Shown here: one piece after another, positions 1-64,000 of the stretch | Numbering within the stretch: position 1 is the stretch's first letter | Layout of the letters: every line of letters begins with the position of its first letter | From: Sulfuriroseicoccus oceanibius | GTDB taxonomy: Bacteria > Verrucomicrobiota > Verrucomicrobiia > Verrucomicrobiales > SLCJ01 | DNA length: 64,000 nucleotides | Direction: 5' to 3' | Assembly: GCF_010681825.2 (NCBI RefSeq) | Contig: NZ_CP066776.1 | Location: 2,418,001-2,482,000 of the forward strand | The notes under the pieces: generated by a model | Seen by the model: only the letters and a program-made list of their open reading frames with translations | Databases searched by the model: none | What the model was told of the DNA's origin: nothing | Program-made: the position numbers and the translations under genes

Positions 1-403
1 CAGCTGGTGCTGGAGCATCCTTTTCAGCTGGCTCATCAGTCTTCTTCTCAGCACCAGGTGCGATACCGGCGCTAGCCAACACAGCAGCAAGTGTGTCGCT
101 CGACGACGCTGCTTCAGCCTTCTTGGCTTCCTCTTCTTTCAGCTTCGAAATCGGAGGCAGCACATTGGCCTTGCGTGCCGCACCACCGCGCTTCTTCTTC
201 GGCTTGTCATCGCTGAACAAATCCAACGCGTTCTTTTTCTGTTCCTCAACCGAGTTACGCTTACGCTCCTCCTCTGCAGCTTCCTCCTGCTCAAGCTGAG
301 CACGACGACGCTGGCGGCGGGACGCAATCTTAGACTTGTCCTCGAGCAGGTCGAGCACTTCCTTCTTCTTCGGCTTTTCGCTTCCGTTGGATTCTTCAGG
401 CAT
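1..403 (-). CDS. infB: Translation initiation factor IF-2, N-terminal part (cut by window edge)
   Basis: IF-2 is the GTPase that places initiator tRNA on the 30S subunit. Only the first 134 codons are in the window, and the frame is open to base 1. The visible part is the low-complexity, highly charged N-terminal extension typical of IF-2: it starts MPEESNGSEKPKKKEVLDLL, is rich in Lys, Glu and Arg, and turns into Ala/Pro/Glu-rich sequence towards the edge. The GTPase domains lie outside the window. Identification rests on this composition and on the position directly downstream of nusA, the usual nusA-infB order. The ATG at 401-403 is the first start in the frame. The 177-nt gap to nusA holds no gene and no terminator I can recognise, so co-transcription with nusA is likely. 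Confidence 0.8.
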   Translation of the reverse strand, partial: MPEESNGSEKPKKKEVLDLLEDKSKIASRRQRRRAQLEQEEAAEEERKRNSVEEQKKNALDLFSDDKPKKKRGGAARKANVLPPISKLKEEEAKKAEAASSSDTLAAVLASAGIAPGAEKKTDEPAEKDAPAPA

Positions 404-580
404 GAATTATTCGATGGGACAACCGTCAGGCGGTCTTTAGAGATTGCCGCTCCCCCGGGGATCATTCTCCCTCGGTAGGATCGACATGGTGGTAGTGATG
501 AAAATTTCTAGAATGGGATTTCTGTCGTGCAGTGTCGGTCATTCCCGCCAGTAATCAAGTGACACCAGCGAGGATCACGA

Positions 581-1852
581 TCACTCGTCCGAAGCCGCAT
601 CATTCGCCGCCTTGGCAGCCAATGTTTCGAGGATGCTCTGGGCTTCCTCTTCTCCGAGCGAGGTCATCATCGTGATGTCCTCGGCATCGGCGGTGGCGAT
701 CACACCGATGGAGTTCAATCCACCGCGGACGAGCTCCACTGCCCACTCAAGTTTGATACCGAGCTCGTCAGCAATTGCCTGGGCCGCCTCGAGCACTTTG
801 CGCTCGAACTCCTCGTGCTGGCTCTCATCCTTGAGCACCTGCACATCCCAGCCAAGCAGACGCGAGGTCAGACGCGCGTTCTGTCCGCGACGCCCCACAG
901 CTTTCGGCAACTCTTCCTCGTCGACACGCACTTCGATTTTGCGCTCGTCTTCGAGGATTGTAACTTTGTCGTCCTGAATCTGAGCCGGCTTGAGTGACTC
1001 CTTGACGAATTCACGCAGATTGTCACTCCAGTGGATGATGTCGACTTTCTCGTTGTTCAGCTCGCGCACAATATTCTTCACGCGGGCACCGCGCAAACCA
1101 ACGCAGGCACCAACTGGGTCGATCTTCTCATCGGCACTGAACACAGCGATCTTGGTGCGGTAACCCGCTTCACGCGCCACACCGCGGATCTCCACGGTAC
1201 GGTCCGCCAGCTCGCTGACTTCAAATTCAAACAAACGGCGCACGAAGTTCGGATGCGAACGCGACAACACGATCTCTGGTCCGCGCTGTGTGTTCTCAAC
1301 CGCCACAACGTAAAAACGAAGAATGTCGCCAATGTTGTAAGTCTCGGTCGGAACCTTCTCACGCGAGGTCATCACACCCTCGAACTTACCGAGGCTGACA
1401 ACCACATCGCCACGGTCCAAGCGACGCACTTCGCCCTGAACGATGTCACCGGCGCGGTCCTTGAACTCTTCGTAAATCATCTCCTTCTCCGCCTGACGCA
1501 AACGCTGCATGATCGCCTGACGTGCTGTCTGCGCGGCAATACGACCGAAATCCTTCGGCGTCACCTCAACGTCGATCTCGTCGCCGATCTCAGCATCTTC
1601 CTTGATGCGGCGGGCCACTGGCAGCGCGATCTCCTCGTAGGGCTTGGTCACCTTCTCAGCCACGACCAATGTCGCCAGGGCTTTGATCTTCCCTTTAGCC
1701 GAATCGATATCGACACGCAGCTCACGGGCTGGCCCCACGCTCTTGCGGGACGCGGTAAGCAATGCGCCTTCAATGGCCTCCACCATGGTTTCACGGTCGA
1801 TTCCTTTTTCTCTTTCGAAGTATTCGATGACGGCTAAGAGGTCGCTGGTCAT
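581..1852 (-). CDS. nusA: Transcription termination/antitermination factor NusA
   Basis: NusA binds RNA polymerase and nascent RNA and modulates pausing, termination and antitermination. The 423-residue protein has the family order: an N-terminal polymerase-binding domain (about 1-130, with EYFEREKGIDRETMVEAIEG near the start), an S1 RNA-binding domain (about 135-200, GDIVQGEVRRLDRGDVVVSL) and two KH domains (about 230-370, including VGACVGLRGARVKNIVREL and AVGRRGQNARLTSRLLGW). A short C-terminal helical tail replaces the long acidic repeats of E. coli NusA. An upstream in-frame extension exists, but MTSDLLAVIEYFEREKG at 1852 is the canonical N-terminus. rimP, the usual upstream neighbour, is absent; a terminator of the preceding gene lies just upstream, so nusA must have its own promoter in the short leader. 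infB follows. Confidence 0.96.
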   Translation of the reverse strand: MTSDLLAVIEYFEREKGIDRETMVEAIEGALLTASRKSVGPARELRVDIDSAKGKIKALATLVVAEKVTKPYEEIALPVARRIKEDAEIGDEIDVEVTPKDFGRIAAQTARQAIMQRLRQAEKEMIYEEFKDRAGDIVQGEVRRLDRGDVVVSLGKFEGVMTSREKVPTETYNIGDILRFYVVAVENTQRGPEIVLSRSHPNFVRRLFEFEVSELADRTVEIRGVAREAGYRTKIAVFSADEKIDPVGACVGLRGARVKNIVRELNNEKVDIIHWSDNLREFVKESLKPAQIQDDKVTILEDERKIEVRVDEEELPKAVGRRGQNARLTSRLLGWDVQVLKDESQHEEFERKVLEAAQAIADELGIKLEWAVELVRGGLNSIGVIATADAEDITMMTSLGEEEAQSILETLAAKAANDAASDE

Positions 1853-1900
1853 GGTGGTGGGTATAAGTCTGAGGAAATTGGGATAATGCCGAGTAGCGCC

Positions 1901-1933
1901 AAAAAAAGGAGTGGGCACTAGCGTCCCACTCCC
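1901..1933 (-). terminator. Rho-independent terminator after the purine nucleoside phosphorylase gene
   Basis: On the minus strand GGAGTGGGA and CCCACTCC form a stem of about 8 bp around a short loop, followed at once by seven T residues (1907 to 1901). It lies between the phosphorylase stop and the nusA start, so it separates the ptsI-phosphorylase unit from nusA-infB. Confidence 0.85.
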
Positions 1934-2002
1934 CAATCCAGTTTACGGCTTGGAGTAATCTGCGGCAAAGTAGTCTCCCAAGGCCGCCCTATCAAGCGAA
2001 AA

Positions 2003-2809
2003 TCAGCCAGATTTCCGACGCGCACTCCAACACTCCAAGACTGCTACCAACCCGCCCCCCGCGCCACCGGCAATCGCCACAACCTCATCGTGGTCAAGGT
2101 TCGCCCCGTCCAGGCCCGCAGCCACATTCGTCAGACAAGAAACCCCGGCGACCCGCAGCCCTCTGGCCCTCGCCTCGATCACCTCAAGCACCGTCGACAT
2201 CCCGACCGCATCCGCACCCAGCGCACCCAACATCCGGACCTCCGCCGGAGTCTCGTATTGTGGCCCACGGACACACGCGTAAACCCCTTCACCCACCCCC
2301 ACACCGCAGGAAGCCGCCGCATCAAGCAACTCACCCCGCCACTGAGGACAATACGCGTTGGTCATATCGATAAAGCCGGCAGCCCCGTCGAGCGGACTGA
2401 CTGAGGTCAAATTCAAGTGGTCGGAGAGCACCATCAGCCCACCAACCGAAAGCCTTGGGCTAATCCGGCCGGCCGCGTTGGTCAATAGCAGCGAACCAAC
2501 ACCCGCGGCAGCAAACAACCGGACCGTCGCCGTGACATCCCGCGCGGCCCACCCCTCGTAAAGATGCACGCGGCCACATGCCATTACCACCCGCAACCCG
2601 GCAAAGCACCCCCAAACCAACCTCCCCACGTGCCCAGGCACGGAAGAAACCGGCAACTCCGCATCAGAAAACGAACACGCCCCAACCTCGCGCACAGACG
2701 AGACCAGACCACCAAATCCGGATCCAAGCACCACACCCAACTCGGGGCGAAACGCCCGCAATTCGGACAGCACCCCGTCGTCGAACTGATCTGAACCCGC
2801 GCCCACCAT
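2003..2809 (-). CDS. punA: Purine nucleoside phosphorylase (trimeric class)
   Basis: This cytosolic enzyme cleaves purine (deoxy)nucleosides with phosphate to free base and (deoxy)ribose 1-phosphate in purine salvage. The 268-residue protein has the motifs of the trimeric, mammalian-like class: the phosphate-binding VLGSGFGGL near residue 27, GRVHLYEGW near 80, LLLTNAAGRIS near 108, the base-binding YETPAEVRMLGALGADAVGM near 195, and a late SCLTNVAAGL. Length is normal. The start ATG is six bases past the ptsI stop codon, so the gene is almost certainly translated from the ptsI transcript, and a strong terminator follows it. The pairing with ptsI has no obvious metabolic logic. The exact substrate (guanosine/inosine versus methylthioadenosine) cannot be fixed from the sequence alone. 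Confidence 0.9.
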   Translation of the reverse strand: MVGAGSDQFDDGVLSELRAFRPELGVVLGSGFGGLVSSVREVGACSFSDAELPVSSVPGHVGRLVWGCFAGLRVVMACGRVHLYEGWAARDVTATVRLFAAAGVGSLLLTNAAGRISPRLSVGGLMVLSDHLNLTSVSPLDGAAGFIDMTNAYCPQWRGELLDAAASCGVGVGEGVYACVRGPQYETPAEVRMLGALGADAVGMSTVLEVIEARARGLRVAGVSCLTNVAAGLDGANLDHDEVVAIAGGAGGGLVAVLECWSARRKSG

Positions 2810-2814
2810 AAAAA

Positions 2815-4608
2815 CTAGGACAACAGCTCAGGATAACAACGCATCGCCATCGCACGACAATCCTCTTCGATCCGATCGGTGCTAGCTCCAGCCACCAAGC
2901 GCTGCACCAACTTGGCGCACTCGCTGGAATCGAGCTGACGGATCGCATGGCGGATCGTCAAAATCTGACGCGGCCCCACACTAAGTTCGTCCACGCCCAT
3001 TCCCACCAACAACGGCGTGAATGTCGGGTCGCCTGCAGTCTCCCCACAAACGCCAACCCAGATCCCTGCGTCATGCGCGGCTTTCACCACGTGCTGAAGC
3101 AAGCGAACCACGCCGGTGTGCGTCGAGCGGAACAACGGCGCCACTCGATCATTCACCCGGTCCACTGCCAAGGTGTACTGCGTCAGGTCATTGGTCCCAA
3201 CACTGAAAAAGTCGACATGCGGAGCAATCAGGTCCGCCACAAGCGCTGCGGACGGGATCTCAATCATCGCCCCCACCTCAATGTTCTCATCGAAAGGCAA
3301 CTCCTCATCAATCAGCTCCGCTTTGGCAGCCTCAAGAATCTGCTTGGCCTGAACGACCTCCTCCGGCGACGCAACCATCGGGAACATGATGCGAATCTTA
3401 CCATGTGCGGACGCCCGCAGAATCGCGCGCAACTGAGTTTTGAAAACCTCAGGACGCCCGAGGGACACCCGGATCCCGCGCCATCCCAGAAACGGATTGG
3501 GCTCCGGTCCATCGAATGGAGAGTTCGGCAGTTTATCTCCACCCAGATCGAATGTCCGGATGATCACGCCATGCTCTTCGCAAGCCGCCGCGACCTCAGC
3601 GTAGGTCTGAGCCTGCTCAGCTTCCGTTGGCAACGCATTGTCACGCAGATAGAAAAACTCGGTTCTGAACAAGCCCACACCGGCGCCACCATTTTCGGTG
3701 ATCATCGCCATCTCACGCTTGAACTCAATATTGCCGGAAAGAACGATATGCTTGCCATCGATCGTATCCGTCGGCTTGCCGACCTCACCCTTGAGACCGC
3801 CGAGCGTCTGGGCGTGACGTTCGATAATCCGCTCGTATTCGTCGAGCGTCTCCTGCGACGGATTCACCACGACCAGGCCACGGTATCCATCGATCAACAC
3901 CTCCTCACCACTACTGATCTCGTCAGTCAGATCAGGAATCCCGGCAATCGCCGGCAGCCCTAGACTCCGGGCAATAATCGCGGCATGCGACGTCTGACTC
4001 CCCGTCTCATTCAGGAAGCCCAACACAAGATCGCGGTCCATGGCCGCCGTATCGGACGGCGTCAACTCACGCGCCGCAATAATGTGCGGGCGCGACAATT
4101 CACGCATGACCAGCGGTGTCCCCTCGCCCAGCATGTGCCGCAACACACGCTGCGCCACATCCTTCACATCTCCCATGCGCTCACGTAGGAATTCATCAGG
4201 AATCGCATCCATCGCTTCCACGTAGCGCTTGGTCACTTGGTAAAATGCCCAATCCGCGCTGACATTGCGCTCACGCACAGCCTTCTCAACGTCGTCCAGA
4301 ATCATCCGATCCTCGAGGATCATCAAATGGGCGTCAAAAATACCCGCTTCACGCCCGCCTCCGGCCTCTTCAATCCGAGTCCGCAGCGCATCCAAATCCT
4401 GGCGCGTCTTCTCCAGTGCCTCACCCAGACGCTCCAGCTCACGCGCTTTCTGGTCATCGGAAATCCGAACCTTCGGCGGAATCGAAACCCCGCGGTACAA
4501 GGTTAAAACCTCACCCTGAGCAATCCCATCAGACAGCCCCACGCCCTGGTAACGTCGCTCAGCCCGGAGCGAGATCGGTGTCGTTCTTTCTTCGTGAAGC
4601 TTCTTCAT
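2815..4608 (-). CDS. ptsI: Phosphoenolpyruvate-protein phosphotransferase (PTS enzyme I)
   Basis: Enzyme I takes phosphate from phosphoenolpyruvate on a histidine and passes it to HPr. The protein of about 597 residues shows an N-terminal helical HPr-binding region, the phosphohistidine segment GSQTSHAAIIARSLGLPA near residue 200, and the C-terminal PEP-binding barrel with GIGLFRTEF-like GVGLFRTEFFYL, GWRGIRVSLGRPEVF, IGAMIEIPSAAL-like sequence, FSVGTNDLTQYTLAVDR and GVCGETAGDP. I chose ATG 4608 (MKKLHEERT) over an in-frame ATG seven codons upstream; neither has a clear ribosome site. The HPr gene lies upstream behind a terminator, so ptsI probably has its own promoter. The purine nucleoside phosphorylase gene follows six bases downstream. 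No sugar-specific enzyme II is in the window. Confidence 0.96.
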   Translation of the reverse strand: MKKLHEERTTPISLRAERRYQGVGLSDGIAQGEVLTLYRGVSIPPKVRISDDQKARELERLGEALEKTRQDLDALRTRIEEAGGGREAGIFDAHLMILEDRMILDDVEKAVRERNVSADWAFYQVTKRYVEAMDAIPDEFLRERMGDVKDVAQRVLRHMLGEGTPLVMRELSRPHIIAARELTPSDTAAMDRDLVLGFLNETGSQTSHAAIIARSLGLPAIAGIPDLTDEISSGEEVLIDGYRGLVVVNPSQETLDEYERIIERHAQTLGGLKGEVGKPTDTIDGKHIVLSGNIEFKREMAMITENGGAGVGLFRTEFFYLRDNALPTEAEQAQTYAEVAAACEEHGVIIRTFDLGGDKLPNSPFDGPEPNPFLGWRGIRVSLGRPEVFKTQLRAILRASAHGKIRIMFPMVASPEEVVQAKQILEAAKAELIDEELPFDENIEVGAMIEIPSAALVADLIAPHVDFFSVGTNDLTQYTLAVDRVNDRVAPLFRSTHTGVVRLLQHVVKAAHDAGIWVGVCGETAGDPTFTPLLVGMGVDELSVGPRQILTIRHAIRQLDSSECAKLVQRLVAGASTDRIEEDCRAMAMRCYPELLS

Positions 4609-4767
4609 AGGGAAATCCGTGCAGAACACTAAAAGCCATCGCCCCTCACCACGCCAAGATAATTCTTAAGCCGCCCACAACCACCCCACCCGCACAACCC
4701 GATACCCCGAACAGGATCAACCACTTGGAACCCACCCACGCCCACATTTTATTAAATCCTTATTAAC

Positions 4768-4800
4768 AAAAAACCCGCCAGCATCTCTGCGGGCGGGTGA
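4768..4800 (-). terminator. Rho-independent terminator after ptsH
   Basis: Minus-strand arms ACCCGCC and GGCGGGT flank a 12-nt loop and are followed by a run of T residues (4773 to 4768). The hairpin lies 29-61 bases past the ptsH stop and separates hprK-ptsH from ptsI. Confidence 0.85.
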
Positions 4801-4828
4801 AAATTGTACTTGAGAGTCGCGCGGGCGC

Positions 4829-5095
4829 TTACTCTTCCTTGAAGCCGCTATTAATCAGCTCCTCAACAGCTGCGAGAGCGTCTTCCTCGTCGCCACCATC
4901 GACAGAAACCGTGATAGTGGAGCCATGACCGGCTGCCAACATCATCAGCCCCATAATGCTTTTGCCGTTCACTTGCTCGGAGTCCTTCTCGACCCAAATC
5001 TCGCTTTCGAACGTATTGGCGAGCTTCACAAGCTGCGCGGCCGGGCGAGCGTGCAGTCCGAACTTGTTGACGACGGTGAATTCCTTCTTGATCAT
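4829..5095 (-). CDS. ptsH: Phosphocarrier protein HPr
   Basis: HPr is the small phosphocarrier between enzyme I and its targets. The 88-residue protein has the catalytic histidine exactly at position 15 in GLHARPAAQLVKL. It also has the regulatory serine exactly at position 46 in NGKSIMGLMMLAAG, the residue phosphorylated by HPr kinase. Both sites are intact, so HPr can serve the phosphorelay and also be a regulatory switch. The gene lies 43 bases downstream of hprK in the same direction and ends at a strong terminator, so hprK-ptsH reads as one operon. Confidence 0.97.
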   Translation of the reverse strand: MIKKEFTVVNKFGLHARPAAQLVKLANTFESEIWVEKDSEQVNGKSIMGLMMLAAGHGSTITVSVDGGDEEDALAAVEELINSGFKEE

Positions 5096-5138
5096 AGCGG
5101 TTTGGTGAACTCGACTTTATTCAGAAATTGGATTTTGG

Positions 5139-6116
5139 CTAACGATTTCTTTCGTTTCCTTGAGCTTCCATCAAATCAATCAACCTGCGGTTGAACTCTT
5201 CGGCGGTATCATAACCCAAGCCGCGCAACTTCTGATCAAGCGCTGCCACTTCCACCATCCGCGCCATGTCACGACCCGGCGCCACTGGCAACTCCACGTA
5301 CGGAATGTCATGCCCCAGCACCTTGACGGTCTTACGCGCAACACCGACCCGCTCGATATCCTCCATATCCCCTTGCGGAGTCATACGCACGACAAAGTCC
5401 AGCCGCTTCTCCAGCCGAATCTTCGCGATCCCGAACAAGGCCGCCACATTGATCAAACCCAGCCCACGCACCTCCATGTGTGCACGGGCCAGTTCAGGCG
5501 AACGGCCAATCACCTCACCGCCGACAGCACGCAGCCTCACCAGGTCGTCCGCGACCAAACTAGCTCCACGGTCGAGCAAGCCGACCACCGTTTCACTCTT
5601 ACCGCTGCCACTCTTACCGAGCACCATCACCCCGATCCCCTGCACGTCCACCATGCACCCGTGTACACTCGTCATCGGAGCAAACTCCCACTCGAGCGCC
5701 AGCGTTGCCTGATTGATGAACTGCATCGAGATCATCGGCGTGCGGAACACCCCGATCCCCGCCTCATTCGCCACCTCAACCAATCGCGGCTCAAGCGACG
5801 CTCCACGCGAAATCACCAGCATCGGCAGATTGCGGCGGCAGAGTTCAATAAAACGCGCCTCTCGCTGCTCCGGCCCCAAGGTCCGCAGGTAGGACATCTC
5901 GGAGTTACCCAGCACCTGAACACGGTGGCGAGCAAAATAAGTGAAGAAGCCAGCCAAAGCCAAGCCCGGACGGTTCACTGTAGGCTCACCGATCCGCCGA
6001 TCACCACCAACCGCAGCTCCCTGCCGCTCCAGCGACAACTCATCACCAAAGCGCTTCAAAAAATCATCGACGCTCAGATCGGTGATCCGGCGCCCCTGGT
6101 CAAAATTGTCATCCAT
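5139..6116 (-). CDS. hprK: HPr kinase/phosphorylase
   Basis: HprK phosphorylates HPr on Ser46 with ATP or pyrophosphate and removes it with inorganic phosphate, linking carbon status to regulation. The 325-residue protein has the N-terminal domain (RITDLSVDDFLKRFGDELSL), the Walker A loop LGKSGSGKSET near residue 160, the acidic VADDLVRL segment and the family signature MEVRGLGLINVAALFG near 215. The start MDDNFDQGRR at 6116 is preferred over an upstream in-frame extension because it matches the usual N-terminus, and a TATAAT-like box lies 17 nt before it. The gene forms an operon with ptsH. With only HPr and enzyme I nearby, a regulatory rather than a sugar-transport role is likely. Confidence 0.95.
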   Translation of the reverse strand: MDDNFDQGRRITDLSVDDFLKRFGDELSLERQGAAVGGDRRIGEPTVNRPGLALAGFFTYFARHRVQVLGNSEMSYLRTLGPEQREARFIELCRRNLPMLVISRGASLEPRLVEVANEAGIGVFRTPMISMQFINQATLALEWEFAPMTSVHGCMVDVQGIGVMVLGKSGSGKSETVVGLLDRGASLVADDLVRLRAVGGEVIGRSPELARAHMEVRGLGLINVAALFGIAKIRLEKRLDFVVRMTPQGDMEDIERVGVARKTVKVLGHDIPYVELPVAPGRDMARMVEVAALDQKLRGLGYDTAEEFNRRLIDLMEAQGNERNR

Positions 6117-6132
6117 GAGTGCGTCTAGAAAA

Positions 6133-6138
6133 ATTATA
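6133..6138 (-). promoter_or_regulatory. Candidate -10 box for hprK-ptsH
   Basis: The minus strand reads CGTATAATTTTTC with a perfect TATAAT 17 bases before the hprK ATG, which would give a leader of about ten bases. No convincing -35 hexamer is seen 16-18 bases further upstream, so this is only a candidate. Confidence 0.35.
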
Positions 6139-6221
6139 CGTGGCACAAACCAGCCAGCCCGGCAGGCATCACGCTGGTCTGGTTTTGGCGGATAAACCAC
6201 CAGTCATCAAGTACACCTTGA

Positions 6222-6261
6222 TAAAAAAAATCCGGCTGTGTGAAAATCACACAGCCGGATC
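6222..6261 (-). terminator. Rho-independent terminator after acpP
   Basis: A perfect 13-bp stem (TCCGGCTGTGTGA / TCACACAGCCGGA) around a 3-nt loop is followed on the minus strand by eight T residues. It lies 37 bases past the acpP stop and just before the hprK leader. Confidence 0.92.
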
Positions 6262-6297
6262 GAAAATTTCACTCGTCAGTCGAGTGGCGTGAGGGGA

Positions 6298-6537
6298 TTA
6301 GCCCTGTGCCGACTCAACGTAGGAGATCACAGCACCAACCGAAGTCAGCTTCTCTGCCTCTTCGTCTGGCACGTCGATGCCAAACTCTTCTTCGAAGGCC
6401 ATCACCAGCTCGACGGTGTCGAGGGAATCTGCACCAAGATCATCGATGAACTTGGCTTCTGGTGTCACTTGCTCAGGAGTCACGCTAAGCTGCTCCACGA
6501 TGATGTCTTTGACTTTTTGCTCGATGCTATCGGACAT
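6298..6537 (-). CDS. acpP: Acyl carrier protein
   Basis: ACP carries growing acyl chains on a phosphopantetheine arm during fatty acid synthesis. The 79-residue acidic protein has the invariant attachment serine at position 38 in [18 protein letters not shown]. Length and the four-helix pattern are normal. The start [13 protein letters not shown] at 6537 is the canonical N-terminus; an upstream in-frame extension is rejected. The gene stands alone here, with no fabF, fabG or fabD beside it, and is followed by a very strong terminator, which fits a highly expressed single-gene unit. Confidence 0.97.
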
Positions 6538-6638
6538 AATAGGATGGTTGGATTGGTTTAATGAAAACGCAACAATGGGTAACGGTGACCCCATGGGTTG
6601 GCAACTAAATAAATCGAAAATTAAGACAGCTTAACGAC

Positions 6639-7358
6639 CTACTCGTTAGGCGCTGTCTCGTCCTCCTCCTGCAGCTCGATCAGCTCACCATCGAAGCCCT
6701 GCACAATGCGTCCAAGGATCTGATCGGCGATGAACGGCTCCGGCTTGATGAAGCCTCCGTACTTCAGACCGTCGATGCGTGCACTCCCTTTCGAGCCCGC
6801 CTGATCCTTGTAGTAGATCGTGGCCAACCCCTTGTTGCCCCAGCGGCGGGTATCCACTTTATGGATGTCGGCAAACTTCACATTACGCCCGTTGGGCAGC
6901 GTCACCGAGTCCCCGTCCACCGAGAGCTTCTTGCCAAGATTGAGGAACATCCAAATCAACACACCCACAGCCAACACGCCCGAGCCCACACCAAAGTTGA
7001 ACTGCTCCTGAATGTCATCGCTGGTCACCTCGTTGTCAGGAGACAAATCCACTCGGTCAATCTCCCACTCCTTCTCAGCCGACAGATCGACCCACGCTTT
7101 CTGCGCAGCCTCCACTCCCTGTTGGTCCCCGATCGCCACAAGCCGCTCTTTCTCGTCGCTGAACTTCGTATACTCCTCCATCGCAGCCTCATACTCCGCC
7201 TTTTTCGCAGGGTAGCCCACCTTCCAGTCGTAAAAGAAGAATCCGGAGAGGAAAACAAACAAGCCGAGCATCATCAACATCCGTTTGATGAACCACGGCG
7301 TAATCTTCCCAGTTACTACCATCGCGGAGCCCGGGTCTTCAACAGAGTCTGTAGTCAT
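6639..7358 (-). CDS. Membrane protein of unknown function
   Basis: I do not recognise a family. The 239-residue protein starts MTTDSVEDPGS at 7358. It has one hydrophobic segment near residues 27-46 (MLMMLGLFVFLSGFFFYDWK), then an external or periplasmic stretch of about 75 charged residues that looks coiled-coil-like (Lys/Glu-rich, AEYEAAMEEYTKFSDEKERL). A second membrane segment follows near 125-142 (GVGSGVLAVGVLIWMFLNLG). The C-terminal part of about 95 residues is beta-rich and resembles a PH-like bacterial domain (VTLPNGRNVKFADIHKVDTR). It ends in an acidic tail. It lies 101 bases upstream of acpP in the same direction, and a DUF4239 gene is divergent upstream. Confidence 0.7.
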   Translation of the reverse strand: MTTDSVEDPGSAMVVTGKITPWFIKRMLMMLGLFVFLSGFFFYDWKVGYPAKKAEYEAAMEEYTKFSDEKERLVAIGDQQGVEAAQKAWVDLSAEKEWEIDRVDLSPDNEVTSDDIQEQFNFGVGSGVLAVGVLIWMFLNLGKKLSVDGDSVTLPNGRNVKFADIHKVDTRRWGNKGLATIYYKDQAGSKGSARIDGLKYGGFIKPEPFIADQILGRIVQGFDGELIELQEEDETAPNE

Positions 7359-7481
7359 AGAAATCAAGTTATTATCCAGGGCCGTCCCCGAATTACCGGC
7401 TCTAACTACCAATCCTCCCTGCACCGGTCAACCCCGAACCTCAGGCTTCTGCACCCCACCGGCAATTCCCCTATCCACGCT

Positions 7482-8348
7482 ATGCAGATCCCCGTCATTT
7501 ACGAGATACCGATCGTCGCTAGCGGCCTTCTGATAGTCGTCATTCTTCTCGGCTGCGCGGAGCTCAGCTACCGCGTTGGAAAATGGCAGTACAAACGAGG
7601 CAAAGGCTCAGCCCAGGACTCCAGAGGCGACTCCATCCTCAGCGCGATGATTGGTATGCTGGCACTGGTCCTCGCCTTCACCTACTCCTATACCGTCACT
7701 CGGGCAGACAACCGGAAACACGCGGTCATCTCACAAACCAACGCTCTTGGTACCGCGTTCGATCGCGCCGGACTCATCGATGAGCCCTACCGCACCAGAC
7801 TGCGCCAACAACTCCTCGATTACACCGCTGCCTTGGAGATCAGAGCCGAATCCATGAACACCCGCGAGAAACGCGCAGCGAAATTCGAGGAGATCAGTGC
7901 GCTTGAGGCAAAGCTATGGCCGACAGTTGAGGAATTCATCGCCCAGTCCGATTCCCCCGGCCCTCTAAAGGTGGCCGTTGCGACGTCGATCAACGATGTA
8001 CTCGACTCGATGAATCTGCGCCTCCACGCCGGCCTCGACCGCCTTCCCACCGCGATCCTATGCATGCTATTGTTCATCGCTGCAGCCGCGCTCTCGGTAG
8101 CTGGATTCAGCGCAGGAAGAGCCAACAACCTTAGACGCTGGCGCATGACCGCACTGATCCTGTCGATCGCAGCCATCATGCAAACCATCACAGATTTCGA
8201 CCGCCCGGGAAGTGGCTTCATCCGAACCAACCAATCCAGCTTCCCTCGCCTCGAGGCGGAAATGAGAGCCCGCCTCGCTCTCCCACACCCACCGCAAAAA
8301 CAAAACGCCCGCTCCCCGGAGAGATCCAGAGAACGGGCGGTTGATTGA
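7482..8348 (+). CDS. DUF4239-like (bestrophin-like) membrane protein
   Basis: The 288-residue protein resembles the uncharacterised DUF4239 group. Residues 1-30 form a first membrane segment (IVASGLLIVVILLGCAELSY), followed by GDSILSAMIGMLALVLAFTY-type sequence near 52-75 in which a second segment carries the family's conserved LLALLLAF-like motif. A soluble helical stretch with Arg and Glu follows, then two more hydrophobic segments near 190-235. I chose ATG 7482 because upstream sequence in the frame overlaps the divergent gene and is not hydrophobic. The last 47 bases of the gene coincide with the terminator hairpin of the convergent peroxiredoxin gene. The function is not established. Confidence 0.75.
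   Translation: MQIPVIYEIPIVASGLLIVVILLGCAELSYRVGKWQYKRGKGSAQDSRGDSILSAMIGMLALVLAFTYSYTVTRADNRKHAVISQTNALGTAFDRAGLIDEPYRTRLRQQLLDYTAALEIRAESMNTREKRAAKFEEISALEAKLWPTVEEFIAQSDSPGPLKVAVATSINDVLDSMNLRLHAGLDRLPTAILCMLLFIAAAALSVAGFSAGRANNLRRWRMTALILSIAAIMQTITDFDRPGSGFIRTNQSSFPRLEAEMRARLALPHPPQKQNARSPERSRERAVD
8302..8340 (-). terminator. Terminator of the peroxiredoxin gene, inside the convergent gene
   Basis: Minus-strand arms CGCCCGTTC and GAGCGGGCG pair around a nested hairpin and are followed by TTTTGTTTTTG. The hairpin ends inside the last codons of the plus-strand DUF4239 gene. Confidence 0.7.
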
Positions 8349-8364
8349 AAATCAACAATTCCAA

Positions 8365-8991
8365 TTACTTGGAGAGGTAGCTCGAGACGCCGCTGTGGTC
8401 AGGCGTCATGGCGTCGTCGCCCTTCTGCCAGTCCATTGGGCAAACTTCACCGTGCTGCTCGAAGTGCTGAAGAGCGTCAATCACGCGGATCGCTTCTTTG
8501 ATCGAGCGGCCGAGAGGCATGTCGTTGACCACCTGGTGGCGCACCACACCGTCTTTGTCGATGAGGAAGAGGCCGCGGTAAGCAACGAGCTCACCCTCGA
8601 TTTCGATTTCACCGAACTCGTTCTCAACGTACTCACCAGCGAGCACGTCGTAGTCCGACGAGATGGTCTTGTTGGTGTCGGCAACGATTGGGTAGTTCAC
8701 ACCCTGGATGCCCCCCTTGTCGCGTGGGGTCTGGAGCCATGCCCAGTGCGAGAACTCGGTATCGGTCGAGCAACCCACAACCTGCACGTTGCGCTTTTCG
8801 AACTCAGCAAGCTCTTCCTGGAAGCGGTGAAGCTCGGTTGGGCAGACGAAGGTGAAGTCCTTCGGGTAGAAGAAAAGAAGAACGTACTTTTCACCGAGGA
8901 ACTGCTCGAGCGAGAAATCTTCAATGATGGTCTCCCCTTTCACTGCCTTGGCAGAGAAAGCCGGTGCTTGTTTTCCTACGAGAACTGACAT
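8365..8991 (-). CDS. ahpC: 2-Cys peroxiredoxin (AhpC/Prx1 type)
   Basis: This cytosolic thiol peroxidase reduces hydrogen peroxide and organic peroxides. The 208-residue protein has the peroxidatic cysteine at position 50 in DFTFVCPTELHRF and the resolving cysteine near 184 in HGEVCPMDWQKG, both in the typical 2-Cys arrangement. The active-site Thr47 and Pro51 are also present. No ahpF or thioredoxin-reductase gene is adjacent, so the reductant is not evident from context. The gene is a single unit, ending in a hairpin terminator that overlaps the convergent neighbour. The long C-terminal extension puts it in the Prx1/AhpC subgroup rather than BCP or Prx5. Confidence 0.95.
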   Translation of the reverse strand: MSVLVGKQAPAFSAKAVKGETIIEDFSLEQFLGEKYVLLFFYPKDFTFVCPTELHRFQEELAEFEKRNVQVVGCSTDTEFSHWAWLQTPRDKGGIQGVNYPIVADTNKTISSDYDVLAGEYVENEFGEIEIEGELVAYRGLFLIDKDGVVRHQVVNDMPLGRSIKEAIRVIDALQHFEQHGEVCPMDWQKGDDAMTPDHSGVSSYLSK

Positions 8992-9170
8992 GGGTAATTT
9001 CGTTTTGGTAACTCAGATCGATAACCGGGCCGCCCGCCAAGCGAACCTCATTAACACCCGGACATTGCAATCTACCGCGCCACAAAACGCAAAATCCGCA
9101 CAAAGTCAACCAAGAGTCGGCGCAGCAACCCGGTCACCCGTCGTCCGAACATCACGCCCCCGCCTCCGAC

Positions 9171-12100
9171 TCACCGCTCCAACACCTTCACCCGGAAGAA
9201 CTGGGGCGCTTGCTCAAGTGGCCGCACAGACCGCCACACCTGGGTCGCGCTACCATCTCCATTCGGTGTGTCACTCAGCAGCAGCAAATACGCATCACCG
9301 GCATCCCAACCATCCAGCGTCGATGACCACTCCACATGCCCAATGACATCGTCCGCACCGATCTGGTAGCGCACTTCCAAGGTAGGAAAAACCTCACCGA
9401 GCTCACTCACCAAGGCCTGACCGACGGTCATGCGGTTCATTCCCTCCGTCGCTACAGAGTCAGACGTTCCAAGAAAATGCTCAACCAATGCCGACACCCC
9501 ATCTCCATCATTGTCGGCCGAGGCCGTGCCCGTGAATGCGGCCCGCGCGTCTGTCGCCCCTGGGTTTCCGTTAGGCATCTGACTTCCCCGCCAGTTCTCA
9601 GCCACCGTGTGATCCGGATTGGACTCGGGCTCTTTCAACACAAGCGAGTAACCAGCACCGTCCGCAGACTCAGGCCACGGAGCAGAATCCTGGTAGGTGA
9701 AGTTCTGGTACTCGAAGCCGAGATGCGAGTCGCGCAGCACAATCTGGTCGCTGCTATTACTCAAAGTCCCCACATACTCACCCGCCACCGGATGGCCTGT
9801 ACCGTGACGAGTCTCGAATGCGCTCCGGTTGGCGACCACCAACACACGACCACCTGGCGCCAGCTGAGCTTGGGAGCCTTGGGCAAAGTCGAAACTCACG
9901 CCACCACCGAGCGCGAGCACAGACAGATCCACAGCCCCCGCACCGATATTCTGAAACTCGACATACTCAAAACCATCGTCGCTCGAATACCCCGCTGCCA
10001 CTTCATCTGCCGTAGGAGCCCCCGGGTGGTACGCAACCTCACTAACCACCAACTCCGGCAACTCCGCTGCCTGGTAGTAATCTTGCACCACCTTGCCGCT
10101 CCACCGCCCGCCATCATATGTGCGCGCCACAACCCGCGTCCGCTGCGTCACAACCAACGGCGAGGAATACACACTCGCCCCGGCCGCCACCGCTCCGCCC
10201 CACGCCCTTGGGTCCGAACCATCCGTCGTGAAGTAGACCACCCCGCCATCAAGCGGAGCCATCGTCACGCTCACACTGTCGGAAAACTCACGTTGGGTCG
10301 GACTCACCGTCGGCAATGGCTCGTATTGAGCATCCAAGTACCGAGCCCGAGTCACCATCCAATCCTTCATAATCTCCAACTCCGACAACCACGTCGAATA
10401 GCTCACACCACTCGCCTCAATCTGATCCTGCTTGAGACCTGCTGCCCCGCGGTCGACCAATGCACGCAATGCGTCATCCGTGATTGTCGTCCGACGCGCT
10501 TCCTGCCAGGCATCCTGATGAGACTGACGGAAATTGCTGTCACCAAACAATGCTGCATACCAATCCCGGTCAGACGCCCAAAGCGGATGAGCCGAAGCAC
10601 TTCCCTGAAACGCATACGCCCGGTCAAAATCCCACAGCGGCCCCATCTCAATCTTCGCGCCCGGCGTGCGCTGGAAGATCCGGGTCGAGAGCACGATCGC
10701 GTCCTGATTGCGTGAGAAGTTGTGCACCAGGTAATAACGCACCCAGCTGTCGACATCGATGACCGCAGGATACCCCGTCTCTTGGTTGCCAAATCCAGCC
10801 GACCACATCATCGCGTCCATCGCCCGAACCCGCGTCTGCACCTGGTTGCGCTGATCCGGCAGGATCTCGTAGCCGTCCGGCTCGGCGAAGTTGAGGAACG
10901 AATGATAGTAAGTCGAGATATCGTCCTCGGATTGCGGGCTGCTATCCCCATCGACATCATCAGGAATCTCAAGGATCCCATTCGGCCCGGCACAGTGGAA
11001 GTTAGGCTGCACCGTATCCGCAGGCATCCCCACAGGGATGGAGTCCAACCGGTCGATCTCAATCATCCACCCACCACTCATCCCATCGGCACTCATCTCC
11101 TCGAAGTCCGTACCAATTCGGTTACGCTCGACCTTCTCCATCAGCACATAGACACCAGCCAGATCGTTCAGCCCGATCTTCCCTCCATCCTTGTTCTGGA
11201 AAACCACCACCACCCGGCTCTCCGGTGCCGCCGCTCCAATCAGCTTCCCGAACTCAAAGCTCACAAAATTGTGAAGCAAGGTTCTATCGTAGTTCTGATA
11301 CGGCGCGTACAACGCCCAGTCAGCCTCCGCCGGCATCCCCAAGGGGGAAATCGTGTCGTTGTCGTCATCGTTGTCGTCCCAGAACTCAACTGAAAGCGAC
11401 TTGCGAGGGAAGGTACTCGAACTCGAACCGCGCACCCGGCACCCCGTCCGTGATTCCAGCGACGGCGACTGTGAGAATGGCAGACCGTTTCCAGCAACAT
11501 CGTAAAAACTCACCACATTCCCCTGCCACGGCAACTTCACCACATTATTGCCATCCGCAGACCTTCCCTTGTTCGGATAGGCACCTGCGCCGAAGTTGTC
11601 CATCACGATCACCGGCACATCCGAGGCATACTCAAGCAAACTTGCATCGAGGAAGCTGTAGTCACCCTTCGCCACCCGGCCACCTGTTTTATCGGGCTCG
11701 TAAGCTCTGGCCCGCAACTGCACAGGATCCGAAATCGCAAGAGGTCCGCTGTACAATGCACTCGATTCATCCGGGTCGGTACCATCCAGCGTGTAACGGA
11801 TCTCCGCATCTACTGCAGGCGTGCTCAGCGTGACGCTGATCGCCCCGGACTTCACCCCACTGGGCACCGACACCGTCACATCCCCCGACGGCAACCCGGG
11901 CTCGGTATTGTTAACACTTCCGGGAGTTGGCTCCACAAAGTACGAATACGCATCAGGCGTAGTGTCTGCCGCGCGCAGCAAATCCAACTTGGGCAACATC
12001 AGCAAATCCGAGCTCGTCGTCTTGTGATTCAACAAGTGGATCGCGAGCACATTGGTTCCGTCCCTCAGGCTTGCCAGATGCTCAGAGATGTCCCAGCTAT

Positions 12101-12938
12101 CGAACGTATTAGGATCCGTCTCGGACGCGAGGGCGGCACTGTCCCAGTTTGCCGGGCTCGGAGCATTCTGACTCACCAAAAGCTGACCATTCAGATAAGC
12201 GACGAACCCGTCGTCACAAATCGTATGCAAGCGCATTTCTTGAACTGCCGCCTTGTCGGCGAGATCGAACAAGTAACGCAAATAGATGGACGTATGCACT
12301 CCATAGGTATCCGACTCGATATCCGTCGTGATGAACGGATCAAACTCATTCCCTGCCGACCTTTCATAGCCCACACCTGAGACCGCAGCGCTCCAGGTTG
12401 AGTCATCGAATGCAGCGCTATTCCAATCCGCTACCGGGCCGGTCGGAACGTGATACCGCAAGTCCGCCCCCTCATCCACCACAGTCTCCGCCACCAGGCT
12501 TTGCTGAGGTAAGCCATAGGAGATGTCGGTAATTTGCGCCGGATACAGATTGAACTCGGTACTCTTGGTTACCCCGTCAGGCATCACCAACGCCAAATAC
12601 TCACCTCCCGCAGACAACTTGAAGTTGGTGTGCAATTCACTCCCGGTAACCGCACGGTTCTTCTTAGACGCGAACACAACCAGATAGCCGCCCTCCGGAA
12701 CACTCACCGCCGGAAATGTCCACTGCGTAGGCACCGCCTCATCATCCGTCAGATGCCATCCCGTCAAATCGACCGCGCCCGGCCCCGGGTTGTAAATTTC
12801 AATCCAATCCGCGAACTCACCGTCTTCATCGGCAATCGTCGTGTCATTCGATGCCATGAACTCCGAGATCACAGGAGCTCCGCTCGCCGCCCCGGCGCAG
12901 CAGAACATAAAAGATAAAAGGATGGCACTGGTTTTCAT
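9171..12938 (-). CDS. Secreted CotH-kinase/lamin-tail multidomain protein
   Basis: This 1255-residue protein starts with a signal peptide (MKTSAILLSFMFCCAGAASG). In order I see a lamin-tail (LTD) domain at about 22-125 (EDGEFADWIEIYNPGPGAVD), a galactose-binding-like beta domain at about 165-320 and a chitobiase/beta-hexosaminidase C-terminal-like (CHB_HEX_C) repeat at about 370-430 (AEIRYTLDGTDPDESS). Next comes a CotH-type atypical kinase domain at about 440-860 with RGSSSSTFPRKSLSVEF and PLWDFDRAYAF. A second CHB_HEX_C repeat (GVVYFTTDGSDPRAW) and a second LTD (DDGFEYVEFQNIGAGAVDLS) follow, then a beta-rich tail. CotH enzymes phosphorylate spore-coat or other extracytoplasmic proteins; a kinase role here is by homology only. 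The ATG at 12938 is preferred because it opens the signal peptide. Confidence 0.88.
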   Translation of the reverse strand: MKTSAILLSFMFCCAGAASGAPVISEFMASNDTTIADEDGEFADWIEIYNPGPGAVDLTGWHLTDDEAVPTQWTFPAVSVPEGGYLVVFASKKNRAVTGSELHTNFKLSAGGEYLALVMPDGVTKSTEFNLYPAQITDISYGLPQQSLVAETVVDEGADLRYHVPTGPVADWNSAAFDDSTWSAAVSGVGYERSAGNEFDPFITTDIESDTYGVHTSIYLRYLFDLADKAAVQEMRLHTICDDGFVAYLNGQLLVSQNAPSPANWDSAALASETDPNTFDSWDISEHLASLRDGTNVLAIHLLNHKTTSSDLLMLPKLDLLRAADTTPDAYSYFVEPTPGSVNNTEPGLPSGDVTVSVPSGVKSGAISVTLSTPAVDAEIRYTLDGTDPDESSALYSGPLAISDPVQLRARAYEPDKTGGRVAKGDYSFLDASLLEYASDVPVIVMDNFGAGAYPNKGRSADGNNVVKLPWQGNVVSFYDVAGNGLPFSQSPSLESRTGCRVRGSSSSTFPRKSLSVEFWDDNDDDNDTISPLGMPAEADWALYAPYQNYDRTLLHNFVSFEFGKLIGAAAPESRVVVVFQNKDGGKIGLNDLAGVYVLMEKVERNRIGTDFEEMSADGMSGGWMIEIDRLDSIPVGMPADTVQPNFHCAGPNGILEIPDDVDGDSSPQSEDDISTYYHSFLNFAEPDGYEILPDQRNQVQTRVRAMDAMMWSAGFGNQETGYPAVIDVDSWVRYYLVHNFSRNQDAIVLSTRIFQRTPGAKIEMGPLWDFDRAYAFQGSASAHPLWASDRDWYAALFGDSNFRQSHQDAWQEARRTTITDDALRALVDRGAAGLKQDQIEASGVSYSTWLSELEIMKDWMVTRARYLDAQYEPLPTVSPTQREFSDSVSVTMAPLDGGVVYFTTDGSDPRAWGGAVAAGASVYSSPLVVTQRTRVVARTYDGGRWSGKVVQDYYQAAELPELVVSEVAYHPGAPTADEVAAGYSSDDGFEYVEFQNIGAGAVDLSVLALGGGVSFDFAQGSQAQLAPGGRVLVVANRSAFETRHGTGHPVAGEYVGTLSNSSDQIVLRDSHLGFEYQNFTYQDSAPWPESADGAGYSLVLKEPESNPDHTVAENWRGSQMPNGNPGATDARAAFTGTASADNDGDGVSALVEHFLGTSDSVATEGMNRMTVGQALVSELGEVFPTLEVRYQIGADDVIGHVEWSSTLDGWDAGDAYLLLLSDTPNGDGSATQVWRSVRPLEQAPQFFRVKVLER

Positions 12939-13165
12939 AATCACAAAAGCCCCAGCAGATAGTCCATTCATCAAGCTCACCTCATAATCCGCGGCGCGCG
13001 GGGTAACACGCCAGCCTCACGACCACCAGTGCTACACAAACGTCACACAAAAACGAACTGCAATCGCAAGGTGTAGTCCTGCAACCTTTTGCGAACAACG
13101 TTTCGCCACCTCCCCCCCCCTCGAGCTGTAATCCCCCACTCAGCTCGCACCTACCTCAGCTTTTG

Positions 13166-13639
13166 TTACTTGCGGTAGGGAGTCGGGCGCAACTTCTTCT
13201 GCAAACCTTGCAAGAACATGCGTAGCGCGTGGTCGTTGCACTCGCGGAAGTTGCGGTGCCCCGGTTTGCGGAAATAGGCGCTAAGCTCATGCTTGCTCAT
13301 CGGGAAGTCGACCAGATTCAAAATCTCCAAAACCGCATCCGCCTGTAGGTTCAGAGCGATCTTCAACTTCATAAAGATGACGTTGTTGGTAAGCTTGCTT
13401 TCAGGGGCCGGCTGCGGCCCGTCCTTTTTCCCACGCAAGCGGTTGATCAAACCATTGAGAAACACTGCAAGATCACGATCCGAACACGCAGCAAAACGCG
13501 AATCCTCTTCCCGGCTCAACCAGCCCGTCACGCTCTCGGTCGCGACCTCCTCACCAGCCTCCGCGCAGATCGCAGCCATCTCCGCGTCCGAATAGTCAAA
13601 GATGTAGCGAAGGCGGCGAAGAATGTCGTTGTTGTTCAT
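13166..13639 (-). CDS. yehS: YehS-like DUF1456 protein
   Basis: The 157-residue protein matches the DUF1456 pattern: two similar helical repeats, each with a short LRR-like opening (NNNDILRRLRYIFDYSDAEM and NNVIFMKLKIALNLQADAVL). The second repeat ends KPGHRNFRECNDHALRMFL, very like E. coli YehS. Its role is unknown; E. coli relatives are small cytosolic proteins. It stands alone between the CotH gene and tRNA-Val, with short intergenic sequence on both sides. Start ATG 13639 gives MNNNDILRRL, matching the family. Confidence 0.88.
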   Translation of the reverse strand: MNNNDILRRLRYIFDYSDAEMAAICAEAGEEVATESVTGWLSREEDSRFAACSDRDLAVFLNGLINRLRGKKDGPQPAPESKLTNNVIFMKLKIALNLQADAVLEILNLVDFPMSKHELSAYFRKPGHRNFRECNDHALRMFLQGLQKKLRPTPYRK

Positions 13640-13729
13640 AGCGTGTTGGTCGTCGATTTTCCTGCGATGACGCTAGCACGGGATCAGCCCCGCGTCGCAT
13701 GGGATGTGAGGCCGCTGCCAAATGAACAC

Positions 13730-13758
13730 AAAAAAGCCCGAGCGGAAACACTCGGGCG
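13730..13758 (-). terminator. Terminator downstream of tRNA-Val
   Basis: GCCCGAGTG and CGCTCGGGC pair around a short loop, then six T residues follow on the minus strand. It lies 13 bases past the tRNA 3' end. Confidence 0.88.
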
Positions 13759-13770
13759 GATCATGGAAAA

Positions 13771-13845
13771 TGGTGCGCGGTGCAGGATTTGAACCTGCGA
13801 CATCATGCGTGTGAAGCATGCGCTCTACCCCTGAGCTAACCGCGC
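13771..13845 (-). tRNA. tRNA-Val (anticodon CAC)
   Basis: The 75-nt minus-strand sequence folds as a full tRNA: acceptor stem GCGCGGT/ACCGCGC, D arm GCTC-AGGGGTA-GAGC, anticodon stem CATGC/GCATG with loop TTCACAC, a five-base variable loop, T arm GCAGG-TTCAAAT-CCTGC, discriminator A and an encoded CCA. The anticodon CAC reads the valine codon GUG. Confidence 0.96.
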
Positions 13846-13871
13846 TTTGGTCGTCTCGTGACGGGACTGCG

Positions 13872-13899
13872 ACCATACACCCGCCCGCGCCGACGGCAA
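13872..13899 (-). promoter_or_regulatory. Promoter of tRNA-Val
   Basis: The minus strand has TTGCCG (13899-13894), a 16-nt spacer and TATGGT (13877-13872), 27 bases before the tRNA. The spacer is GC-rich, as in some stringently controlled stable-RNA promoters. Confidence 0.5.
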
Positions 13900-13938
13900 C
13901 TTAATTTTACAGAAGAACCCCTCAAAAAATGACCCTTA

Positions 13939-15210
13939 TCACCGCACCTGCTTGATCATCACCAAGCTACGACGACCACTTACTTGCAATTTTTCCGCAC
14001 GCTCCGTCGGCAAATCACTCTCGCTCCCCAAACTGAAGCCCAGACTCTCCACAAAATAATCTTTCGCACGCGTGGTCAATGCCACCACGCGCGAGACTCC
14101 GGCATCCGCAGCCAACGCCAACGCATGCTCGACCAGCTTGCGCGCATACCCTTGGTTTTCGTGGTCGCGCTTCACGTACAAACAGGCCAACTCCGCAGCA
14201 TCCGAGCCATCGTAAAAGTGCAACGCCACGCTCCCCACAATGTTGTCGTCGACCACGATCACACGGTAATCATCGAGCCGCTCGAGAATCTCGGTCGCCG
14301 ACCGGGCCACCAAGGCATCGTCCGCCACCGAGTTACGCATCATTGAAACCAACTCGGGCACATCGCGCTCTTCCAGTTTGCGCAGCTGAAGATAATTGTC
14401 AGCAAACACCATCAGCCCCACCCCTTCGTTACTGAAGACCTCCGCCAGCAGAGCATCGCTTTCCATACCATTGAGGAAGTGCGCACGCGCCACACCATCC
14501 TCACAGGCCCGCCGCGCATGGTCGATCCGCGACCGCCATTCGTCGTCAAGCTTCTCCGCCAGCGCCGCTGCATCGTGCTTGGCCACCGCATAGTGCGGCC
14601 GCTCACCAGTCAAAATCGGCACCGGCCCGCCACAAAGAAAGATCAACTTATCAGCACCAACGGCCGCTGCCACTTTCCGCGCTACTGCATCCGAGTTCGC
14701 TCGCAATTGGTTTCCTCCCGATGTGATCACCAAAGGAGGAATCACTGGAACCATCCGGCTATCAATCAAGCTGGTCAGAGCCTCGCTGTCGACCCACGAA
14801 ACCCGTCCGGTAAATTGATGATCCACCCCTTTGACCACGCCCTCGGAATGCCCGTGGATCGCATTCGGCGTCGCCGCCTGAATCCGACTCGACGCCAACT
14901 GCCGCAGAACTTCCAAGTTCAACCGCGACACTGCATCCATCACCACCTCGTGCGTGGCAGCATCCGTCACACCACGCCCGTCAATGGAACTCAACTCAAC
15001 TCCACGCGCCTTGCCCAAATCGACCACCTGGCGCCCAGCCCCCAGAACCAACACCACACGCACACTCAAGGACTCCAGCACAGCCACATCCAACAGTACA
15101 TTCGAGAACACCTCCGACGCCGCAACTTCGCCGTCGATCGCTATCACGAATGTCTTGCCCCGAAACTGCGGAACATATTGAAGAATTCCTCTGAGGTCGC
15201 CAAATCCCAT
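13939..15210 (-). CDS. argA: Amino-acid N-acetyltransferase (N-acetylglutamate synthase)
   Basis: ArgA makes N-acetylglutamate from glutamate and acetyl-CoA, the first step of arginine synthesis. The 423-residue protein has the two-domain ArgA layout: an N-terminal amino-acid-kinase-like regulatory domain (about 1-280; KTFVIAIDGEVAASEVFSNV, LVLGAGRQV and a late NSDAVARKVAAAVGADKLIF) and a C-terminal GNAT acetyltransferase domain (about 285-423; LACLYVKRDHENQGYARKLV is the acetyl-CoA loop). Normal ArgA is about 440 residues. No other arg gene is nearby. The ATG at 15210 gives MGFGDLRGILQYVPQFRGK, a typical start. Confidence 0.93.
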   Translation of the reverse strand: MGFGDLRGILQYVPQFRGKTFVIAIDGEVAASEVFSNVLLDVAVLESLSVRVVLVLGAGRQVVDLGKARGVELSSIDGRGVTDAATHEVVMDAVSRLNLEVLRQLASSRIQAATPNAIHGHSEGVVKGVDHQFTGRVSWVDSEALTSLIDSRMVPVIPPLVITSGGNQLRANSDAVARKVAAAVGADKLIFLCGGPVPILTGERPHYAVAKHDAAALAEKLDDEWRSRIDHARRACEDGVARAHFLNGMESDALLAEVFSNEGVGLMVFADNYLQLRKLEERDVPELVSMMRNSVADDALVARSATEILERLDDYRVIVVDDNIVGSVALHFYDGSDAAELACLYVKRDHENQGYARKLVEHALALAADAGVSRVVALTTRAKDYFVESLGFSLGSESDLPTERAEKLQVSGRRSLVMIKQVR

Positions 15211-15317
15211 AACGATCTATTCATCCACCAAAGCATCACACTCAGCAAGTCTTGAAACTAAACCGACGCATGCTTCGGAATTGACGCATTTCCGGAACCC
15301 GCTCATCTTCCATCCCG

Positions 15318-16541
15318 ATGCGACTGTCTATCATTACCGACACATTTCCACCCGACGTCAACGGGGTGGCGCTTACCCTCCGTCGCCTGCAGAGCGAACT
15401 GACCAAGCTGGGCCATGAGGTCACCGTTCTGATGCCCTACCAGCTCTACGAGGACGGACTGAAAGAGGCCACCAAACGCATCCGAGCCGGCGAGATCGTC
15501 AGCGAACCCGTGCCAGAGCCGCCCATCACCATTCAGGCACTTCCGCTGCCCGGCTACAAAGGACTGCGTTTCGGGCTCCCATCCAAACAACTGCTGGTAC
15601 CATTCTGGCGCAAGCCATCAAACCGCCCGGACCTCATCTACGTCGCCACCGAAAGCCCGCTCGGGTTTTCCGCTGTTCAGGCAGCCCGCAAGCTCAATAT
15701 TCCAGCCGTCTCCGGCTTCCATACCAATTTCCACACGTACATGGCAGACTACAATCTGGCCATGCTCGAAGACATGGCGGCAGACTACCTGCGCATGGTG
15801 CATAACCAAACCCTCGCCACATTCGCTCCATCCGACGACGTCATCGCGCAACTCACCAAGGACGGCTTCCACAACGTCCGCCGTCTCGGCCGCGGGGTGG
15901 ACACGGAACGCTTCTCCCCCAACCTGCGCGACGAGGCTCTTCGCGCCGAATGGGGTGCCGGCCCGAACGACCCGGTCATGCTCTACGTCGGACGCGTGGC
16001 TCCGGAGAAGAACATGCCGCTCTTCTTCAAGGCCTACGATGCGGTCAAAGCAGACCATCCGTCGGCCAAAGCCGTTGTTGTCGGAGGTGGCCCAAAGCTC
16101 GACGATTACAAAAAGAAGCGCCCGGACATCCACTTCGCCGGCATGCGCAAGCGCGAGGAACTCGCCCGCCACTACGCATCGGGAGATGTCTTTGCATTCC
16201 CAAGCACGACGGAAACCTTTGGCAATGTGATCCTCGAAGCCATGGCCAGTGGCGTCACGCCGGTAGCCTACAACTACGCTGCAGGCAAAGCCTACATCCG
16301 CAGCGGCGAAAATGGCTATGCTCCTGAGTTCAACCAACCGGATGCATTCGTCCACGCCATACGCCAGGCCATGGACCGCGCATTCGACCAGCCACTCCGC
16401 ACTGCCGCGCTCGAGACCGCGCAGTCGCTCTCTTGGGCGTCCGTGGCCGATCAGTTCCTCGACGACCTCCGCGACATCGTCGAAAACTGGGAATACACAA
16501 AGGACTCCGCCGCCCGAAAGCAAACCACACCAGCCCTCTGA
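15318..16541 (+). CDS. GT4-family glycosyltransferase
   Basis: The 407-residue protein is a GT-B retaining glycosyltransferase of family GT4. The N-terminal domain opens MRLSIITDTFPPDVNGVALT, typical of the mannosyltransferase MgtA/PimB-like group. The C-terminal donor domain has MLYVGRVAPEKNMPLFFKAY near 222, VGGGPKLDDY near 255 and the conserved FPSTTETFGNVILEAMASG near 295, where the E(x7)E motif binds the nucleotide sugar. It probably transfers a hexose (mannose or glucose) to a lipid, glycan or osmolyte precursor; the acceptor cannot be read from sequence. An RlpA-like lipoprotein gene follows seven bases later and is probably co-transcribed. Confidence 0.9.
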   Translation: MRLSIITDTFPPDVNGVALTLRRLQSELTKLGHEVTVLMPYQLYEDGLKEATKRIRAGEIVSEPVPEPPITIQALPLPGYKGLRFGLPSKQLLVPFWRKPSNRPDLIYVATESPLGFSAVQAARKLNIPAVSGFHTNFHTYMADYNLAMLEDMAADYLRMVHNQTLATFAPSDDVIAQLTKDGFHNVRRLGRGVDTERFSPNLRDEALRAEWGAGPNDPVMLYVGRVAPEKNMPLFFKAYDAVKADHPSAKAVVVGGGPKLDDYKKKRPDIHFAGMRKREELARHYASGDVFAFPSTTETFGNVILEAMASGVTPVAYNYAAGKAYIRSGENGYAPEFNQPDAFVHAIRQAMDRAFDQPLRTAALETAQSLSWASVADQFLDDLRDIVENWEYTKDSAARKQTTPAL

Positions 16542-16548
16542 CACGCGC

Positions 16549-17031
16549 ATGAAGCCATCCCCCGTTCGTTGGCTGTGCGCGCTAATTCTCGTTGCCGCCA
16601 TCACCTCGTGCAGCAGCCCCTACCCGGGCTACAAACACAAGCCCTACACCATCAAAGGGCAGCGCTACCACCCTATCCATCCCAACCACGCCGTAGGCAT
16701 CAAACAACAAGGCGGTGCCTCGTGGTACGACGAACGCCGATTCTTCTCATCGGGCACCACCGCACTTGGAGAAAAGTTCCGCGCCGGTGCCATGGCCGGC
16801 GCCCACAAGACGCTGCCCATCCCCTGCGTGGTAAAAGTCACCAACCTGCGCAACGGCCGCAAAGCCATCCTCCGCATCAACGACCGCGGACCGTTCATCC
16901 CAGGCCGGATCCTCGATGTCACCCCGAAAGCAGCTCGCCGCCTCGGGTTCTACAAACAAGGGATCACCGAAGTCGAAATCAAAGTCCTCAGCGTAGGCGA
17001 CGGCAAACACCGCATCACCCGCCGCCGCTAG
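16549..17031 (+). CDS. rlpA: RlpA-like lipoprotein (septal ring lytic transglycosylase family)
   Basis: The 160-residue protein has a lipoprotein signal peptide (MKPSPVRWLCALILVAAI, then a lipobox with Cys near residue 20, TSCSS). The mature part is a double-psi beta-barrel (DPBB) domain: GGASWYDERRFFSSGTTALG, LPIPCVVKVTNLRNGRKAIL, INDRGPFIPGRILDVTPKAA. RlpA proteins cleave glycan strands lacking stem peptides at the septum or support the cell envelope. The SPOR domain of long RlpA is absent. I chose ATG 16549 because it opens the signal peptide. It is separated by seven bases from the upstream glycosyltransferase gene and ends 17 bases from the convergent lnt gene. Confidence 0.9.
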   Translation: MKPSPVRWLCALILVAAITSCSSPYPGYKHKPYTIKGQRYHPIHPNHAVGIKQQGGASWYDERRFFSSGTTALGEKFRAGAMAGAHKTLPIPCVVKVTNLRNGRKAILRINDRGPFIPGRILDVTPKAARRLGFYKQGITEVEIKVLSVGDGKHRITRRR

Positions 17032-17048
17032 GAAAAGCAACGCGGCCG

Positions 17049-18944
17049 CTATTCCTCTCCTTCGTCCGCCCCCCGATTGCGCAACGCGCCCACTCCGCGC
17101 CCAAGGATCACCAGACCGACACTCCCGGCGCACACCATCGCAAACCAGTCGCCCGCCCACGCGTACAACGTCATCTCACCAGAAACCGGCAGGTACGCAT
17201 TGCCAAACAACACGCCCTCGACCTGCGTCGTCTCACCACTCGCGTCCAGCAGCACCTGCGGCTTACTCCGATCGTCGCGATGCCGATCATAAAAGCTGCC
17301 CGTCGAGTCAATGATACACGTCATCCCCGTGTTCGCCGCCCGCACCATAGGCCGCCGCAACTCAATGCACCGGAACATGGCATTCGCCGCATGCTGACGC
17401 CCCGCCAACTGCCCGGCAAACCACCCATCGTTGGTGACATTCACCATCAATTGAGGCCGCCCCTCACGCACAAACTGGCGCGCATGCTCACCGATCGTGT
17501 CCTCGAAGCACAACAACGGGATCATGTCTGCTGACGGTTCGCCATTGCGCAACAGCAAGTCCAGCGGTTCGGTGCTCGTTCCGCGGTCGAAGTCCCCCGG
17601 CACGGCACGGCCGGCAATCCACTCGATCGGCGGGATCCAACGCAGGGGCAAATATTCACCAAACGGCACCAAACGCATCTTGTGGTATTCGTCGGCGTAG
17701 TCGCGCCCATTCAAAAAAGCCGCCACCGAGTTATACTCCTCCGGGTCTTCCGCATCGATCTTCTGGCCCATCAGCCCCATCACCACATCGCTGCTGGCAC
17801 CCGCACTCACCAAGCGAACCTGGCGCGCGAACTCATAGCTATGAGGGTCCTGGATCACCCACGGCACCACACTCTCGGGCAGCACCACCAGATCCAAATG
17901 TGGCGACTGCAACTCGACTTCCTCTCCACTCAAAATCGCAGCTTCGAGCACCTGCGTCATCTCCACTTCGCGCGCGATCATCTCGTCGCGCAACAACCCC
18001 ACGATCGAGATCGCATTATCGGTAGCCGCCCGCCTGTCGTGCTTCTGATCCTGACTCATCAGCGGCTGAACCGCCGCCACCTGCATGGACATCACCTCAG
18101 GCTTCTCCGACAGCCGCCTCACGCCATAGACAAAACACGCGACCACCAGCAAAACCGCCACCCCGACTTCAGGATGCGGACGCCACCGGCCACGTGAAAT
18201 CTCCAGATGTACCCGCCGCAGCGTCACATACAACACATAGCCACAGAACACAGGAACAAACGAAAGCCCGGTCACCCCGACCAAATCGGCAGCCTGGATC
18301 AACGTTGCATTCTGATGCATCCCGACCGCCAAGCCATTCCAACCAAAGCCGGTCATCAACCAACCGCGCACCCACTCCAGGGCGACCCACGCCGCGGCCG
18401 CGATTGCCGCATTGCCCAATACCATCAACGAACCACGCAACCACTTTGGCATTGCCGGGCGCTTGCGAGCTTCCACGTGCTCACTCCAGCTCTCCAGCGT
18501 CGGCTTGCCGCCCTCGACCGGCGCAACCGTCACACCGGAAAACTTCTTCTTCTCCTCAGGCTCGAGCAACTGCCAATCAGTCCGCGCCAGCCACCCGACC
18601 AACGCCGACCAAACCCCAAAATACATCGCCAGATACGACGACAACAAAAACCAGCCCAACAAACTCAAAACCGGACCGGCACTCCAAATGTCACTCAACC
18701 AACGCAGTGTGATCAAATGAAACGTCACCCCAGCCAACCACCCCGTGCGGAAGTTGCGCCAAGCCCAACTCCGCCCGCCGATCTCAAAACAGGCTAACAA
18801 CAACGGGAGCCAAAACCACAGCCCCACCCCGATATCAATCCCGGGAAAGGCCACCGCCAAAACCGCGCCAGAACCAACGGCAAAAATCCGCCGAACCCAG
18901 CGCAGTCCGCGCGTACCAGTCACCATTGATTTGAATTTTGCCAT
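17049..18944 (-). CDS. lnt: Apolipoprotein N-acyltransferase
   Basis: Lnt adds the third acyl chain to the N-terminal Cys of lipoproteins in the inner membrane. The 631-residue protein has about six to eight hydrophobic segments in its N-terminal half, then a periplasmic nitrilase domain. All three catalytic residues are visible: Glu357 in VVLPESVVPW, Lys422 in EYHKMRLVPFGEYLP and Cys479 in PLLCFEDTIG. A final membrane helix is near the C-terminus. Residues about 120-170 form a charged insertion with EPEEKKKF. I chose ATG 18944 because the frame's longer start is TTG inside pgm. The gene follows pgm by 46 bases, and a 12-bp inverted repeat brackets its start. Confidence 0.95.
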   Translation of the reverse strand: MAKFKSMVTGTRGLRWVRRIFAVGSGAVLAVAFPGIDIGVGLWFWLPLLLACFEIGGRSWAWRNFRTGWLAGVTFHLITLRWLSDIWSAGPVLSLLGWFLLSSYLAMYFGVWSALVGWLARTDWQLLEPEEKKKFSGVTVAPVEGGKPTLESWSEHVEARKRPAMPKWLRGSLMVLGNAAIAAAAWVALEWVRGWLMTGFGWNGLAVGMHQNATLIQAADLVGVTGLSFVPVFCGYVLYVTLRRVHLEISRGRWRPHPEVGVAVLLVVACFVYGVRRLSEKPEVMSMQVAAVQPLMSQDQKHDRRAATDNAISIVGLLRDEMIAREVEMTQVLEAAILSGEEVELQSPHLDLVVLPESVVPWVIQDPHSYEFARQVRLVSAGASSDVVMGLMGQKIDAEDPEEYNSVAAFLNGRDYADEYHKMRLVPFGEYLPLRWIPPIEWIAGRAVPGDFDRGTSTEPLDLLLRNGEPSADMIPLLCFEDTIGEHARQFVREGRPQLMVNVTNDGWFAGQLAGRQHAANAMFRCIELRRPMVRAANTGMTCIIDSTGSFYDRHRDDRSKPQVLLDASGETTQVEGVLFGNAYLPVSGEMTLYAWAGDWFAMVCAGSVGLVILGRGVGALRNRGADEGEE

Positions 18945-18963
18945 AATGAAGCTGGTACGCGCG
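18908..18963 (-). promoter_or_regulatory. Perfect 12-bp inverted repeat around the lnt start codon
   Basis: The minus strand has CGCGCGTACCAG (18963-18952) and, 32 nt later, CTGGTACGCGCG (18919-18908). In mRNA these would make a 12-bp stem whose loop holds the lnt ATG (18944-18942). The first arm ends 7 nt before the ATG, where a ribosome site would sit. A translational control hairpin is possible; it is an inference. Confidence 0.5.
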
Positions 18964-18990
18964 AGTTTGATTCCTAACGGACGCCCCCGC

Positions 18991-20937
18991 TTAAGCGAGG
19001 CGCTCGTCGATGTCTGATTCAAGCGCCGCCCACAGTGAATCGATCGAGGCTCCGACCTCAGCCTTGGCTGTGGCGAGCTGGGCGTCGCTCAGTGAGCTTC
19101 CCTCGTCAGGGCGACGGTTAGCAAACAAATAATATTTAATCTTCGGCTCGGTACCGGATGGACGTACCGCAAAGCTGCGCCCGTCTTCCAAGTCAACAAA
19201 GAGCATCTTCTCTTTCGGGATCAGATCACCCTCTTCGTCGTAAATCTCGTCCTTGGAGAAATCGCGCACGTTGACCACTTTCGAGCCATCCACCTCGGCC
19301 GGCGGATTGTCCGCGTAGGAAGCCGCCAGTTTGGCAATCTTCGCCGCACCTTCAGCCCCCTCGAACACCTTCGATTTGTTCACCTCCAGGAAGTACCCGA
19401 AGAGCTTGTAGATATCGTCAAGCAGCTCGATGATCGTTTTGCCTAGCGACTTGGCGTACGCCGCCAACTCCGCAAACATCACAACGGCACCATTGCCGTC
19501 CTTGTCGCGGATCGCATCATTCCCGAGATAACCGTAGCTCTCCTCTGCTCCGAAGATATAGAAGCGCGAGTGGGCCAAGCGCAGCTCACGGCTCTTCTCC
19601 GCCGACAACGAGCGATAATCGTCATAGAGGTCGGTAGGGATCGCGGCCTCGTACTTCTTCATCTTGGCGGCGATGTACTTGAAGCCGGTCAATGTGTTGA
19701 CGCAGCCCACTCCGTAGTGCTCGCAAATCGCGTCCTGCAGCGCACTGGTCACGAAGGTCTTGATCACCACGGCCTGTTCGCGGTTGGCGTCGGTGATGAT
19801 CCCCTGGTCGATCATCGTCTTGACTCGGTAGTAGGTCATCAGCGATCCGGTCTGGTTGCCGGTGAGCAAATGCAACTGACCATCCTTGCCGCGCACGGCC
19901 ACGCCCATGCGGTCACAGTCAGGGTCGGTTCCGATCACAATGTCGGCTCCTGTGGCATTCGCCTGGTCGACCGCCATCTGCAAGGCCGGTGCGTTTTCCG
20001 GGTTCGGGCTGGCCACGGTTGGGAACGCACCGTCCTGCACGTCCTGCTCGGCCACGGTGTCGCATGGCATTCCAAGTCGCTCGAGGATCGGCACCGCGAT
20101 ATGGCCACCCACACCGTGCAGGTTGGTGAAGACGATCTTCGGAGGCTCGGCATCCGCGACGAGTTGCGGGTTGAGCAAAAGCGACTCCAGCGTCTTCATG
20201 TACGCCTCGTCCATCTCATTGCCCACGCTGTGCAATGTCCCCTGGTCCGCAACTGGATCGTACTGCTCGCTTCGCACTTCGTTCACCAGCTCGATCAACT
20301 GGGTCGCCTGCGGCTCGATCAACTGCGCCCCGTCACTGAACGACACCTTGAATCCGTTGTCGTGCGACGGGTTGTGCGATGCGGTCAACACCACACCTGC
20401 AGAGGTGCGCAGATGACGCACGGCAAACGACAGCTCAGGCGTCGCCACGGCAGTTGCGAAAAGATAAGCGTCCACGCCGAGATCAGTCGCCACTTTGGCG
20501 CAGAACTCAGCGAACTCGCGCGAGAAATGACGCGTGTCATGGGCAATCGCAATGCTTGGCTTGCCCTCACCCTGGTGCTCGCGCTGGATAAATTTAACCA
20601 ACCCCTGCATCGCGCGCGACAGGTTGAAGAAGTTCATCGAATTGGTGCCCACGCATGGATACTCCGGACGCGCACCTTCATCAGCACTTCCCTGCTCGGC
20701 GGAGGTCACGACCTTGCCCACCGTGCGCCCGCGCAATCCACCGGTACCAAATGCCAGCTTGCGGAAGAAGCGGTCGTTCAGCTCCGCCCACTCACCGCCT
20801 TCGACGAGTTCTGTGATCGATGCTTCCGCCAATGGGTTCGACGACGAATCTAGCAAGCTGTGAATGTTGTCGAAGGTGGATTCGAGGATCTGACCTCCGT
20901 CACGGGCTGCGGTGAGTTTTTCTTGAAGTGTGGACAT
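18991..20937 (-). CDS. Phosphohexomutase (phosphoglucomutase/phosphomannomutase family)
   Basis: Enzymes of this family move phosphate between C1 and C6 of hexoses. The 648-residue protein has the four-domain layout: the FRKLAFGTGGLRGRTVG entry near residue 58, the phosphoserine loop TASHNPSHDNGFKVSFSDG near 178, the metal-binding DPDCDRMGVAVR near 345, the sugar-binding FGAEESYGYLG near 475 and the phosphate-binding RPSGTEPKIKYYLF near 608. Length (650) is that of the PGM2/PgcA subgroup, which includes glucose-1,6-bisphosphate-type and phosphopentomutase enzymes, so the exact substrate is open. The lnt gene follows 46 bases downstream. The start ATG is at 20937. Confidence 0.92.
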   Translation of the reverse strand: MSTLQEKLTAARDGGQILESTFDNIHSLLDSSSNPLAEASITELVEGGEWAELNDRFFRKLAFGTGGLRGRTVGKVVTSAEQGSADEGARPEYPCVGTNSMNFFNLSRAMQGLVKFIQREHQGEGKPSIAIAHDTRHFSREFAEFCAKVATDLGVDAYLFATAVATPELSFAVRHLRTSAGVVLTASHNPSHDNGFKVSFSDGAQLIEPQATQLIELVNEVRSEQYDPVADQGTLHSVGNEMDEAYMKTLESLLLNPQLVADAEPPKIVFTNLHGVGGHIAVPILERLGMPCDTVAEQDVQDGAFPTVASPNPENAPALQMAVDQANATGADIVIGTDPDCDRMGVAVRGKDGQLHLLTGNQTGSLMTYYRVKTMIDQGIITDANREQAVVIKTFVTSALQDAICEHYGVGCVNTLTGFKYIAAKMKKYEAAIPTDLYDDYRSLSAEKSRELRLAHSRFYIFGAEESYGYLGNDAIRDKDGNGAVVMFAELAAYAKSLGKTIIELLDDIYKLFGYFLEVNKSKVFEGAEGAAKIAKLAASYADNPPAEVDGSKVVNVRDFSKDEIYDEEGDLIPKEKMLFVDLEDGRSFAVRPSGTEPKIKYYLFANRRPDEGSSLSDAQLATAKAEVGASIDSLWAALESDIDERLA

Positions 20938-21006
20938 TGTCGATGAGGGTGTGGAAAATTCCGATCAACCCAGGCGGACAATTCAGTCCCCCAACCCAGG
21001 TCGCCG

Positions 21007-21951
21007 ATGCACAGTAATATGCTCAACATAGCTGAACAAAAAAGAAAGGACGGAAAATTTTCGACCCAGTCCGCATTTCGGCTGCTAGACGGAATTGGCG
21101 ACAATCTTCCCGGCATCACCATCGACAGCTTTGCAGGCCGCCTGCTCGTCCAGTCGGAGGGCGACACGCTCCCACCTGCACTCGTTCAGGAACTTCAGTC
21201 GCGCGGCGCGCCTACCTACTGGAAGAAACTCAGCATCGATCAAAAACAACCACCCGCCCACCTCTGTGGCCCTAAGGTCGATGAACCATTTCTAATCGAA
21301 GAAAACGGACTGATGTTCGAAATCGATTTCGCCGCCGGCTACTCCCAGGGCATCTTCATCGACCAGCGCGACAACCGCCGCCGCGTCATCGAACGCACGC
21401 GCCCACGCCACCGCGTGCTCAACACATTCGCCTACACGTGCGGGTTCTCGGTCGCTGCCGCCAGCGCCGGTGCCACCAGCACCAGCCTCGACCTCTCCCA
21501 GACCTACCTCGACTGGGGCCGCCGCAACCTGGAGCACAACGGAATCGACCCGCAATCCCAGTACTTCGTGCGCGGCGACACACTGGAATGGCTCGATGCC
21601 TTCGCCCGTAAAGGCCGCACGTTCCACGGCATCATCCTCGACCCACCGACCTTCTCACGCGTCAACTCGAACAAATCACGCCGCGGTAAGTCGAAGGCAA
21701 AATCGTCGACCACCTGGCGCGTCGAGCGCGACCTGCCATTGCTCGTCGAAAAAGCCGCCCTCGTCGTCGAACCTGGCGGGTGGATCCTTTGCTCGTCCAA
21801 CTGCCGCAAAATGAGCCCGGCTGAGTTCTCCGCCAACCTCACCACCGGATGCCGCGCCGCAGGCCGCAAAGCGAAAGTCGTGCACACCAAGATGCCGCTC
21901 GACTTCACCGCGCCAGCCTACCTCCACAACGCGTGGCTCGAGTTTGAATAG
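21007..21951 (+). CDS. RlmI-like rRNA cytosine methyltransferase
   Basis: The 314-residue protein is a class I SAM-dependent methyltransferase of the RlmI/YccW group, which makes m5C in 23S rRNA. It has FRLLDGIGDNLPGITIDSFA near 22, the SAM-binding CGFSVAAASAGATSTSLDLS near 148, the catalytic-motif region GIILDPPTFSRVN near 202 and WILCSSNCRKMSPAEF with the conserved Cys-type motif near 260. It starts with MHSNMLNIAEQ; a second ATG four codons on (21019) is equally plausible. The N-terminal PUA domain of E. coli RlmI is missing. Position within the tRNA/rRNA target cannot be read from sequence. Confidence 0.8.
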   Translation: MHSNMLNIAEQKRKDGKFSTQSAFRLLDGIGDNLPGITIDSFAGRLLVQSEGDTLPPALVQELQSRGAPTYWKKLSIDQKQPPAHLCGPKVDEPFLIEENGLMFEIDFAAGYSQGIFIDQRDNRRRVIERTRPRHRVLNTFAYTCGFSVAAASAGATSTSLDLSQTYLDWGRRNLEHNGIDPQSQYFVRGDTLEWLDAFARKGRTFHGIILDPPTFSRVNSNKSRRGKSKAKSSTTWRVERDLPLLVEKAALVVEPGGWILCSSNCRKMSPAEFSANLTTGCRAAGRKAKVVHTKMPLDFTAPAYLHNAWLEFE

Positions 21952-22104
21952 TAGAGCACCGCACGTTATTCACTTCAACCGGCCACAGATGCTCACGGAT
22001 GTGGCACAGATAGCCTCTTCCTGAAGCGCCGCGCGAAAGCCACGCACCGCTGGTGGGTTGACATTCCTGTCGACAACCGCCCCACCGAGCGCAGCGAGCA
22101 TTTC

Positions 22105-22428
22105 CTACACTGCCTGCTCGACCGGCTTCACCTCCGAGGCGATCGCGGCCTCCTTCTTGTGCCAGGTCGTGCAGTAGTCATGGAATGACTGGGTCTTCAC
22201 CAGCCACTCAGACGACACGCCAAAGCACTTCTCGAAGCGGATCGCAAATTCGACGCTTACCCCTTTCTTCCCTTTCACGATATCGGAAATCAAACCAGGG
22301 CTGACGTTCATCGCGCGCGCCACTTCTGCCTGGCTCAATCCAAAATGCGAAATGGTATCGGCAACGATTCCGCAGGCGGCATTCGTTGCAAGCTTTGGAA
22401 CTTTGGTCACTTTCATTTGATCGCTCAT
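22105..22428 (-). CDS. HigA-like helix-turn-helix regulator (orphan)
   Basis: The 107-residue protein has a central HTH of the Xre/HigA type: LSQAEVARAMNVSPGLISDI followed by VKGKKGVSVEFAIRFEKCFG and SSEWLVKTQSFHDY, the arrangement found in HigA antitoxins. Normally HigA lies beside a HigB toxin. I find no toxin frame on either side within about 250 bases, so it is an orphan antitoxin-like regulator or a lone Xre protein. It sits in a spacer with dispersed-repeat sequence on both sides (see 21960-22100 and 22530-22566). Start ATG 22428. Confidence 0.8.
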   Translation of the reverse strand: MSDQMKVTKVPKLATNAACGIVADTISHFGLSQAEVARAMNVSPGLISDIVKGKKGVSVEFAIRFEKCFGVSSEWLVKTQSFHDYCTTWHKKEAAIASEVKPVEQAV

Positions 22429-22593
22429 CGCTAATGGGTGTCTTCAATTTTCACGAGCTCCACATGGCTCATCTCCTGAGTGGCTGTGCCCGATTGAACC
22501 CGTGGCGGGACTGGAGCCCGCTGCTCCGTTTCATCCTTCGTGTATTTCGTGCTCTTCGTGGTTCCCACCTCTGAACCCAGTTCGCGTCCTGCC

Positions 22594-22636
22594 GTAAAAA
22601 CAAGAAACGCAGCCGGATTGAGCTCCGACTGCGTTT
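22594..22636 (-). terminator. Terminator after yidC
   Basis: AAACGCAGTCGGA and TCCGGCTGCGTTT form a 13-bp stem (one G-U pair) around a 6-nt loop, followed by CTTGTTTTTACGG. It lies 26 bases past the yidC stop on the minus strand. Confidence 0.85.
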
Positions 22637-22662
22637 TGTAAAATTCCAGCTATTGCGGCGGA

Positions 22663-24534
22663 TTAACCACCGGTGCGCGGCTGGCGCTTCTTCGGCTTTT
22701 TCGGTTCTTCGTCCACCGTGCGGCCCTGGCTCATTGCTGCGCGCTGCTTTTGCAACTCAGCCAGCGATGGGCGCTTCTTCTTTGGCTTCTTCACCAACTC
22801 CACGTCCGGCTGGCGGCTCGCCCACCAGGTCTGACCGATCGAGAAGATGTTCTGTGTCGTCCAGTACAACGCAAGCGCCGAGGCGAAGTTGTAACAGATG
22901 ATCAGGAACACGAACGGCAGGAACATGAAAATCTTCTGCTGCGCGTTGTCCGTGGTCTTCGGCGTGATCTTCATCTGGATGAACATCGTGACAGCCATCA
23001 GCAATGGCAGCACATTGATCGGGAAGCCAAAGACATGATCAAGGGTATCCGGCTGGGAAAGGTCAGGCACCCACAAGAATCCTTCGTGGCGCAGTTCCGC
23101 TGCGTACTGGAGCATGCGGTAGAAGCCGAAGAAGATCGGCATCTGGAGGAACATTGGCAAGCAGCCGCCCATTGGGCTCACACCGTAGTCGCGGTAGAGC
23201 TCCATGGTCTTCATGTTCATCTTCTGCGGGTCATCCGCATACTTTTCGCGGATCTCCTGCATCATTGGAGCCAGCTTCGACATCCGCTTCATCGTCTTCT
23301 GCGACTTCGCGTACAGCGGCCAAAGCACGATGCGGATGAGCAAGGTGATGCAGATAATGGCGATACCGTAGTTCACGCTCACCGTCTGGATCTTGTGCAT
23401 CCCCCAGTTGAGCAAGCGCGAGAACGGAGCCGCGATGAAGCCGATCACCGGCATGTCATCGTAGAACATGACCAACTGACGCTCACCGCCCACCTTCTTG
23501 AGCATCTCGTAGTTCTTCGGTCCGGCGTAGAGCTCGAACTCAAAATCCTTTTTGGTGCCTGGAGCCACATTCACGCTCCCGAGCCCGAGGTATCCGCTCA
23601 CCGCTTTGACATCCTTGGCATCGCCAGGCTGACGTCCTTCCACGGTCACATTCACCGGACGGGCAATCAGACGAGCGTCCCCCTCGAGGCCACTGGTCGG
23701 CGACAGCACCAATGCGTAGAACTGGTTCATCACCGCCACCCAGGTCGGGTTGGTCAGTGTCTCGCTGATCTCGTCGCGATCGTCGCTGAACATACCGCCC
23801 TTGAACTTGGTCGCGCTGGTGAAATCAGTCTCACCATCAACCAACCAGCCGAAACCGCTGAGCTGCACACCCTCTTCTGCGATTTCCGGTCCGATCTCAC
23901 CGAAGAACATACCGATCGAATCAGTGGTGATCACCCCTTCGCCCGGAAGCTCAAGGCTGACCTTCACGGTCAGGCGGTAGTTCGCGCCTTCTTTCGATGT
24001 CGCTTCAACCAGCTCGTAGCGCTTGGTCGCGACCATTCCCTGGAATGTGTTGCCACGGAACTCAATGAAGCGCTCGCCCTGCGCAACCACCTCGTAGCCG
24101 CCGCGCTCGATGTCATTGCCAAAAGTCAGTGCACCGATAGCGAAGTTCGAGTTCTCGTTGACGATCTTCGGTCCATTGGTGTGTTTGTTGGACGGGTCAT
24201 CCAAGTACTCGATACGGGCCAAGCCACCACCAATGTTGGTGAAGACGTACTTCACGCGCTCGGCTTCCTTGTCCTCGCCATAGCCGGTCTCAGCGACGAT
24301 CTCGAACTCCTGAGCTTCAACCACGGACTCCGGCTTCACCACCTCCGCCGGAGCGGCAGAGCTGCCAGGCGCGGTGATCACCGGGTTGGTTTCAGCTTCC
24401 TCAGAAGTCTGTTCAACTTGAGGCTGGTTCTGCTGCTGCTCGGCGTACTTCTTCGCCTGCTCGGAGCTCCACCACATATTGGCAATCAAGCCAATGCCAC
24501 ACAAAATAACGACAATCCACGCTTTACGGTCCAT
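22663..24534 (-). CDS. yidC: Membrane protein insertase YidC
   Basis: YidC inserts and folds inner-membrane proteins. The 623-residue protein has the Gram-negative layout: N-terminal helix (AWIVVILCGIGLIANMW), a long periplasmic beta domain (about 60-345), then the conserved core. The core has LIRIVLWPLYAKSQKTMKRM with the key arginine of the hydrophilic groove near 405, MGGCLPMFLQMPIFFGFYRM near 450, two further helices and FASALALYWTTQNIFSIGQT near 565. The C-terminal tail is Lys/Arg-rich, which fits ribosome contact. It is the last gene of rpmH-rnpA-yidD-yidC, starting 81 bases past yidD. A terminator follows. Confidence 0.97.
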   Translation of the reverse strand: MDRKAWIVVILCGIGLIANMWWSSEQAKKYAEQQQNQPQVEQTSEEAETNPVITAPGSSAAPAEVVKPESVVEAQEFEIVAETGYGEDKEAERVKYVFTNIGGGLARIEYLDDPSNKHTNGPKIVNENSNFAIGALTFGNDIERGGYEVVAQGERFIEFRGNTFQGMVATKRYELVEATSKEGANYRLTVKVSLELPGEGVITTDSIGMFFGEIGPEIAEEGVQLSGFGWLVDGETDFTSATKFKGGMFSDDRDEISETLTNPTWVAVMNQFYALVLSPTSGLEGDARLIARPVNVTVEGRQPGDAKDVKAVSGYLGLGSVNVAPGTKKDFEFELYAGPKNYEMLKKVGGERQLVMFYDDMPVIGFIAAPFSRLLNWGMHKIQTVSVNYGIAIICITLLIRIVLWPLYAKSQKTMKRMSKLAPMMQEIREKYADDPQKMNMKTMELYRDYGVSPMGGCLPMFLQMPIFFGFYRMLQYAAELRHEGFLWVPDLSQPDTLDHVFGFPINVLPLLMAVTMFIQMKITPKTTDNAQQKIFMFLPFVFLIICYNFASALALYWTTQNIFSIGQTWWASRQPDVELVKKPKKKRPSLAELQKQRAAMSQGRTVDEEPKKPKKRQPRTGG

Positions 24535-24615
24535 TGCTAAGTTCTCTCTGGAATGAAAATTCTGGTCTAAAAAATCAACTGCGCCCCGATCTCCAGGGCC
24601 AAAAATTCACGTCAC

Positions 24616-24918
24616 TCAATCACCACAGTGATCACACGACTTGGAGGTAGAGACAGGACTCCGGGATTGCCCGTTGTCAACCTCGGGAACACCCGGAACA
24701 GGGTCCCAACCACATCCTCCCCACGGGTTACACCGGCAAATCCGCACAAGCGCCAACCAACCACCTCGGATCGCACCGTGATAACGAACTGCCTGCAACC
24801 CGTACTCTGAGCAACTCGGCTCAAAGCGGCAGCCCGCAAACGGCCCGCAGATAAAGTGCAAGGGCTTGCTGATGACGATCTGGTAAAACCGGATCAACGC
24901 GATCAACAACCACTTCAC
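24616..24918 (-). CDS. yidD: Membrane protein insertion efficiency factor YidD
   Basis: YidD is a small peripheral membrane protein that helps YidC. The 100-residue protein has [19 protein letters not shown] near the start, [21 protein letters not shown] and [19 protein letters not shown], all family hallmarks. Three or more cysteines are conserved. I start it at GTG 24918, because the GTG overlaps the rnpA stop as GTGA and AAAGGAGG lies just upstream at normal spacing. It has an unusual Ser/Cys-rich tail ending CDHCGD. The upstream longer frame (ATG at 25002) is inside rnpA and rejected. Confidence 0.93.
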
Positions 24919-25319
24919 GCCTCGCCCTCCTTTGATTGCGATGGCTCGGGCAAACGAAAATCCTTGGGCAACAACTTTGCCTTGCGCGCGGTCTTGACCC
25001 AATCGTTCAGTAATCGCGCGTATGACGCATTCCCCGCGGGTCGGCGCGCCACGGTCACCACATCAAACGGCCCATCGATCGAATCCCCCAACTCAACCGC
25101 CAACGCCTTGAAGCGACGGCGCACCAAGTTGCGCTGCACCGCGCCACCGACATACTTCGGCGTCACAAACCCAAAACGCGGGCGCTCGCCTTGATGTGGC
25201 CGCCCCTCACGGCGCACCACACCAATCAACAAATAGCGCCCGGCAAACGTCCGACCCATCTTCCGCACTTTGGCGAAATCAGTCGACGCTCGGATAATTC
25301 GAGACCTGGGCAGCTTCAT
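24915..25319 (-). CDS. rnpA: Ribonuclease P protein component
   Basis: RnpA is the protein subunit of RNase P, which trims tRNA 5' leaders. The 134-residue basic protein has [20 protein letters not shown] at the start, [20 protein letters not shown] and the RNA-binding [11 protein letters not shown] near 78. It lies between rpmH and yidD, the standard order. The stop TGA overlaps the yidD GTG. The C-terminus [12 protein letters not shown] is a species-specific tail. A 265-nt gap separates it from rpmH, more than usual. Confidence 0.94.
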
Positions 25320-25584
25320 CGTAAAACGAGACTCTCATTTTCAGCCCCGGGAAAATCATCATCCCCGCAAGCTCGGCGCAACGTCGTCCCTGCCACCAAT
25401 CACAGCAAGCTCAACGACACCACCCCCTACAAAACAACGCATCCAAACTTTCGCAACCCGCCGGACACTCACCGACCGCCAGTTGCCTCGGTCACACGCT
25501 CGTTCGTAGCCAAAAAAATACCGCCACCCGGCGCGACCCGCGAACGGAGTCGCCACTGGATGACGGTCAAAAATCAAGCGTAGC

Positions 25585-25764
25585 TTAGTGCTGGGTGGTG
25601 TGACGCTTGTACTGAAGCTCCGCACCTTTCGGAATCAAACGCTTGCGGCCCTTGGCACGACGACGGCGGATGATGTCACGACCGGACTTGGTCTTCATAC
25701 GTGCACGGAACCCGTGCTGGTTCTTGCGGGAGCGTTTCGACGGCTGGTAGGTGCGCTTGGACAT
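25585..25764 (-). CDS. rpmH: 50S ribosomal protein L34
   Basis: L34 is a small, very basic ribosomal protein. The 59-residue protein has [20 protein letters not shown] followed by [20 protein letters not shown]. It is longer than the usual 44-46 residues because of a C-terminal extension [19 protein letters not shown] chose ATG 25764 ([10 protein letters not shown]) over an in-frame upstream extension. It is the first gene of the rpmH-rnpA-yidD-yidC group, and a good promoter lies about 95 bases upstream. dnaA, which often precedes it, is not here. Confidence 0.95.
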
Positions 25765-25857
25765 GGTTGGTAAACAGGCTGATGTGAATCTAAAAGGGAC
25801 TGTCTCGTCAGACCAGGCAGCATTGCCCACAGGCACAATCCCGGTGTGAGAGAGGGC

Positions 25858-25885
25858 AAAGTAGACACGATTCCCCTCCTGTCAA
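25858..25885 (-). promoter_or_regulatory. Sigma-70-type promoter of rpmH
   Basis: The minus strand has a perfect TTGACA (25885-25880), a 16-nt spacer and TACTTT (25863-25858). Transcription would start about 85 bases before the rpmH ATG. It is the best match to the housekeeping consensus that I found in the window. Confidence 0.65.
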
Positions 25886-25989
25886 GCAAGTCCGCCAAGG
25901 AAATATTTAGGAAAGCTTAATGACCGCGCCGCAGCTTCCTCCACCCCTGCATTGATCGCCCGCGCAATCCATGTCACGAATGACATTCC

Positions 25990-26898
25990 ATGATTCAGTT
26001 AGGTCGCATTGTCTCACTCGTCTCCCTGCTGTGGCTCACTCTCGCCACGATGGCCACCGCTTCGGAGGTTCGCTTCCTAGCCTACAACGTAAAGAACTAC
26101 CTGACCATGGAGCGCACGGCTGAGAATGGCACCGTCACCGCCCAGCCCAAACCCGAAAGCGAAATCACCGCACTGGTCGAAGTGATCGCCTCCTCCAAAC
26201 CAGACATCATCGGCCTCTGTGAAATAGGTACCGAGAACGATCTGGCAGACCTGCAAAGCCGACTCAAGGCCGCCGGCATCGAGCTCCCGCACCGCCTCCT
26301 GCTCGACGCGCCAGACCCTCACCGCCATCTCGCCCTGCTTTCGAGCTTCCCCATCGTCCCCCACCTTCTCGATCCCGTGCCCACATTTCCGATTGGCGCT
26401 ACCCGCATGCCTATCAACCGCGGCATCCTCGACGCCACCGTGACAATCCGCCCAGACTTTGAACTCCGACTGATGGGCGTCCACCTGAAATCAAAACGCG
26501 AAGTTCCCCAGTTCGACCAGGAGGAGATCCGCAACCAGGAAGCGTTCGTCGTCCGCAACCACGTCATCCGTTCGCTCAACGCCGCGCCCAAGACCCGCCT
26601 CATTCTCTTCGGCGACTTCAATGACACGAAGCAATCGACCGCCGTCCACATGATCCGCGATGCAGGCAACCCGGAGCACCTACTCAGCGACGTAAGACTG
26701 CAGGACAGCCGCGGCCATGTCTGGACTCATTTCTGGGCGCACAACGAACTGTACTCGCGACTCGACTACGTTTTCGTCAGCCGCCAACTACGACCCTTCG
26801 TTGTGATGGACCAATCGCGAGTAATCGACCATCCGGCAACCGCCGAGGCCAGTGACCACCGCCCGCTACTGATCGTGATCAAATCCGAGGCCCGGTAG
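25990..26898 (+). CDS. Secreted endonuclease/exonuclease/phosphatase-family protein
   Basis: The 302-residue protein starts with a signal peptide (MIQLGRIVSLVSLLWLTLAT, cleavage near TASE). The mature part is an endonuclease/exonuclease/phosphatase (EEP) fold: VRFLAYNVKNYL at 28, DIIGLCEIG near 74 with the metal-binding Glu, MGVHLKSKRE near 162, LFGDFNDTKQS near 205 (the DxN motif) and SDHRPLLIVI near 290 (the catalytic D-H). It may be a secreted nuclease or phosphodiesterase. It ends four bases before the end of the convergent NfeD gene. Specific substrate unknown. Confidence 0.88.
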   Translation: MIQLGRIVSLVSLLWLTLATMATASEVRFLAYNVKNYLTMERTAENGTVTAQPKPESEITALVEVIASSKPDIIGLCEIGTENDLADLQSRLKAAGIELPHRLLLDAPDPHRHLALLSSFPIVPHLLDPVPTFPIGATRMPINRGILDATVTIRPDFELRLMGVHLKSKREVPQFDQEEIRNQEAFVVRNHVIRSLNAAPKTRLILFGDFNDTKQSTAVHMIRDAGNPEHLLSDVRLQDSRGHVWTHFWAHNELYSRLDYVFVSRQLRPFVVMDQSRVIDHPATAEASDHRPLLIVIKSEAR

Positions 26899-26902
26899 CG
26901 CG

Positions 26903-29203
26903 CTACGCATCCGGTTCCACTTCCTTGACGACCACACGCAAACCTTCCTGAGCAACGACTTCTACCGCTGCCCCCTGGTTGATGAACTCGCCATCGGACA
27001 CGACATCGACCACCTCGCCGTCGATCATGGCACGCCCGGAAGGACGCAGCACAGAGTCCGCCACACCACGACGCCCGACATACGACTTGGCCCCCTGCGA
27101 TGTCTGGTCGGCCGGCTCATTGCCCAACGCCGACGACGTACCCACCGGCACCGATTTCTCCAAGATGAACCGGTGGAACAACGGCACACTCGGCAAATAG
27201 CGCATCAACACAAGAATCACAGCCATCGCTCCGGCAAACCCCAGACTCACCATCAACAACGGGTCGATCAACACATCCCCAAGCAACTCCCCCCACTGAA
27301 TATCCCCACCATCGGGTGCAATCACCGGTGCCTTGTCCACCAACCCAAGCGCCAACGACGCAAACACCATCACCGCACCGATCAGCCCGAAAATAAAGGT
27401 CGTCGGGATCACGAATATCTCGAGCAAAATCAACACCATCCCAAGCACGAAAAGCGCGACCAGTTCGAACCCTGCAAGCTTGCCAGCCAAGTGCGCGCCG
27501 AAGAAATAGATCCCAAATGCGCAAATCGCCACCAACCCGGGAATCCCGAGCCCTGGGGTTTTCATTTCGGTGTACGCACCGATCACGCCGAGCATGATCA
27601 GAAGCGGCGCCAGCTTCACCACCCAGAAAGCGAACTTTTCAAAGCCCATCTGCTCGGCCTTGATGAGATCCTCTGGGGCGTATTCGATCCCCTCGGCCGC
27701 CAGCAATTCCTCGATACTGTTCACTTCTCCCTTCGCCAGCACTGGTCGCCCATTGATCTTCCGCGTCGCTTCTGGTGTGTTCAAATTGAGCATCTCGCCA
27801 GCCTTCGAGATCACCTCTCCATCGATCACCACCTCCTTATCCTTGTCGATAAACGCCTCGACCACATCCGGGTTGTGGCCATTCTGAATCGCCGCGTTGC
27901 GTGCGGTCGAGATCACCATGCTGACCACCTTTTGCTCCATGGTCTCGGCCAAATCCTGACCACCGCCTTGCACCACACCGGCTGAGCCGATCGTCGCGCC
28001 CGGCGCCATGTAAATCGCATCGGTCGCCACCGCCACCAGCGATCCCGCCGAAATCGCTCGCGTGTTCACATAGGTGAAGGTCGGGGTTTTCAAATTGATC
28101 AGCGTCTTGAGCATCAGCTCACTGGTCTGCCACACCAAGCCCCCCGGCGTGTCCATATCGAACACAATCGCCTTTGCTCCATCTTTGTCGGCTTTCAACA
28201 AAGCGCGCTCCATGAACTCAAAGTTGGCCTGATTCACCAACGAATCCTGCCCCACCTCGATCACGACAATCTTATCGGTGTACGAGACTTCATCCACATT
28301 GCCAAATGGCACCGCGGGTCCGGACTTTTGCTCGTCACTTTCCGCCACTTGGACATCGCCCGATGCGGAGTCCGCACTCTGTTTGTCCTCGGCAAATTGC
28401 TTCTCCTTGGCCGCATCAACACGCTGCTTTTTCTCCGCCGCCCAGCGCTCTACCTCGCGCACCGTACGCAGCTGCTGAGTTTCACCCTCCGCAACATCAT
28501 CCAACGAGTCCGCACTGCGCACCGCCAGCCCAACTGCCACGGCCTCATCCGCCATCAATACCAGCGGAGCATCTTCCTCACCACTGGCGGCCGGCTCCAA
28601 CCCGAGCTTCTCACGCGCCGCAGCCTGGTCACCAAACCACCCATTCACCAAAGGCCGTGCCCACGCATGCTCCCGTGTAACCGCCACCAACTGCGCCGCC
28701 AACAACCGCGCCACCCGCTTGGCATCGCGCACATCCTTCGCTCGCTCTTTATCCGCGGCCTCGCCGCTGTCGTCCGGCGCGCGTCCCGCTACACTCGAAG
28801 GATCAAAGACATCACCGATCACTGCCGATGGAGAAACTACGAGCTCGTCGCACAACAACGCGGCGATCGCCCCGCCGGACAACGCCGTGCCATCCACCCA
28901 ACCCACCGTCCGCATCTCCAGTGCAGGCAGTTTTCGAACCATCTGCTCAGCCACACGTTGGTCGAAACCTGTCGTCGTCCGGATTTGCAACACGACTTGT
29001 TCTTCCCCCGCGTCCTGCAACGCTTGCAACACATCAGCAACCCGGCGCCAATCCGCAGCCCGGCTTACCTCGTCGTTGCCCACATTCACCACAGCCACCG
29101 ACTCCACGCCGCCATCATCGGCCGCAGCGGTGATCGCACCACCCCACAGCACCACCCAACATGCCAGCCACCGCATTACCCAACTACGCAAAAATTCACT
29201 CAT
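26903..29203 (-). CDS. nfeD: Membrane-bound serine protease of the NfeD/ClpP class, with a duplicated protease domain
   Basis: The 766-residue protein has an N-terminal signal or anchor (MRWLACWVVLWGGAITAAAD), a first ClpP/crotonase-like domain (about 35-240, with TALSGGAIAALLCDELVVSP) and a charged linker (about 240-305, Lys/Glu/Asp-rich). A second, better conserved serine protease domain (about 305-480) has FDMDTPGGLVWQTSEL and NTRAISAGSLVAVATDAIYM, where the Ser of SAG fits the catalytic serine. Four to six membrane helices lie at about 530-680, and a C-terminal NfeD OB-fold ends near 700-766 (SYVGRRGVADSVLRPSGRAM). NfeD proteins cleave or regulate membrane proteins with stomatin partners. 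No stomatin gene is adjacent. ATG 29203 was used; an ATG ten codons later is possible. Confidence 0.88.
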   Translation of the reverse strand: MSEFLRSWVMRWLACWVVLWGGAITAAADDGGVESVAVVNVGNDEVSRAADWRRVADVLQALQDAGEEQVVLQIRTTTGFDQRVAEQMVRKLPALEMRTVGWVDGTALSGGAIAALLCDELVVSPSAVIGDVFDPSSVAGRAPDDSGEAADKERAKDVRDAKRVARLLAAQLVAVTREHAWARPLVNGWFGDQAAAREKLGLEPAASGEEDAPLVLMADEAVAVGLAVRSADSLDDVAEGETQQLRTVREVERWAAEKKQRVDAAKEKQFAEDKQSADSASGDVQVAESDEQKSGPAVPFGNVDEVSYTDKIVVIEVGQDSLVNQANFEFMERALLKADKDGAKAIVFDMDTPGGLVWQTSELMLKTLINLKTPTFTYVNTRAISAGSLVAVATDAIYMAPGATIGSAGVVQGGGQDLAETMEQKVVSMVISTARNAAIQNGHNPDVVEAFIDKDKEVVIDGEVISKAGEMLNLNTPEATRKINGRPVLAKGEVNSIEELLAAEGIEYAPEDLIKAEQMGFEKFAFWVVKLAPLLIMLGVIGAYTEMKTPGLGIPGLVAICAFGIYFFGAHLAGKLAGFELVALFVLGMVLILLEIFVIPTTFIFGLIGAVMVFASLALGLVDKAPVIAPDGGDIQWGELLGDVLIDPLLMVSLGFAGAMAVILVLMRYLPSVPLFHRFILEKSVPVGTSSALGNEPADQTSQGAKSYVGRRGVADSVLRPSGRAMIDGEVVDVVSDGEFINQGAAVEVVAQEGLRVVVKEVEPDA

Positions 29204-29412
29204 ATCGATAACAAGCTACGCCGTCACACACCCATCAGGCAACATCCGACGTCACCAATTCCTCAGAGGCTCCAGCCCTCTCCTCCAATCCCAAAAATTT
29301 CGTAATTCGTCGGCCGGAATCCTTGCCACCCCAACCAGACCAGCCTACAAACATCCGCGAACCTATCCGGCAGGTCACTGCCGCCCCTTCCACCTACGCC
29401 CATCTCTCACTC

Positions 29413-29691
29413 ATGGAATTCGACTGGCTGGACATCGCGATCGACACCTCCAAGATCCAACCGCGTGAACTCGAAGAAGCCTTCGAAGATCCATTCTCGA
29501 TCCGCGTCCTACCGGAAAGCCCCTACGGAGATGAAGAGTCGCGCTTCATCCTGCTCGGCCGCACGCTGGACTCCCGTTCGCTTTTTGTCGTGTTCTGGTC
29601 GGACGGCAAAAAAGTCCGTGTCATCGCCGCACGCGACATGACCGAGCAGGAAAGTCATTTCTACGATCGCCGCAACGCCGAGTTGCTCTGA
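29413..29691 (+). CDS. brnT: BrnT-like toxin of a type II toxin-antitoxin pair
   Basis: BrnT toxins are small RelE-fold ribonucleases that block translation. The 92-residue protein has the core EFDWLDIAIDTSKIQPRELE, FEDPFSIRVL, EESRFILLGRTLDSRSLFVV and KVRVIAARDMTEQESHFYDR, matching the BrnT pattern of a beta sheet followed by RIISAR-like RVIAARDMT. The usual N-terminal WDxxKxxxNxxKHG block is weaker here (the KH motif is missing). A BrnA-like antitoxin gene starts 26 bases later on the same strand. In-frame upstream sequence exists but ATG 29413 gives the typical MEFDW start. Confidence 0.78.
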   Translation: MEFDWLDIAIDTSKIQPRELEEAFEDPFSIRVLPESPYGDEESRFILLGRTLDSRSLFVVFWSDGKKVRVIAARDMTEQESHFYDRRNAELL

Positions 29692-29716
29692 CCCCAGCAT
29701 CCAACTTCCCACCGCC

Positions 29717-29998
29717 ATGAATGCCATCCAGCACTGGTCCGAGATACCCCCATTCGAGTCCGAGGAAGACGAAGCCGCTTTCTGGGAAAACCACACCCTC
29801 GACACCAAACTCATCGACTCCTCGGTCCACCGCTTTGACTCGAAAGAATCAACGTCGATCACCCTGCGCTTCGACCCACGCATGCTCGCCCGCATCAAGC
29901 GCCTTGCGCGAGGCCGGTTCCTCAACTACCAGAGCATGATCAAACAATGGCTCGCCGAGCGCATGGAGGAAGAACTCAACAAACAAGACCGCCCGTAA
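29717..29998 (+). CDS. brnA: BrnA/CopG-like antitoxin
   Basis: The 93-residue protein is the likely antitoxin of the preceding BrnT-like gene. The N-terminal part PPFESEEDEAAFWENHTLD is the CopG-antitoxin motif, and the C-terminal part TSITLRFDPRMLARIKRLAR followed by GRFLNYQSMIKQWLAERMEE is a ribbon-helix-helix DNA-binding fold. Antitoxins of this group bind their toxin with the N-terminal part and repress the operon with the RHH. Start ATG 29717 is 26 bases past the toxin stop. A VanZ-like gene follows, and the three may share a transcript. Confidence 0.8.
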   Translation: MNAIQHWSEIPPFESEEDEAAFWENHTLDTKLIDSSVHRFDSKESTSITLRFDPRMLARIKRLARGRFLNYQSMIKQWLAERMEEELNKQDRP

Positions 29999-30026
29999 GC
30001 CGACGCCACGCCCCCAATTGACCTGC

Positions 30027-30509
30027 ATGACCGAGCCCGCTGCTGGAACCCAAAAGCCATCCATCCCCCCACTCCTCGCCCGCTGGATCCGCCGCCCCGT
30101 ATTCTGGGGGCTGCTTTTCATCGCTTGGTACGCTCTGCTCTACTACCTCTCAAGCGGCCCGGTCACCGTGCGCACCGGATGGACAATCCCGCACGCCGAC
30201 AAAATCATCCATTTCCTCTACTTCGCAGGCGGCGGCACGGGGCTCCACTTGCTCTTGCGATTCCACCCACGCTCACGGGAGCTTGCATTGTGGAAACGCA
30301 TCGCCATCGTCACCCTCACCATCGCCCTGCTCGGATGGCTCGACGAATGGCACCAAAGCACCACCGCTCAGCGTAACGGCAATGACATCTACGATTGGAC
30401 CGCCGACGTCCTCGGCGGGCTTTGTTCGGTCGTCATCGCCCGCCCGATCGGACGCTTCATCGAGCGCAAAACCGCGCCCTTGGATACCGACACGGACGCA
30501 ACGAGCTGA
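30027..30509 (+). CDS. VanZ-like membrane protein
   Basis: The 160-residue protein has about four membrane segments: FWGLLFIAWYALLYYLSSGP near 26-45, a second with IIHFLYFAGGGTGLHLLLRF, a third with IAIVTLTIALLGWLDEWHQS and a fourth near 120-140 (VLGGLCSVVIARPIGR). The motif HADKIIHFLYF and the DEWHQ...R.ND motif are VanZ-like. VanZ-family proteins are associated with teicoplanin resistance and envelope lipids, but most are uncharacterised. I used ATG 30027, not the TTG nine bases before it. It lies 28 bases after brnA and 21 before ligA. Confidence 0.82.
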   Translation: MTEPAAGTQKPSIPPLLARWIRRPVFWGLLFIAWYALLYYLSSGPVTVRTGWTIPHADKIIHFLYFAGGGTGLHLLLRFHPRSRELALWKRIAIVTLTIALLGWLDEWHQSTTAQRNGNDIYDWTADVLGGLCSVVIARPIGRFIERKTAPLDTDTDATS

Positions 30510-32735
<2,226 letters not shown>

Positions 32736-32762
32736 CCGCACTCCCCTCTACAGAAATCCGCC

Positions 32763-33320
32763 ATGAAACGCTGCCCGTGGGTCACCGACGACCCGATCTA
32801 CATTGAGTATCACGACCATCAGTGGGGAGTTCCGGTGCATGACGACCGGATGCTCTTTGAGATGCTGATCCTTGAGGGTGCTCAGGCCGGGCTCTCATGG
32901 CTGACCGTGCTCAAAAAGCGCGACAACTACCGCCGTATCTTCCACAACTTTGAGATCGACCGCGTGGCAGCCATGACCGATACCGAGCTCGAGGAGGCAC
33001 TGCTGGATCCAGGTATCATCCGAAACCGGCTCAAAGTCACCTCCGCCCGCCGCAACGCACTGGCAGCCCAGAAAGTCATCGCTGAGTTCGGCTCGCTCGA
33101 CACCTATTTCTGGCAGTGGGTGGACGGCCAACCCATCGTCAACCGGCCAAAATCCCTGGAGGAATACGCCGCCACCTCGGAGATCTCCGACGCACTCTCC
33201 AAGGACCTCAAGAAGCGCGGATTCAACTTCGTCGGCTCGACGATCATCTATGCCTTCATGCAAGCCATCGGCATGATGGACGATCACTCCGCCGACTGTG
33301 CTCTGGCCCACTCCCGATGA
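32763..33320 (+). CDS. tag: DNA-3-methyladenine glycosylase I
   Basis: Tag removes 3-methyladenine from alkylated DNA. The 185-residue protein has the zinc-snap residues at the positions known for the E. coli enzyme: Cys4 (MKRCPWVTDD), His17 (YHDHQWGVP) and the C-terminal His and Cys in DDHSADCALAH. The catalytic pocket sequence LILEGAQAGLSWLTVLKKRD contains the conserved Glu. The start ATG is 27 bases after ligA, so ligA and tag likely form a repair-related operon. Length and motifs are normal. Confidence 0.96.
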   Translation: MKRCPWVTDDPIYIEYHDHQWGVPVHDDRMLFEMLILEGAQAGLSWLTVLKKRDNYRRIFHNFEIDRVAAMTDTELEEALLDPGIIRNRLKVTSARRNALAAQKVIAEFGSLDTYFWQWVDGQPIVNRPKSLEEYAATSEISDALSKDLKKRGFNFVGSTIIYAFMQAIGMMDDHSADCALAHSR

Positions 33321-33380
33321 TCGTTGGCTTGGGCTCATCAGCGCCACCAGTCGCCTCCTCCCTGGTCGTATCCCGGTAAA

Positions 33381-33632
33381 CCGTCCCTTCGGGACGCACT
33401 TCTCACTCTTGCGCTGCCCGGCGGTTGAAACCGCCGGCTAGCCGGTAACCCGTCGCTCAGCGACGCCCCTCCCGGTCCGATCCGTCCGCCCCTTCGGATC
33501 TGTACGATCCGTCCGATCTGTAGTTCCAACTAATCGCTCCTGAAAGGAGCACGGACCAAAACACAGGGATTCAGCCCTGTGAGAAATCCCCGCCCCCCAT
33601 TCGATGCCCCCTGAAAGTGGGCGGGAATCGCC
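33381..33632 (+). repeat. Cluster of intergenic palindromes and dispersed repeat
   Basis: The gap after tag (33321-33734) has no gene. It contains several short palindromes: CGTCCCTTCGGGACG, GGCGGTTGAAACCGCC, CGTCGCTCAGCGACG, then CTCCTGAAAGGAG and CACAGGGATTCAGCCCTGTG. The last part (33537-33632) repeats, with changes, at 52300-52392 and more weakly at 42963-42990. Confidence 0.65.
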
Positions 33633-33639
33633 CCACCCT

Positions 33640-33682
33640 CAGAACACAAATCGGGCGACGATCGTCACCGACCGTCGCCCGA
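33640..33682 (-). terminator. Probable terminator of the 33735 gene
   Basis: TCGGGCGACG and CGTCGCCCGA make a perfect 10-bp stem around a 12-nt loop, followed on the minus strand by ATTTGTGTTC. The T-run is interrupted, so the call is moderate. Confidence 0.6.
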
Positions 33683-33734
33683 CTGAAATGACACATCCGA
33701 TGACCTCAATCATCGGCTGTAATCGCCGCAAAGA

Positions 33735-34733
33735 TTACTCCCCATCGGCGGCTGCCTCCTCGGTAGGCTCTGCAGCAAAGGACTTATACACGTCGAGGAA
33801 ACGCAGGTAATCCGCAGGAAGGCTCTTACCGGCAGGCTTCTGCGAATCCACCATCTTGGCGATCCACGCCGCCGAACGGGCTGGAATGGTGTAGCCCGCG
33901 TTCGGATTGAACTCCGGACGCCCTTCCAGCAGGAAATATTCCTTCACCTGCTCGTCGCGTTCATAGATCTTGAGCGCCTCAATTGCCGCATCGTAAACGA
34001 TCTCCTCGGACTCCGCCGCATCGAGCGTCATCGCACGATGAAACTCAAAGAGAGCACGCTTGGCGTCCTTCTTCGACCCGCGGTTATAGCCATAACCAAG
34101 GAGATACGAGATCCGCACATCAGCGCCGAGTGGCAACATCTTCTCAGTCTCCTTGAGACCTTCACAAACGGTCACCAGACGATCCCATTCCTTCTTCTGG
34201 AATGCGACCCAGGCGGGGACTGTGGAGATCATCCCCTTCTGGTAGTCAGAGAGGAGGCTCTTGTCCAACTCACTCCAAGCCGTCATCGCTTCGTCGTACT
34301 GACCCGACTCCTGCAGCGAGAAGACGTGCTTGTAGGCGATTTCCGTGTACGGAGACATCGGCATGCCCTTGTAAGGCTCATAGCGCTTGACCAGCGGCGC
34401 GAATGCCTTGGCTGCAACGCGGAACTTGCGCATTTCAAAGGCATCTCGAGCGTCGTTAAGCTCCCCATCCGGGTAGTAACCAACGCCGACTACGTTGTCC
34501 ACCTCGATGGTATAAGGCGTGCCACCGTTCGGCCCACGGAAGTAGGTGATGGTGCCACCTTTTTCATCGCGCACATAAGTACGCTCGACCTTCTCAGCAG
34601 ACCCGCCCTCGGTGAAGCGGATCACAGCCTCAAGATAAAATGGCTCGTCTTCAGTCTGAGCGACAGCCGTCACAGGCGCCACCACCGCAGCTGCCAATGC
34701 CAGGCCACTGACAATTCGTCCAAATGATTTCAT
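33735..34733 (-). CDS. Secreted helical-repeat protein of unknown function
   Basis: I do not recognise a family. The 332-residue protein starts with a signal peptide (MKSFGRIVSGLALAAAVVAP, cleavage near VAQ). A short beta-rich domain follows (about 32-90, EDEPFYLEAVIRFTEGGSAE). The rest is alpha-helical with TPR-like spacing (DAFEMRKFRVAAKAFAPLVK, YTEIAYKHVFSLQESGQYDE, KRALFEFHRAMTLDAAESEE). It likely acts in the periplasm. It is 84 bases downstream of a large TPR protein on the same strand, so the two may be an operon. Confidence 0.75.
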   Translation of the reverse strand: MKSFGRIVSGLALAAAVVAPVTAVAQTEDEPFYLEAVIRFTEGGSAEKVERTYVRDEKGGTITYFRGPNGGTPYTIEVDNVVGVGYYPDGELNDARDAFEMRKFRVAAKAFAPLVKRYEPYKGMPMSPYTEIAYKHVFSLQESGQYDEAMTAWSELDKSLLSDYQKGMISTVPAWVAFQKKEWDRLVTVCEGLKETEKMLPLGADVRISYLLGYGYNRGSKKDAKRALFEFHRAMTLDAAESEEIVYDAAIEALKIYERDEQVKEYFLLEGRPEFNPNAGYTIPARSAAWIAKMVDSQKPAGKSLPADYLRFLDVYKSFAAEPTEEAAADGE

Positions 34734-34817
34734 ACTCTAAAAATGTTTCGTTAGTTCGTTGATTGCTCGAATCGGCAGGGGCGGTGGCGAACCACCAGCC
34801 CCTGCATCAAATCATCG

Positions 34818-37751
34818 CTACTCGGCAGGCAGTGGCTTTTCCACCACGCCTCCACCGGCGGCGAGGGCTTCCATCGTCACGCGGGCGTCACGAATGATGC
34901 CTTGTTCATCCTTCTCTTCCAAGTGGCCGACACGGCTGATCATGTTGTGCAGCGTGTCATAAGCGTCTTGGTTGCGACCATTATCGCGGAAGATGTCCGC
35001 CATGCGCTTCCAGGATGGCAGCGAGTACTCAAGGTACCCGGGATCCGAAGCCACCACGTTGGTGTAGCAGGCCTGAGCCCCTCCGTCGTCGCCCGACTCC
35101 TGACGGCTGACCCCCATCTTGAAGGTGGCTTCGATCACGAAGCTTCTCCACCCTTCCTTAAGGTAGCCATCCCAGACAGCCTCGGCTTCCTTCCACTTCT
35201 CGGCCTTCATCAACGCATTACCCAGCAGCACAGTCCACTTCTCGCGGCTGGCTGCCTTTTCGTTCGGGTTGTTGTCGAGCAAGTCGCGCAGAATCTGAAC
35301 CGATTCATCCAAATCGCCGGCACCGCCCTGCTTCATGTTGAGCTCAGCCAAGGCGTAACGCGCGTCGGTCTGGTAAGCAGTGTCGTCACGCACAAGGATC
35401 TCCTTGAGGTACTTCTCGGCTTCCGCACTACGACCACGATCCACCAGCTGCTGGCCAACCCGGATCAGGATGTAGTTGGAGAGGCGGTCCGGAGCGAAAC
35501 GATCCTCCATCTGACGGTAGAGCGCGGAAACAGTACCTGCGAGCAAACGCTTACGCGCTTCGTCCTTCTCCTGCTTGATCGCGTCCTCATAGGCGTCGAT
35601 CACCGCCATCAGAAGCATCGCGCGAGTCACCTCGGCGCTGCCGCTCACTGGGAGGTTAAGCAACTTGTCGCGCAACTCCTCCAATTCCATGCCGCCCTTC
35701 ACCGCGGTCTGCGAGTATGCGGTGATCAGATCTTCCACACCGAACGCGTCACGCTGGCTTCCGAGGTCGACGATCAGTTCAGCAACTTTTTCCAATCCTT
35801 CATCGAGACGCCCCACCTCTTCCAGCGGCTTGAGACCGTTCACCGCGATCTTCGCGCGGTTGAAGCCCTCTGGATACTTCTCGAAGTAGGTCTCGTAGAT
35901 CTCCACCGACTTGTCCCACTCCTGCTCGTCATTGGACAAGATCAGCAAGCTCTGCAAAGCATCAGCCGCCACGTTGTCGTGAGCGAACTCCTGAGCGGTC
36001 TCCAGCGCACGCTGGTACTGCTTGCGCGCCGACTCCACGTCAGGGTTTTCGCTGCTGTAGATCACGTCACCAAACAACTTGTAAGCTTCGTCACGCACCA
36101 GCGAGTCCGGAGCTTGGCTGAAGAAGTCGTTGAGACGCTTCTGAGCGGCATCCGTTTCGTCGAGGTAGAAGTGCGCCATCGCACGCGAGTAGAGCGCGCG
36201 GTCGAGTAGCTGCCCCTCAGGGTACTTCTCCAAATATTTGTCGAGCATGGCTCCCGCCTTACGGAAGTCACCCAAACGCGCCTGCGTGTCCGCGAGGAAG
36301 AACATGGTACTCTCCACGTACTGGCTCTCAGACTCCCTGTACTTGTTGACGTGGTCACCGAGTACGGTCGCCGCTTCGTTCCAGTTGCCGAGGAAATAGT
36401 TCGAAGCACCACGGACGTACATCGCCATATCCTCAAGATCCGAACCTTCAGGAATGATGGCCGTCTCCAACACAGTCAACGCACGCTCGTACTGACCATT
36501 GAGGAAAATCCCCAGGATACGCATGTTCTCCACACGATCGCGCAGCTCGTGATCCGGGAACTCTTGGATGAACGCATCGGCGTACTTCTGGCATTCGTTC
36601 ACACGGCCAGTCACGTACGCCGCATTCGCCGCGCGGTAGAGCAGGAACGAACGACGCTCCGCCTTGGGGAACTTAGCCAGCAACTCTTCAAACACGGCAT
36701 AGCTTCCTTCGAAGTTGCGGTTGGCCTCGTAAATCGCCCCCATGGTCTCAAGAACCAACACTTCGATTGGATTCCCCTCGGCCACATCCTTGGCAATCTT
36801 CGCCTCAATCGCTTCGATCTGCTTGCCAAGTGGTGACTTCACGCCCCCTGGACGATCCATTGCTTCGACTCCACCTTTCGCCTGGCGCAGCCACTCGAGC
36901 GACTCATCGGTCATTGGCACGATGGAAAGCAATGCCATCGCGTAACCGTAATCGCCTGCCTGATTGGCGACAGCTCCGAGTGCGCCCATCGACTGAGCGA
37001 ACTGATAGCGCAGACCCGCGTCGCGGTTGATGTACTGCCGGTTCTCACGGATGAACTCAATCCCGCCCTCGCTGTCCTCGGTATCGAGGAATGCCTTGAG
37101 CGTGGCGATCAGCGACTGCTCATTGAGCATTGGGTTCGCCTTGAATTGGCTACCCGTCTTTGGATCACGCTTGCCGTCATCCGTGTAATTGTCGTGAAGC
37201 GCGGCAGCTGCCAGCTTTGGCTTACCCTCGCTGGCATAGCAGAACGCCATGTGCGCCTTCAGGTCGCCACGGTTAAAGGCAACCGTCTGACGGTCCGGAA
37301 TGTTCTTGTCACCAGCGCGCTTCTCAAAGGCCTCGAAATTCTTCAGCGCCTCGGCGTACTGACCAGACATCCGCTGACAGACAGCGGCTTGGTACATCGC
37401 CATGGTCTGGTACATGTTCTTCGACTTATTGGCATCCGCGACGTTCTTGAACTGAGAGAAACAGGTCGTGAAGTCGGACGCCGCCTTTTCCCAGTCTTGT
37501 TTGCGCATCGCTGCCACACCGCGGTGAAAGTAAATCGAACCAAACACAGGTCCGATCTCATTCGCTTTGCCGCTGTGAGCGCGAATAATGGCATCAAAAG
37601 TCTCGTAGGCCGCCTGGGAGTTCCCGTCTTGGAGGAACGTCACCCCCTTGGAGAAGTCTTTATTGATGTCTTGAGCGTGAATACTCACTGTACCTGCCGC
37701 CATCACACTGGCGGCTGCGATCAGTTTGAGAAAGCTAGGTGGTTTTTTCAT
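34818..37751 (-). CDS. Large secreted TPR protein
   Basis: The 977-residue protein starts with a signal peptide (KLIAAASVMAAGTVSIHAQD) at ATG 37751. The remainder is a long alpha-alpha superhelix of TPR-like repeats, e.g. VFGSIYFHRGVAAMRKQDWE, SLIATLKAFLDTEDSEGGIE and YAFAQSMGALGAVANQAGDY-like segments, and later KYLEKYPEGQLLDRALYSRA, which is a tol-pal/YbgF-style tetratricopeptide (NPxxPxAxxARY-like). Such proteins act as periplasmic scaffolds. It pairs with the 33735 gene downstream. Exact role unknown. The in-frame ATG ten codons upstream is less likely since it precedes a non-signal sequence. Confidence 0.8.
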   Translation of the reverse strand: MKKPPSFLKLIAAASVMAAGTVSIHAQDINKDFSKGVTFLQDGNSQAAYETFDAIIRAHSGKANEIGPVFGSIYFHRGVAAMRKQDWEKAASDFTTCFSQFKNVADANKSKNMYQTMAMYQAAVCQRMSGQYAEALKNFEAFEKRAGDKNIPDRQTVAFNRGDLKAHMAFCYASEGKPKLAAAALHDNYTDDGKRDPKTGSQFKANPMLNEQSLIATLKAFLDTEDSEGGIEFIRENRQYINRDAGLRYQFAQSMGALGAVANQAGDYGYAMALLSIVPMTDESLEWLRQAKGGVEAMDRPGGVKSPLGKQIEAIEAKIAKDVAEGNPIEVLVLETMGAIYEANRNFEGSYAVFEELLAKFPKAERRSFLLYRAANAAYVTGRVNECQKYADAFIQEFPDHELRDRVENMRILGIFLNGQYERALTVLETAIIPEGSDLEDMAMYVRGASNYFLGNWNEAATVLGDHVNKYRESESQYVESTMFFLADTQARLGDFRKAGAMLDKYLEKYPEGQLLDRALYSRAMAHFYLDETDAAQKRLNDFFSQAPDSLVRDEAYKLFGDVIYSSENPDVESARKQYQRALETAQEFAHDNVAADALQSLLILSNDEQEWDKSVEIYETYFEKYPEGFNRAKIAVNGLKPLEEVGRLDEGLEKVAELIVDLGSQRDAFGVEDLITAYSQTAVKGGMELEELRDKLLNLPVSGSAEVTRAMLLMAVIDAYEDAIKQEKDEARKRLLAGTVSALYRQMEDRFAPDRLSNYILIRVGQQLVDRGRSAEAEKYLKEILVRDDTAYQTDARYALAELNMKQGGAGDLDESVQILRDLLDNNPNEKAASREKWTVLLGNALMKAEKWKEAEAVWDGYLKEGWRSFVIEATFKMGVSRQESGDDGGAQACYTNVVASDPGYLEYSLPSWKRMADIFRDNGRNQDAYDTLHNMISRVGHLEEKDEQGIIRDARVTMEALAAGGGVVEKPLPAE

Positions 37752-38089
37752 AGGGAAGATCAGTTGCAATCTATGGTGCAAGCGGGGTCAAGGTGCGCAA
37801 ACCTCCAAATCCCTGCAAGGGTAAAATCTCAATTATCCGAATCACCATGCGGGGCTGGAAGGATGGTCAATCGGCCCTCCGATCCACTCACACGGCATCG
37901 TGCCAAGGATACGTACCGAGGCTCGCTTCAGGCACTGATTATCAGCGACAGACAAGCTCCGATTCATTCACCTTGTGCCGGACACCCCGAACATCAGGCC
38001 TCAGGGCGCCCCCGAAACGACGATTGCCGGGGCCCTCAGCTTAGAGGACACCCGGCAATCAAAGTCATTTTCTCCTGGAATCTACCGAA
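37752..38089. other. Intergenic spacer between the TPR gene and accA
   Basis: No gene is seen in these 338 bases. They must contain the promoter of the TPR gene, for which I see no clear boxes, and the accA terminator hairpin at 38022-38060. Confidence 0.5.
38022..38060 (-). terminator. Hairpin terminator of accA
   Basis: GATTGCCGGG and CCCGGCAATC form a perfect 10-bp stem with an inner CCTC/GAGG stem. On the minus strand it is followed by GTCGTTTC, a weak T-run. It lies 30 bases past the accA stop. Confidence 0.55.
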
Positions 38090-39049
38090 TCAGGCTTCGG
38101 TCCACTCACCGAACTTGCGGTACTTCTCGTAGCGCTGGTTGAGCAATTCCTCGTCATCGAGCTTGGTGAGCTCCGCGATCTGTGCGGCAATGGCACCCTT
38201 CAACGCAGCAGCTGCGCTCTCTGGGTTTTGGTGCGCGCCACCCTTTGGCTCGTTGATCACTCCGTCGATCAAGCCAAGCTCGGCAAGATCAGGAGCGGCA
38301 ATCTTCATCGCCTCGGCAGCTTCGGGCGCGTGCTTGCGGTGCTTCCAGAGAATCGCAGCACATCCTTCAGGGCTGATCACCGAGTAGTATGCGTTTTCCA
38401 TCATCAACACACGGTCGGCAACACCGATACCCAGTGCACCACCCGATCCACCTTCACCAATCACGACAGCCACGATTGGAGTCTTGATCCGCATCATCTC
38501 ACGCAAGTTGAAAGCAATCGCTTCAGCGATGTTGCGCTCTTCAGCACCGATACCAGGGAAAGCACCCGGGGTGTCGATGAAGGCAACGATCGGCATATTG
38601 AACTTCTCAGCCATGCGCATCAGGCGCAGCGACTTGCGGTACCCTTCCGGGTGCGCGCTGCCGAAGTTGCGCAGCAGGTTCTCCTTGGTGTCGCGGCCTT
38701 TCTGATGTCCGAGCACCACACAGGCCATTCCATCCAAACGCGCAATGCCTCCAGGCATCGACTGATCGTCACCAATGTGACGGTCGCCGTGCAACTCGAG
38801 GAAGTCGTCGAAGCAATGGCCTACATAATCGAGCATGAACGGACGCTGGGTGTGGCGAGCGATCTGAACACGCTGCCATGGTGTGAGGTTGGCGTAAATC
38901 TCTTCTTTGGTCTCGATCAGCCGCGCACGCATCTCGTTGATCTGATCACTCAGATCGATATCGCTGCGCTGGGATTCGTCCAGAAGCTGGTGGAGCTTCT
39001 CTTCCAATGCCACAATCGGCTTTTCGAATTCAAGAATTTGATGGGTCAT
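38090..39049 (-). CDS. accA: Acetyl-CoA carboxylase carboxyltransferase, alpha subunit
   Basis: AccA and AccD transfer carboxyl from biotin to acetyl-CoA to make malonyl-CoA. The 319-residue protein has the family opening ILEFEKPIVALEEKLHQLLD, then RPFMLDYVGHCFDDFLELHG near 70, LGHQKGRDTKENLLRNFG near 112, the oxyanion-hole region FIDTPGAFPGIGAEERNIAE near 155 and VIGEGGSGGALGIGVADRVL near 196. The size is typical. accD is not in the window. The gene stands alone with a hairpin terminator after it. Confidence 0.97.
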   Translation of the reverse strand: MTHQILEFEKPIVALEEKLHQLLDESQRSDIDLSDQINEMRARLIETKEEIYANLTPWQRVQIARHTQRPFMLDYVGHCFDDFLELHGDRHIGDDQSMPGGIARLDGMACVVLGHQKGRDTKENLLRNFGSAHPEGYRKSLRLMRMAEKFNMPIVAFIDTPGAFPGIGAEERNIAEAIAFNLREMMRIKTPIVAVVIGEGGSGGALGIGVADRVLMMENAYYSVISPEGCAAILWKHRKHAPEAAEAMKIAAPDLAELGLIDGVINEPKGGAHQNPESAAAALKGAIAAQIAELTKLDDEELLNQRYEKYRKFGEWTEA

Positions 39050-39219
39050 GGATAGCAGGAATTGTTCACCAAAGGAAAGGAGGATCTGTCACCAACCTAA
39101 TGCCGGTTCAGCTTCCGGATGGTAGCCCTTAGTTTGTGGTGGGACTGCAGCAAAGCAATCACTTTTCGCTCGAAGCACCGTGAAATCTCGATCAACGCCC
39201 ACTGGATGAACATCAATCA

Positions 39220-39669
39220 TTACGCCGCCAACATCCCGCGCAGCAACGCCAGAAGCTCACGGTTCTCGCGACTCACACGCCTCCCGAACCAAGAACGCCG
39301 CGCCCCGGCTCGCGCGACGGCATCGGCCAAAAACACCAAGCCCTGCCGGTATTCCTCCACCTCATCCGAAGTCACAGGCAAGCGCTTCAACACCCCGCAA
39401 ACCACCAACAACTCCACAGACGGATCCAACACACGCCCCGCAAATGCCGCACGAATCATTTCATAGTGCTCCGCCGCATCCGACAACGCCGCGGCAAACA
39501 ACGGCGACGGCACCTGATCCGCTCCACGCAACACCGCCGAAAACGCCTGCTTCTGTCGCTCCGCAGCTTCCTGACCGGACGGCGCCACCAGCAACAAAAA
39601 GATGAGCACGGGAGCCGCCCTCAAGCGCTCCTGATCGGATTTGCTGATCTGTTTTGGATAATTGATCAT
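39220..39669 (-). CDS. Hypothetical protein
   Basis: The 149-residue protein (MINYPKQISKSDQERLRAAP) is not recognised. It is mostly helical, with one short hydrophobic run (APVLIFLLLVAPSG) near residues 19-32 and Arg/Ala/Glu-rich helices (RQKQAFSAVLRGADQVPSPL, EEYRQGLVFLADAVARAGAR). It could be a TerB-like or soluble all-helical protein, but I cannot assign it. It lies 170 bases upstream of accA on the same strand. Support is the intact start and stop, good codon usage and no competing frame. Confidence 0.55.
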   Translation of the reverse strand: MINYPKQISKSDQERLRAAPVLIFLLLVAPSGQEAAERQKQAFSAVLRGADQVPSPLFAAALSDAAEHYEMIRAAFAGRVLDPSVELLVVCGVLKRLPVTSDEVEEYRQGLVFLADAVARAGARRSWFGRRVSRENRELLALLRGMLAA

Positions 39670-39806
39670 CGTCTGTGGGCCGTTTTTAACGAATCTGGTA
39701 ATTCACGGGCGATCATCAAGAGATGATGAAAAAAGTAAAGCGAATGATTGATCGCCCCTGTAGCCAGCCAGTAGATAAGGGCGTCACGAATCCCCCCGAT
39801 TAAATT

Positions 39807-40073
39807 ATGAGCACTCCCCAGCAAGCAACCTCACGCCAGACTCCGGAACAAGCCTTCGGCCATGACTACCTGGAAATGCGGATCCGGCTGATTGAGATCG
39901 GTGCCATGCTCGACCGCCTCGACCGCGCACGCACCAGCCACCCGGACGCGCCGCAACTCACCGAAGACGACCGCATCGATCGCTGCCGTCAGGCGCTGGA
40001 AGTCATCATATCGGAGGCAGAGACTCCCAACAGGGCGGAACGCATCGCCTTGATCTTCTCCGATCTCGACTAA
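39807..40073 (+). CDS. Small hypothetical protein upstream of a TatD-like hydrolase
   Basis: The 88-residue, charged, helical protein (MSTPQQATSRQTPEQAFGHD, then LEMRIRLIEIGAMLDRLDRA and DDRIDRCRQALEVIISEAET) has no family I recognise. It has no signal or membrane segment. It lies 54 bases before the TatD-like gene on the same strand, so the two are likely co-transcribed. The acidic/basic pattern suggests a two- or three-helix bundle. Confidence 0.55.
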   Translation: MSTPQQATSRQTPEQAFGHDYLEMRIRLIEIGAMLDRLDRARTSHPDAPQLTEDDRIDRCRQALEVIISEAETPNRAERIALIFSDLD

Positions 40074-40127
40074 CCCCAGCCCGGACTCCATCCGCCCGCA
40101 ACCACCCCACCCCTCACCCAATCTCCC

Positions 40128-40964
40128 ATGTTCATCATTCAACCTCACTACCACGCGATTGCCCGAACCGCGCAGGACTACGAGCGCATGGCCATGTCTG
40201 GCGTTGTCGCCGTCGCCGAACCCGCCTTCTGGGCCGGTTTTGACCGCGACTACCCGGAAACCTTCCTCGACTACTTCAAGCAGATCACTGAATTCGAGCC
40301 AACGCGTGCCGCTCAATACGGGATCCGCCATTTCAGCTGGGTCGCGGTGAACCCGAAGGAAGCAGAAAACCCAGAGCTGACCGACGCCGTCTGCGCCGAG
40401 ATGCCAAAGTATTTCAAGAACAAGAACGTGCTCGGTGTCGGCGAGATCGGACTCCATAAATCCACACCGAACGAGATCGCTGGGTTTGAGCAACAAATCC
40501 AACTCGCTCTGGATCACGACCAGCTCATTCTTATCCACACCCCGCACCTCAACGACAAGCTCCACGGCACCAAGAAAACTCTCGAGATCCTCGAAAACTT
40601 CTCAGACCTCGATCGCAAACGCGTTTGGATCGACCACGTCGAGGAACACACCGTCAAGATGGTGCTCGATGCCGGCTATTGGGCTGGCATGACCCTCTAC
40701 CCACAAACCAAAATGACCGGCGAACGCGCCGCTGACATCCTTGAGATGTACGGCTGGGACCGCATGCTGGTGAACTCCTCGGCAGACTGGGGCCCGAGCG
40801 ACCCATTCACCCTGCAGGAATGCGTCATGGAGTGCCGGCGCCGCGGCCTCGACCGTCAGGAACTCCTCGACATCTTCCACAACAACCCATGCAGGTTCCT
40901 GTCCCAATGCCCAAATTGGGACATCGCGCCAATTAAGGTTGTTGATGACCCGCTGACCACGTAA
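40128..40964 (+). CDS. TatD/COG1099-like metal-dependent hydrolase
   Basis: The 278-residue protein is a TIM-barrel metal hydrolase of the amidohydrolase superfamily. It has the metal-binding PHYHAIARTAQDYERM near 5 in place of HxH, GVGEIGLHKSTPNEIAGF near 108 (the E of GEIGL), LILIHTPHLNDKLHGT near 132, IDHVEEHTVKMVLDAGYWAG near 170 and LVNSSADWGPSDPF near 213 (the D metal ligand). TatD proteins are DNases or other hydrolases; the group without HxH at the start resembles the archaeal-like COG1099. Substrate is unknown. It is preceded by a small unknown gene. Confidence 0.8.
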   Translation: MFIIQPHYHAIARTAQDYERMAMSGVVAVAEPAFWAGFDRDYPETFLDYFKQITEFEPTRAAQYGIRHFSWVAVNPKEAENPELTDAVCAEMPKYFKNKNVLGVGEIGLHKSTPNEIAGFEQQIQLALDHDQLILIHTPHLNDKLHGTKKTLEILENFSDLDRKRVWIDHVEEHTVKMVLDAGYWAGMTLYPQTKMTGERAADILEMYGWDRMLVNSSADWGPSDPFTLQECVMECRRRGLDRQELLDIFHNNPCRFLSQCPNWDIAPIKVVDDPLTT

Positions 40965-41025
40965 GTTGCCTATTAGCTGGCGCTGCGCGAGCTGCGCACG
41001 CCGGCATCTCCTCCATCCATTACAT

Positions 41026-41043
41026 TTGGCACGGTATCCGCTT
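41026..41043 (+). promoter_or_regulatory. Candidate sigma-54 (-24/-12) promoter of glnB
   Basis: TTGGCACG with GG at 41028-41029 is followed by GC at 41040-41041 after exactly ten bases, the sigma-54 GG-N10-GC rule; the -24 element TGGCAC is perfect, while the -12 element CCGCT is partly divergent from TTGCA. Transcription would start near 41053, 86 bases before glnB, a typical sigma-54 target. Confidence 0.5.
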
Positions 41044-41075
41044 ACCCCTAACTCAAGGCTTCACATCCGCCGTGA

Positions 41076-41486
<411 letters not shown>

Positions 41487-41522
41487 TTTAGGCTGGCCCG
41501 ATCCCATTTCTTTGGAGTGCGT

Positions 41523-41564
41523 ATCCTCCGCCACCCGATCGCCGGGCGGCGGAGGATTTTTTTT
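41523..41564 (+). terminator. Rho-independent terminator after glnB
   Basis: ATCCTCCGCC and GGCGGAGGAT pair as a stem of 10 bp and are followed by eight T residues. It lies 37 bases past glnB on the plus strand. Confidence 0.93.
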
Positions 41565-41646
41565 ATCGCCATCACCCCACAGATTTCAAAACGTCGAACC
41601 TCCTCACCGACGCTTGATTGCGCAGAACCCCAGCCCCACCCCGACC

Positions 41647-42867
41647 GTGACGACCAGCCGCCGCCAATTCATCACCACGTCCGCGCTCGCCGCAGCATCC
41701 GCTCTCGTCCCTGCCCCACTCACCGCTTTAGCCGCCCCCGCACGCCGCGGACCGGCTGAGTTCCGCGGCGGATGGGTCGCTTCCGTCTACAACCTGGACT
41801 GGCCGAGCCGTCCCGGGCTCTCACCAGCGGCGGCCAAAGCGGAACTGATCCGCCTCATCGACCGCATGCAGGCCCTTCACATGAATGCCATGATCTTTCA
41901 AGTGAGGCCGAATGGCGACGCACTCTACCGCTCGTCCATCGAGCCCTCCAGCCACTGGCTCACGGGATCCATGGGCGCACGCCTGAGCTGGGATCCTCTT
42001 GAAGTTGCGGTCGAAGAATGCCACCGCCGCGGCATGGAGCTCCACGCTTGGTTCAACCCGTTCCGTGCACTCTCGGGTTTGAAAAAGGCACCATCCCGCA
42101 AACACCTCAGCCGCAGACGGCCGGACTGGGTGCGCACCATGGGCAAACACATTTGGTTCGATCCCGCGGAGCCAGGCGTCCAAAACCACGCGCTGAAAGT
42201 CATCACCGATGTCGTCCGCCGCTACGACATCGACGGCGTCCACCTCGACGACTACTTCTACCCCTACCCGAAGAAGAAAGCCGGACGCCGTATCGAAGAA
42301 TTCCCAGACATGCACGCATTCCAGAAGAGCGGCATGACCAACCGGGACGCTTGGCGCCGAGCCAACATCAACCACTTCGTCAAGAACCTGTACCATCAAG
42401 TCCACGAAACACGCCAAAGCGTCAAAGTCGGCATCTCCCCGTTCGGGATCTGGCGCCCAGGCGTACCAGCCGGCACCAACGCCATGCTTGACGCCTACAA
42501 CGACTTGGCGGCGGACTCGCATTTCTGGCTCCGCCAAGGCTGGGTCGACTACATGAGCCCACAGCTCTACTGGGCTGACGGCGGTGAGCAATCCTTCTCC
42601 GCACTCCTTCAATGGTGGCAAAGCATCAATCCAAAAGGCCGCCACATCTGGCCTGGGATCGATATCACCGGCGAGCGCGGACACGCGACCTCGATGGTCT
42701 CGCGCCAGGTACGCATTACCCGCACCACCCGTCAGGCCCCGGCGCCCGGACAAGTCCTCTGGCGCACCGGCCAACTACTCGACTCGCGCAAGCACATTGC
42801 CCAGATGCTCCGCCGCGACCTGTACAATACCCCAGCCACCATTCCACCCTGCCCGTGGCTGGCGTGA
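41647..42867 (+). CDS. Tat-exported glycoside-hydrolase-like protein (GHL10/DUF187)
   Basis: The 406-residue protein starts at GTG 41647 with a twin-arginine signal (TTSRRQFITTSALAAASALV), so it is exported folded. The rest is the GHL10 (YddW/DUF187) TIM barrel, found in glycan-degrading loci: EFRGGWVASVYNLDWPSRPG, MNAMIFQVRPNGDALYRSSI, LHAWFNPFRALSGLKKAPSR, YDIDGVHLDDYFYPYPKKKA and KVGISPFGIWRPGVPAGTNA. The DGVHLDDYFYP segment is the likely acid site. The substrate may be a bacterial or plant glycan; this is unproven. The upstream in-frame reading overlaps the glnB terminator and is rejected. Confidence 0.88.
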   Translation: MTTSRRQFITTSALAAASALVPAPLTALAAPARRGPAEFRGGWVASVYNLDWPSRPGLSPAAAKAELIRLIDRMQALHMNAMIFQVRPNGDALYRSSIEPSSHWLTGSMGARLSWDPLEVAVEECHRRGMELHAWFNPFRALSGLKKAPSRKHLSRRRPDWVRTMGKHIWFDPAEPGVQNHALKVITDVVRRYDIDGVHLDDYFYPYPKKKAGRRIEEFPDMHAFQKSGMTNRDAWRRANINHFVKNLYHQVHETRQSVKVGISPFGIWRPGVPAGTNAMLDAYNDLAADSHFWLRQGWVDYMSPQLYWADGGEQSFSALLQWWQSINPKGRHIWPGIDITGERGHATSMVSRQVRITRTTRQAPAPGQVLWRTGQLLDSRKHIAQMLRRDLYNTPATIPPCPWLA

Positions 42868-43181
42868 AGGCGCTGCGCCTCCGATTGGGATATGGATAAC
42901 GATAAGGATAAAGACGCCTGCGGCTACCTACGCTTCTCGCACGAACGACGCCCAACAGAGCTTTCCCTGAAAGGGAAACGCAGACCAGCCCAGCGGTGAA
43001 GGGAGCCTCCGGCGACTTCACACTGCGGAAAGGCGACCTCCCTCTGGGGATTTCCGCCCGCACACAAAATTGGCCGAGCGGGCGTCGCCGTCGAACCCGC
43101 CCGATGGCCGCCCGATTGCCGCCGTCAAACCGCCGCCAAACCGCCGCCAAACCGCCGCCAGGCATCAAACAGCCTCCCGCA
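42868..43181. repeat. Intergenic spacer with palindromes and repeats
   Basis: No gene is seen in these 314 bases between the GHL10 gene and convergent khpB. The spacer has AGGCGCTGCGCCT, TTTCCCTGAAAGGGAAA (42963-42979) and an 11-bp tandem repeat. The second palindrome resembles the dispersed element at 33537 and 52300. Confidence 0.55.
43127..43159 (+). repeat. Tandem repeat, 11 bp x 3
   Basis: AAACCGCCGCC occurs three times in a row without change, 23 bases downstream of the khpB stop on the opposite strand. Such repeats may vary in number between strains. Confidence 0.85.
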
Positions 43182-43649
43182 TTAGCCCTGCTTCTTGCGG
43201 ATGGTAATCCGCTTCATGCGCGAGCGATCCTGTGGGCTCGTTGCCTCGACTTCTGGGAACTCTTTCAATGCTCCGTAAACGATCCGGCGGTGGTACGAGT
43301 TCAACGGGTTCAAAATCACCGGGCGCCCACCCGCCGCCACACGCGACGCCACCGCCTTCACCTTTTCCACCATCTCGCTTTCGCGCTGCTCGCGGTAGTG
43401 CCCAACATCCACGCGAACCCGCGGAGCATCCGGCAGCTTCTCCTGCAGCACGCGGTTCACCAGATACTGGATATCATCCAATCGGTCCCCCTTGTTGCCA
43501 ATCAGGATCGCGGAGTCCTCGGTTTCGATCTGCAAACCCGGCCCACGCTCATCGTTTTCTTCATGGATGGTAACAAAGAACCCGAGGGTACCGAGCATCG
43601 TGTCCAGGATCTCGCGGGCGGTCGTCAGTGCGGCAGCTTGGTCAGTCAT
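43182..43649 (-). CDS. khpB: KhpB/Jag RNA-binding protein (KH and R3H domains)
   Basis: KhpB (Jag, SpoIIIJ-associated) binds RNA with KhpA and affects envelope genes. The 155-residue protein has a KH-like first half (ILDTMLGTLGFFVTIHEEND, ILIGNKGDRLDDIQYLVNRV near 55) and a C-terminal R3H domain (VRVDVGHYREQRESEMVEKV, PVILNPLNSYHRRIVYGALK near 118 with R...H). The N-terminal Jag_N domain is absent. In many bacteria jag lies beside yidC; here it is about 19 kb away. Start MTDQAAALTT at 43649 is used rather than an upstream in-frame extension. Confidence 0.92.
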   Translation of the reverse strand: MTDQAAALTTAREILDTMLGTLGFFVTIHEENDERGPGLQIETEDSAILIGNKGDRLDDIQYLVNRVLQEKLPDAPRVRVDVGHYREQRESEMVEKVKAVASRVAAGGRPVILNPLNSYHRRIVYGALKEFPEVEATSPQDRSRMKRITIRKKQG

Positions 43650-43851
43650 AACAAAAAATTCATCGATTAATGATGCGTGGGCGAAACATGGATCCGCTCG
43701 CATTTCCGCGCAACCTCAACAAATCCCTACCTTCCGCGCAAATAGAAACGCCGCGCATCGTTCCCCACCCACACCACCAATCCTCACAATCGTCTACCGG
43801 ACCCATCGATCGCATTGCAATCGTTGCTCCATCGTCTACCTTGCGCCCGAC

Positions 43852-44973
43852 ATGAGCGCAGAAACATTGCCTGTAGAGCACGACGATCCAATCAACGCCC
43901 GCATTCTTGCCGTTTCCGAGGACAAGATCGGCGGGTTCACCGCGACCCCATTCCAAGACATCGCCGAACAATCCGGCGTGGATTTCGACACGGTGGTCAC
44001 CCGTATCCGCGCCATGCTGGAAGCCGGCGTGATCCGCCGCGTGCGCCAAACTCTCCTCGCCACCAAGCTCGCCCACGGCGCCCTCTGCGCCTGGAAGCTG
44101 CCTGACGACAAAGTCGATACCGCATTCGACTTCATGGCGAAAAACGATCCATTCTCCGGCCACGTAGTGATCCGCTCGACCGACCGCCAGATTTCCGGGT
44201 CGGACTATAAACTGTGGACCACCTTGAAAGTGCCACAAGGCGAGTCGCTCGAAGAACACGCCGACGTCCTCAAGCGCATCGTCGGTGCCGAGGACTACAT
44301 CCTGATGCCTGCCCACGGCGTTTTCGCCCTGGGTGTCGGCCACGTCCGCCGCAAATCACTCGAACTCGGCGCGAAATACGATGAGCCAGCCACCATGATG
44401 ACCACCAAAACCGTGGAGCTTTCCCCGGAACAGTGGGACGTCTTGCTGGCCCTGAAAGAAGAGCTCACCCTCGATGAAGTCGGACCAAACCCATGGGAAG
44501 GTCGTGCCAAGATCGCTGGTGTCTCGTTGGAGCGCTTCATCGAAGTCGCCAAGCAGCTCGACGAAATGAAAGTCATCGGCCGCTTCTCCACATTCCTCGA
44601 GCACGTCAAGCCATCGACCACCGGCAAGCGCGTGACGCGTTTCAATGGTCTCTTCCACTGGAAAGTTCCTAAGGGCATGGAAGAAAAAGCCGGCAGCGAA
44701 GTCGGACGCCACCTCATCATGACCCACTGCTACTGGCGCGAAGGCGGCCCACAGTTTGGCGGAGTCAATATCATGGGCGTTGTCCACGGCACGGAAAAAG
44801 ACCGCGTCCTCGAACACAAGGCAGCGATCGACAAACACCTCGAGGAAATCGGCATTCCGGTCGAATACACCAACGTCTTCTGGGGCGGCCGCTCGGAGAT
44901 CAAGCCATCCGAGATCTCGCCAAAGGTCTACCGCCAATGGCACGAGGAAAATGCGGAAACGACACTCGACTAA
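43852..44973 (+). CDS. Tandem AsnC/Lrp-like protein of the siroheme decarboxylase (AhbA/AhbB) type
   Basis: The 373-residue protein has two similar halves, each with a winged HTH-like and an AsnC-type ligand domain. In the first, FTATPFQDIAEQSGVDFDTV is the HTH and GVIRRVRQTLLATKLAHGAL the hinge region seen in AhbA/NirD-type decarboxylases, followed by CAWKLPDDKVDTAF. In the second, DEVGPNPWEGRAKIAGVSLE is the HTH and RVTRFNGLFHWKVPKGMEEK the matching hinge. AhbA and AhbB form a heterodimer that decarboxylates siroheme to didecarboxysiroheme, a step to haem or haem d1. Fusion of both halves in one chain would be consistent with this, but activity is not shown. No hem or nir gene is adjacent. 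Confidence 0.68.
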   Translation: MSAETLPVEHDDPINARILAVSEDKIGGFTATPFQDIAEQSGVDFDTVVTRIRAMLEAGVIRRVRQTLLATKLAHGALCAWKLPDDKVDTAFDFMAKNDPFSGHVVIRSTDRQISGSDYKLWTTLKVPQGESLEEHADVLKRIVGAEDYILMPAHGVFALGVGHVRRKSLELGAKYDEPATMMTTKTVELSPEQWDVLLALKEELTLDEVGPNPWEGRAKIAGVSLERFIEVAKQLDEMKVIGRFSTFLEHVKPSTTGKRVTRFNGLFHWKVPKGMEEKAGSEVGRHLIMTHCYWREGGPQFGGVNIMGVVHGTEKDRVLEHKAAIDKHLEEIGIPVEYTNVFWGGRSEIKPSEISPKVYRQWHEENAETTLD

Positions 44974-44998
44974 CCGCAAACCATCCCTCTAACGTATC

Positions 44999-45040
44999 GG
45001 CCGCCGCTGCACCTCCCGCAGCGGCGGCCGTTTCTTTTGT
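44999..45040 (+). terminator. Strong terminator after the AhbA/B-like gene
   Basis: GGCCGCCGCTGC and GCAGCGGCGGCC are a perfect 12-bp stem around a 7-nt loop, followed by GTTTCTTTTGT. It ends 8 bases before the next gene's ATG. Confidence 0.85.
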
Positions 45041-45047
45041 TCCCCCC

Positions 45048-45764
45048 ATGACCGCACCCGCTCTCGTCGAACTCAAATGTACCAACTGCGGATCCCAACT
45101 CGATCCCCAGAACATTTCGCCCCAACTGGCCGCCGCCCGTTGCCCGCACTGCAACTCGCTCTTCGCAATCCCGACCCACACGAGCGCTCCACCTCAGCCC
45201 CCTGAGCAACCGAAAATCCGTCCAAAAGCGCGCCAGCCAAAGAACATCAACGTCTCCACCCAACGCGGCGATCTAATTCTTGAGCGCCGTTGGTTCTCGC
45301 CTGCGATTCTCTTCTTTCTCTTCTTCGCGCTTTTCTGGACCGGTTTCTCGGTCTTTTGGGTAATCGGAGCGTCGGCAGTCGGCGGATTCTTCGGGCTCTT
45401 CGGCCTGCCTTTCGTTGCCATTGGAATCGGCATGCTCTACGCCGTGGCCGCAGGCATCATGAACAGCACCACCATCCAGGTAGGAGCCAGCGCTCTCAGC
45501 GTGAAACACGGCCCGCTCCCGTGGGCAGGAAACAAAAGCATTCCGCGCCACCAAATTGCCCAGATCTTCTGCCGCGAAGTCACCAGACAAACCAAGAACG
45601 GCAGCAACACCACCTACACGGTGGAGGTCGTCAGCACCGACAACCACCGCGAGCCATTGATCAAGAGCCTCAACCAAGAAGACGAGGCTCTCTACATCGA
45701 GCAACAACTAGAGACATTCCTCGGCATCAAGGACAGTCCGGTACGCGGCGAAATGGAGCGGTAA
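45048..45764 (+). CDS. Zinc-ribbon membrane protein
   Basis: The 238-residue protein starts MTAPALVELKCTNCGSQLDP. A zinc ribbon (CTNCGS and CPHCNS, about residues 11-37) is followed by a proline-rich linker, then two close membrane segments (about 85-105 ILFFLFFALFWTGFSVFWVI and 110-140 VGGFFGLFGLPFVAIGIGML), and a C-terminal cytosolic beta-rich domain (about 145-238). The zinc ribbon resembles the generic DUF zinc-ribbon proteins of verrucomicrobial genomes. Function unknown. The ATG lies just past a strong terminator, so it must have its own promoter or read-through. Confidence 0.75.
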   Translation: MTAPALVELKCTNCGSQLDPQNISPQLAAARCPHCNSLFAIPTHTSAPPQPPEQPKIRPKARQPKNINVSTQRGDLILERRWFSPAILFFLFFALFWTGFSVFWVIGASAVGGFFGLFGLPFVAIGIGMLYAVAAGIMNSTTIQVGASALSVKHGPLPWAGNKSIPRHQIAQIFCREVTRQTKNGSNTTYTVEVVSTDNHREPLIKSLNQEDEALYIEQQLETFLGIKDSPVRGEMER

Positions 45765-45852
45765 TCCCTTGATCCTCATAGCCCAAGGAGTCGAATCCAG
45801 AGAATCCTCAAAAAAGGGTTTTCATTCCTTCCGCTCCCCGTAAATTGGGCGC

Positions 45853-48147
45853 GTGAGTTATCAGGTTTTCGCACGTAAATATCGCCCCACTACATTCGCC
45901 GACGTCCTGGGCCAGGAGCACGTCGTACGCACACTCCGCAATGCCATTGAGCAGGACCGGATTGCCCAGGCTTACCTCTTCGCCGGACCACGGGGAACCG
46001 GGAAAACCTCGACCGCTCGTATCCTCGCCAAGGCTCTCAATTGCCCGGGCGGACCAAAGATCGACTTCGATCCAAACGACCCGGTCTGCATCGAAATCGC
46101 CGAAGGCCGGTCACTCGACGTGCTCGAAATCGACGGTGCCTCGAACAACAGCGTCGACCAAATCCGCGAACTGCGCGACACCGTCAAGTTCGCCCCTACC
46201 AGCGGACAGTATAAGATTTACTACATCGATGAGGTGCACATGCTCACCACCCAGGCCTTCAACGCGTTGCTCAAAACGCTGGAAGAGCCACCACCGCATG
46301 TGAAGTTCATCTTCGCTACCACGGAGCCGAACAAGGTTCTTCCGACCATCCTCAGCCGCTGCCAGCGCTTCGACCTGCGCCCGATCTCGGAAGCAATCAT
46401 CGCCAAGCACTTGCTCCACATCGCTCAAAACGAAGGAGTCGTCCTCGAGCCCAACGCGGCACAAGCGGTGGCAAAAGGAGCCGACGGCGGCATGCGCGAT
46501 GCCCAGTCGATGCTCGACCAGCTCGTCGCCTTCTGTGGCAACACCATCACCGAGCAAAACGTACTCGAAATCTTCGGCTTCTCGTCGCAGGAAACCATCG
46601 CCCGCCTCGCCCAGTGCCTGCTGGAGCGCCGCACCGCCGAAGCGCTGGAGCTCATCCACGCGGAACACACCGGCGGCCGCGATTTGGGCAGCCTCCTCTC
46701 GGAGCTCATCCAGTTCTTCCGCAACCTTCTCTTGGTCAAAGTTTCTCCGGCCAATGCGTTGCCGGACCTACTTCCAGAAACCCGTCAGCGGATCGATCAA
46801 CTGGTCAACCACACGACCACCGACCGCCTGCTCGAAGCCACTGACAACCTGGCCGAATACCAGAACAAAATGCGCTGGTCGGCGGACAAGCAGCTCCACT
46901 TCGAGCTCGCCGCGATCAAGACCATCCAGATTTTCGAGGAGTCGTCGATTGGCGATGTGGTTCGCATCCTGCGCGACGTGGCGGGCGGTGCTCCAGTACC
47001 AGCCCAGCCGGTTCCCGCTCCAGCACCGGCAACAATTCCAGCTCCAGCGGCAACTCCAGCCGCAGAGCCTGCTCTTGAAAGCGCGCCACAGCCGACAGCC
47101 CAGCCTGAGCCAGCTCCGCAGCCGGAGCCAACACCCGCTCCAGCCCCAGAGCCGACTCCTGAACGGGTTCCAACTCCAGCAGAAGAAGTCACCCCTGCAG
47201 TGCCAAGCCCACAAGCCGAGGCGGATGCGGAGCCCCCACAGCAACCAGCGGCGGAGGAAGCTCCAGTCGCATCTGCCGAGCCGACAGAAAGCCCTGAGCC
47301 AACTCTCGGTATCGAGCCGGCTCCGGAACCAGCACCTCTGCTGGAGCCAGAACCAACTCCAGCGCCCGAGCCTGCCGCATCGGAACACGTTCTCGAAGCA
47401 GAGCCGACACCTGCTGCAGAGCCAGAATCACAGCCAACTCCCGCGGAACCCATCGCCGAGACCACACCGGCACCAAGCGCCGACACACCGGCCGCCGGAG
47501 AACCCACGCCAACTCCGGACACCGACCTGCTCGGCCTCGATCTGACCGGCGACTTGCTCGCCGAGCTCGACAAACAAGCCGAACAACAGCAAGCCGCAGC
47601 AAAAGTCGAAGTCGCTCCGGTTGAAGACACCACCCCTGCTCCCGACGCGGAGCCCGCACCGGAAATGAACACCAACGAGGAAGTGCTCGCAGAAATCCTG
47701 CGCCGCCTCGACGCCCGGTCCGAGGGTATGGTCGTCGCCGCATTCGAAGGTGCGGAGGTCACGCAGTTCGGCCCGGAAGGCGTCACCGTTGCCTTCCCAG
47801 CCGAAGCGGAGTTTGAAATCGACACCGTCGTCCGCCCGAGCACAGCGCTGAAACAAGTCGTGCGCGAACTCAACTTTGGCGATACCCTGAAAATCGAACT
47901 CAGCGACGAGCTCCAAGCTCCGGAAGTCGACCTCAGCACACCAGACCTCAGCGACTTCATGCCTGAACGTCCGGCAAAAGAAGAACAGCCCGAGCCCGTC
48001 GCTGAAGAAGAACCACCTGCAGCAGACGAACCGGACCCGAATGAGCCGCTTTTGATCGCACAAATGCCAGGCTTCTACGAAGACCCGGCCATCGCCAAGC
48101 TCGCTGAAGAATTCGGCCTGCGCGTGGTCAAGGAAGCCAAAAAGTAA
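45853..48147 (+). CDS. dnaX: DNA polymerase III subunit gamma/tau
   Basis: DnaX is the clamp-loader ATPase of the replisome. The 764-residue protein starts at GTG with YQVFARKYRPTTFADVLGQE, has Walker A GPRGTGKTSTARILAKALNC near 47, the IDEVHMLTTQAFNALLKTLE Walker B region near 125 and the sensor SRCQRFDLRP near 172. The zinc site is unusual: only two of four cysteines (NC and VC) remain. A Pro/Ala/Glu-rich linker (about 380-560) leads to a C-terminal domain, and no clear gamma frameshift site is seen. ybaB follows 40 bases downstream. Confidence 0.96.
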   Translation: MSYQVFARKYRPTTFADVLGQEHVVRTLRNAIEQDRIAQAYLFAGPRGTGKTSTARILAKALNCPGGPKIDFDPNDPVCIEIAEGRSLDVLEIDGASNNSVDQIRELRDTVKFAPTSGQYKIYYIDEVHMLTTQAFNALLKTLEEPPPHVKFIFATTEPNKVLPTILSRCQRFDLRPISEAIIAKHLLHIAQNEGVVLEPNAAQAVAKGADGGMRDAQSMLDQLVAFCGNTITEQNVLEIFGFSSQETIARLAQCLLERRTAEALELIHAEHTGGRDLGSLLSELIQFFRNLLLVKVSPANALPDLLPETRQRIDQLVNHTTTDRLLEATDNLAEYQNKMRWSADKQLHFELAAIKTIQIFEESSIGDVVRILRDVAGGAPVPAQPVPAPAPATIPAPAATPAAEPALESAPQPTAQPEPAPQPEPTPAPAPEPTPERVPTPAEEVTPAVPSPQAEADAEPPQQPAAEEAPVASAEPTESPEPTLGIEPAPEPAPLLEPEPTPAPEPAASEHVLEAEPTPAAEPESQPTPAEPIAETTPAPSADTPAAGEPTPTPDTDLLGLDLTGDLLAELDKQAEQQQAAAKVEVAPVEDTTPAPDAEPAPEMNTNEEVLAEILRRLDARSEGMVVAAFEGAEVTQFGPEGVTVAFPAEAEFEIDTVVRPSTALKQVVRELNFGDTLKIELSDELQAPEVDLSTPDLSDFMPERPAKEEQPEPVAEEEPPAADEPDPNEPLLIAQMPGFYEDPAIAKLAEEFGLRVVKEAKK

Positions 48148-48187
48148 TCACGAATTCACAACCAACACTCACACCAAACTTACCATT

Positions 48188-48499
48188 ATGAACATTGCCA
48201 AGATGATGAAGCAGGCCCAGCAAATGCAAAAGCAGATGGGCGAAATGCAGGAGAAACTCGCTGCCGAGCAAGTGGAAGCCAGCGTCGGCGGTGGCAAAGT
48301 CACCGTAACCGCTACCGGCGGTGGCGACGTCGTCGCAATCAAGATCGACAAGTCGGTCGTCGATCCTGAAGACACCGAGTTCCTCGAGGACCTCATCCTT
48401 TCGGGCGTCCAGGCCGCCATCTCCAAGGGCCGCGAGCGCGCCGAAGGTGAAATGAAGAAGATTACCGGCGGCATGGGCCTTCCGGGCATGGGCTTCTAA
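48188..48499 (+). CDS. ybaB: YbaB/EbfC nucleoid-associated protein
   Basis: YbaB binds DNA as a dimer and shapes the nucleoid. The 103-residue protein has the helical start MNIAKMMKQAQQMQKQMGEM, a beta part VTVTATGGGDVVAIKIDKSV and a C-terminal helix DLILSGVQAAISKGRERAEG. It lies 40 bases after dnaX, the standard dnaX-ybaB order, but recR, which normally follows, is missing. The C-terminus ends GGMGLPGMGF, a Gly/Met-rich tail. Confidence 0.95.
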   Translation: MNIAKMMKQAQQMQKQMGEMQEKLAAEQVEASVGGGKVTVTATGGGDVVAIKIDKSVVDPEDTEFLEDLILSGVQAAISKGRERAEGEMKKITGGMGLPGMGF

Positions 48500-48541
48500 G
48501 CCAGACATTGGATCTCAACTATCGCAGCACCACACATCTTC

Positions 48542-49591
48542 ATGGCAGCAAATCTTCGCCAGCGGATCCCTGTGGTGTTGACCTTGGGAGCGTTTCTCCT
48601 CCACGGAGTCACGCTCCTTTTGTTTCACTTCCGCTGGGACAAACTCGCGCTGGCGACGGTCATTCCCGTCTGGGTCTACGTTCTGACCGCACTGGCCATG
48701 CTGGCCATCGCCGCGTTGATCAACCGCAACCGATGGACCGCAATTGTCGCGGTCATTTGGCTCGCCTCGGTTCCATTCCTCGTCGATGAATCCCGCGGCG
48801 TGCTACGTGCGGTCACCGGCAGCGAACGTCCGGCCGCCGAGCGCACCGTCACCACCGAATCCCCCGCCCCACTGCGCCTCGTCTCGCTCAATTGCCAGGC
48901 CCGCAACACTGCCGCGGCAAGGCAGGTCGCCCAATGGAATCCGGACATCGTCTTCTTGCAGGAGGCGCCCTTTTTCAACGACCTCAAAAAGATGGGCGAT
49001 GAATGGTTCGGAGGCGACGCCGTCTTCCTGCGCTCACGGGAATGCGCCATCATCGCCCGCGGCAAGCGCCTGCGCTCGGTTCCCGTCAGCCCCGGACGCA
49101 CTCCTGCGTCACCTCGCGGGATCGTCGCCCAACTTGAGCTGCTCGACGGGCGAGTGATCGAACTCGTCAACGTCCACCTCGACCACGCCACCACCAAGCT
49201 CTCGCTCTGGTCACGCGAAACCTGGCGCCAACACGCGACCAACCGCCGCAACCGACGCCACTCGCTCTATTTTATCCTGCAACACCGGCACCTCATTCCC
49301 TCGGTAGACGGCGTTGACCATACGGATCACAACCCATTGCCATCCATTGTCGCGGGCGACTTCAATGCCCCAGCCGGAGACGCCGCCACATCTCCGCTGC
49401 GTACCACTCACACCGACGCATGGCAAACGGCCGGCGTCGGCTGGGGTAACACCTACCCGGCCCACCTCCCCGTTCACCGCATAGACCAGGTATGGACCAA
49501 TGCCAAGATCACTCCGCTGACCATGGCTTCCGTTCAAGTCCCCGGTACCGACCACCGCATGGTGATTTGCGATTTCAACACAGCACCGTAA
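48542..49591 (+). CDS. Membrane-anchored endonuclease/exonuclease/phosphatase-family protein
   Basis: The 349-residue protein has three predicted membrane segments at the start (about 10-30, 36-58, 63-82: VVLTLGAFLLHGVTLLLFHF, VIPVWVYVLTALAMLAIAAL, WTAIVAVIWLASVPFLV). An EEP fold follows: LRLVSLNCQARNTAAARQVA, PDIVFLQEAPFFNDL, LVNVHLDHATTKLS, IVAGDFNAPAGDAATS and PGTDHRMVICDF. This layout is like the YafD-type proteins. It is the second EEP gene of the window. It lies 42 bases after ybaB and 27 before the AsmA-like gene. Confidence 0.86.
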   Translation: MAANLRQRIPVVLTLGAFLLHGVTLLLFHFRWDKLALATVIPVWVYVLTALAMLAIAALINRNRWTAIVAVIWLASVPFLVDESRGVLRAVTGSERPAAERTVTTESPAPLRLVSLNCQARNTAAARQVAQWNPDIVFLQEAPFFNDLKKMGDEWFGGDAVFLRSRECAIIARGKRLRSVPVSPGRTPASPRGIVAQLELLDGRVIELVNVHLDHATTKLSLWSRETWRQHATNRRNRRHSLYFILQHRHLIPSVDGVDHTDHNPLPSIVAGDFNAPAGDAATSPLRTTHTDAWQTAGVGWGNTYPAHLPVHRIDQVWTNAKITPLTMASVQVPGTDHRMVICDFNTAP

Positions 49592-49618
49592 CCTGAAGTC
49601 CCACCCTCGTTTTACCGC

Positions 49619-52159
49619 ATGCCCGTCAGCTCGCTCAGATGGATCAAACGCGTCCTCTCCATGGTTGCGGTTTTGTTGCTGCTCTTCGGCATCTGGGCCG
49701 GCGTCTACGGAGCTAGCAAAGGCCTGACAAAGAAGTGGCGTGGCATGGTGCAGGAGGAATTCCACCGTCACGGGATCTCGGTGTCGCTACGCCGCCTCAC
49801 GCTCGACCCCTTCCACGGCCTCGTCGCCAAAGACGTGCGCTTCTACCACAAGGATAACGATGAAGCGTTGATCGCATCGATGGACCGCCTGGCACTCGAC
49901 GTCAGCCTCATTGCCCTCGCTCGCGATGAGCTCTTCCTCAACCACATCGAGGTCACCGAGGCTCAAATCACCATCCCCCTCACCCCCAAGCGCCAACGAT
50001 CCAAGAAACCGTCGGAGGACGGCAAGGACGAACTCCGCATCACCGGCTTCAACGGCCGCATCCACCTGGACAACCACCGCATCTCGGTCACCAATGCGGA
50101 AGGTGAGGCGCTCGGCATCAAATTTCTCCTCAATGGAGAGTTCCTCCATCAGGACGCTAATGACGACGGCATCCCGGACATCGCCTTGACCACAGACGGA
50201 GGAATCCAGACGCCCCCGGATTCATCGGAAACCACCAACCTACCCGAGCCGGGCTCTGACCAGTGGAATGAGTCGATCAATACCGCCCTCAGCCGCCTGC
50301 AAAAATCCGTCAACCTACTGCGAGAACTCGAGTTCCCAGACGGCTCACCACGCCTCGTCATCAACACAAAAGCCGAGCTCGACGCCCTGGAAGAAGCCAC
50401 AGTCGACTTCCAACTCAATGCCCCCGCCGTTCACTGGCGCAACGCAACGCTCAACGATTTGGACATTCAAGCCACCTACGTCGATGGAGTCGCCTCGGTC
50501 AGCCGCTGCACCTACCGCGACACGGACGGCGAGTTCGACGGCGAGCTCGAGTTTGTCCGCGCTACCAAACGCCTCCGCTTCAGCCTGCGCAGCCAGACGA
50601 AGCTGTGGGACCTCATCACGTCCGCAGCACCTGACCTCGCCAACAATTACGTCTCGTGGAAGGACTCCCCCCTGCTCGAACTCGCCGGTGAACTGGATTG
50701 CGCCCAACCCATCACGCCAGCCAACCTCCCTGGGCAGTTCGAAGGTCTAATCGCCTGCGGCAAAGTCCGTATCTGCGAGGTCCCGTTCGACTACGTCTCA
50801 TTCCACTTCGCCGGTGAGGGCACCACAACCTTTGCCAGATCGATCAAACTGCGCCATGCATCCGGATTAATTGAAGGCGACTTCTTGCGTGAGGACGACC
50901 GCTTCAAAGCGCGCGCCGTGGTCACTGCCCACCCGGAAGAGCTTACCTGCTTCGCCTTCGGTAGCCGCGGTGTGGAGCGGTTCCTCAAACGCTTCGACTG
51001 CACGCGCTCGTCCAGAGTCACCGGCAAGCTCACTGGCAGCGGGAAGTTCGATGACATCGGCACGTGGGATCTGCAGGCCGCCGGCAATTTCGAGGACGTT
51101 CGGTTCAACGAAACCTCGGTGAGCAAAGCGTCGCTTCATTGGCAGTTCCTCAACCGCGAGCACATCATCACGCAACCATCCGTTCGCTTCGCCGAGGAAG
51201 GAACGGTCACCGCCGGACGCATCGTCCACAAACCATCCCTCAGCCTAACCGAGGTGACCGACCTCAAAGGAACTGTCCGCCCGGTCACCCTGCTCGGCTT
51301 GGTAGCACCGGACGCCGCCCACATCCTCGGCTGCTACGAGTTCTCCCAGCCACCGAAGGTCACGCTCGACGGCGTCATCGCCAGCGGACTCGGCAGACTC
51401 AACAACTTCCAAGCCACCATCACGACTCCGGGCACCGCCTTCATCCCCGTCTGCGGCACGCCGCTCCCGCTGAAAGCAGCCAACACCCAGCTCCACATGG
51501 TCGGCAACGTGCTCGATATCCCGACAATCAAGGGCACCCTGCTCGGCGGCCCGCTCCAGGCCAACCTCACCGTAGACTTCGCATCAGAGGCCACCGGCAT
51601 GAAAGGCGGAGTCAAAGTCCGCAATGTCGACTTCTCAAAACTCACCAACCTCTATCGAGACACCCCGGCCAAGGACTCGGCTGAAGCAGACGGTAGTGAA
51701 GGCCAACTCACCGGACACATCGAATTCTCATGCGACGCCGGAGACCCGCGCTCCCTCAATGGCGAAGGCGTGGCTGCCATCCTCAATGGCAATATCTTCT
51801 CACTCGCTCTCTTCGGGCCGCTCTCGCCACTGGTCGAGGCCGCCCTCCCCGAGGCGGGCGTTGGTTATTCAGTAGCCCGCGAAGCCACAGCCAACTTCAC
51901 CATCAAGGATGGCGTCTTTAAAACCGACGACTTCGAAGCGCTCACCCCCGCGTTCCGCATGATGGTGAAAGGGACGGTCGATTGCGCCACCCAGCGCCTC
52001 GACATGAATGCCCGCCTCAACGCCCGCGGCGTCGCCAAGGTCGCTACCATTCTCTTCAGCTACATCTTCGAGTTCAAAGCCCGCGGCACCATCGACGATC
52101 CAAAGTGGAAAGCTCTCCACTTCACCAAGCAGGAACAAGCCCAGCCGCTGGAAGATTGA
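49619..52159 (+). CDS. AsmA-like envelope protein
   Basis: The 846-residue protein has an N-terminal membrane anchor (VLSMVAVLLLLFGIWAGVYG, about 12-32) and a long periplasmic beta-rich region of the AsmA/TamB-like superfamily: GISVSLRRLTLDPFHGLVAK near 52, DGKDELRITGFNGRIHLDNH near 135 and a C-terminal AsmA-type segment KMKGGVKVRNVDFSKLTNLY-like near 660, then GVAAILNGNIFSLALFGPLS near 715. AsmA-like proteins form bridges that carry phospholipid to the outer membrane. Family assignment is by overall pattern and is moderate. Start ATG 49619. Confidence 0.75.
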   Translation: MPVSSLRWIKRVLSMVAVLLLLFGIWAGVYGASKGLTKKWRGMVQEEFHRHGISVSLRRLTLDPFHGLVAKDVRFYHKDNDEALIASMDRLALDVSLIALARDELFLNHIEVTEAQITIPLTPKRQRSKKPSEDGKDELRITGFNGRIHLDNHRISVTNAEGEALGIKFLLNGEFLHQDANDDGIPDIALTTDGGIQTPPDSSETTNLPEPGSDQWNESINTALSRLQKSVNLLRELEFPDGSPRLVINTKAELDALEEATVDFQLNAPAVHWRNATLNDLDIQATYVDGVASVSRCTYRDTDGEFDGELEFVRATKRLRFSLRSQTKLWDLITSAAPDLANNYVSWKDSPLLELAGELDCAQPITPANLPGQFEGLIACGKVRICEVPFDYVSFHFAGEGTTTFARSIKLRHASGLIEGDFLREDDRFKARAVVTAHPEELTCFAFGSRGVERFLKRFDCTRSSRVTGKLTGSGKFDDIGTWDLQAAGNFEDVRFNETSVSKASLHWQFLNREHIITQPSVRFAEEGTVTAGRIVHKPSLSLTEVTDLKGTVRPVTLLGLVAPDAAHILGCYEFSQPPKVTLDGVIASGLGRLNNFQATITTPGTAFIPVCGTPLPLKAANTQLHMVGNVLDIPTIKGTLLGGPLQANLTVDFASEATGMKGGVKVRNVDFSKLTNLYRDTPAKDSAEADGSEGQLTGHIEFSCDAGDPRSLNGEGVAAILNGNIFSLALFGPLSPLVEAALPEAGVGYSVAREATANFTIKDGVFKTDDFEALTPAFRMMVKGTVDCATQRLDMNARLNARGVAKVATILFSYIFEFKARGTIDDPKWKALHFTKQEQAQPLED

Positions 52160-52299
52160 CCGAGCGATCCGCACCGTAAGCGCTCCCATCGGTAATGCCC
52201 CGTGCGCCAGGCCGAGGTCAACACGCATCGCGTCCTGAAGGGCCGCCTCAACGTCGCGCCCCGCCCTTCATCTCCGCCCTGGGCAGGCATCACGCCCCC

Positions 52300-52392
52300 C
52301 TCCTGAATGGAGGCCGGAACAAAGCACAGGGCTTCAGCCCTGTGATGGGATTTGATCCTTCAAACAACCCTTGAATGGGTGCCGGAATAGCC
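52300..52392 (+). repeat. Copy of the dispersed intergenic element
   Basis: CTCCTGAATGGAGGCCGGAA followed by CACAGGGCTTCAGCCCTGTG matches, with few changes, the element at 33537-33589, and CCCTTGAATGGGTGCCGGAA matches the following part at 33606-33632. Both copies sit in gene-free gaps. Confidence 0.7.
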
Positions 52393-52394
52393 AC

Positions 52395-52432
52395 AAAAAG
52401 GCGGCTGCCCGGTACGCTCCCGGACAACCGCT
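52395..52432 (-). terminator. Terminator of the 52455 gene
   Basis: GCGGTTGTCCGG and CCGGGCAGCCGC form a 12-bp stem with G-U pairs and are followed by TTTTTGTGG on the minus strand. It lies 23 bases past the stop. Confidence 0.75.
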
Positions 52433-52454
52433 CGAAAAATCAACGCTGCGTATG

Positions 52455-52883
52455 CTACTTCTCCTCAGCCTCCTGCGTCGCCTTGCGGCGCTCATTCTCG
52501 GAGACTGACTCCACCACCGGCACCACCACCTTCTTCGGCGCCGTCAGGCTCACTGGAGTCACCAGCAGGTCCTCGTGCACTCCATCCGCCACCGAATCAC
52601 CGGAAACCCCGCGCTGAAAGGTCATCACCGCCGCCAGCGCAATCGCGCCATAGGCAACCGCTGTGCCCAACACAAAACGCGGCCTGTCCTCTAATCGCTG
52701 GACCAGTTGCACCACCTTTCGCTTCCACACTTCTAACAGAGACGGCTTGTATGCCTTCGCGTCTTCTGTCGCACGAAACTCGTCAGCAAAGCGATCGAAG
52801 TACCCCAGATCCGGCTGCTCATACCGCTTGAGTTTTAACAAGGCGGAGAGCTTCTCGTGATTTGGGTCGGTCTGCTGGCTCAT
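52455..52883 (-). CDS. One-TM protein paired with an ECF sigma factor
   Basis: The 142-residue protein (MSQQTDPNHEKLSALLKLKR) has a charged N-terminal cytosolic part (YEQPDLGYFDRFADEFRATE), one predicted membrane helix near 72-90 (VLGTAVAYGAIALAAVMTFQ) and a C-terminal part rich in Val, Pro and Glu. It starts 30 bases after the ECF sigma gene on the same strand. An anti-sigma-like role is suggested by topology and position, but the typical ZAS (HxxxCxxC) motif is absent. It may also be an unrelated membrane protein. Confidence 0.62.
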   Translation of the reverse strand: MSQQTDPNHEKLSALLKLKRYEQPDLGYFDRFADEFRATEDAKAYKPSLLEVWKRKVVQLVQRLEDRPRFVLGTAVAYGAIALAAVMTFQRGVSGDSVADGVHEDLLVTPVSLTAPKKVVVPVVESVSENERRKATQEAEEK

Positions 52884-52913
52884 AATAGGGGGGCTTTTTG
52901 GGGGATTCTAACT

Positions 52914-53513
52914 TCACAGCAAATCACCAAGCTGCGTCTGCAACTGACGATGTGCGTAGAACAATCGCGAACGGACCGTGCCCTCGGATACACCCAAAAT
53001 TTGGCTGATTTCCGTGTGTGGCATCCCTTGGATGTCAAACATGGTCACTACCGCTCTGTGGTCATGGGACAATGTTTGAAGCGCATCGTTCAATCTTTTT
53101 TGAATTTCTTTAATTTTCGCCTGCCGGACCGGGTCACTAACATGGTGATCGTCGACAAATGCAGGGTCGTTCACGATCCCATTGTCGACGTCATCCAAGC
53201 TCATCGCCGCGCGCCGTTTCCGCTTCTTGAGGAAATTCAACGCAAGATTCACCGCCACCGAGTGCAGCCACGTCGAAAACGCGGACTTGCCCTCGAAGCG
53301 GTCAATCATGCGGTAAGCCCGCGAGAACACATCCTGCATCAGGTCGTTCGTGTCCTCGTGGTTTGAGGTCATGTTATACAGCAGACCATAGATGCGCCGC
53401 GAGTGCCTGCGCACCAACTCGTCATAGGCACGCGTATCCCCCTGTTGGGAACGCGCTACCAACTCCAAGTCGTCCGCCTGCTCGGGACTCTGCTCCTGTG
53501 GGCTGCCTGCCAT
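52914..53513 (-). CDS. ECF-type RNA polymerase sigma factor
   Basis: The 199-residue protein has sigma region 2 (DDLELVARSQQGDTRAYDEL, then RRIYGLLYNMTSNHEDTNDL and QDVFSRAYRMIDRFEGKSAF with STWLHSVAVNLALNFLKKRK) and region 4 (QKRLNDALQTLSHDHRAVVT and EISQILGVSEGTVRSRLFYA with the HTH). This is the RpoE-like class. The start is ATG 53513, one codon after a TTG used in the longer frame. A one-TM protein follows and OsmC precedes. I find no GGAAC-type autoregulatory promoter. Confidence 0.92.
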   Translation of the reverse strand: MAGSPQEQSPEQADDLELVARSQQGDTRAYDELVRRHSRRIYGLLYNMTSNHEDTNDLMQDVFSRAYRMIDRFEGKSAFSTWLHSVAVNLALNFLKKRKRRAAMSLDDVDNGIVNDPAFVDDHHVSDPVRQAKIKEIQKRLNDALQTLSHDHRAVVTMFDIQGMPHTEISQILGVSEGTVRSRLFYAHRQLQTQLGDLL

Positions 53514-53543
53514 CAATGATCTCTCTAACGGATAACCCCGTCA

Positions 53544-53957
53544 CTAGCTACCAACGTAGCGGAAGGTCAGAGGCTTCTCCATCTCCGGATGAAGACTCTG
53601 GTGCACCGGGCAACTCAAGGCCGCACGCTCAAGAGCCGGAGCATCCGGGTGACCTTCTTCAAGCGGCACCTCGATCACCGTCTCCAGCTTGGCAATCCGA
53701 CGCGGCGCATCAGTCGACATCACTTTGTTGACCGTGATCTTCATTCCCTCGAGAGGGATCTCTTTACGTCGCGCGTAGATGCCCATGATCGTCGCCATGC
53801 AACCGCCCAGCGCCGTCGCCACAAGATCGGTCGGCGAAAAGCTCTCGCCCTTGCCCTCGTTGTCTTTCGGCGCATCTGTCGTCAGCGATTCGCCGGATGG
53901 TGTGTGAACAGCCGAACAACGCAGCTGACCTTCGTAGGTAATGTCAATTTGTACCAT
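53544..53957 (-). CDS. OsmC-family protein
   Basis: OsmC proteins are small thiol peroxidases or hydroperoxide-handling proteins. The 137-residue protein has ITYEGQLRCSAVHTPSGESL near the start, the conserved TDLVATALGGCMATIMGIYA with one active Cys near 53, and RAALSCPVHQSLHPEMEKPL with the second Cys near 115. It is of the YhfA/OsmC class. It lies 30 bases upstream of the ECF sigma gene on the same strand and may be co-transcribed. Confidence 0.93.
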   Translation of the reverse strand: MVQIDITYEGQLRCSAVHTPSGESLTTDAPKDNEGKGESFSPTDLVATALGGCMATIMGIYARRKEIPLEGMKITVNKVMSTDAPRRIAKLETVIEVPLEEGHPDAPALERAALSCPVHQSLHPEMEKPLTFRYVGS

Positions 53958-54145
53958 TGGGATGGAGTGTTTGCTATTTATTGCCAGCCATCACAGCCGA
54001 CAGGAAATTGGAGTATGTCGGTGCTTGCCACGGTAAACAACCACGGCAGCCACAACCCGATGAGAAAACGCGCAAGTTCGGCAAGTTTGCCTACCAATCC
54101 ATCGGAATCCAACAGACCGGTGCCCGGGCCCCAACTCGCCTGCGA

Positions 54146-56905
54146 CTACTCCGATGTACGTTCATACATCTCATCGGAGTCGAAATCAAAAATCGAGGTC
54201 CCCACATCCGCGCCGGAATCCCTCAGCGGACCACCCAAATCGGTAGCCTCACCGCGCCGCTCACGGCCATTGCCAGCAGGGCCGTCAGCAAATGGGTCAA
54301 ACGATTCAGCAGGCACCCGGGCGATCACCACCCGGAATCCATACAACCCGTCCCCACGGTAATCCGGACTGAATACATTGCGCATCGAACTCAACAACGT
54401 GTCCCGCCGCGCATCGCCCCAGCTCGCCCCACGGCACACCGCATGGTTGGCCATCCGGCCGCCATACGGATCAGACACCCATTCCCACACATTGCCACCC
54501 AAATCATACAAGCCCGACTTGCTAGGCGCGTACGATCCCACCGGCGCCGTGAAACGCGCACCGTCCACATATCCATCCAACACGCCAAGCCGCTGCAAAA
54601 ACGGCGGCGCATCATCATCCGCGTAGTTACCCACCCGGTTCGGCGGCGGGAACTGCCGCCCCCATGGGAACTGCCGCGTATCCACGCCATCAAGCTCCAC
54701 AGGTTCGCTGTGCGGTGCCTCGTCCAGCCCCACCACCAGACTCCACTCGCGGTCGGTCGGCAGTCGGTACTCGTAGCTGTTGCGGATCAGCCCCTCGGCG
54801 CGCTCTTTTCGGGTCAGCCACTCGCAGAACGCTTCAGCATCCTCGCGGCTGGCACGCCCCCACGGATGCGTCGGCCCCTGCTTGAAAAGCGGAGCACGCA
54901 GTGCCTCGCGACCAGTTTCCTCCTCAAACCGACGCCAATCCTGCACCCGCGTCTCCCAGATCGACCACATCAAGCCCCCGTTCGGCACAAACTTCATCTC
55001 CAGGCTGTTGGTCCAAGGGCGGCTGAACACCACGCCCCGACTCTCCGGCAGGTCCACATTCACCGTCGCCACCTCGTTCGCCTCGATGTCCACCGTCACC
55101 GTGCGGGTCTCATACCCGTCGAGATGGAATTCAAACACACGGCTGCCCGGCTTCAAGCGCTCGAGCACCAGCGGCGTCACCCCTGGCAAAATTCGCCCAC
55201 CCGAATCCGAAACCATCGCCCCTGGCGGAGACGTGATCAAATGCACCCCGCCAAACACACGCTTGCGCACCACCAAATCATACGCCCGCAAAACCTCACC
55301 ACCGCTCGTCGTCTTCGCGGGCACTTTGTCATTGGCAGCAAAAACATAGTAGTCCTCCTCGCTCATGAACCCGTCGAGAATGCTGTGACGCGTCAACCAC
55401 TCGGCAAATGGCTTCATCTTGCGCTCGCTGAGCATCACCACATCCACCGACTCCGATCCTCCATCCGGGGCCACCACCTCCACCAGCGTCGACTGCAGCA
55501 TGTCCGGTCCCAGACCGACAAACTCACGGTACACATCAGTCGTGACCGGAGTGATGCTCACATGCTCGTCCCCAGATGGCGCAAACAACATCCCAAACTC
55601 ATTGCGCCAAGGAACCCCGGCACGAGGCGGCTGCCATTTGCCCAAGGTCGCCGCGACCACATTCCTCCGACCATCGCGCAAATCCACTTCCACCACCTCG
55701 TCGCGATGGTTCGTCTTGCGGAACACAAAAACCTGCGGCCCCACCCCCAAGTCATCCACCGTCTGTGGAGTCGTCGCGATCAACTCGCCATTGTGATAGA
55801 CCTCCGCCGCTTCCGGTTCGGAGATAAACTTCACCACACTGGTCATCTCCGCCACGTCCGGCATCTCAACTCCCGTGCCCCCACTACCGCCACGACGCGC
55901 CGCATCCTCGGCAGAAATCACCGGCTGCCCGTCACGCCAGCCATCGACATCGCCCACGGCATCACCTGCCGATTGCCAGCCAGCCAGAGTCGAAACCAAT
56001 ACCCCGACCAAGGCCACAAACGCCACCATTCCCACCACACCAACCCAACGCACGCGACGCTTGCGCGCATTCACCCGCCGTACCTCACGCCCCTCAGCCA
56101 CATCGCTCAGCATCTCACCCAGCACCGCCGCCGAATCCAACCGATCATCCAGCACCGGCGCACACGCCTGGCACAGCACATCGTTCAGCGAACGCCACAA
56201 CGCCCACTGCTCCGCATCGTCAAAATCTTCCGGCAACTCAGGGAAATCCATTCGGTCCCTGCCGCTGCTGATCTCATACAACACCATCCCCAGCGAATAC
56301 ACGTCCGCCGCCGGTGTACCCGGCCCCTCTGGAGGGACAAACCCCATCGTCCCGACAAAACTCCGCCGCCCGACCGGCGCCACCAACCCCACGTCCGCCA
56401 ACTTGGCCCGGCCATTCACAAAAATCACATTGGCCGGCTTGATGTCACGGTGCGCCAGCCCATGCACGTGCAAATGCTCAAGTGCACCCGCCAGCGTCAT
56501 CCCAATCTGCAAACACTCCTCCAATGGCAGCCGCCCCGCACGCCGCACATCCGACTGCAACGTCCGCGGCTCGTAGTCGATCGGGTTCACGTCCGCTCCC
56601 CGCTCCACATCATCCCCCAGCTCCATTACATAGTAATAGAAGCCATCCTCTGTGTTGCGCCCGACATGCAGAATCGCCACCAACCCCGGGTTCTCACGCG
56701 AGCGCTGCTCGTACTGAAGGATCCCGTCAAACTCCCGCTCAAACGTCGCCTCATCGTCGAAGTTCGAGCGATGCACCACTTTGATCGCCCGAAACGCGCC
56801 AGTCACCCCCTTGCCCAGCCAAACATCACCATACGACCCCACACCAATCCGTCGCAGGATCTGATAGTCGGGAATGGATGGGGCTGCGGGCTGAGACAAA
56901 CTCAC
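54146..56905 (-). CDS. Transmembrane Ser/Thr protein kinase with PEGA and FGE-like domains
   Basis: The 919-residue protein starts at GTG 56905. Kinase domain, about 14-280: glycine loop IGVGSYGDVWLG, Lys42 in RAIKVV, catalytic loop HRDIKPANV with Asp154, and DVG at 171-173 in place of DFG. One membrane helix lies at about 287-310. Outside it are a PEGA-type domain (about 360-430; FISEPEAAEVYHNGELIATT), a partial FGE-like start (WRNEFGMLFAPSGDEHVSIT), a second PEGA (about 575-650) and a C-terminal formylglycine-generating-enzyme-like domain (about 655-870; GNVWEWVSDPYGGRMANHAV). The catalytic cysteines of true FGE enzymes are not visible, so this is a binding rather than an oxidase domain. 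It is followed upstream by an ECF sigma gene. Confidence 0.92.
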   Translation of the reverse strand: MSLSQPAAPSIPDYQILRRIGVGSYGDVWLGKGVTGAFRAIKVVHRSNFDDEATFEREFDGILQYEQRSRENPGLVAILHVGRNTEDGFYYYVMELGDDVERGADVNPIDYEPRTLQSDVRRAGRLPLEECLQIGMTLAGALEHLHVHGLAHRDIKPANVIFVNGRAKLADVGLVAPVGRRSFVGTMGFVPPEGPGTPAADVYSLGMVLYEISSGRDRMDFPELPEDFDDAEQWALWRSLNDVLCQACAPVLDDRLDSAAVLGEMLSDVAEGREVRRVNARKRRVRWVGVVGMVAFVALVGVLVSTLAGWQSAGDAVGDVDGWRDGQPVISAEDAARRGGSGGTGVEMPDVAEMTSVVKFISEPEAAEVYHNGELIATTPQTVDDLGVGPQVFVFRKTNHRDEVVEVDLRDGRRNVVAATLGKWQPPRAGVPWRNEFGMLFAPSGDEHVSITPVTTDVYREFVGLGPDMLQSTLVEVVAPDGGSESVDVVMLSERKMKPFAEWLTRHSILDGFMSEEDYYVFAANDKVPAKTTSGGEVLRAYDLVVRKRVFGGVHLITSPPGAMVSDSGGRILPGVTPLVLERLKPGSRVFEFHLDGYETRTVTVDIEANEVATVNVDLPESRGVVFSRPWTNSLEMKFVPNGGLMWSIWETRVQDWRRFEEETGREALRAPLFKQGPTHPWGRASREDAEAFCEWLTRKERAEGLIRNSYEYRLPTDREWSLVVGLDEAPHSEPVELDGVDTRQFPWGRQFPPPNRVGNYADDDAPPFLQRLGVLDGYVDGARFTAPVGSYAPSKSGLYDLGGNVWEWVSDPYGGRMANHAVCRGASWGDARRDTLLSSMRNVFSPDYRGDGLYGFRVVIARVPAESFDPFADGPAGNGRERRGEATDLGGPLRDSGADVGTSIFDFDSDEMYERTSE

Positions 56906-56968
56906 GTCAGGGTTTAACGAATCAATCGGCGGTTTCTTCTAAAGAAATCTTAAATTTTCACCACCACC

Positions 56969-57646
56969 CTAGCGGTAGTCGGTATCCAGCTGGCTGATCT
57001 CTTTGCGCAAAATCGCCCCCACCCGATGCTTCGCAAGGTACACCTGGGTCACGCTCACTCCGAGTTCACGGGCCACCTTCAGAGTGTCCCATCCCTTGAT
57101 CACATAGCAATCGTAGATCTGAAACTGCTTCACGCTCACCTTGTTCTTCACCCGCTGCAGCGCTGCCGTCGTCAGGTTCGCCGCCCACTCGTTGTCCCAC
57201 ACTTTCTCCAGCGTGTCCTCCTTCGGATCCGCAAAACGGTCGATCACCGCCGTGCTGCGGTCATCCTCGCCACCATAGCTCATCGCCGTGTCTTTCTTGC
57301 GCTTGCGGAACTGATCGCCAATCCGCCAGCGTGTCATGTTCAACAACCACGACTTGAACGACCCCGCATTCGGGTCATACCGGTTCTGCTTCGACTGCTT
57401 GGCAATCCCGAGAATTGTCTCCTGCACCACGTCAAATGCCTCGTCGGAGCGCAACCCCGCCTTCAACGCCACCGCGTAGATCAACCGCCAATACGTCTTG
57501 TAGAACTCATCCCACGTCCGCTGGTCCTCCCAGTTCTCCAACCGGGCAATCAAGCTCTTGCGAGTCGCCTCATAGCGCTCGTTGATCTCTTTCTCCTCCA
57601 AGTCCTCTTTGGAGTCAGCTTTCGCACGTGGATTGTCGTCTGGCAT
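56969..57646 (-). CDS. ECF-type sigma factor next to the kinase
   Basis: The 225-residue protein has sigma region 2 (LIYAVALKAGLRSDEAFDVV, QETILGIAKQSKQNRYDPNA, GSFKSWLLNMTRWRIGDQFR) and a region 4 HTH (IYDCYVIKGWDTLKVARELG, SVTQVYLAKHRVGAILRKEI). The charged N-terminal extension (about 1-35) is unusual. The gene ends 63 bases before the kinase gene on the same strand, so both may form an operon. The ATG at 57646 (MPDDNPRAKADSKEDLEEKE) is used instead of an in-frame start 18 codons upstream. Confidence 0.9.
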   Translation of the reverse strand: MPDDNPRAKADSKEDLEEKEINERYEATRKSLIARLENWEDQRTWDEFYKTYWRLIYAVALKAGLRSDEAFDVVQETILGIAKQSKQNRYDPNAGSFKSWLLNMTRWRIGDQFRKRKKDTAMSYGGEDDRSTAVIDRFADPKEDTLEKVWDNEWAANLTTAALQRVKNKVSVKQFQIYDCYVIKGWDTLKVARELGVSVTQVYLAKHRVGAILRKEISQLDTDYR

Positions 57647-57900
57647 CGTGGGGTCAAATTGACACGATTCTTCGCACCGGCGAAAGCCAATCTTACGCAA
57701 GAATTCATAATTTCCAGAATCCGCAGGCTTCCGCTCATTCCAATTGTCGCCACCACCCGGAATTTCCGTCTAATAGCCAGCCCCCCGGCCACTCCATGTC
57801 CGCTCACCCCGCATTTTCCACCGCTCCCAGCAATTTTCCCCCTTCCCATCCCAACAATCCATGCGATAATACCCCTGTTCCATCTGTGGATCATTCAGCC

Positions 57901-58255
57901 GGGGGCGTTCTGGTTTCGACTGATGATTAGACGGGTGGGTTGCATGTCGAGGTTGATCGGCTGGCCTCGTAAAAAGCCGCTCAAAAAAATTAATTGCAGA
58001 TTCCAACGAATACGCAATGGCTGCTTAATTGACAGTCAACGTCCGCTTGCCAACGCCTGCTAGGTGAGCCGACGACAAATAGCAGGCTGATTTCAACGCC
58101 GCGCACTCCGGCTGCGAAATGAGATCTAATGAGTGATCGGGATCAGCAAACCGCCGACCGGATAGCGCATCCCTAAATTCTCCGGACGGCTAAACATGTA
58201 GATGCTCACTTTGAAGATCATCAGGACAGGGGTTCGACTCCCCTCGCCTCCACCA
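57901..58255 (+). ncRNA. ssrA: Transfer-messenger RNA (tmRNA)
   Basis: tmRNA rescues stalled ribosomes and tags the unfinished protein. The 355-nt gene has the classical ends: GGGGGCG at 57901 pairs with CGCCTCC before an encoded ACCA, with the alanine-identity G-U at the third pair, and the D-arm-like TGGTTTCGAC and T arm ACAGGGGTTCGACTCCCCT are present. The tag frame is 57998-58030: GCA resume codon then ADSNEYAMAA and TAA, much like the E. coli ANDENYALAA. A single chain, not two-piece. A strong terminator follows 25 bases downstream. Confidence 0.96.
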
Positions 58256-58280
58256 TCTTCCCGCCCCCCGGGGCACCCAC

Positions 58281-58313
58281 AAAAAGGCCCTCGCCACCAG
58301 CGAGGGCCTTTTT
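58281..58313 (+). terminator. Bidirectional terminator after tmRNA
   Basis: AAAAAGGCCCTCGC and GCGAGGGCCTTTTT form a perfect 14-bp stem around a 5-nt loop, with U-runs in both directions. It ends ssrA. Confidence 0.93.
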
Positions 58314-59202
58314 GCATCCCCACCGCAGGCCGGGCGACACCCACCTCACGAATCACAGCGTCCCCGTCAAACACGCGCCACATACGTCCGCTTTGAGGAA
58401 CCGCAGATGACGCCGATTTTCACAGATCAACTTTTTGCTTCACGAGGATCTGAAATTCGCCACCGCGCCCTCCTAATTCACATCCGTCATTCAATACCAC
58501 TTGAACGGTCAAATTGACTGAATGGCGGAGAGCTTTTTCGTGTGAGGCAAGGCGCGAACCGCGATGCTCGCGGGCTGCCTGAGCTGTAAGCAACAGCAGC
58601 ATCACTCAACAAAATCCCGTCACGATCACGTCCTTCATCTCTGATCCCACATACTCCTCCCTCGGTTCCGACCAGGTGACCGTTTAAATGGTACAAACCC
58701 TGTCGAAAAAACACCCGGGCAGGACTCCCCCCCCCATTTTCGTGGCTTTTTGTGTTCTTCGTGGCCACCTCCACCGGCTTCGCCTGCAATCAAAAGCAGT
58801 GATTCTCACTGCACTCCAAGCACCGCCCCACGGCCCACAAGTTTCCCATCCGGGCACCCAACACGGGGAATCCGACATTCCCTGTCGACAGCCATCACCG
58901 CAGCGCAGCGCCCCACCGGACCGCCGGATTTCACCCGGCCACCAAACCAAAGGAGCGCAGCGACCTCTCCCCCTAAAACATAAAACCTAACACCTAAAAA
59001 CCATCCCAACCCACCGCCCCCTCCCGACACGACGACGCACCCTAAGTTAGTGCCATTCACGCCCGCAGTTACCAAAAGGTAAGTTTTTTATAACAGCGGA
59101 CATGAACAGCCGCGTACATCTTTCCTCACCGGGCTTCCTTAACAAAGAAGCACCACAAAAAAAACTAGACGAGAAAGACATTAGTTATAACTTCCCGCCA
59201 CA
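58314..59202. other. Gene-free, repeat-rich spacer
   Basis: I see no credible gene in these 889 bases; open frames here have no coding character. The spacer holds copies of dispersed sequence: TTCGTGGCTTTTTGTGTTCT with TCGTGG (58738-58764), like 22536-22562, and GACATTCCCTGTCGACA (58874-58890), like 22060-22075. These look like remnants of a genome-wide intergenic family. Confidence 0.6.
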
Positions 59203-59940
59203 ATGCAACATAACATATGGATCCTGGCTATCCTCCTACTCCCCTATTTAGCCAGCGCTGAAATCGAAGTCGCGGATACCAAAGGCCGCAAAATGAACGT
59301 AGAGGTACTCTCGTACACCGAGGGCAACAGCAGTACGAGGATCCAGCGCACAGCAGACGGCGCAATCTTCGATGTGAAGCTCTCACTCTTCGACGCCGAA
59401 TCACAGGCTAAAATCAAGCAAAGCGCGCCCAAGGTCCGGGCGGATCTCAACGCATCCGTCTCGGTCGGTCGGCGCAGGGAGCGTATCGGATCGAGTTCCT
59501 ATATGAAGCGGCAGACGCTGACGGCAACGGTCAAGGTCGTGAACAAGTCGATGAAAATCAATTTCCTCGACGGCACGGGCACTCTGCTGCTGGTAGCCCG
59601 CCAGACCAAACGCTACGCCGATGATGACGCCGACTACGGCAAAATCCTCTCAATTCAGACATTCACCCCGATCATCCACTCAGGAGGCACCTTTGAATGG
59701 GACGCCAAACCAGTGGAGACCAAATACGACTCCGACAAAGACAGGAGCAACATTGGAGGTTGGGAATACTACGGCTGGGTGCTGGTCATTCAGGACACAG
59801 ACGACACCGTGGTTGCCGTCGAAACCAACATCGGAAACCTGCAAAAGGAAACACGTGCCGATCCCTCGATTGGAAAAATCTTCGCCGAGCTCGAAGAGGA
59901 CGAATTAGTGAAAAAGAATCTGTCGAAGCTCTACGATTAA
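59203..59940 (+). CDS. Secreted protein with an SHD1-like N-terminal domain
   Basis: The 245-residue protein has a signal peptide (MQHNIWILAILLLPYLASAE). Residues about 20-70 (EVADTKGRKMNVEVLSYTEG, then ADGAIFDVKLSLFDAESQAK) resemble the SHD1 domain, common in PVC bacteria. The remainder is beta-rich with RRRERIGSSSYMKRQTLTAT and ends with a helical acidic tail (GKIFAELEEDELVKKNLSKL). It has no close functional family I know. It stands alone between tmRNA and the tRNA-Ser scars, with a good terminator after it. Confidence 0.7.
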   Translation: MQHNIWILAILLLPYLASAEIEVADTKGRKMNVEVLSYTEGNSSTRIQRTADGAIFDVKLSLFDAESQAKIKQSAPKVRADLNASVSVGRRRERIGSSSYMKRQTLTATVKVVNKSMKINFLDGTGTLLLVARQTKRYADDDADYGKILSIQTFTPIIHSGGTFEWDAKPVETKYDSDKDRSNIGGWEYYGWVLVIQDTDDTVVAVETNIGNLQKETRADPSIGKIFAELEEDELVKKNLSKLYD

Positions 59941-59995
59941 GACTCCGGCCCAGACTCTTAAGAAGCGACTCACTACAACACTACGATCAATCCCG

Positions 59996-60036
59996 AGCCC
60001 CGTTCATGGATCAACCACCATGAGCGGGGCTTTCTT
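59996..60036 (+). terminator. Terminator after the 59203 gene
   Basis: AGCCCCGTTCATGG and CCATGAGCGGGGCT form a 14-bp stem with one G-U pair, followed by TTCTTGTG. It lies 56 bases past the stop. Confidence 0.8.
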
Positions 60037-60134
60037 GTGCAGATTCCTTTACGAGACGTAGACACCAGCGCCTCGCCCTTTAGCGCGCACAAACAATACA
60101 GCCAAACTGTCACTGGAAGGCTGAGAAGATCATG

Positions 60135-60417
<283 letters not shown>

Positions 60418-60515
60418 TCATGCACACCCTTTAAAAATAAGGGCTGGCGGAGCCGTCTACTCTCAATCTACTATTTTATCTTGCTTGTCTACCAGTTTCG
60501 TGCGATTGCGTAGGT

Positions 60516-61703
60516 ATGCGAAACATTGCAACCGTGCAGGAGATCAAACACCCCAAATACACGCATCGCGTTAGATTCCCGAAAGCTGGCGGGAAGTGGG
60601 GAACCAAACATTTTGAATCTGCCGAAGACGCAGAGGCGCACGCCGACGAGTTCAACAAGGATCTGATAAAACACGGAGCCGAAGAGGCGAGCATCTCGAA
60701 GGCCGACCGCGTAGCCGTCTCCACGTTCTATCGTGAGGTTGCCGAACTGCAAGGTGGATCAGTCAAAGTGAAAGTAGCAACCGCGTTGAACCACTACCTC
60801 GAAACACTACGAGCACGCTACAAGTCCGTCCCGTGTTCTGAAGTTGCGAATCAGTTTGTAGACGCGCACGATAGAAAGTGGAGTCATGAACAACGCCGAT
60901 CCGTACGACCACGCATCAAACGCTTCCTAGATGAATATGGCGATTGGTTCGCGTGTGACGTGTCGCCGGAGATCGTGAGCGAGTTTCTGGACGATTTGAC
61001 CGCGCGCAGCGGTAAGAACCAAGGGCAACCGATCAGCGACCAAACCAAACTGCATTATTGGCAGGTTGTGCATCAAATGTTTAAGACGGCAATCAAGACG
61101 GGAGCCGCTCAGATCAACCCAGCCAACGAGGACAACAAGCCCGGAGTCATGAGCAAAAAGCCGGGAACGCTCAGGCCGCGCGAGGTTGCCGCACTATTGC
61201 ACGCCGCCGACTCTGATGTTGTCGCAGCCATCGCCATTTCATTCTTCGCCGGAGTCCGCCGGTCGGAGCTAGTTCAACTCGACTGGAAAAACGTCGATCT
61301 TGAATACCAGTTTATCGAGATCCCCCGCGAGATCACTAAGACCGCAGAGGGCGAGCGGAATATTCACATCGAGCCGAATCTTATCGAATGGCTTAAACCG
61401 CACGCGCAGATCGGCGGGAAGGTAGTATCAAGCCCAGGCCGATACCGCATCGGATTAGCCGACGCAATCGCCAAGGCAGGAATTGAGGAATGGCCGCACA
61501 ACGCAGGCCGCCACAGCTTCGCCACCTACCACCGCGCACACTTCAAGACGGATGCCAAGACCGCGACACAGCTCGGCCACAGCGATTCGAAGTTGCTCAA
61601 AACTCGCTACTCCAAAACCGTGCACCCGAAGATTGCCGCCGAGTATTGGGAGATCCGCCCGACCGCGAAAATTACCCATCTCAGGAAGGGCAAACAGGCC
61701 TAA
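60516..61703 (+). CDS. int: Tyrosine-type site-specific integrase
   Basis: The 395-residue protein has an N-terminal arm-binding-like domain (about 1-60, PKYTHRVRFPKAGGKWGTKH), a SAM-like core-binding domain (about 90-200) and the catalytic domain. Catalytic residues are visible: Arg in FFAGVRRSELVQLDW near 246, the HxxR box HNAGRHSFATYHRA near 328, His in TQLGHSDSKLLKTR near 353 and the nucleophile Tyr in RYSKTV near 364. It lies just inside the tRNA-Ser break and points into the element, the usual place for an integrase. It likely drives integration into and excision from the tRNA gene. Confidence 0.95.
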   Translation: MRNIATVQEIKHPKYTHRVRFPKAGGKWGTKHFESAEDAEAHADEFNKDLIKHGAEEASISKADRVAVSTFYREVAELQGGSVKVKVATALNHYLETLRARYKSVPCSEVANQFVDAHDRKWSHEQRRSVRPRIKRFLDEYGDWFACDVSPEIVSEFLDDLTARSGKNQGQPISDQTKLHYWQVVHQMFKTAIKTGAAQINPANEDNKPGVMSKKPGTLRPREVAALLHAADSDVVAAIAISFFAGVRRSELVQLDWKNVDLEYQFIEIPREITKTAEGERNIHIEPNLIEWLKPHAQIGGKVVSSPGRYRIGLADAIAKAGIEEWPHNAGRHSFATYHRAHFKTDAKTATQLGHSDSKLLKTRYSKTVHPKIAAEYWEIRPTAKITHLRKGKQA

Positions 61704-61737
61704 CCGCCCAACACCAAATCAACCGCCATCGTCGCCC

Positions 61738-62508
61738 GTGGATAGCCAATCCTACCAACGATCAGCGCTCGACCTTGTCCAAAGGTATCGAGCGCAGTTC
61801 TACGACCAGATCGTAGCCGCGCACCCGCTACTGCCCGTCATGGTCGCGGTTGGGTTATCTGTGCCGCCGGATGTGAGAGCCCGCGCCATGGCCGACCCCG
61901 ACGCCATTCTCGGCGGTGGGAGATTGCTCATGCTCACCCACGCCGCGAAGATCGAGAGCGACGAAATCACCGGCGACCTTATCGCATTCTGCGCGACGGT
62001 TTTCGGGTGTGAATTGGTAAACGCGTTTCGTTGCGCTGAAACACTAGGCGCTGAGTACATCGTCCCCTTTATCGAGAGCACGAGGCGTGAAGGTTTCATT
62101 GACGCCCTTTCGGCAATGACAGGAGACGGCAAGCACCCGACCAGCGCGACGATTGAGAAAACGATGGCGGAACTTGCTATTTACTCCCAATTAAGCGACG
62201 ACCACGCCGCCGAATGTGATCGCCTATGGCTGAAAGGGAGATCGTTACTCGCTCAAGATAACCTGTCCGCGATGGCACTTGATATGATGCTGGCCGACGA
62301 GATCAGGAAGGCGGAGCGGAAGATCAAAAAGCGGAAAGGCGTTGGATTATCCGAGAAACTTAGAACGCTATGGCTTCCCGCCGCACTTTGGGCGATGAGC
62401 AAAGAGCGAATTGCGCGGACGATTGCCGGAGGCCATGCGCCGAAGGAGGTCGGGAGAGCGATTCAAACCGACCCCGCGTTACAGCGGAGCCATCGCCCAC
62501 GAGCGTAA
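61738..62508 (+). CDS. Unknown protein of the integrative element
   Basis: I do not recognise this family. The 256-residue protein is translated from GTG 61738, 35 bases past the integrase; ATG 61840 is an alternative start. It is mainly helical: SYQRSALDLVQRYRAQFYDQ, MLTHAAKIESDEITGDLIAF, ALDMMLADEIRKAERKIKKR, followed by LWLPAALWAMSKERIARTIA, and a C-terminal AGGHAPKEVGRAIQTDPALQ. A Lys/Arg-rich helical region hints at nucleic acid binding. No signal peptide or membrane helix. Proximity to the integrase suggests an element-specific role. Confidence 0.6.
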   Translation: MDSQSYQRSALDLVQRYRAQFYDQIVAAHPLLPVMVAVGLSVPPDVRARAMADPDAILGGGRLLMLTHAAKIESDEITGDLIAFCATVFGCELVNAFRCAETLGAEYIVPFIESTRREGFIDALSAMTGDGKHPTSATIEKTMAELAIYSQLSDDHAAECDRLWLKGRSLLAQDNLSAMALDMMLADEIRKAERKIKKRKGVGLSEKLRTLWLPAALWAMSKERIARTIAGGHAPKEVGRAIQTDPALQRSHRPRA

Positions 62509-62654
62509 GCGCACCCTATGCGCCGCAAATTGAGCACCCGTGATTTTTGTCGCGGGTGTTTTTTTGTGATTTTCTCCCCTTGTTTTTACGTTCGCGAAAC
62601 GTGGTGCACGCTTGGCGAATAACGGTTTTCGCCAAACTTGGACATGGTCGGGGC

Positions 62655-62891
62655 ATGAAAGTAAACGCATCCACCACCACCCCGACCGAACGCCCTACCC
62701 CATCCGTCGCACTCGCGCCCAACGAGTTGATTGATACCGCAGAACTCGCACGCCGCTTGAAGGTAACACGACGGAGTATCGACAACTACCGAGCCCAGGG
62801 GCGCATTCCCGCAATCAAGATCGGGCAATGCGTAAGGTTCAATTGGCTTCGAGTGATCGAGGCACTGGAAGGCATTAGCGAGAGCAAATAG
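62655..62891 (+). CDS. Excisionase-like HTH protein
   Basis: The 78-residue protein (MKVNASTTTPTERPTPSVAL) has a MerR/HTH_17-type domain: LIDTAELARRLKVTRRSIDN, then YRAQGRIPAIKIGQCVRFNW and LRVIEALEGI. This is the pattern of small excisionase or recombination-directionality proteins. It may help the integrase excise the element. The start ATG 62655 is used rather than an upstream frame without the HTH. Confidence 0.75.
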   Translation: MKVNASTTTPTERPTPSVALAPNELIDTAELARRLKVTRRSIDNYRAQGRIPAIKIGQCVRFNWLRVIEALEGISESK

Positions 62892-62934
62892 CAGGAGGCC
62901 GAACCCGATCACAGAATCCAAACCGCCCGAAGAT

Positions 62935-63369
62935 ATGAGCCAGCTAACAGACGGCCAGATCGCACGAGTTGCCAAATACACAGGCATCGAACCCGACGCA
63001 CTCCGCCGACTCGCTCCCCAGATGCTCACCGCAGCAGACCCACAGACCGCGCCACGAGAGCGCGTGAACGTGCCGGTAAATCTTGGCAGCAAATTGTCCG
63101 AGCGACTTCACCGCGAAGCGGAGCGGCAACACATGAGCGTTAATCGCGTGATTGAGATGCTTTTGGCTTATGCGCTCAACAAAGTGGAAACCGGCCAAGC
63201 TGGAATCGCCGCGCCGATCACAATCGAGATCGACGACGAGACGGCCGCCAACCTGGCATCGCGAGCGAAAGCAGCCGGACGCACAACCGGCGAGCAGCTA
63301 AAGGCCGAGGCACTCACGCACGCCGCGACCGCCGGACGCGTACCAGCGCAGTCGAGCGACGGGAAATAA
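62935..63369 (+). CDS. Ribbon-helix-helix-like protein of the element
   Basis: The 144-residue protein has a helical N-terminal part (LTDGQIARVAKYTGIEPDAL), then VNVPVNLGSKLSERLHREAE and RQHMSVNRVIEMLLAYALNK, which fits a ribbon-helix-helix motif. A second part, ITIEIDDETAANLASRAKAA and GRTTGEQLKAEALTHAATAG, looks like another RHH copy. Such proteins are usually repressors or partition-type DNA-binding proteins. It starts 44 bases after the excisionase-like gene. Confidence 0.65.
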   Translation: MSQLTDGQIARVAKYTGIEPDALRRLAPQMLTAADPQTAPRERVNVPVNLGSKLSERLHREAERQHMSVNRVIEMLLAYALNKVETGQAGIAAPITIEIDDETAANLASRAKAAGRTTGEQLKAEALTHAATAGRVPAQSSDGK

Positions 63370-63433
63370 CAGGCGGATCGTTCCTAGAAGGTGACCCAAA
63401 CTCCCCGAGCAGGGTGACAACTCTCGTAAGGAT

Positions 63434-63610
63434 ATGAAACAAGAAATCCTGACCCGACCAGAACTTGCCGCCCGTCTCCGAGTGTCCACCAAAACGGTCA
63501 CGGAATGGACTATCAAAGGCCTGATCCCGTGCCTGAAGGCCGACCGCGCCACGCGCTACGATTGGCGCGAAGTGCAGGACGCACTCAGCACCCGCAACAA
63601 GGCGAAATAA
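63434..63610 (+). CDS. Second, shorter excisionase-like HTH protein
   Basis: This 58-residue protein starts ATG 63434: MKQEILTRPELAARLRVSTK and TVTEWTIKGLIPCLKADRAT, then RYDWREVQDALSTRNKAK. It is a single HTH_17/MerR-like domain, close in pattern to the 62655 protein. Two such genes within 1 kb suggest separate control of excision and another DNA transaction. AAGGA lies just before the ATG. Confidence 0.72.
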   Translation: MKQEILTRPELAARLRVSTKTVTEWTIKGLIPCLKADRATRYDWREVQDALSTRNKAK

Positions 63611-63734
63611 CCCCGAGCACAAAAAAAAGCCGCTGCCCGGGGACGACGGACAACGACCTAAAAGAGAAGTCTTGGCGGCTTCAATCTAGGCGAGATGTCA
63701 CCCGCGAGGCAAGGGGCAAAATTCAATCCCTTCC

Positions 63735-64000
63735 ATGCAACAACACCAATATCAACTTGATAGGCAGCTTGAGCCACTAGAGCCACGCAGCCCAGACCTC
63801 GCCGCAATTATTGAGGGCGCGGGAAAAGCCAAGCATTACAGCACTGCCGAAGATGCAATCAGCCAACTTATCAAAGACGCTGAATTCGCAGACTTCTGCG
63901 AACTGGCGCTTGAATACATCGGTCACAAGCTTCTGAACGCGGAAGGCAAGGTTCGGAAGCCGACAGCGAAAGAGGCCGCCGTCATCATTGCCGAACATTT
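63735..64000 (+). CDS. Partial gene of the element, cut at window end
   Basis: An open frame runs from ATG 63735 to the last base without a stop (88 full codons). It starts MQQHQYQLDRQLEPLEPRSP, then HYSTAEDAISQLIKDAEFAD and FCELALEYIGHKLLNAEGKV. It is helical and charged; I do not recognise it. The clean frame and position after the small regulatory genes support a real gene. Confidence 0.55.
   Translation, partial: MQQHQYQLDRQLEPLEPRSPDLAAIIEGAGKAKHYSTAEDAISQLIKDAEFADFCELALEYIGHKLLNAEGKVRKPTAKEAAVIIAEH

Follow-up and report, generated by a model that had tools for sequence, protein, structure and literature searches.

The closest known relatives of the gene studied here are the decarboxylases of the alternative haem and haem d1 routes. 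NirDL of Hydrogenobacter thermophilus (structures 4ch7 and 4czc) carries two AsnC-like halves in one chain, and AhbA and AhbB of Desulfovibrio desulfuricans (4czd, 4un1) are two separate chains. As described in PMC4145669, an HXYXR motif facing the cavity is common to AhbA and AhbB, the iron is coordinated by H115 of AhbA, and changing R102 of AhbB to alanine gives an inactive complex. For Haloferax volcanii, PMC5746218 and PMC8305020 describe a route with a CbiX-type chelatase, a sirohaem decarboxylase and ahbC (PMC8305020), with ChdC (PitA) acting aerobically and AhbD anaerobically, and with no uroD or cpfC; the aerobic supply of coproheme is left open by the authors (PMC5746218). In other papers, the AHB pathway is termed archaea-specific (PMC8529089) and the sirohaem-dependent route is confined to archaea and some sulfate reducers (the 2024 review PMC10991733).

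We analysed a 64,000-nucleotide window of the Sulfuriroseicoccus oceanibius genome, in whose coordinates all positions are given unless a contig is named. A gene on the plus strand (43852..44973) starts with ATG and encodes, in 373 aa plus stop, a single-chain AhbA/AhbB-like protein of the NirDL fold (P0001), a probable sirohaem decarboxylase. A longer in-frame ORF begins with TTG at 43492; the best orthologues nevertheless align from residues 1 to 5 of P0001. Judged by sequence, both halves are AsnC-like, since Pfam places AsnC_trans_reg2 on two stretches (71.2 bits) and also finds NirdL-like_HTH (36.7 bits), each above cut-off. The tandem AhbA/AhbB architecture proposed in a preliminary description of this DNA is thus borne out, with an AhbA-like half (residues 30-162; 43939..44337, plus strand) made of an HTH and an AsnC-like ligand domain, matching AsnC_trans_reg2 and NirdL-like_HTH, and an AhbB-like half (residues 211-330; 44482..44841, plus strand). 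P0001 misses both NCBIfam equivalog cut-offs, scoring 59.6 bits for AhbA in the first half (NF040708, cut-off 140) and 94.8 bits for AhbB in the second (NF040707, cut-off 125), as do all four scanned proteins of its type (P0001 and its orthologues in G036, G033 and G105). Its score for the LrpA family is 19 bits, against a cut-off of 250. The IRR hinge claimed for both halves is there in the first (residues 61-63), but the second has IGR (242-244).

An AlphaFold model of P0001, built from 17 orthologues (pLDDT 91.3, pTM 0.85), is by far most similar to NirDL, with a Z of 25.7 for 4ch7 (304 residues, rmsd 4.1) and 25.1 for 4czc, each over 300 or more residues. The next-best structure is the AhbB chain 4czd_B (Z 9.7); all others reach 9.3 or less, as do Lrp-type structures, the full-length ones of which stay at 8.8 or less. 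Foldseek matched the model to 4ch7 with an E of 5.8e-21, and a profile search of solved structures returned three distinct sequences at E <= 0.01, namely those of 4ch7/4czc and 4czd/4un1. As modelled, P0001 has the NirDL fold along its whole chain, at about 20% identity to NirDL, and is a member of the AsnC/NirDL-fold sirohaem decarboxylase superfamily, its predicted fold and sequence being closer to that family than to Lrp regulators. The better match to a pure Lrp-type family against which the preliminary description had cautioned was therefore not seen.

Motif conservation was followed in 36 orthologues aligned from DNA, taken from the 57 matching class genomes. The second-half motif HCYWR (residues 292-296; 44725..44739, plus strand) is an intact HxYxR that aligns with that of NirDL, and its H292, Y294 and R296 are the counterparts of AhbB H98, Y100 and R102 as numbered in PMC4145669. 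In the first half, the counterpart HVVIR (residues 104-108; 44161..44175, plus strand) has Val in place of Tyr. H104, R108, H292, Y294 and R296 show no variation in the 36 orthologues, so the absence of sirohaem-binding residues considered earlier is not seen: each of the two motifs retains its His and Arg throughout. The first-half Tyr is found in 0/36, its place being taken by V or, in L050, by A (by eye). The P0001 type therefore does not have HxYxR in both halves, the first keeping only H and R, whereas the 16 canonical fused AhbAB proteins in the same alignment do (by eye). A family-specific motif, VGHVRR (residues 162-167; 44335..44352, plus strand), follows the first ligand domain, and its V162, G163, H164, R166 and R167 are invariant in the 36 orthologues. 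P0001 thus differs from NirDL both in the missing first-half Tyr and in this extra conserved VGHxRR segment.

A search of the phylum found matches to P0001 in 78 of 387 genomes. Fifty-seven of these, the window's own genome counted, belong to the same order or class and match at E <= 1e-69, which argues that the ORF is not a chance one; the other 21, outside the class, are weak (E 1.9e-12 to 5e-4). Sixteen proteins, fifteen from the weak matches and the other an additional one of G215, were aligned as canonical fused AhbAB; the set leaves out G081 (short ORF only) and five further weak-match genomes. In a tree, the P0001 type and the canonical fused AhbAB form separate clades with 100/100 support and long branches; because these branches were flagged, the placement of L036 and L046 relative to P0001 is unsure. 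The canonical proteins of L034 (G273) and L035 (G139) are likewise fused, with two halves, and belong to haem synthesis by context. Two canonical fusions, L034 and L036 (G215), score above both equivalog cut-offs that P0001 misses. The row of genes around L035 (G139) reads ccsA-like, hemA, ahbC, ahbD, ahbAB, sirC, hemC, hemB, hemL (by eye; ahbC, ahbD and sirC by search), and L034 shows the same set, with ccsA and hemA not in view. Since fused AhbAB stands among ahb and hem genes at these two loci, a single-chain AhbAB is not in itself unusual. The earlier premise that AhbA and AhbB are usually separate or pairwise fused is weak, given these two other Verrucomicrobiota and the one-chain NirDL (4ch7).

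Genomes carrying the P0001 type span 0.9 to 8.6 Mb. A scan of named genomes yielded at least 512 relatives, the best 80 of which all carry Verrucomicrobiota names except one 'Bacterium', and a plasmid search gave a single distant match, in Ruegeria pomeroyi (24% identity). In G220 (C1:1693185-1694277) the orthologue is split across two overlapping matches in different frames and may therefore be frameshifted or pseudogenised.

Linkage of the gene to haem genes is the exception. Ten ORFs scanned from 38093 to 52156 include AccA, TatD-like, P-II, GHL10, KH/R3H (just under both cut-offs), DnaX, YbaB, an endonuclease/exonuclease/phosphatase-family protein, a YhdP-like protein (under its cut-off) and one matchless frame. 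No haem gene was found among these ten by family scan, as had been noted for the adjacent genes; the genome has its haem-pathway genes at other sites. We also inspected 20-kb segments at 21 loci of the P0001-type gene (own included), 20 of HemQ and 20 of cobA (three being hemE-positive controls), and saw by eye no conserved haem partner except a hemA-hemC-cobA/hemD-ccsA-like cluster. Among the best 80 named loci of the at least 512 relatives (3-21 kb each), HemQ is nearby in 5 and CobA-HemD in 4. Unlike for NirDL, no haem d1 context was seen for the P0001 type, in gene searches covering hemE, hemH, HemQ, ahbC, CobA, SirC, CbiX, NIR_SIR and COX1. The window also contains a tmRNA gene (57901-58255) with the tag peptide ADSNEYAMAA.

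The preliminary description had pointed to the rest of the genome, and there the haem genes present and missing are informative. The S. oceanibius genome (G000; a single 3.5-Mb contig, 95.5% complete) has HemA, HemC and CobA-HemD in one cluster (family-scanned), HemQ (266 bits, above the NF008913 cut-off of 253), three COX1 matches and a tandem CbiX protein; hemE, hemH and SirC were not found in it. An ahbC-like gene (P0003; NirJ1 431 of 650 bits, AhbC 405 of 650) adjoins an ahbD-like gene (P0002; AhbD TIGR04545 312 of 500), and acetate kinase and phosphotransacetylase-like genes lie 3' of the pair (by eye). With both of these under the ahb cut-offs and SirC not found, the genome is without the complete canonical Ahb set (CobA, SirC, SirB, AhbAB, AhbC, AhbD). 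The ahbD-like protein (G000:C1:1339400-1341605) fits TIGR04053 (429 bits, cut-off 395), a radical SAM/SPASM family from whose model name no function can be read; since a radical SAM match adjoins the ahbC-like gene in 13/13 class genomes that have one, a haem role is suggested for it.

Evidence on function comes from 47 class genomes, of which 31 carry the P0001-type gene and 16 do not. While hemE is present in 1/31 carriers and 14/16 non-carriers, and hemH equally in 1/31 and 14/16, coproheme decarboxylase (HemQ/ChdC) is found in 24/31 carriers and 0/16 non-carriers, and an ahbC-like gene in 11/31 and 2/16, contrasts for which Fisher values overstate independence because the genomes are related and hand-picked. 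The ahbC-like genes score 394 bits or more, against 93 or less in every other class genome, and in all 13 cases the gene is adjoined by another radical SAM match (family-typed in G000 only). A protoporphyrin or coproporphyrin route (HemE with HemH/CpfC) was not found in 30 of the 31 carriers. The seven HemQ-less carriers all belong to genus g2 (Akkermansia-like), and all have the ahbC/ahbD-like pair and none a COX1 match; HemQ and the pair occur together in four genomes (G000, G215, G234 and G313). Three genomes are exceptions. G013 has the P0001-type gene, HemQ, hemE and hemH, and G030 and G301 have the ahbC/ahbD-like pair with no detected orthologue and no hemE or hemH; in G030, the orthologue position predicted by synteny with G033 falls past the contig end. 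G378 belongs to a family (f2) with many carriers; it has neither the P0001-type gene nor HemQ but does have hemE and hemH, as if the pathway had been swapped. Among the related genomes compared, the P0001-type gene thus appears to replace the usual haem-making genes. This near mutual exclusion with hemE/hemH, together with the pairing with HemQ or the ahbC/ahbD-like pair, points to a role in haem synthesis, which narrows a choice that the preliminary description had left open between synthesis, sensing and regulation. A patchy hemH also fits the four Verrucomicrobia ferrochelatases given in PMC8529089, all from Opitutaceae and Puniceicoccaceae.

Sequence and modelled fold, set beside this distribution, make it probable that P0001 is a diverged one-chain sirohaem decarboxylase in a hybrid sirohaem-coproheme-haem route. 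Counted against this are the sub-cut-off equivalog scores, the lost first-half Tyr, the rare haem linkage, the SirC and ahbC-like gaps described below, and the exceptions G013, G030 and G301. With its AsnC-style HTH domains, P0001 might instead be an Lrp-like DNA-binding regulator of haem genes that keeps its ligand pocket as a haem or sirohaem sensor, and a NirL homologue is cited in PMC4145669 as binding DNA; we think this unlikely, as the nearest folds are enzymes by a wide margin, the motif His and Arg are conserved in 36/36, and tracking of hemE/hemH absence is expected of a pathway enzyme more than of a regulator. Decarboxylation for haem d1, serving nitrite reductase in the manner of NirDL, is, on the genes compared, very improbable even though NirDL is the best structural match: the gene is found in genomes of 0.9 to 8.6 Mb and tracks hemE, hemH and HemQ, and G215 has a separate canonical AhbA/AhbB fusion (L036 9560-10447) besides its diverged P0001-type protein. 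We rejected a pure Lrp-type regulator because of fold, family scores and gene distribution.

As modelled, each half of P0001 contributes an AsnC-like HTH and a ligand domain, and the two ligand domains form one barrel, as in NirDL. The barrel is predicted to hold a tetrapyrrole, with the invariant His and Arg of both halves lining the pocket for binding and catalysis. Acting between CbiX and coproheme, the enzyme would decarboxylate sirohaem at its C12 and C18 acetates, and the presumed product, didecarboxysirohaem, would feed the synthesis of haem rather than haem d1. In genus g2, where HemQ and COX1 are missing, the adjacent ahbC-like/ahbD-like radical SAM pair could complete the route; in carriers with a haem-copper oxidase, HemQ/ChdC would take coproheme to haem, and the window's own genome would have both branches. 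This scheme resembles that of H. volcanii, except that ahbC is described there (PMC8305020) and none was detected in 20/31 carriers here (19 and G013). Much of a bacterial class, from haem-copper-oxidase members to Akkermansia-like ones, appears to depend on the sirohaem route.

The 19 carriers just mentioned lack hemE, hemH and the ahbC/ahbD-like pair, and all 19 have HemQ and COX1 (haem-copper oxidase). Four of them (G036, G057, G166 and G280) also have no NIR_SIR (sulfite/nitrite reductase) match. G036 and G057 are 0.9-Mb genomes with no AhbC candidate at all, which retain the P0001-type gene, CobA (a 504-508-codon frame), tandem CbiX, HemQ and a haem-copper oxidase, the COX cluster of G036 standing with cytochrome c, Rieske and cytochrome b-like genes (by eye). 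As they have no sulfite or nitrite reductase match, no other sirohaem user is evident that their CobA and CbiX would supply. Across the class genomes compared, an ahbC-like gene and the adjacent radical SAM gene come as a pair or are both missing, which suggests an anaerobic module set against an aerobic one, HemQ with an unrecognised partner. Judging from what is absent, the AhbC step, from didecarboxysirohaem to coproheme, has no known enzyme in these 19 of the 24 HemQ-positive genomes and must there fall to some unrecognised factor. We tentatively propose, as possible rather than probable, that haem-copper-oxidase Verrucomicrobiae make haem from sirohaem without AhbC, the diverged fused decarboxylase and some unrecognised enzyme that depends on oxygen (or a broader activity of the decarboxylase or of HemQ) giving coproheme, from which HemQ makes haem. 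Such a route, if real, would add a fourth wiring to bacterial haem synthesis, one kept even in 0.9-Mb genomes.

The same 19 genomes invite a reading with a different substrate, in which the CbiX-type chelatase puts iron into uroporphyrin III, P0001 removes all four acetates to give coproheme, and HemQ makes haem, AhbC and SirC being unneeded. That would account together for the failure to find HemE, HemH, AhbC and SirC in them, and the NirDL pocket can hold iron-uroporphyrin III, since NirDL was crystallised with an analogue of it (4czc). To our knowledge, turnover of iron-uroporphyrin III by NirDL has not been reported. CobA is retained in the reduced G036 and G057 genomes despite the missing NIR_SIR match, however, and proteins of the same clade are found in genus g2, whose genomes carry ahbC/ahbD-like genes, so that we hold this reading to be improbable. 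SirC says little either way: TIGR01470 (SirC/precorrin-2 dehydrogenase) passes its cut-off in 0/47 class genomes, carriers or not, and is thus unmatched too in hemE-positive ones with sulfite/nitrite reductases, leaving a further step, the formation of sirohydrochlorin, without a recognised enzyme throughout the set. Sulfite/nitrite reductases are common in the 47. CobA is matched in 51/51 genomes (above cut-off in 50), and two CbiX matches occur in 22 of the 24 HemQ-positive genomes (G354 has one, G237 none), a pattern that is not specific, as it recurs in 3/14 hemE-positive non-carriers (G378, G018 and G099).

For the sirohaem decarboxylase reading, the AhbC gap means that a defined enzyme is missing from genomes under 1 Mb, which makes the question directly testable. 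By eye, neither the neighbourhood of CbiX nor that of the radical SAM pair showed anything conserved that might replace AhbC. As a changed enzyme filling the gap, HemQ itself was rejected: in alignment with solved HemQ, its Tyr-Lys and His regions, which we take to be the functional ones, look canonical. Among the matches listed in the open-licence literature, by title or start of abstract, no paper assigns a P0001-type protein or describes an AhbC-less sirohaem route. The Xiphinematobacter genome paper reports hemE, hemD, hemY and hemH missing and suspects diverged analogues (PMC4607532); if G036 and G057 are that organism, as seems likely to us, the P0001-type gene, HemQ and CobA-HemD would be a concrete candidate answer.

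The HemA-like glutamyl-tRNA reductase of the window's own genome (L178 11341-12378; G000:C1 about 2625840-2626877) has 345 aa and matches positions 2-328 of a 416-position model, so that its C-terminal part appears to be missing; three further class HemA ORFs have 341-371 aa. The tandem CbiX-type chelatase (L294 1372-2886; G000:C1 about 3031997-3033511), of 504 aa, carries a C-terminal extension, against 271-276 aa in G036 and G057, and in NCBIfam it scores best against PRK02395 'hypothetical protein' models, under their cut-offs.
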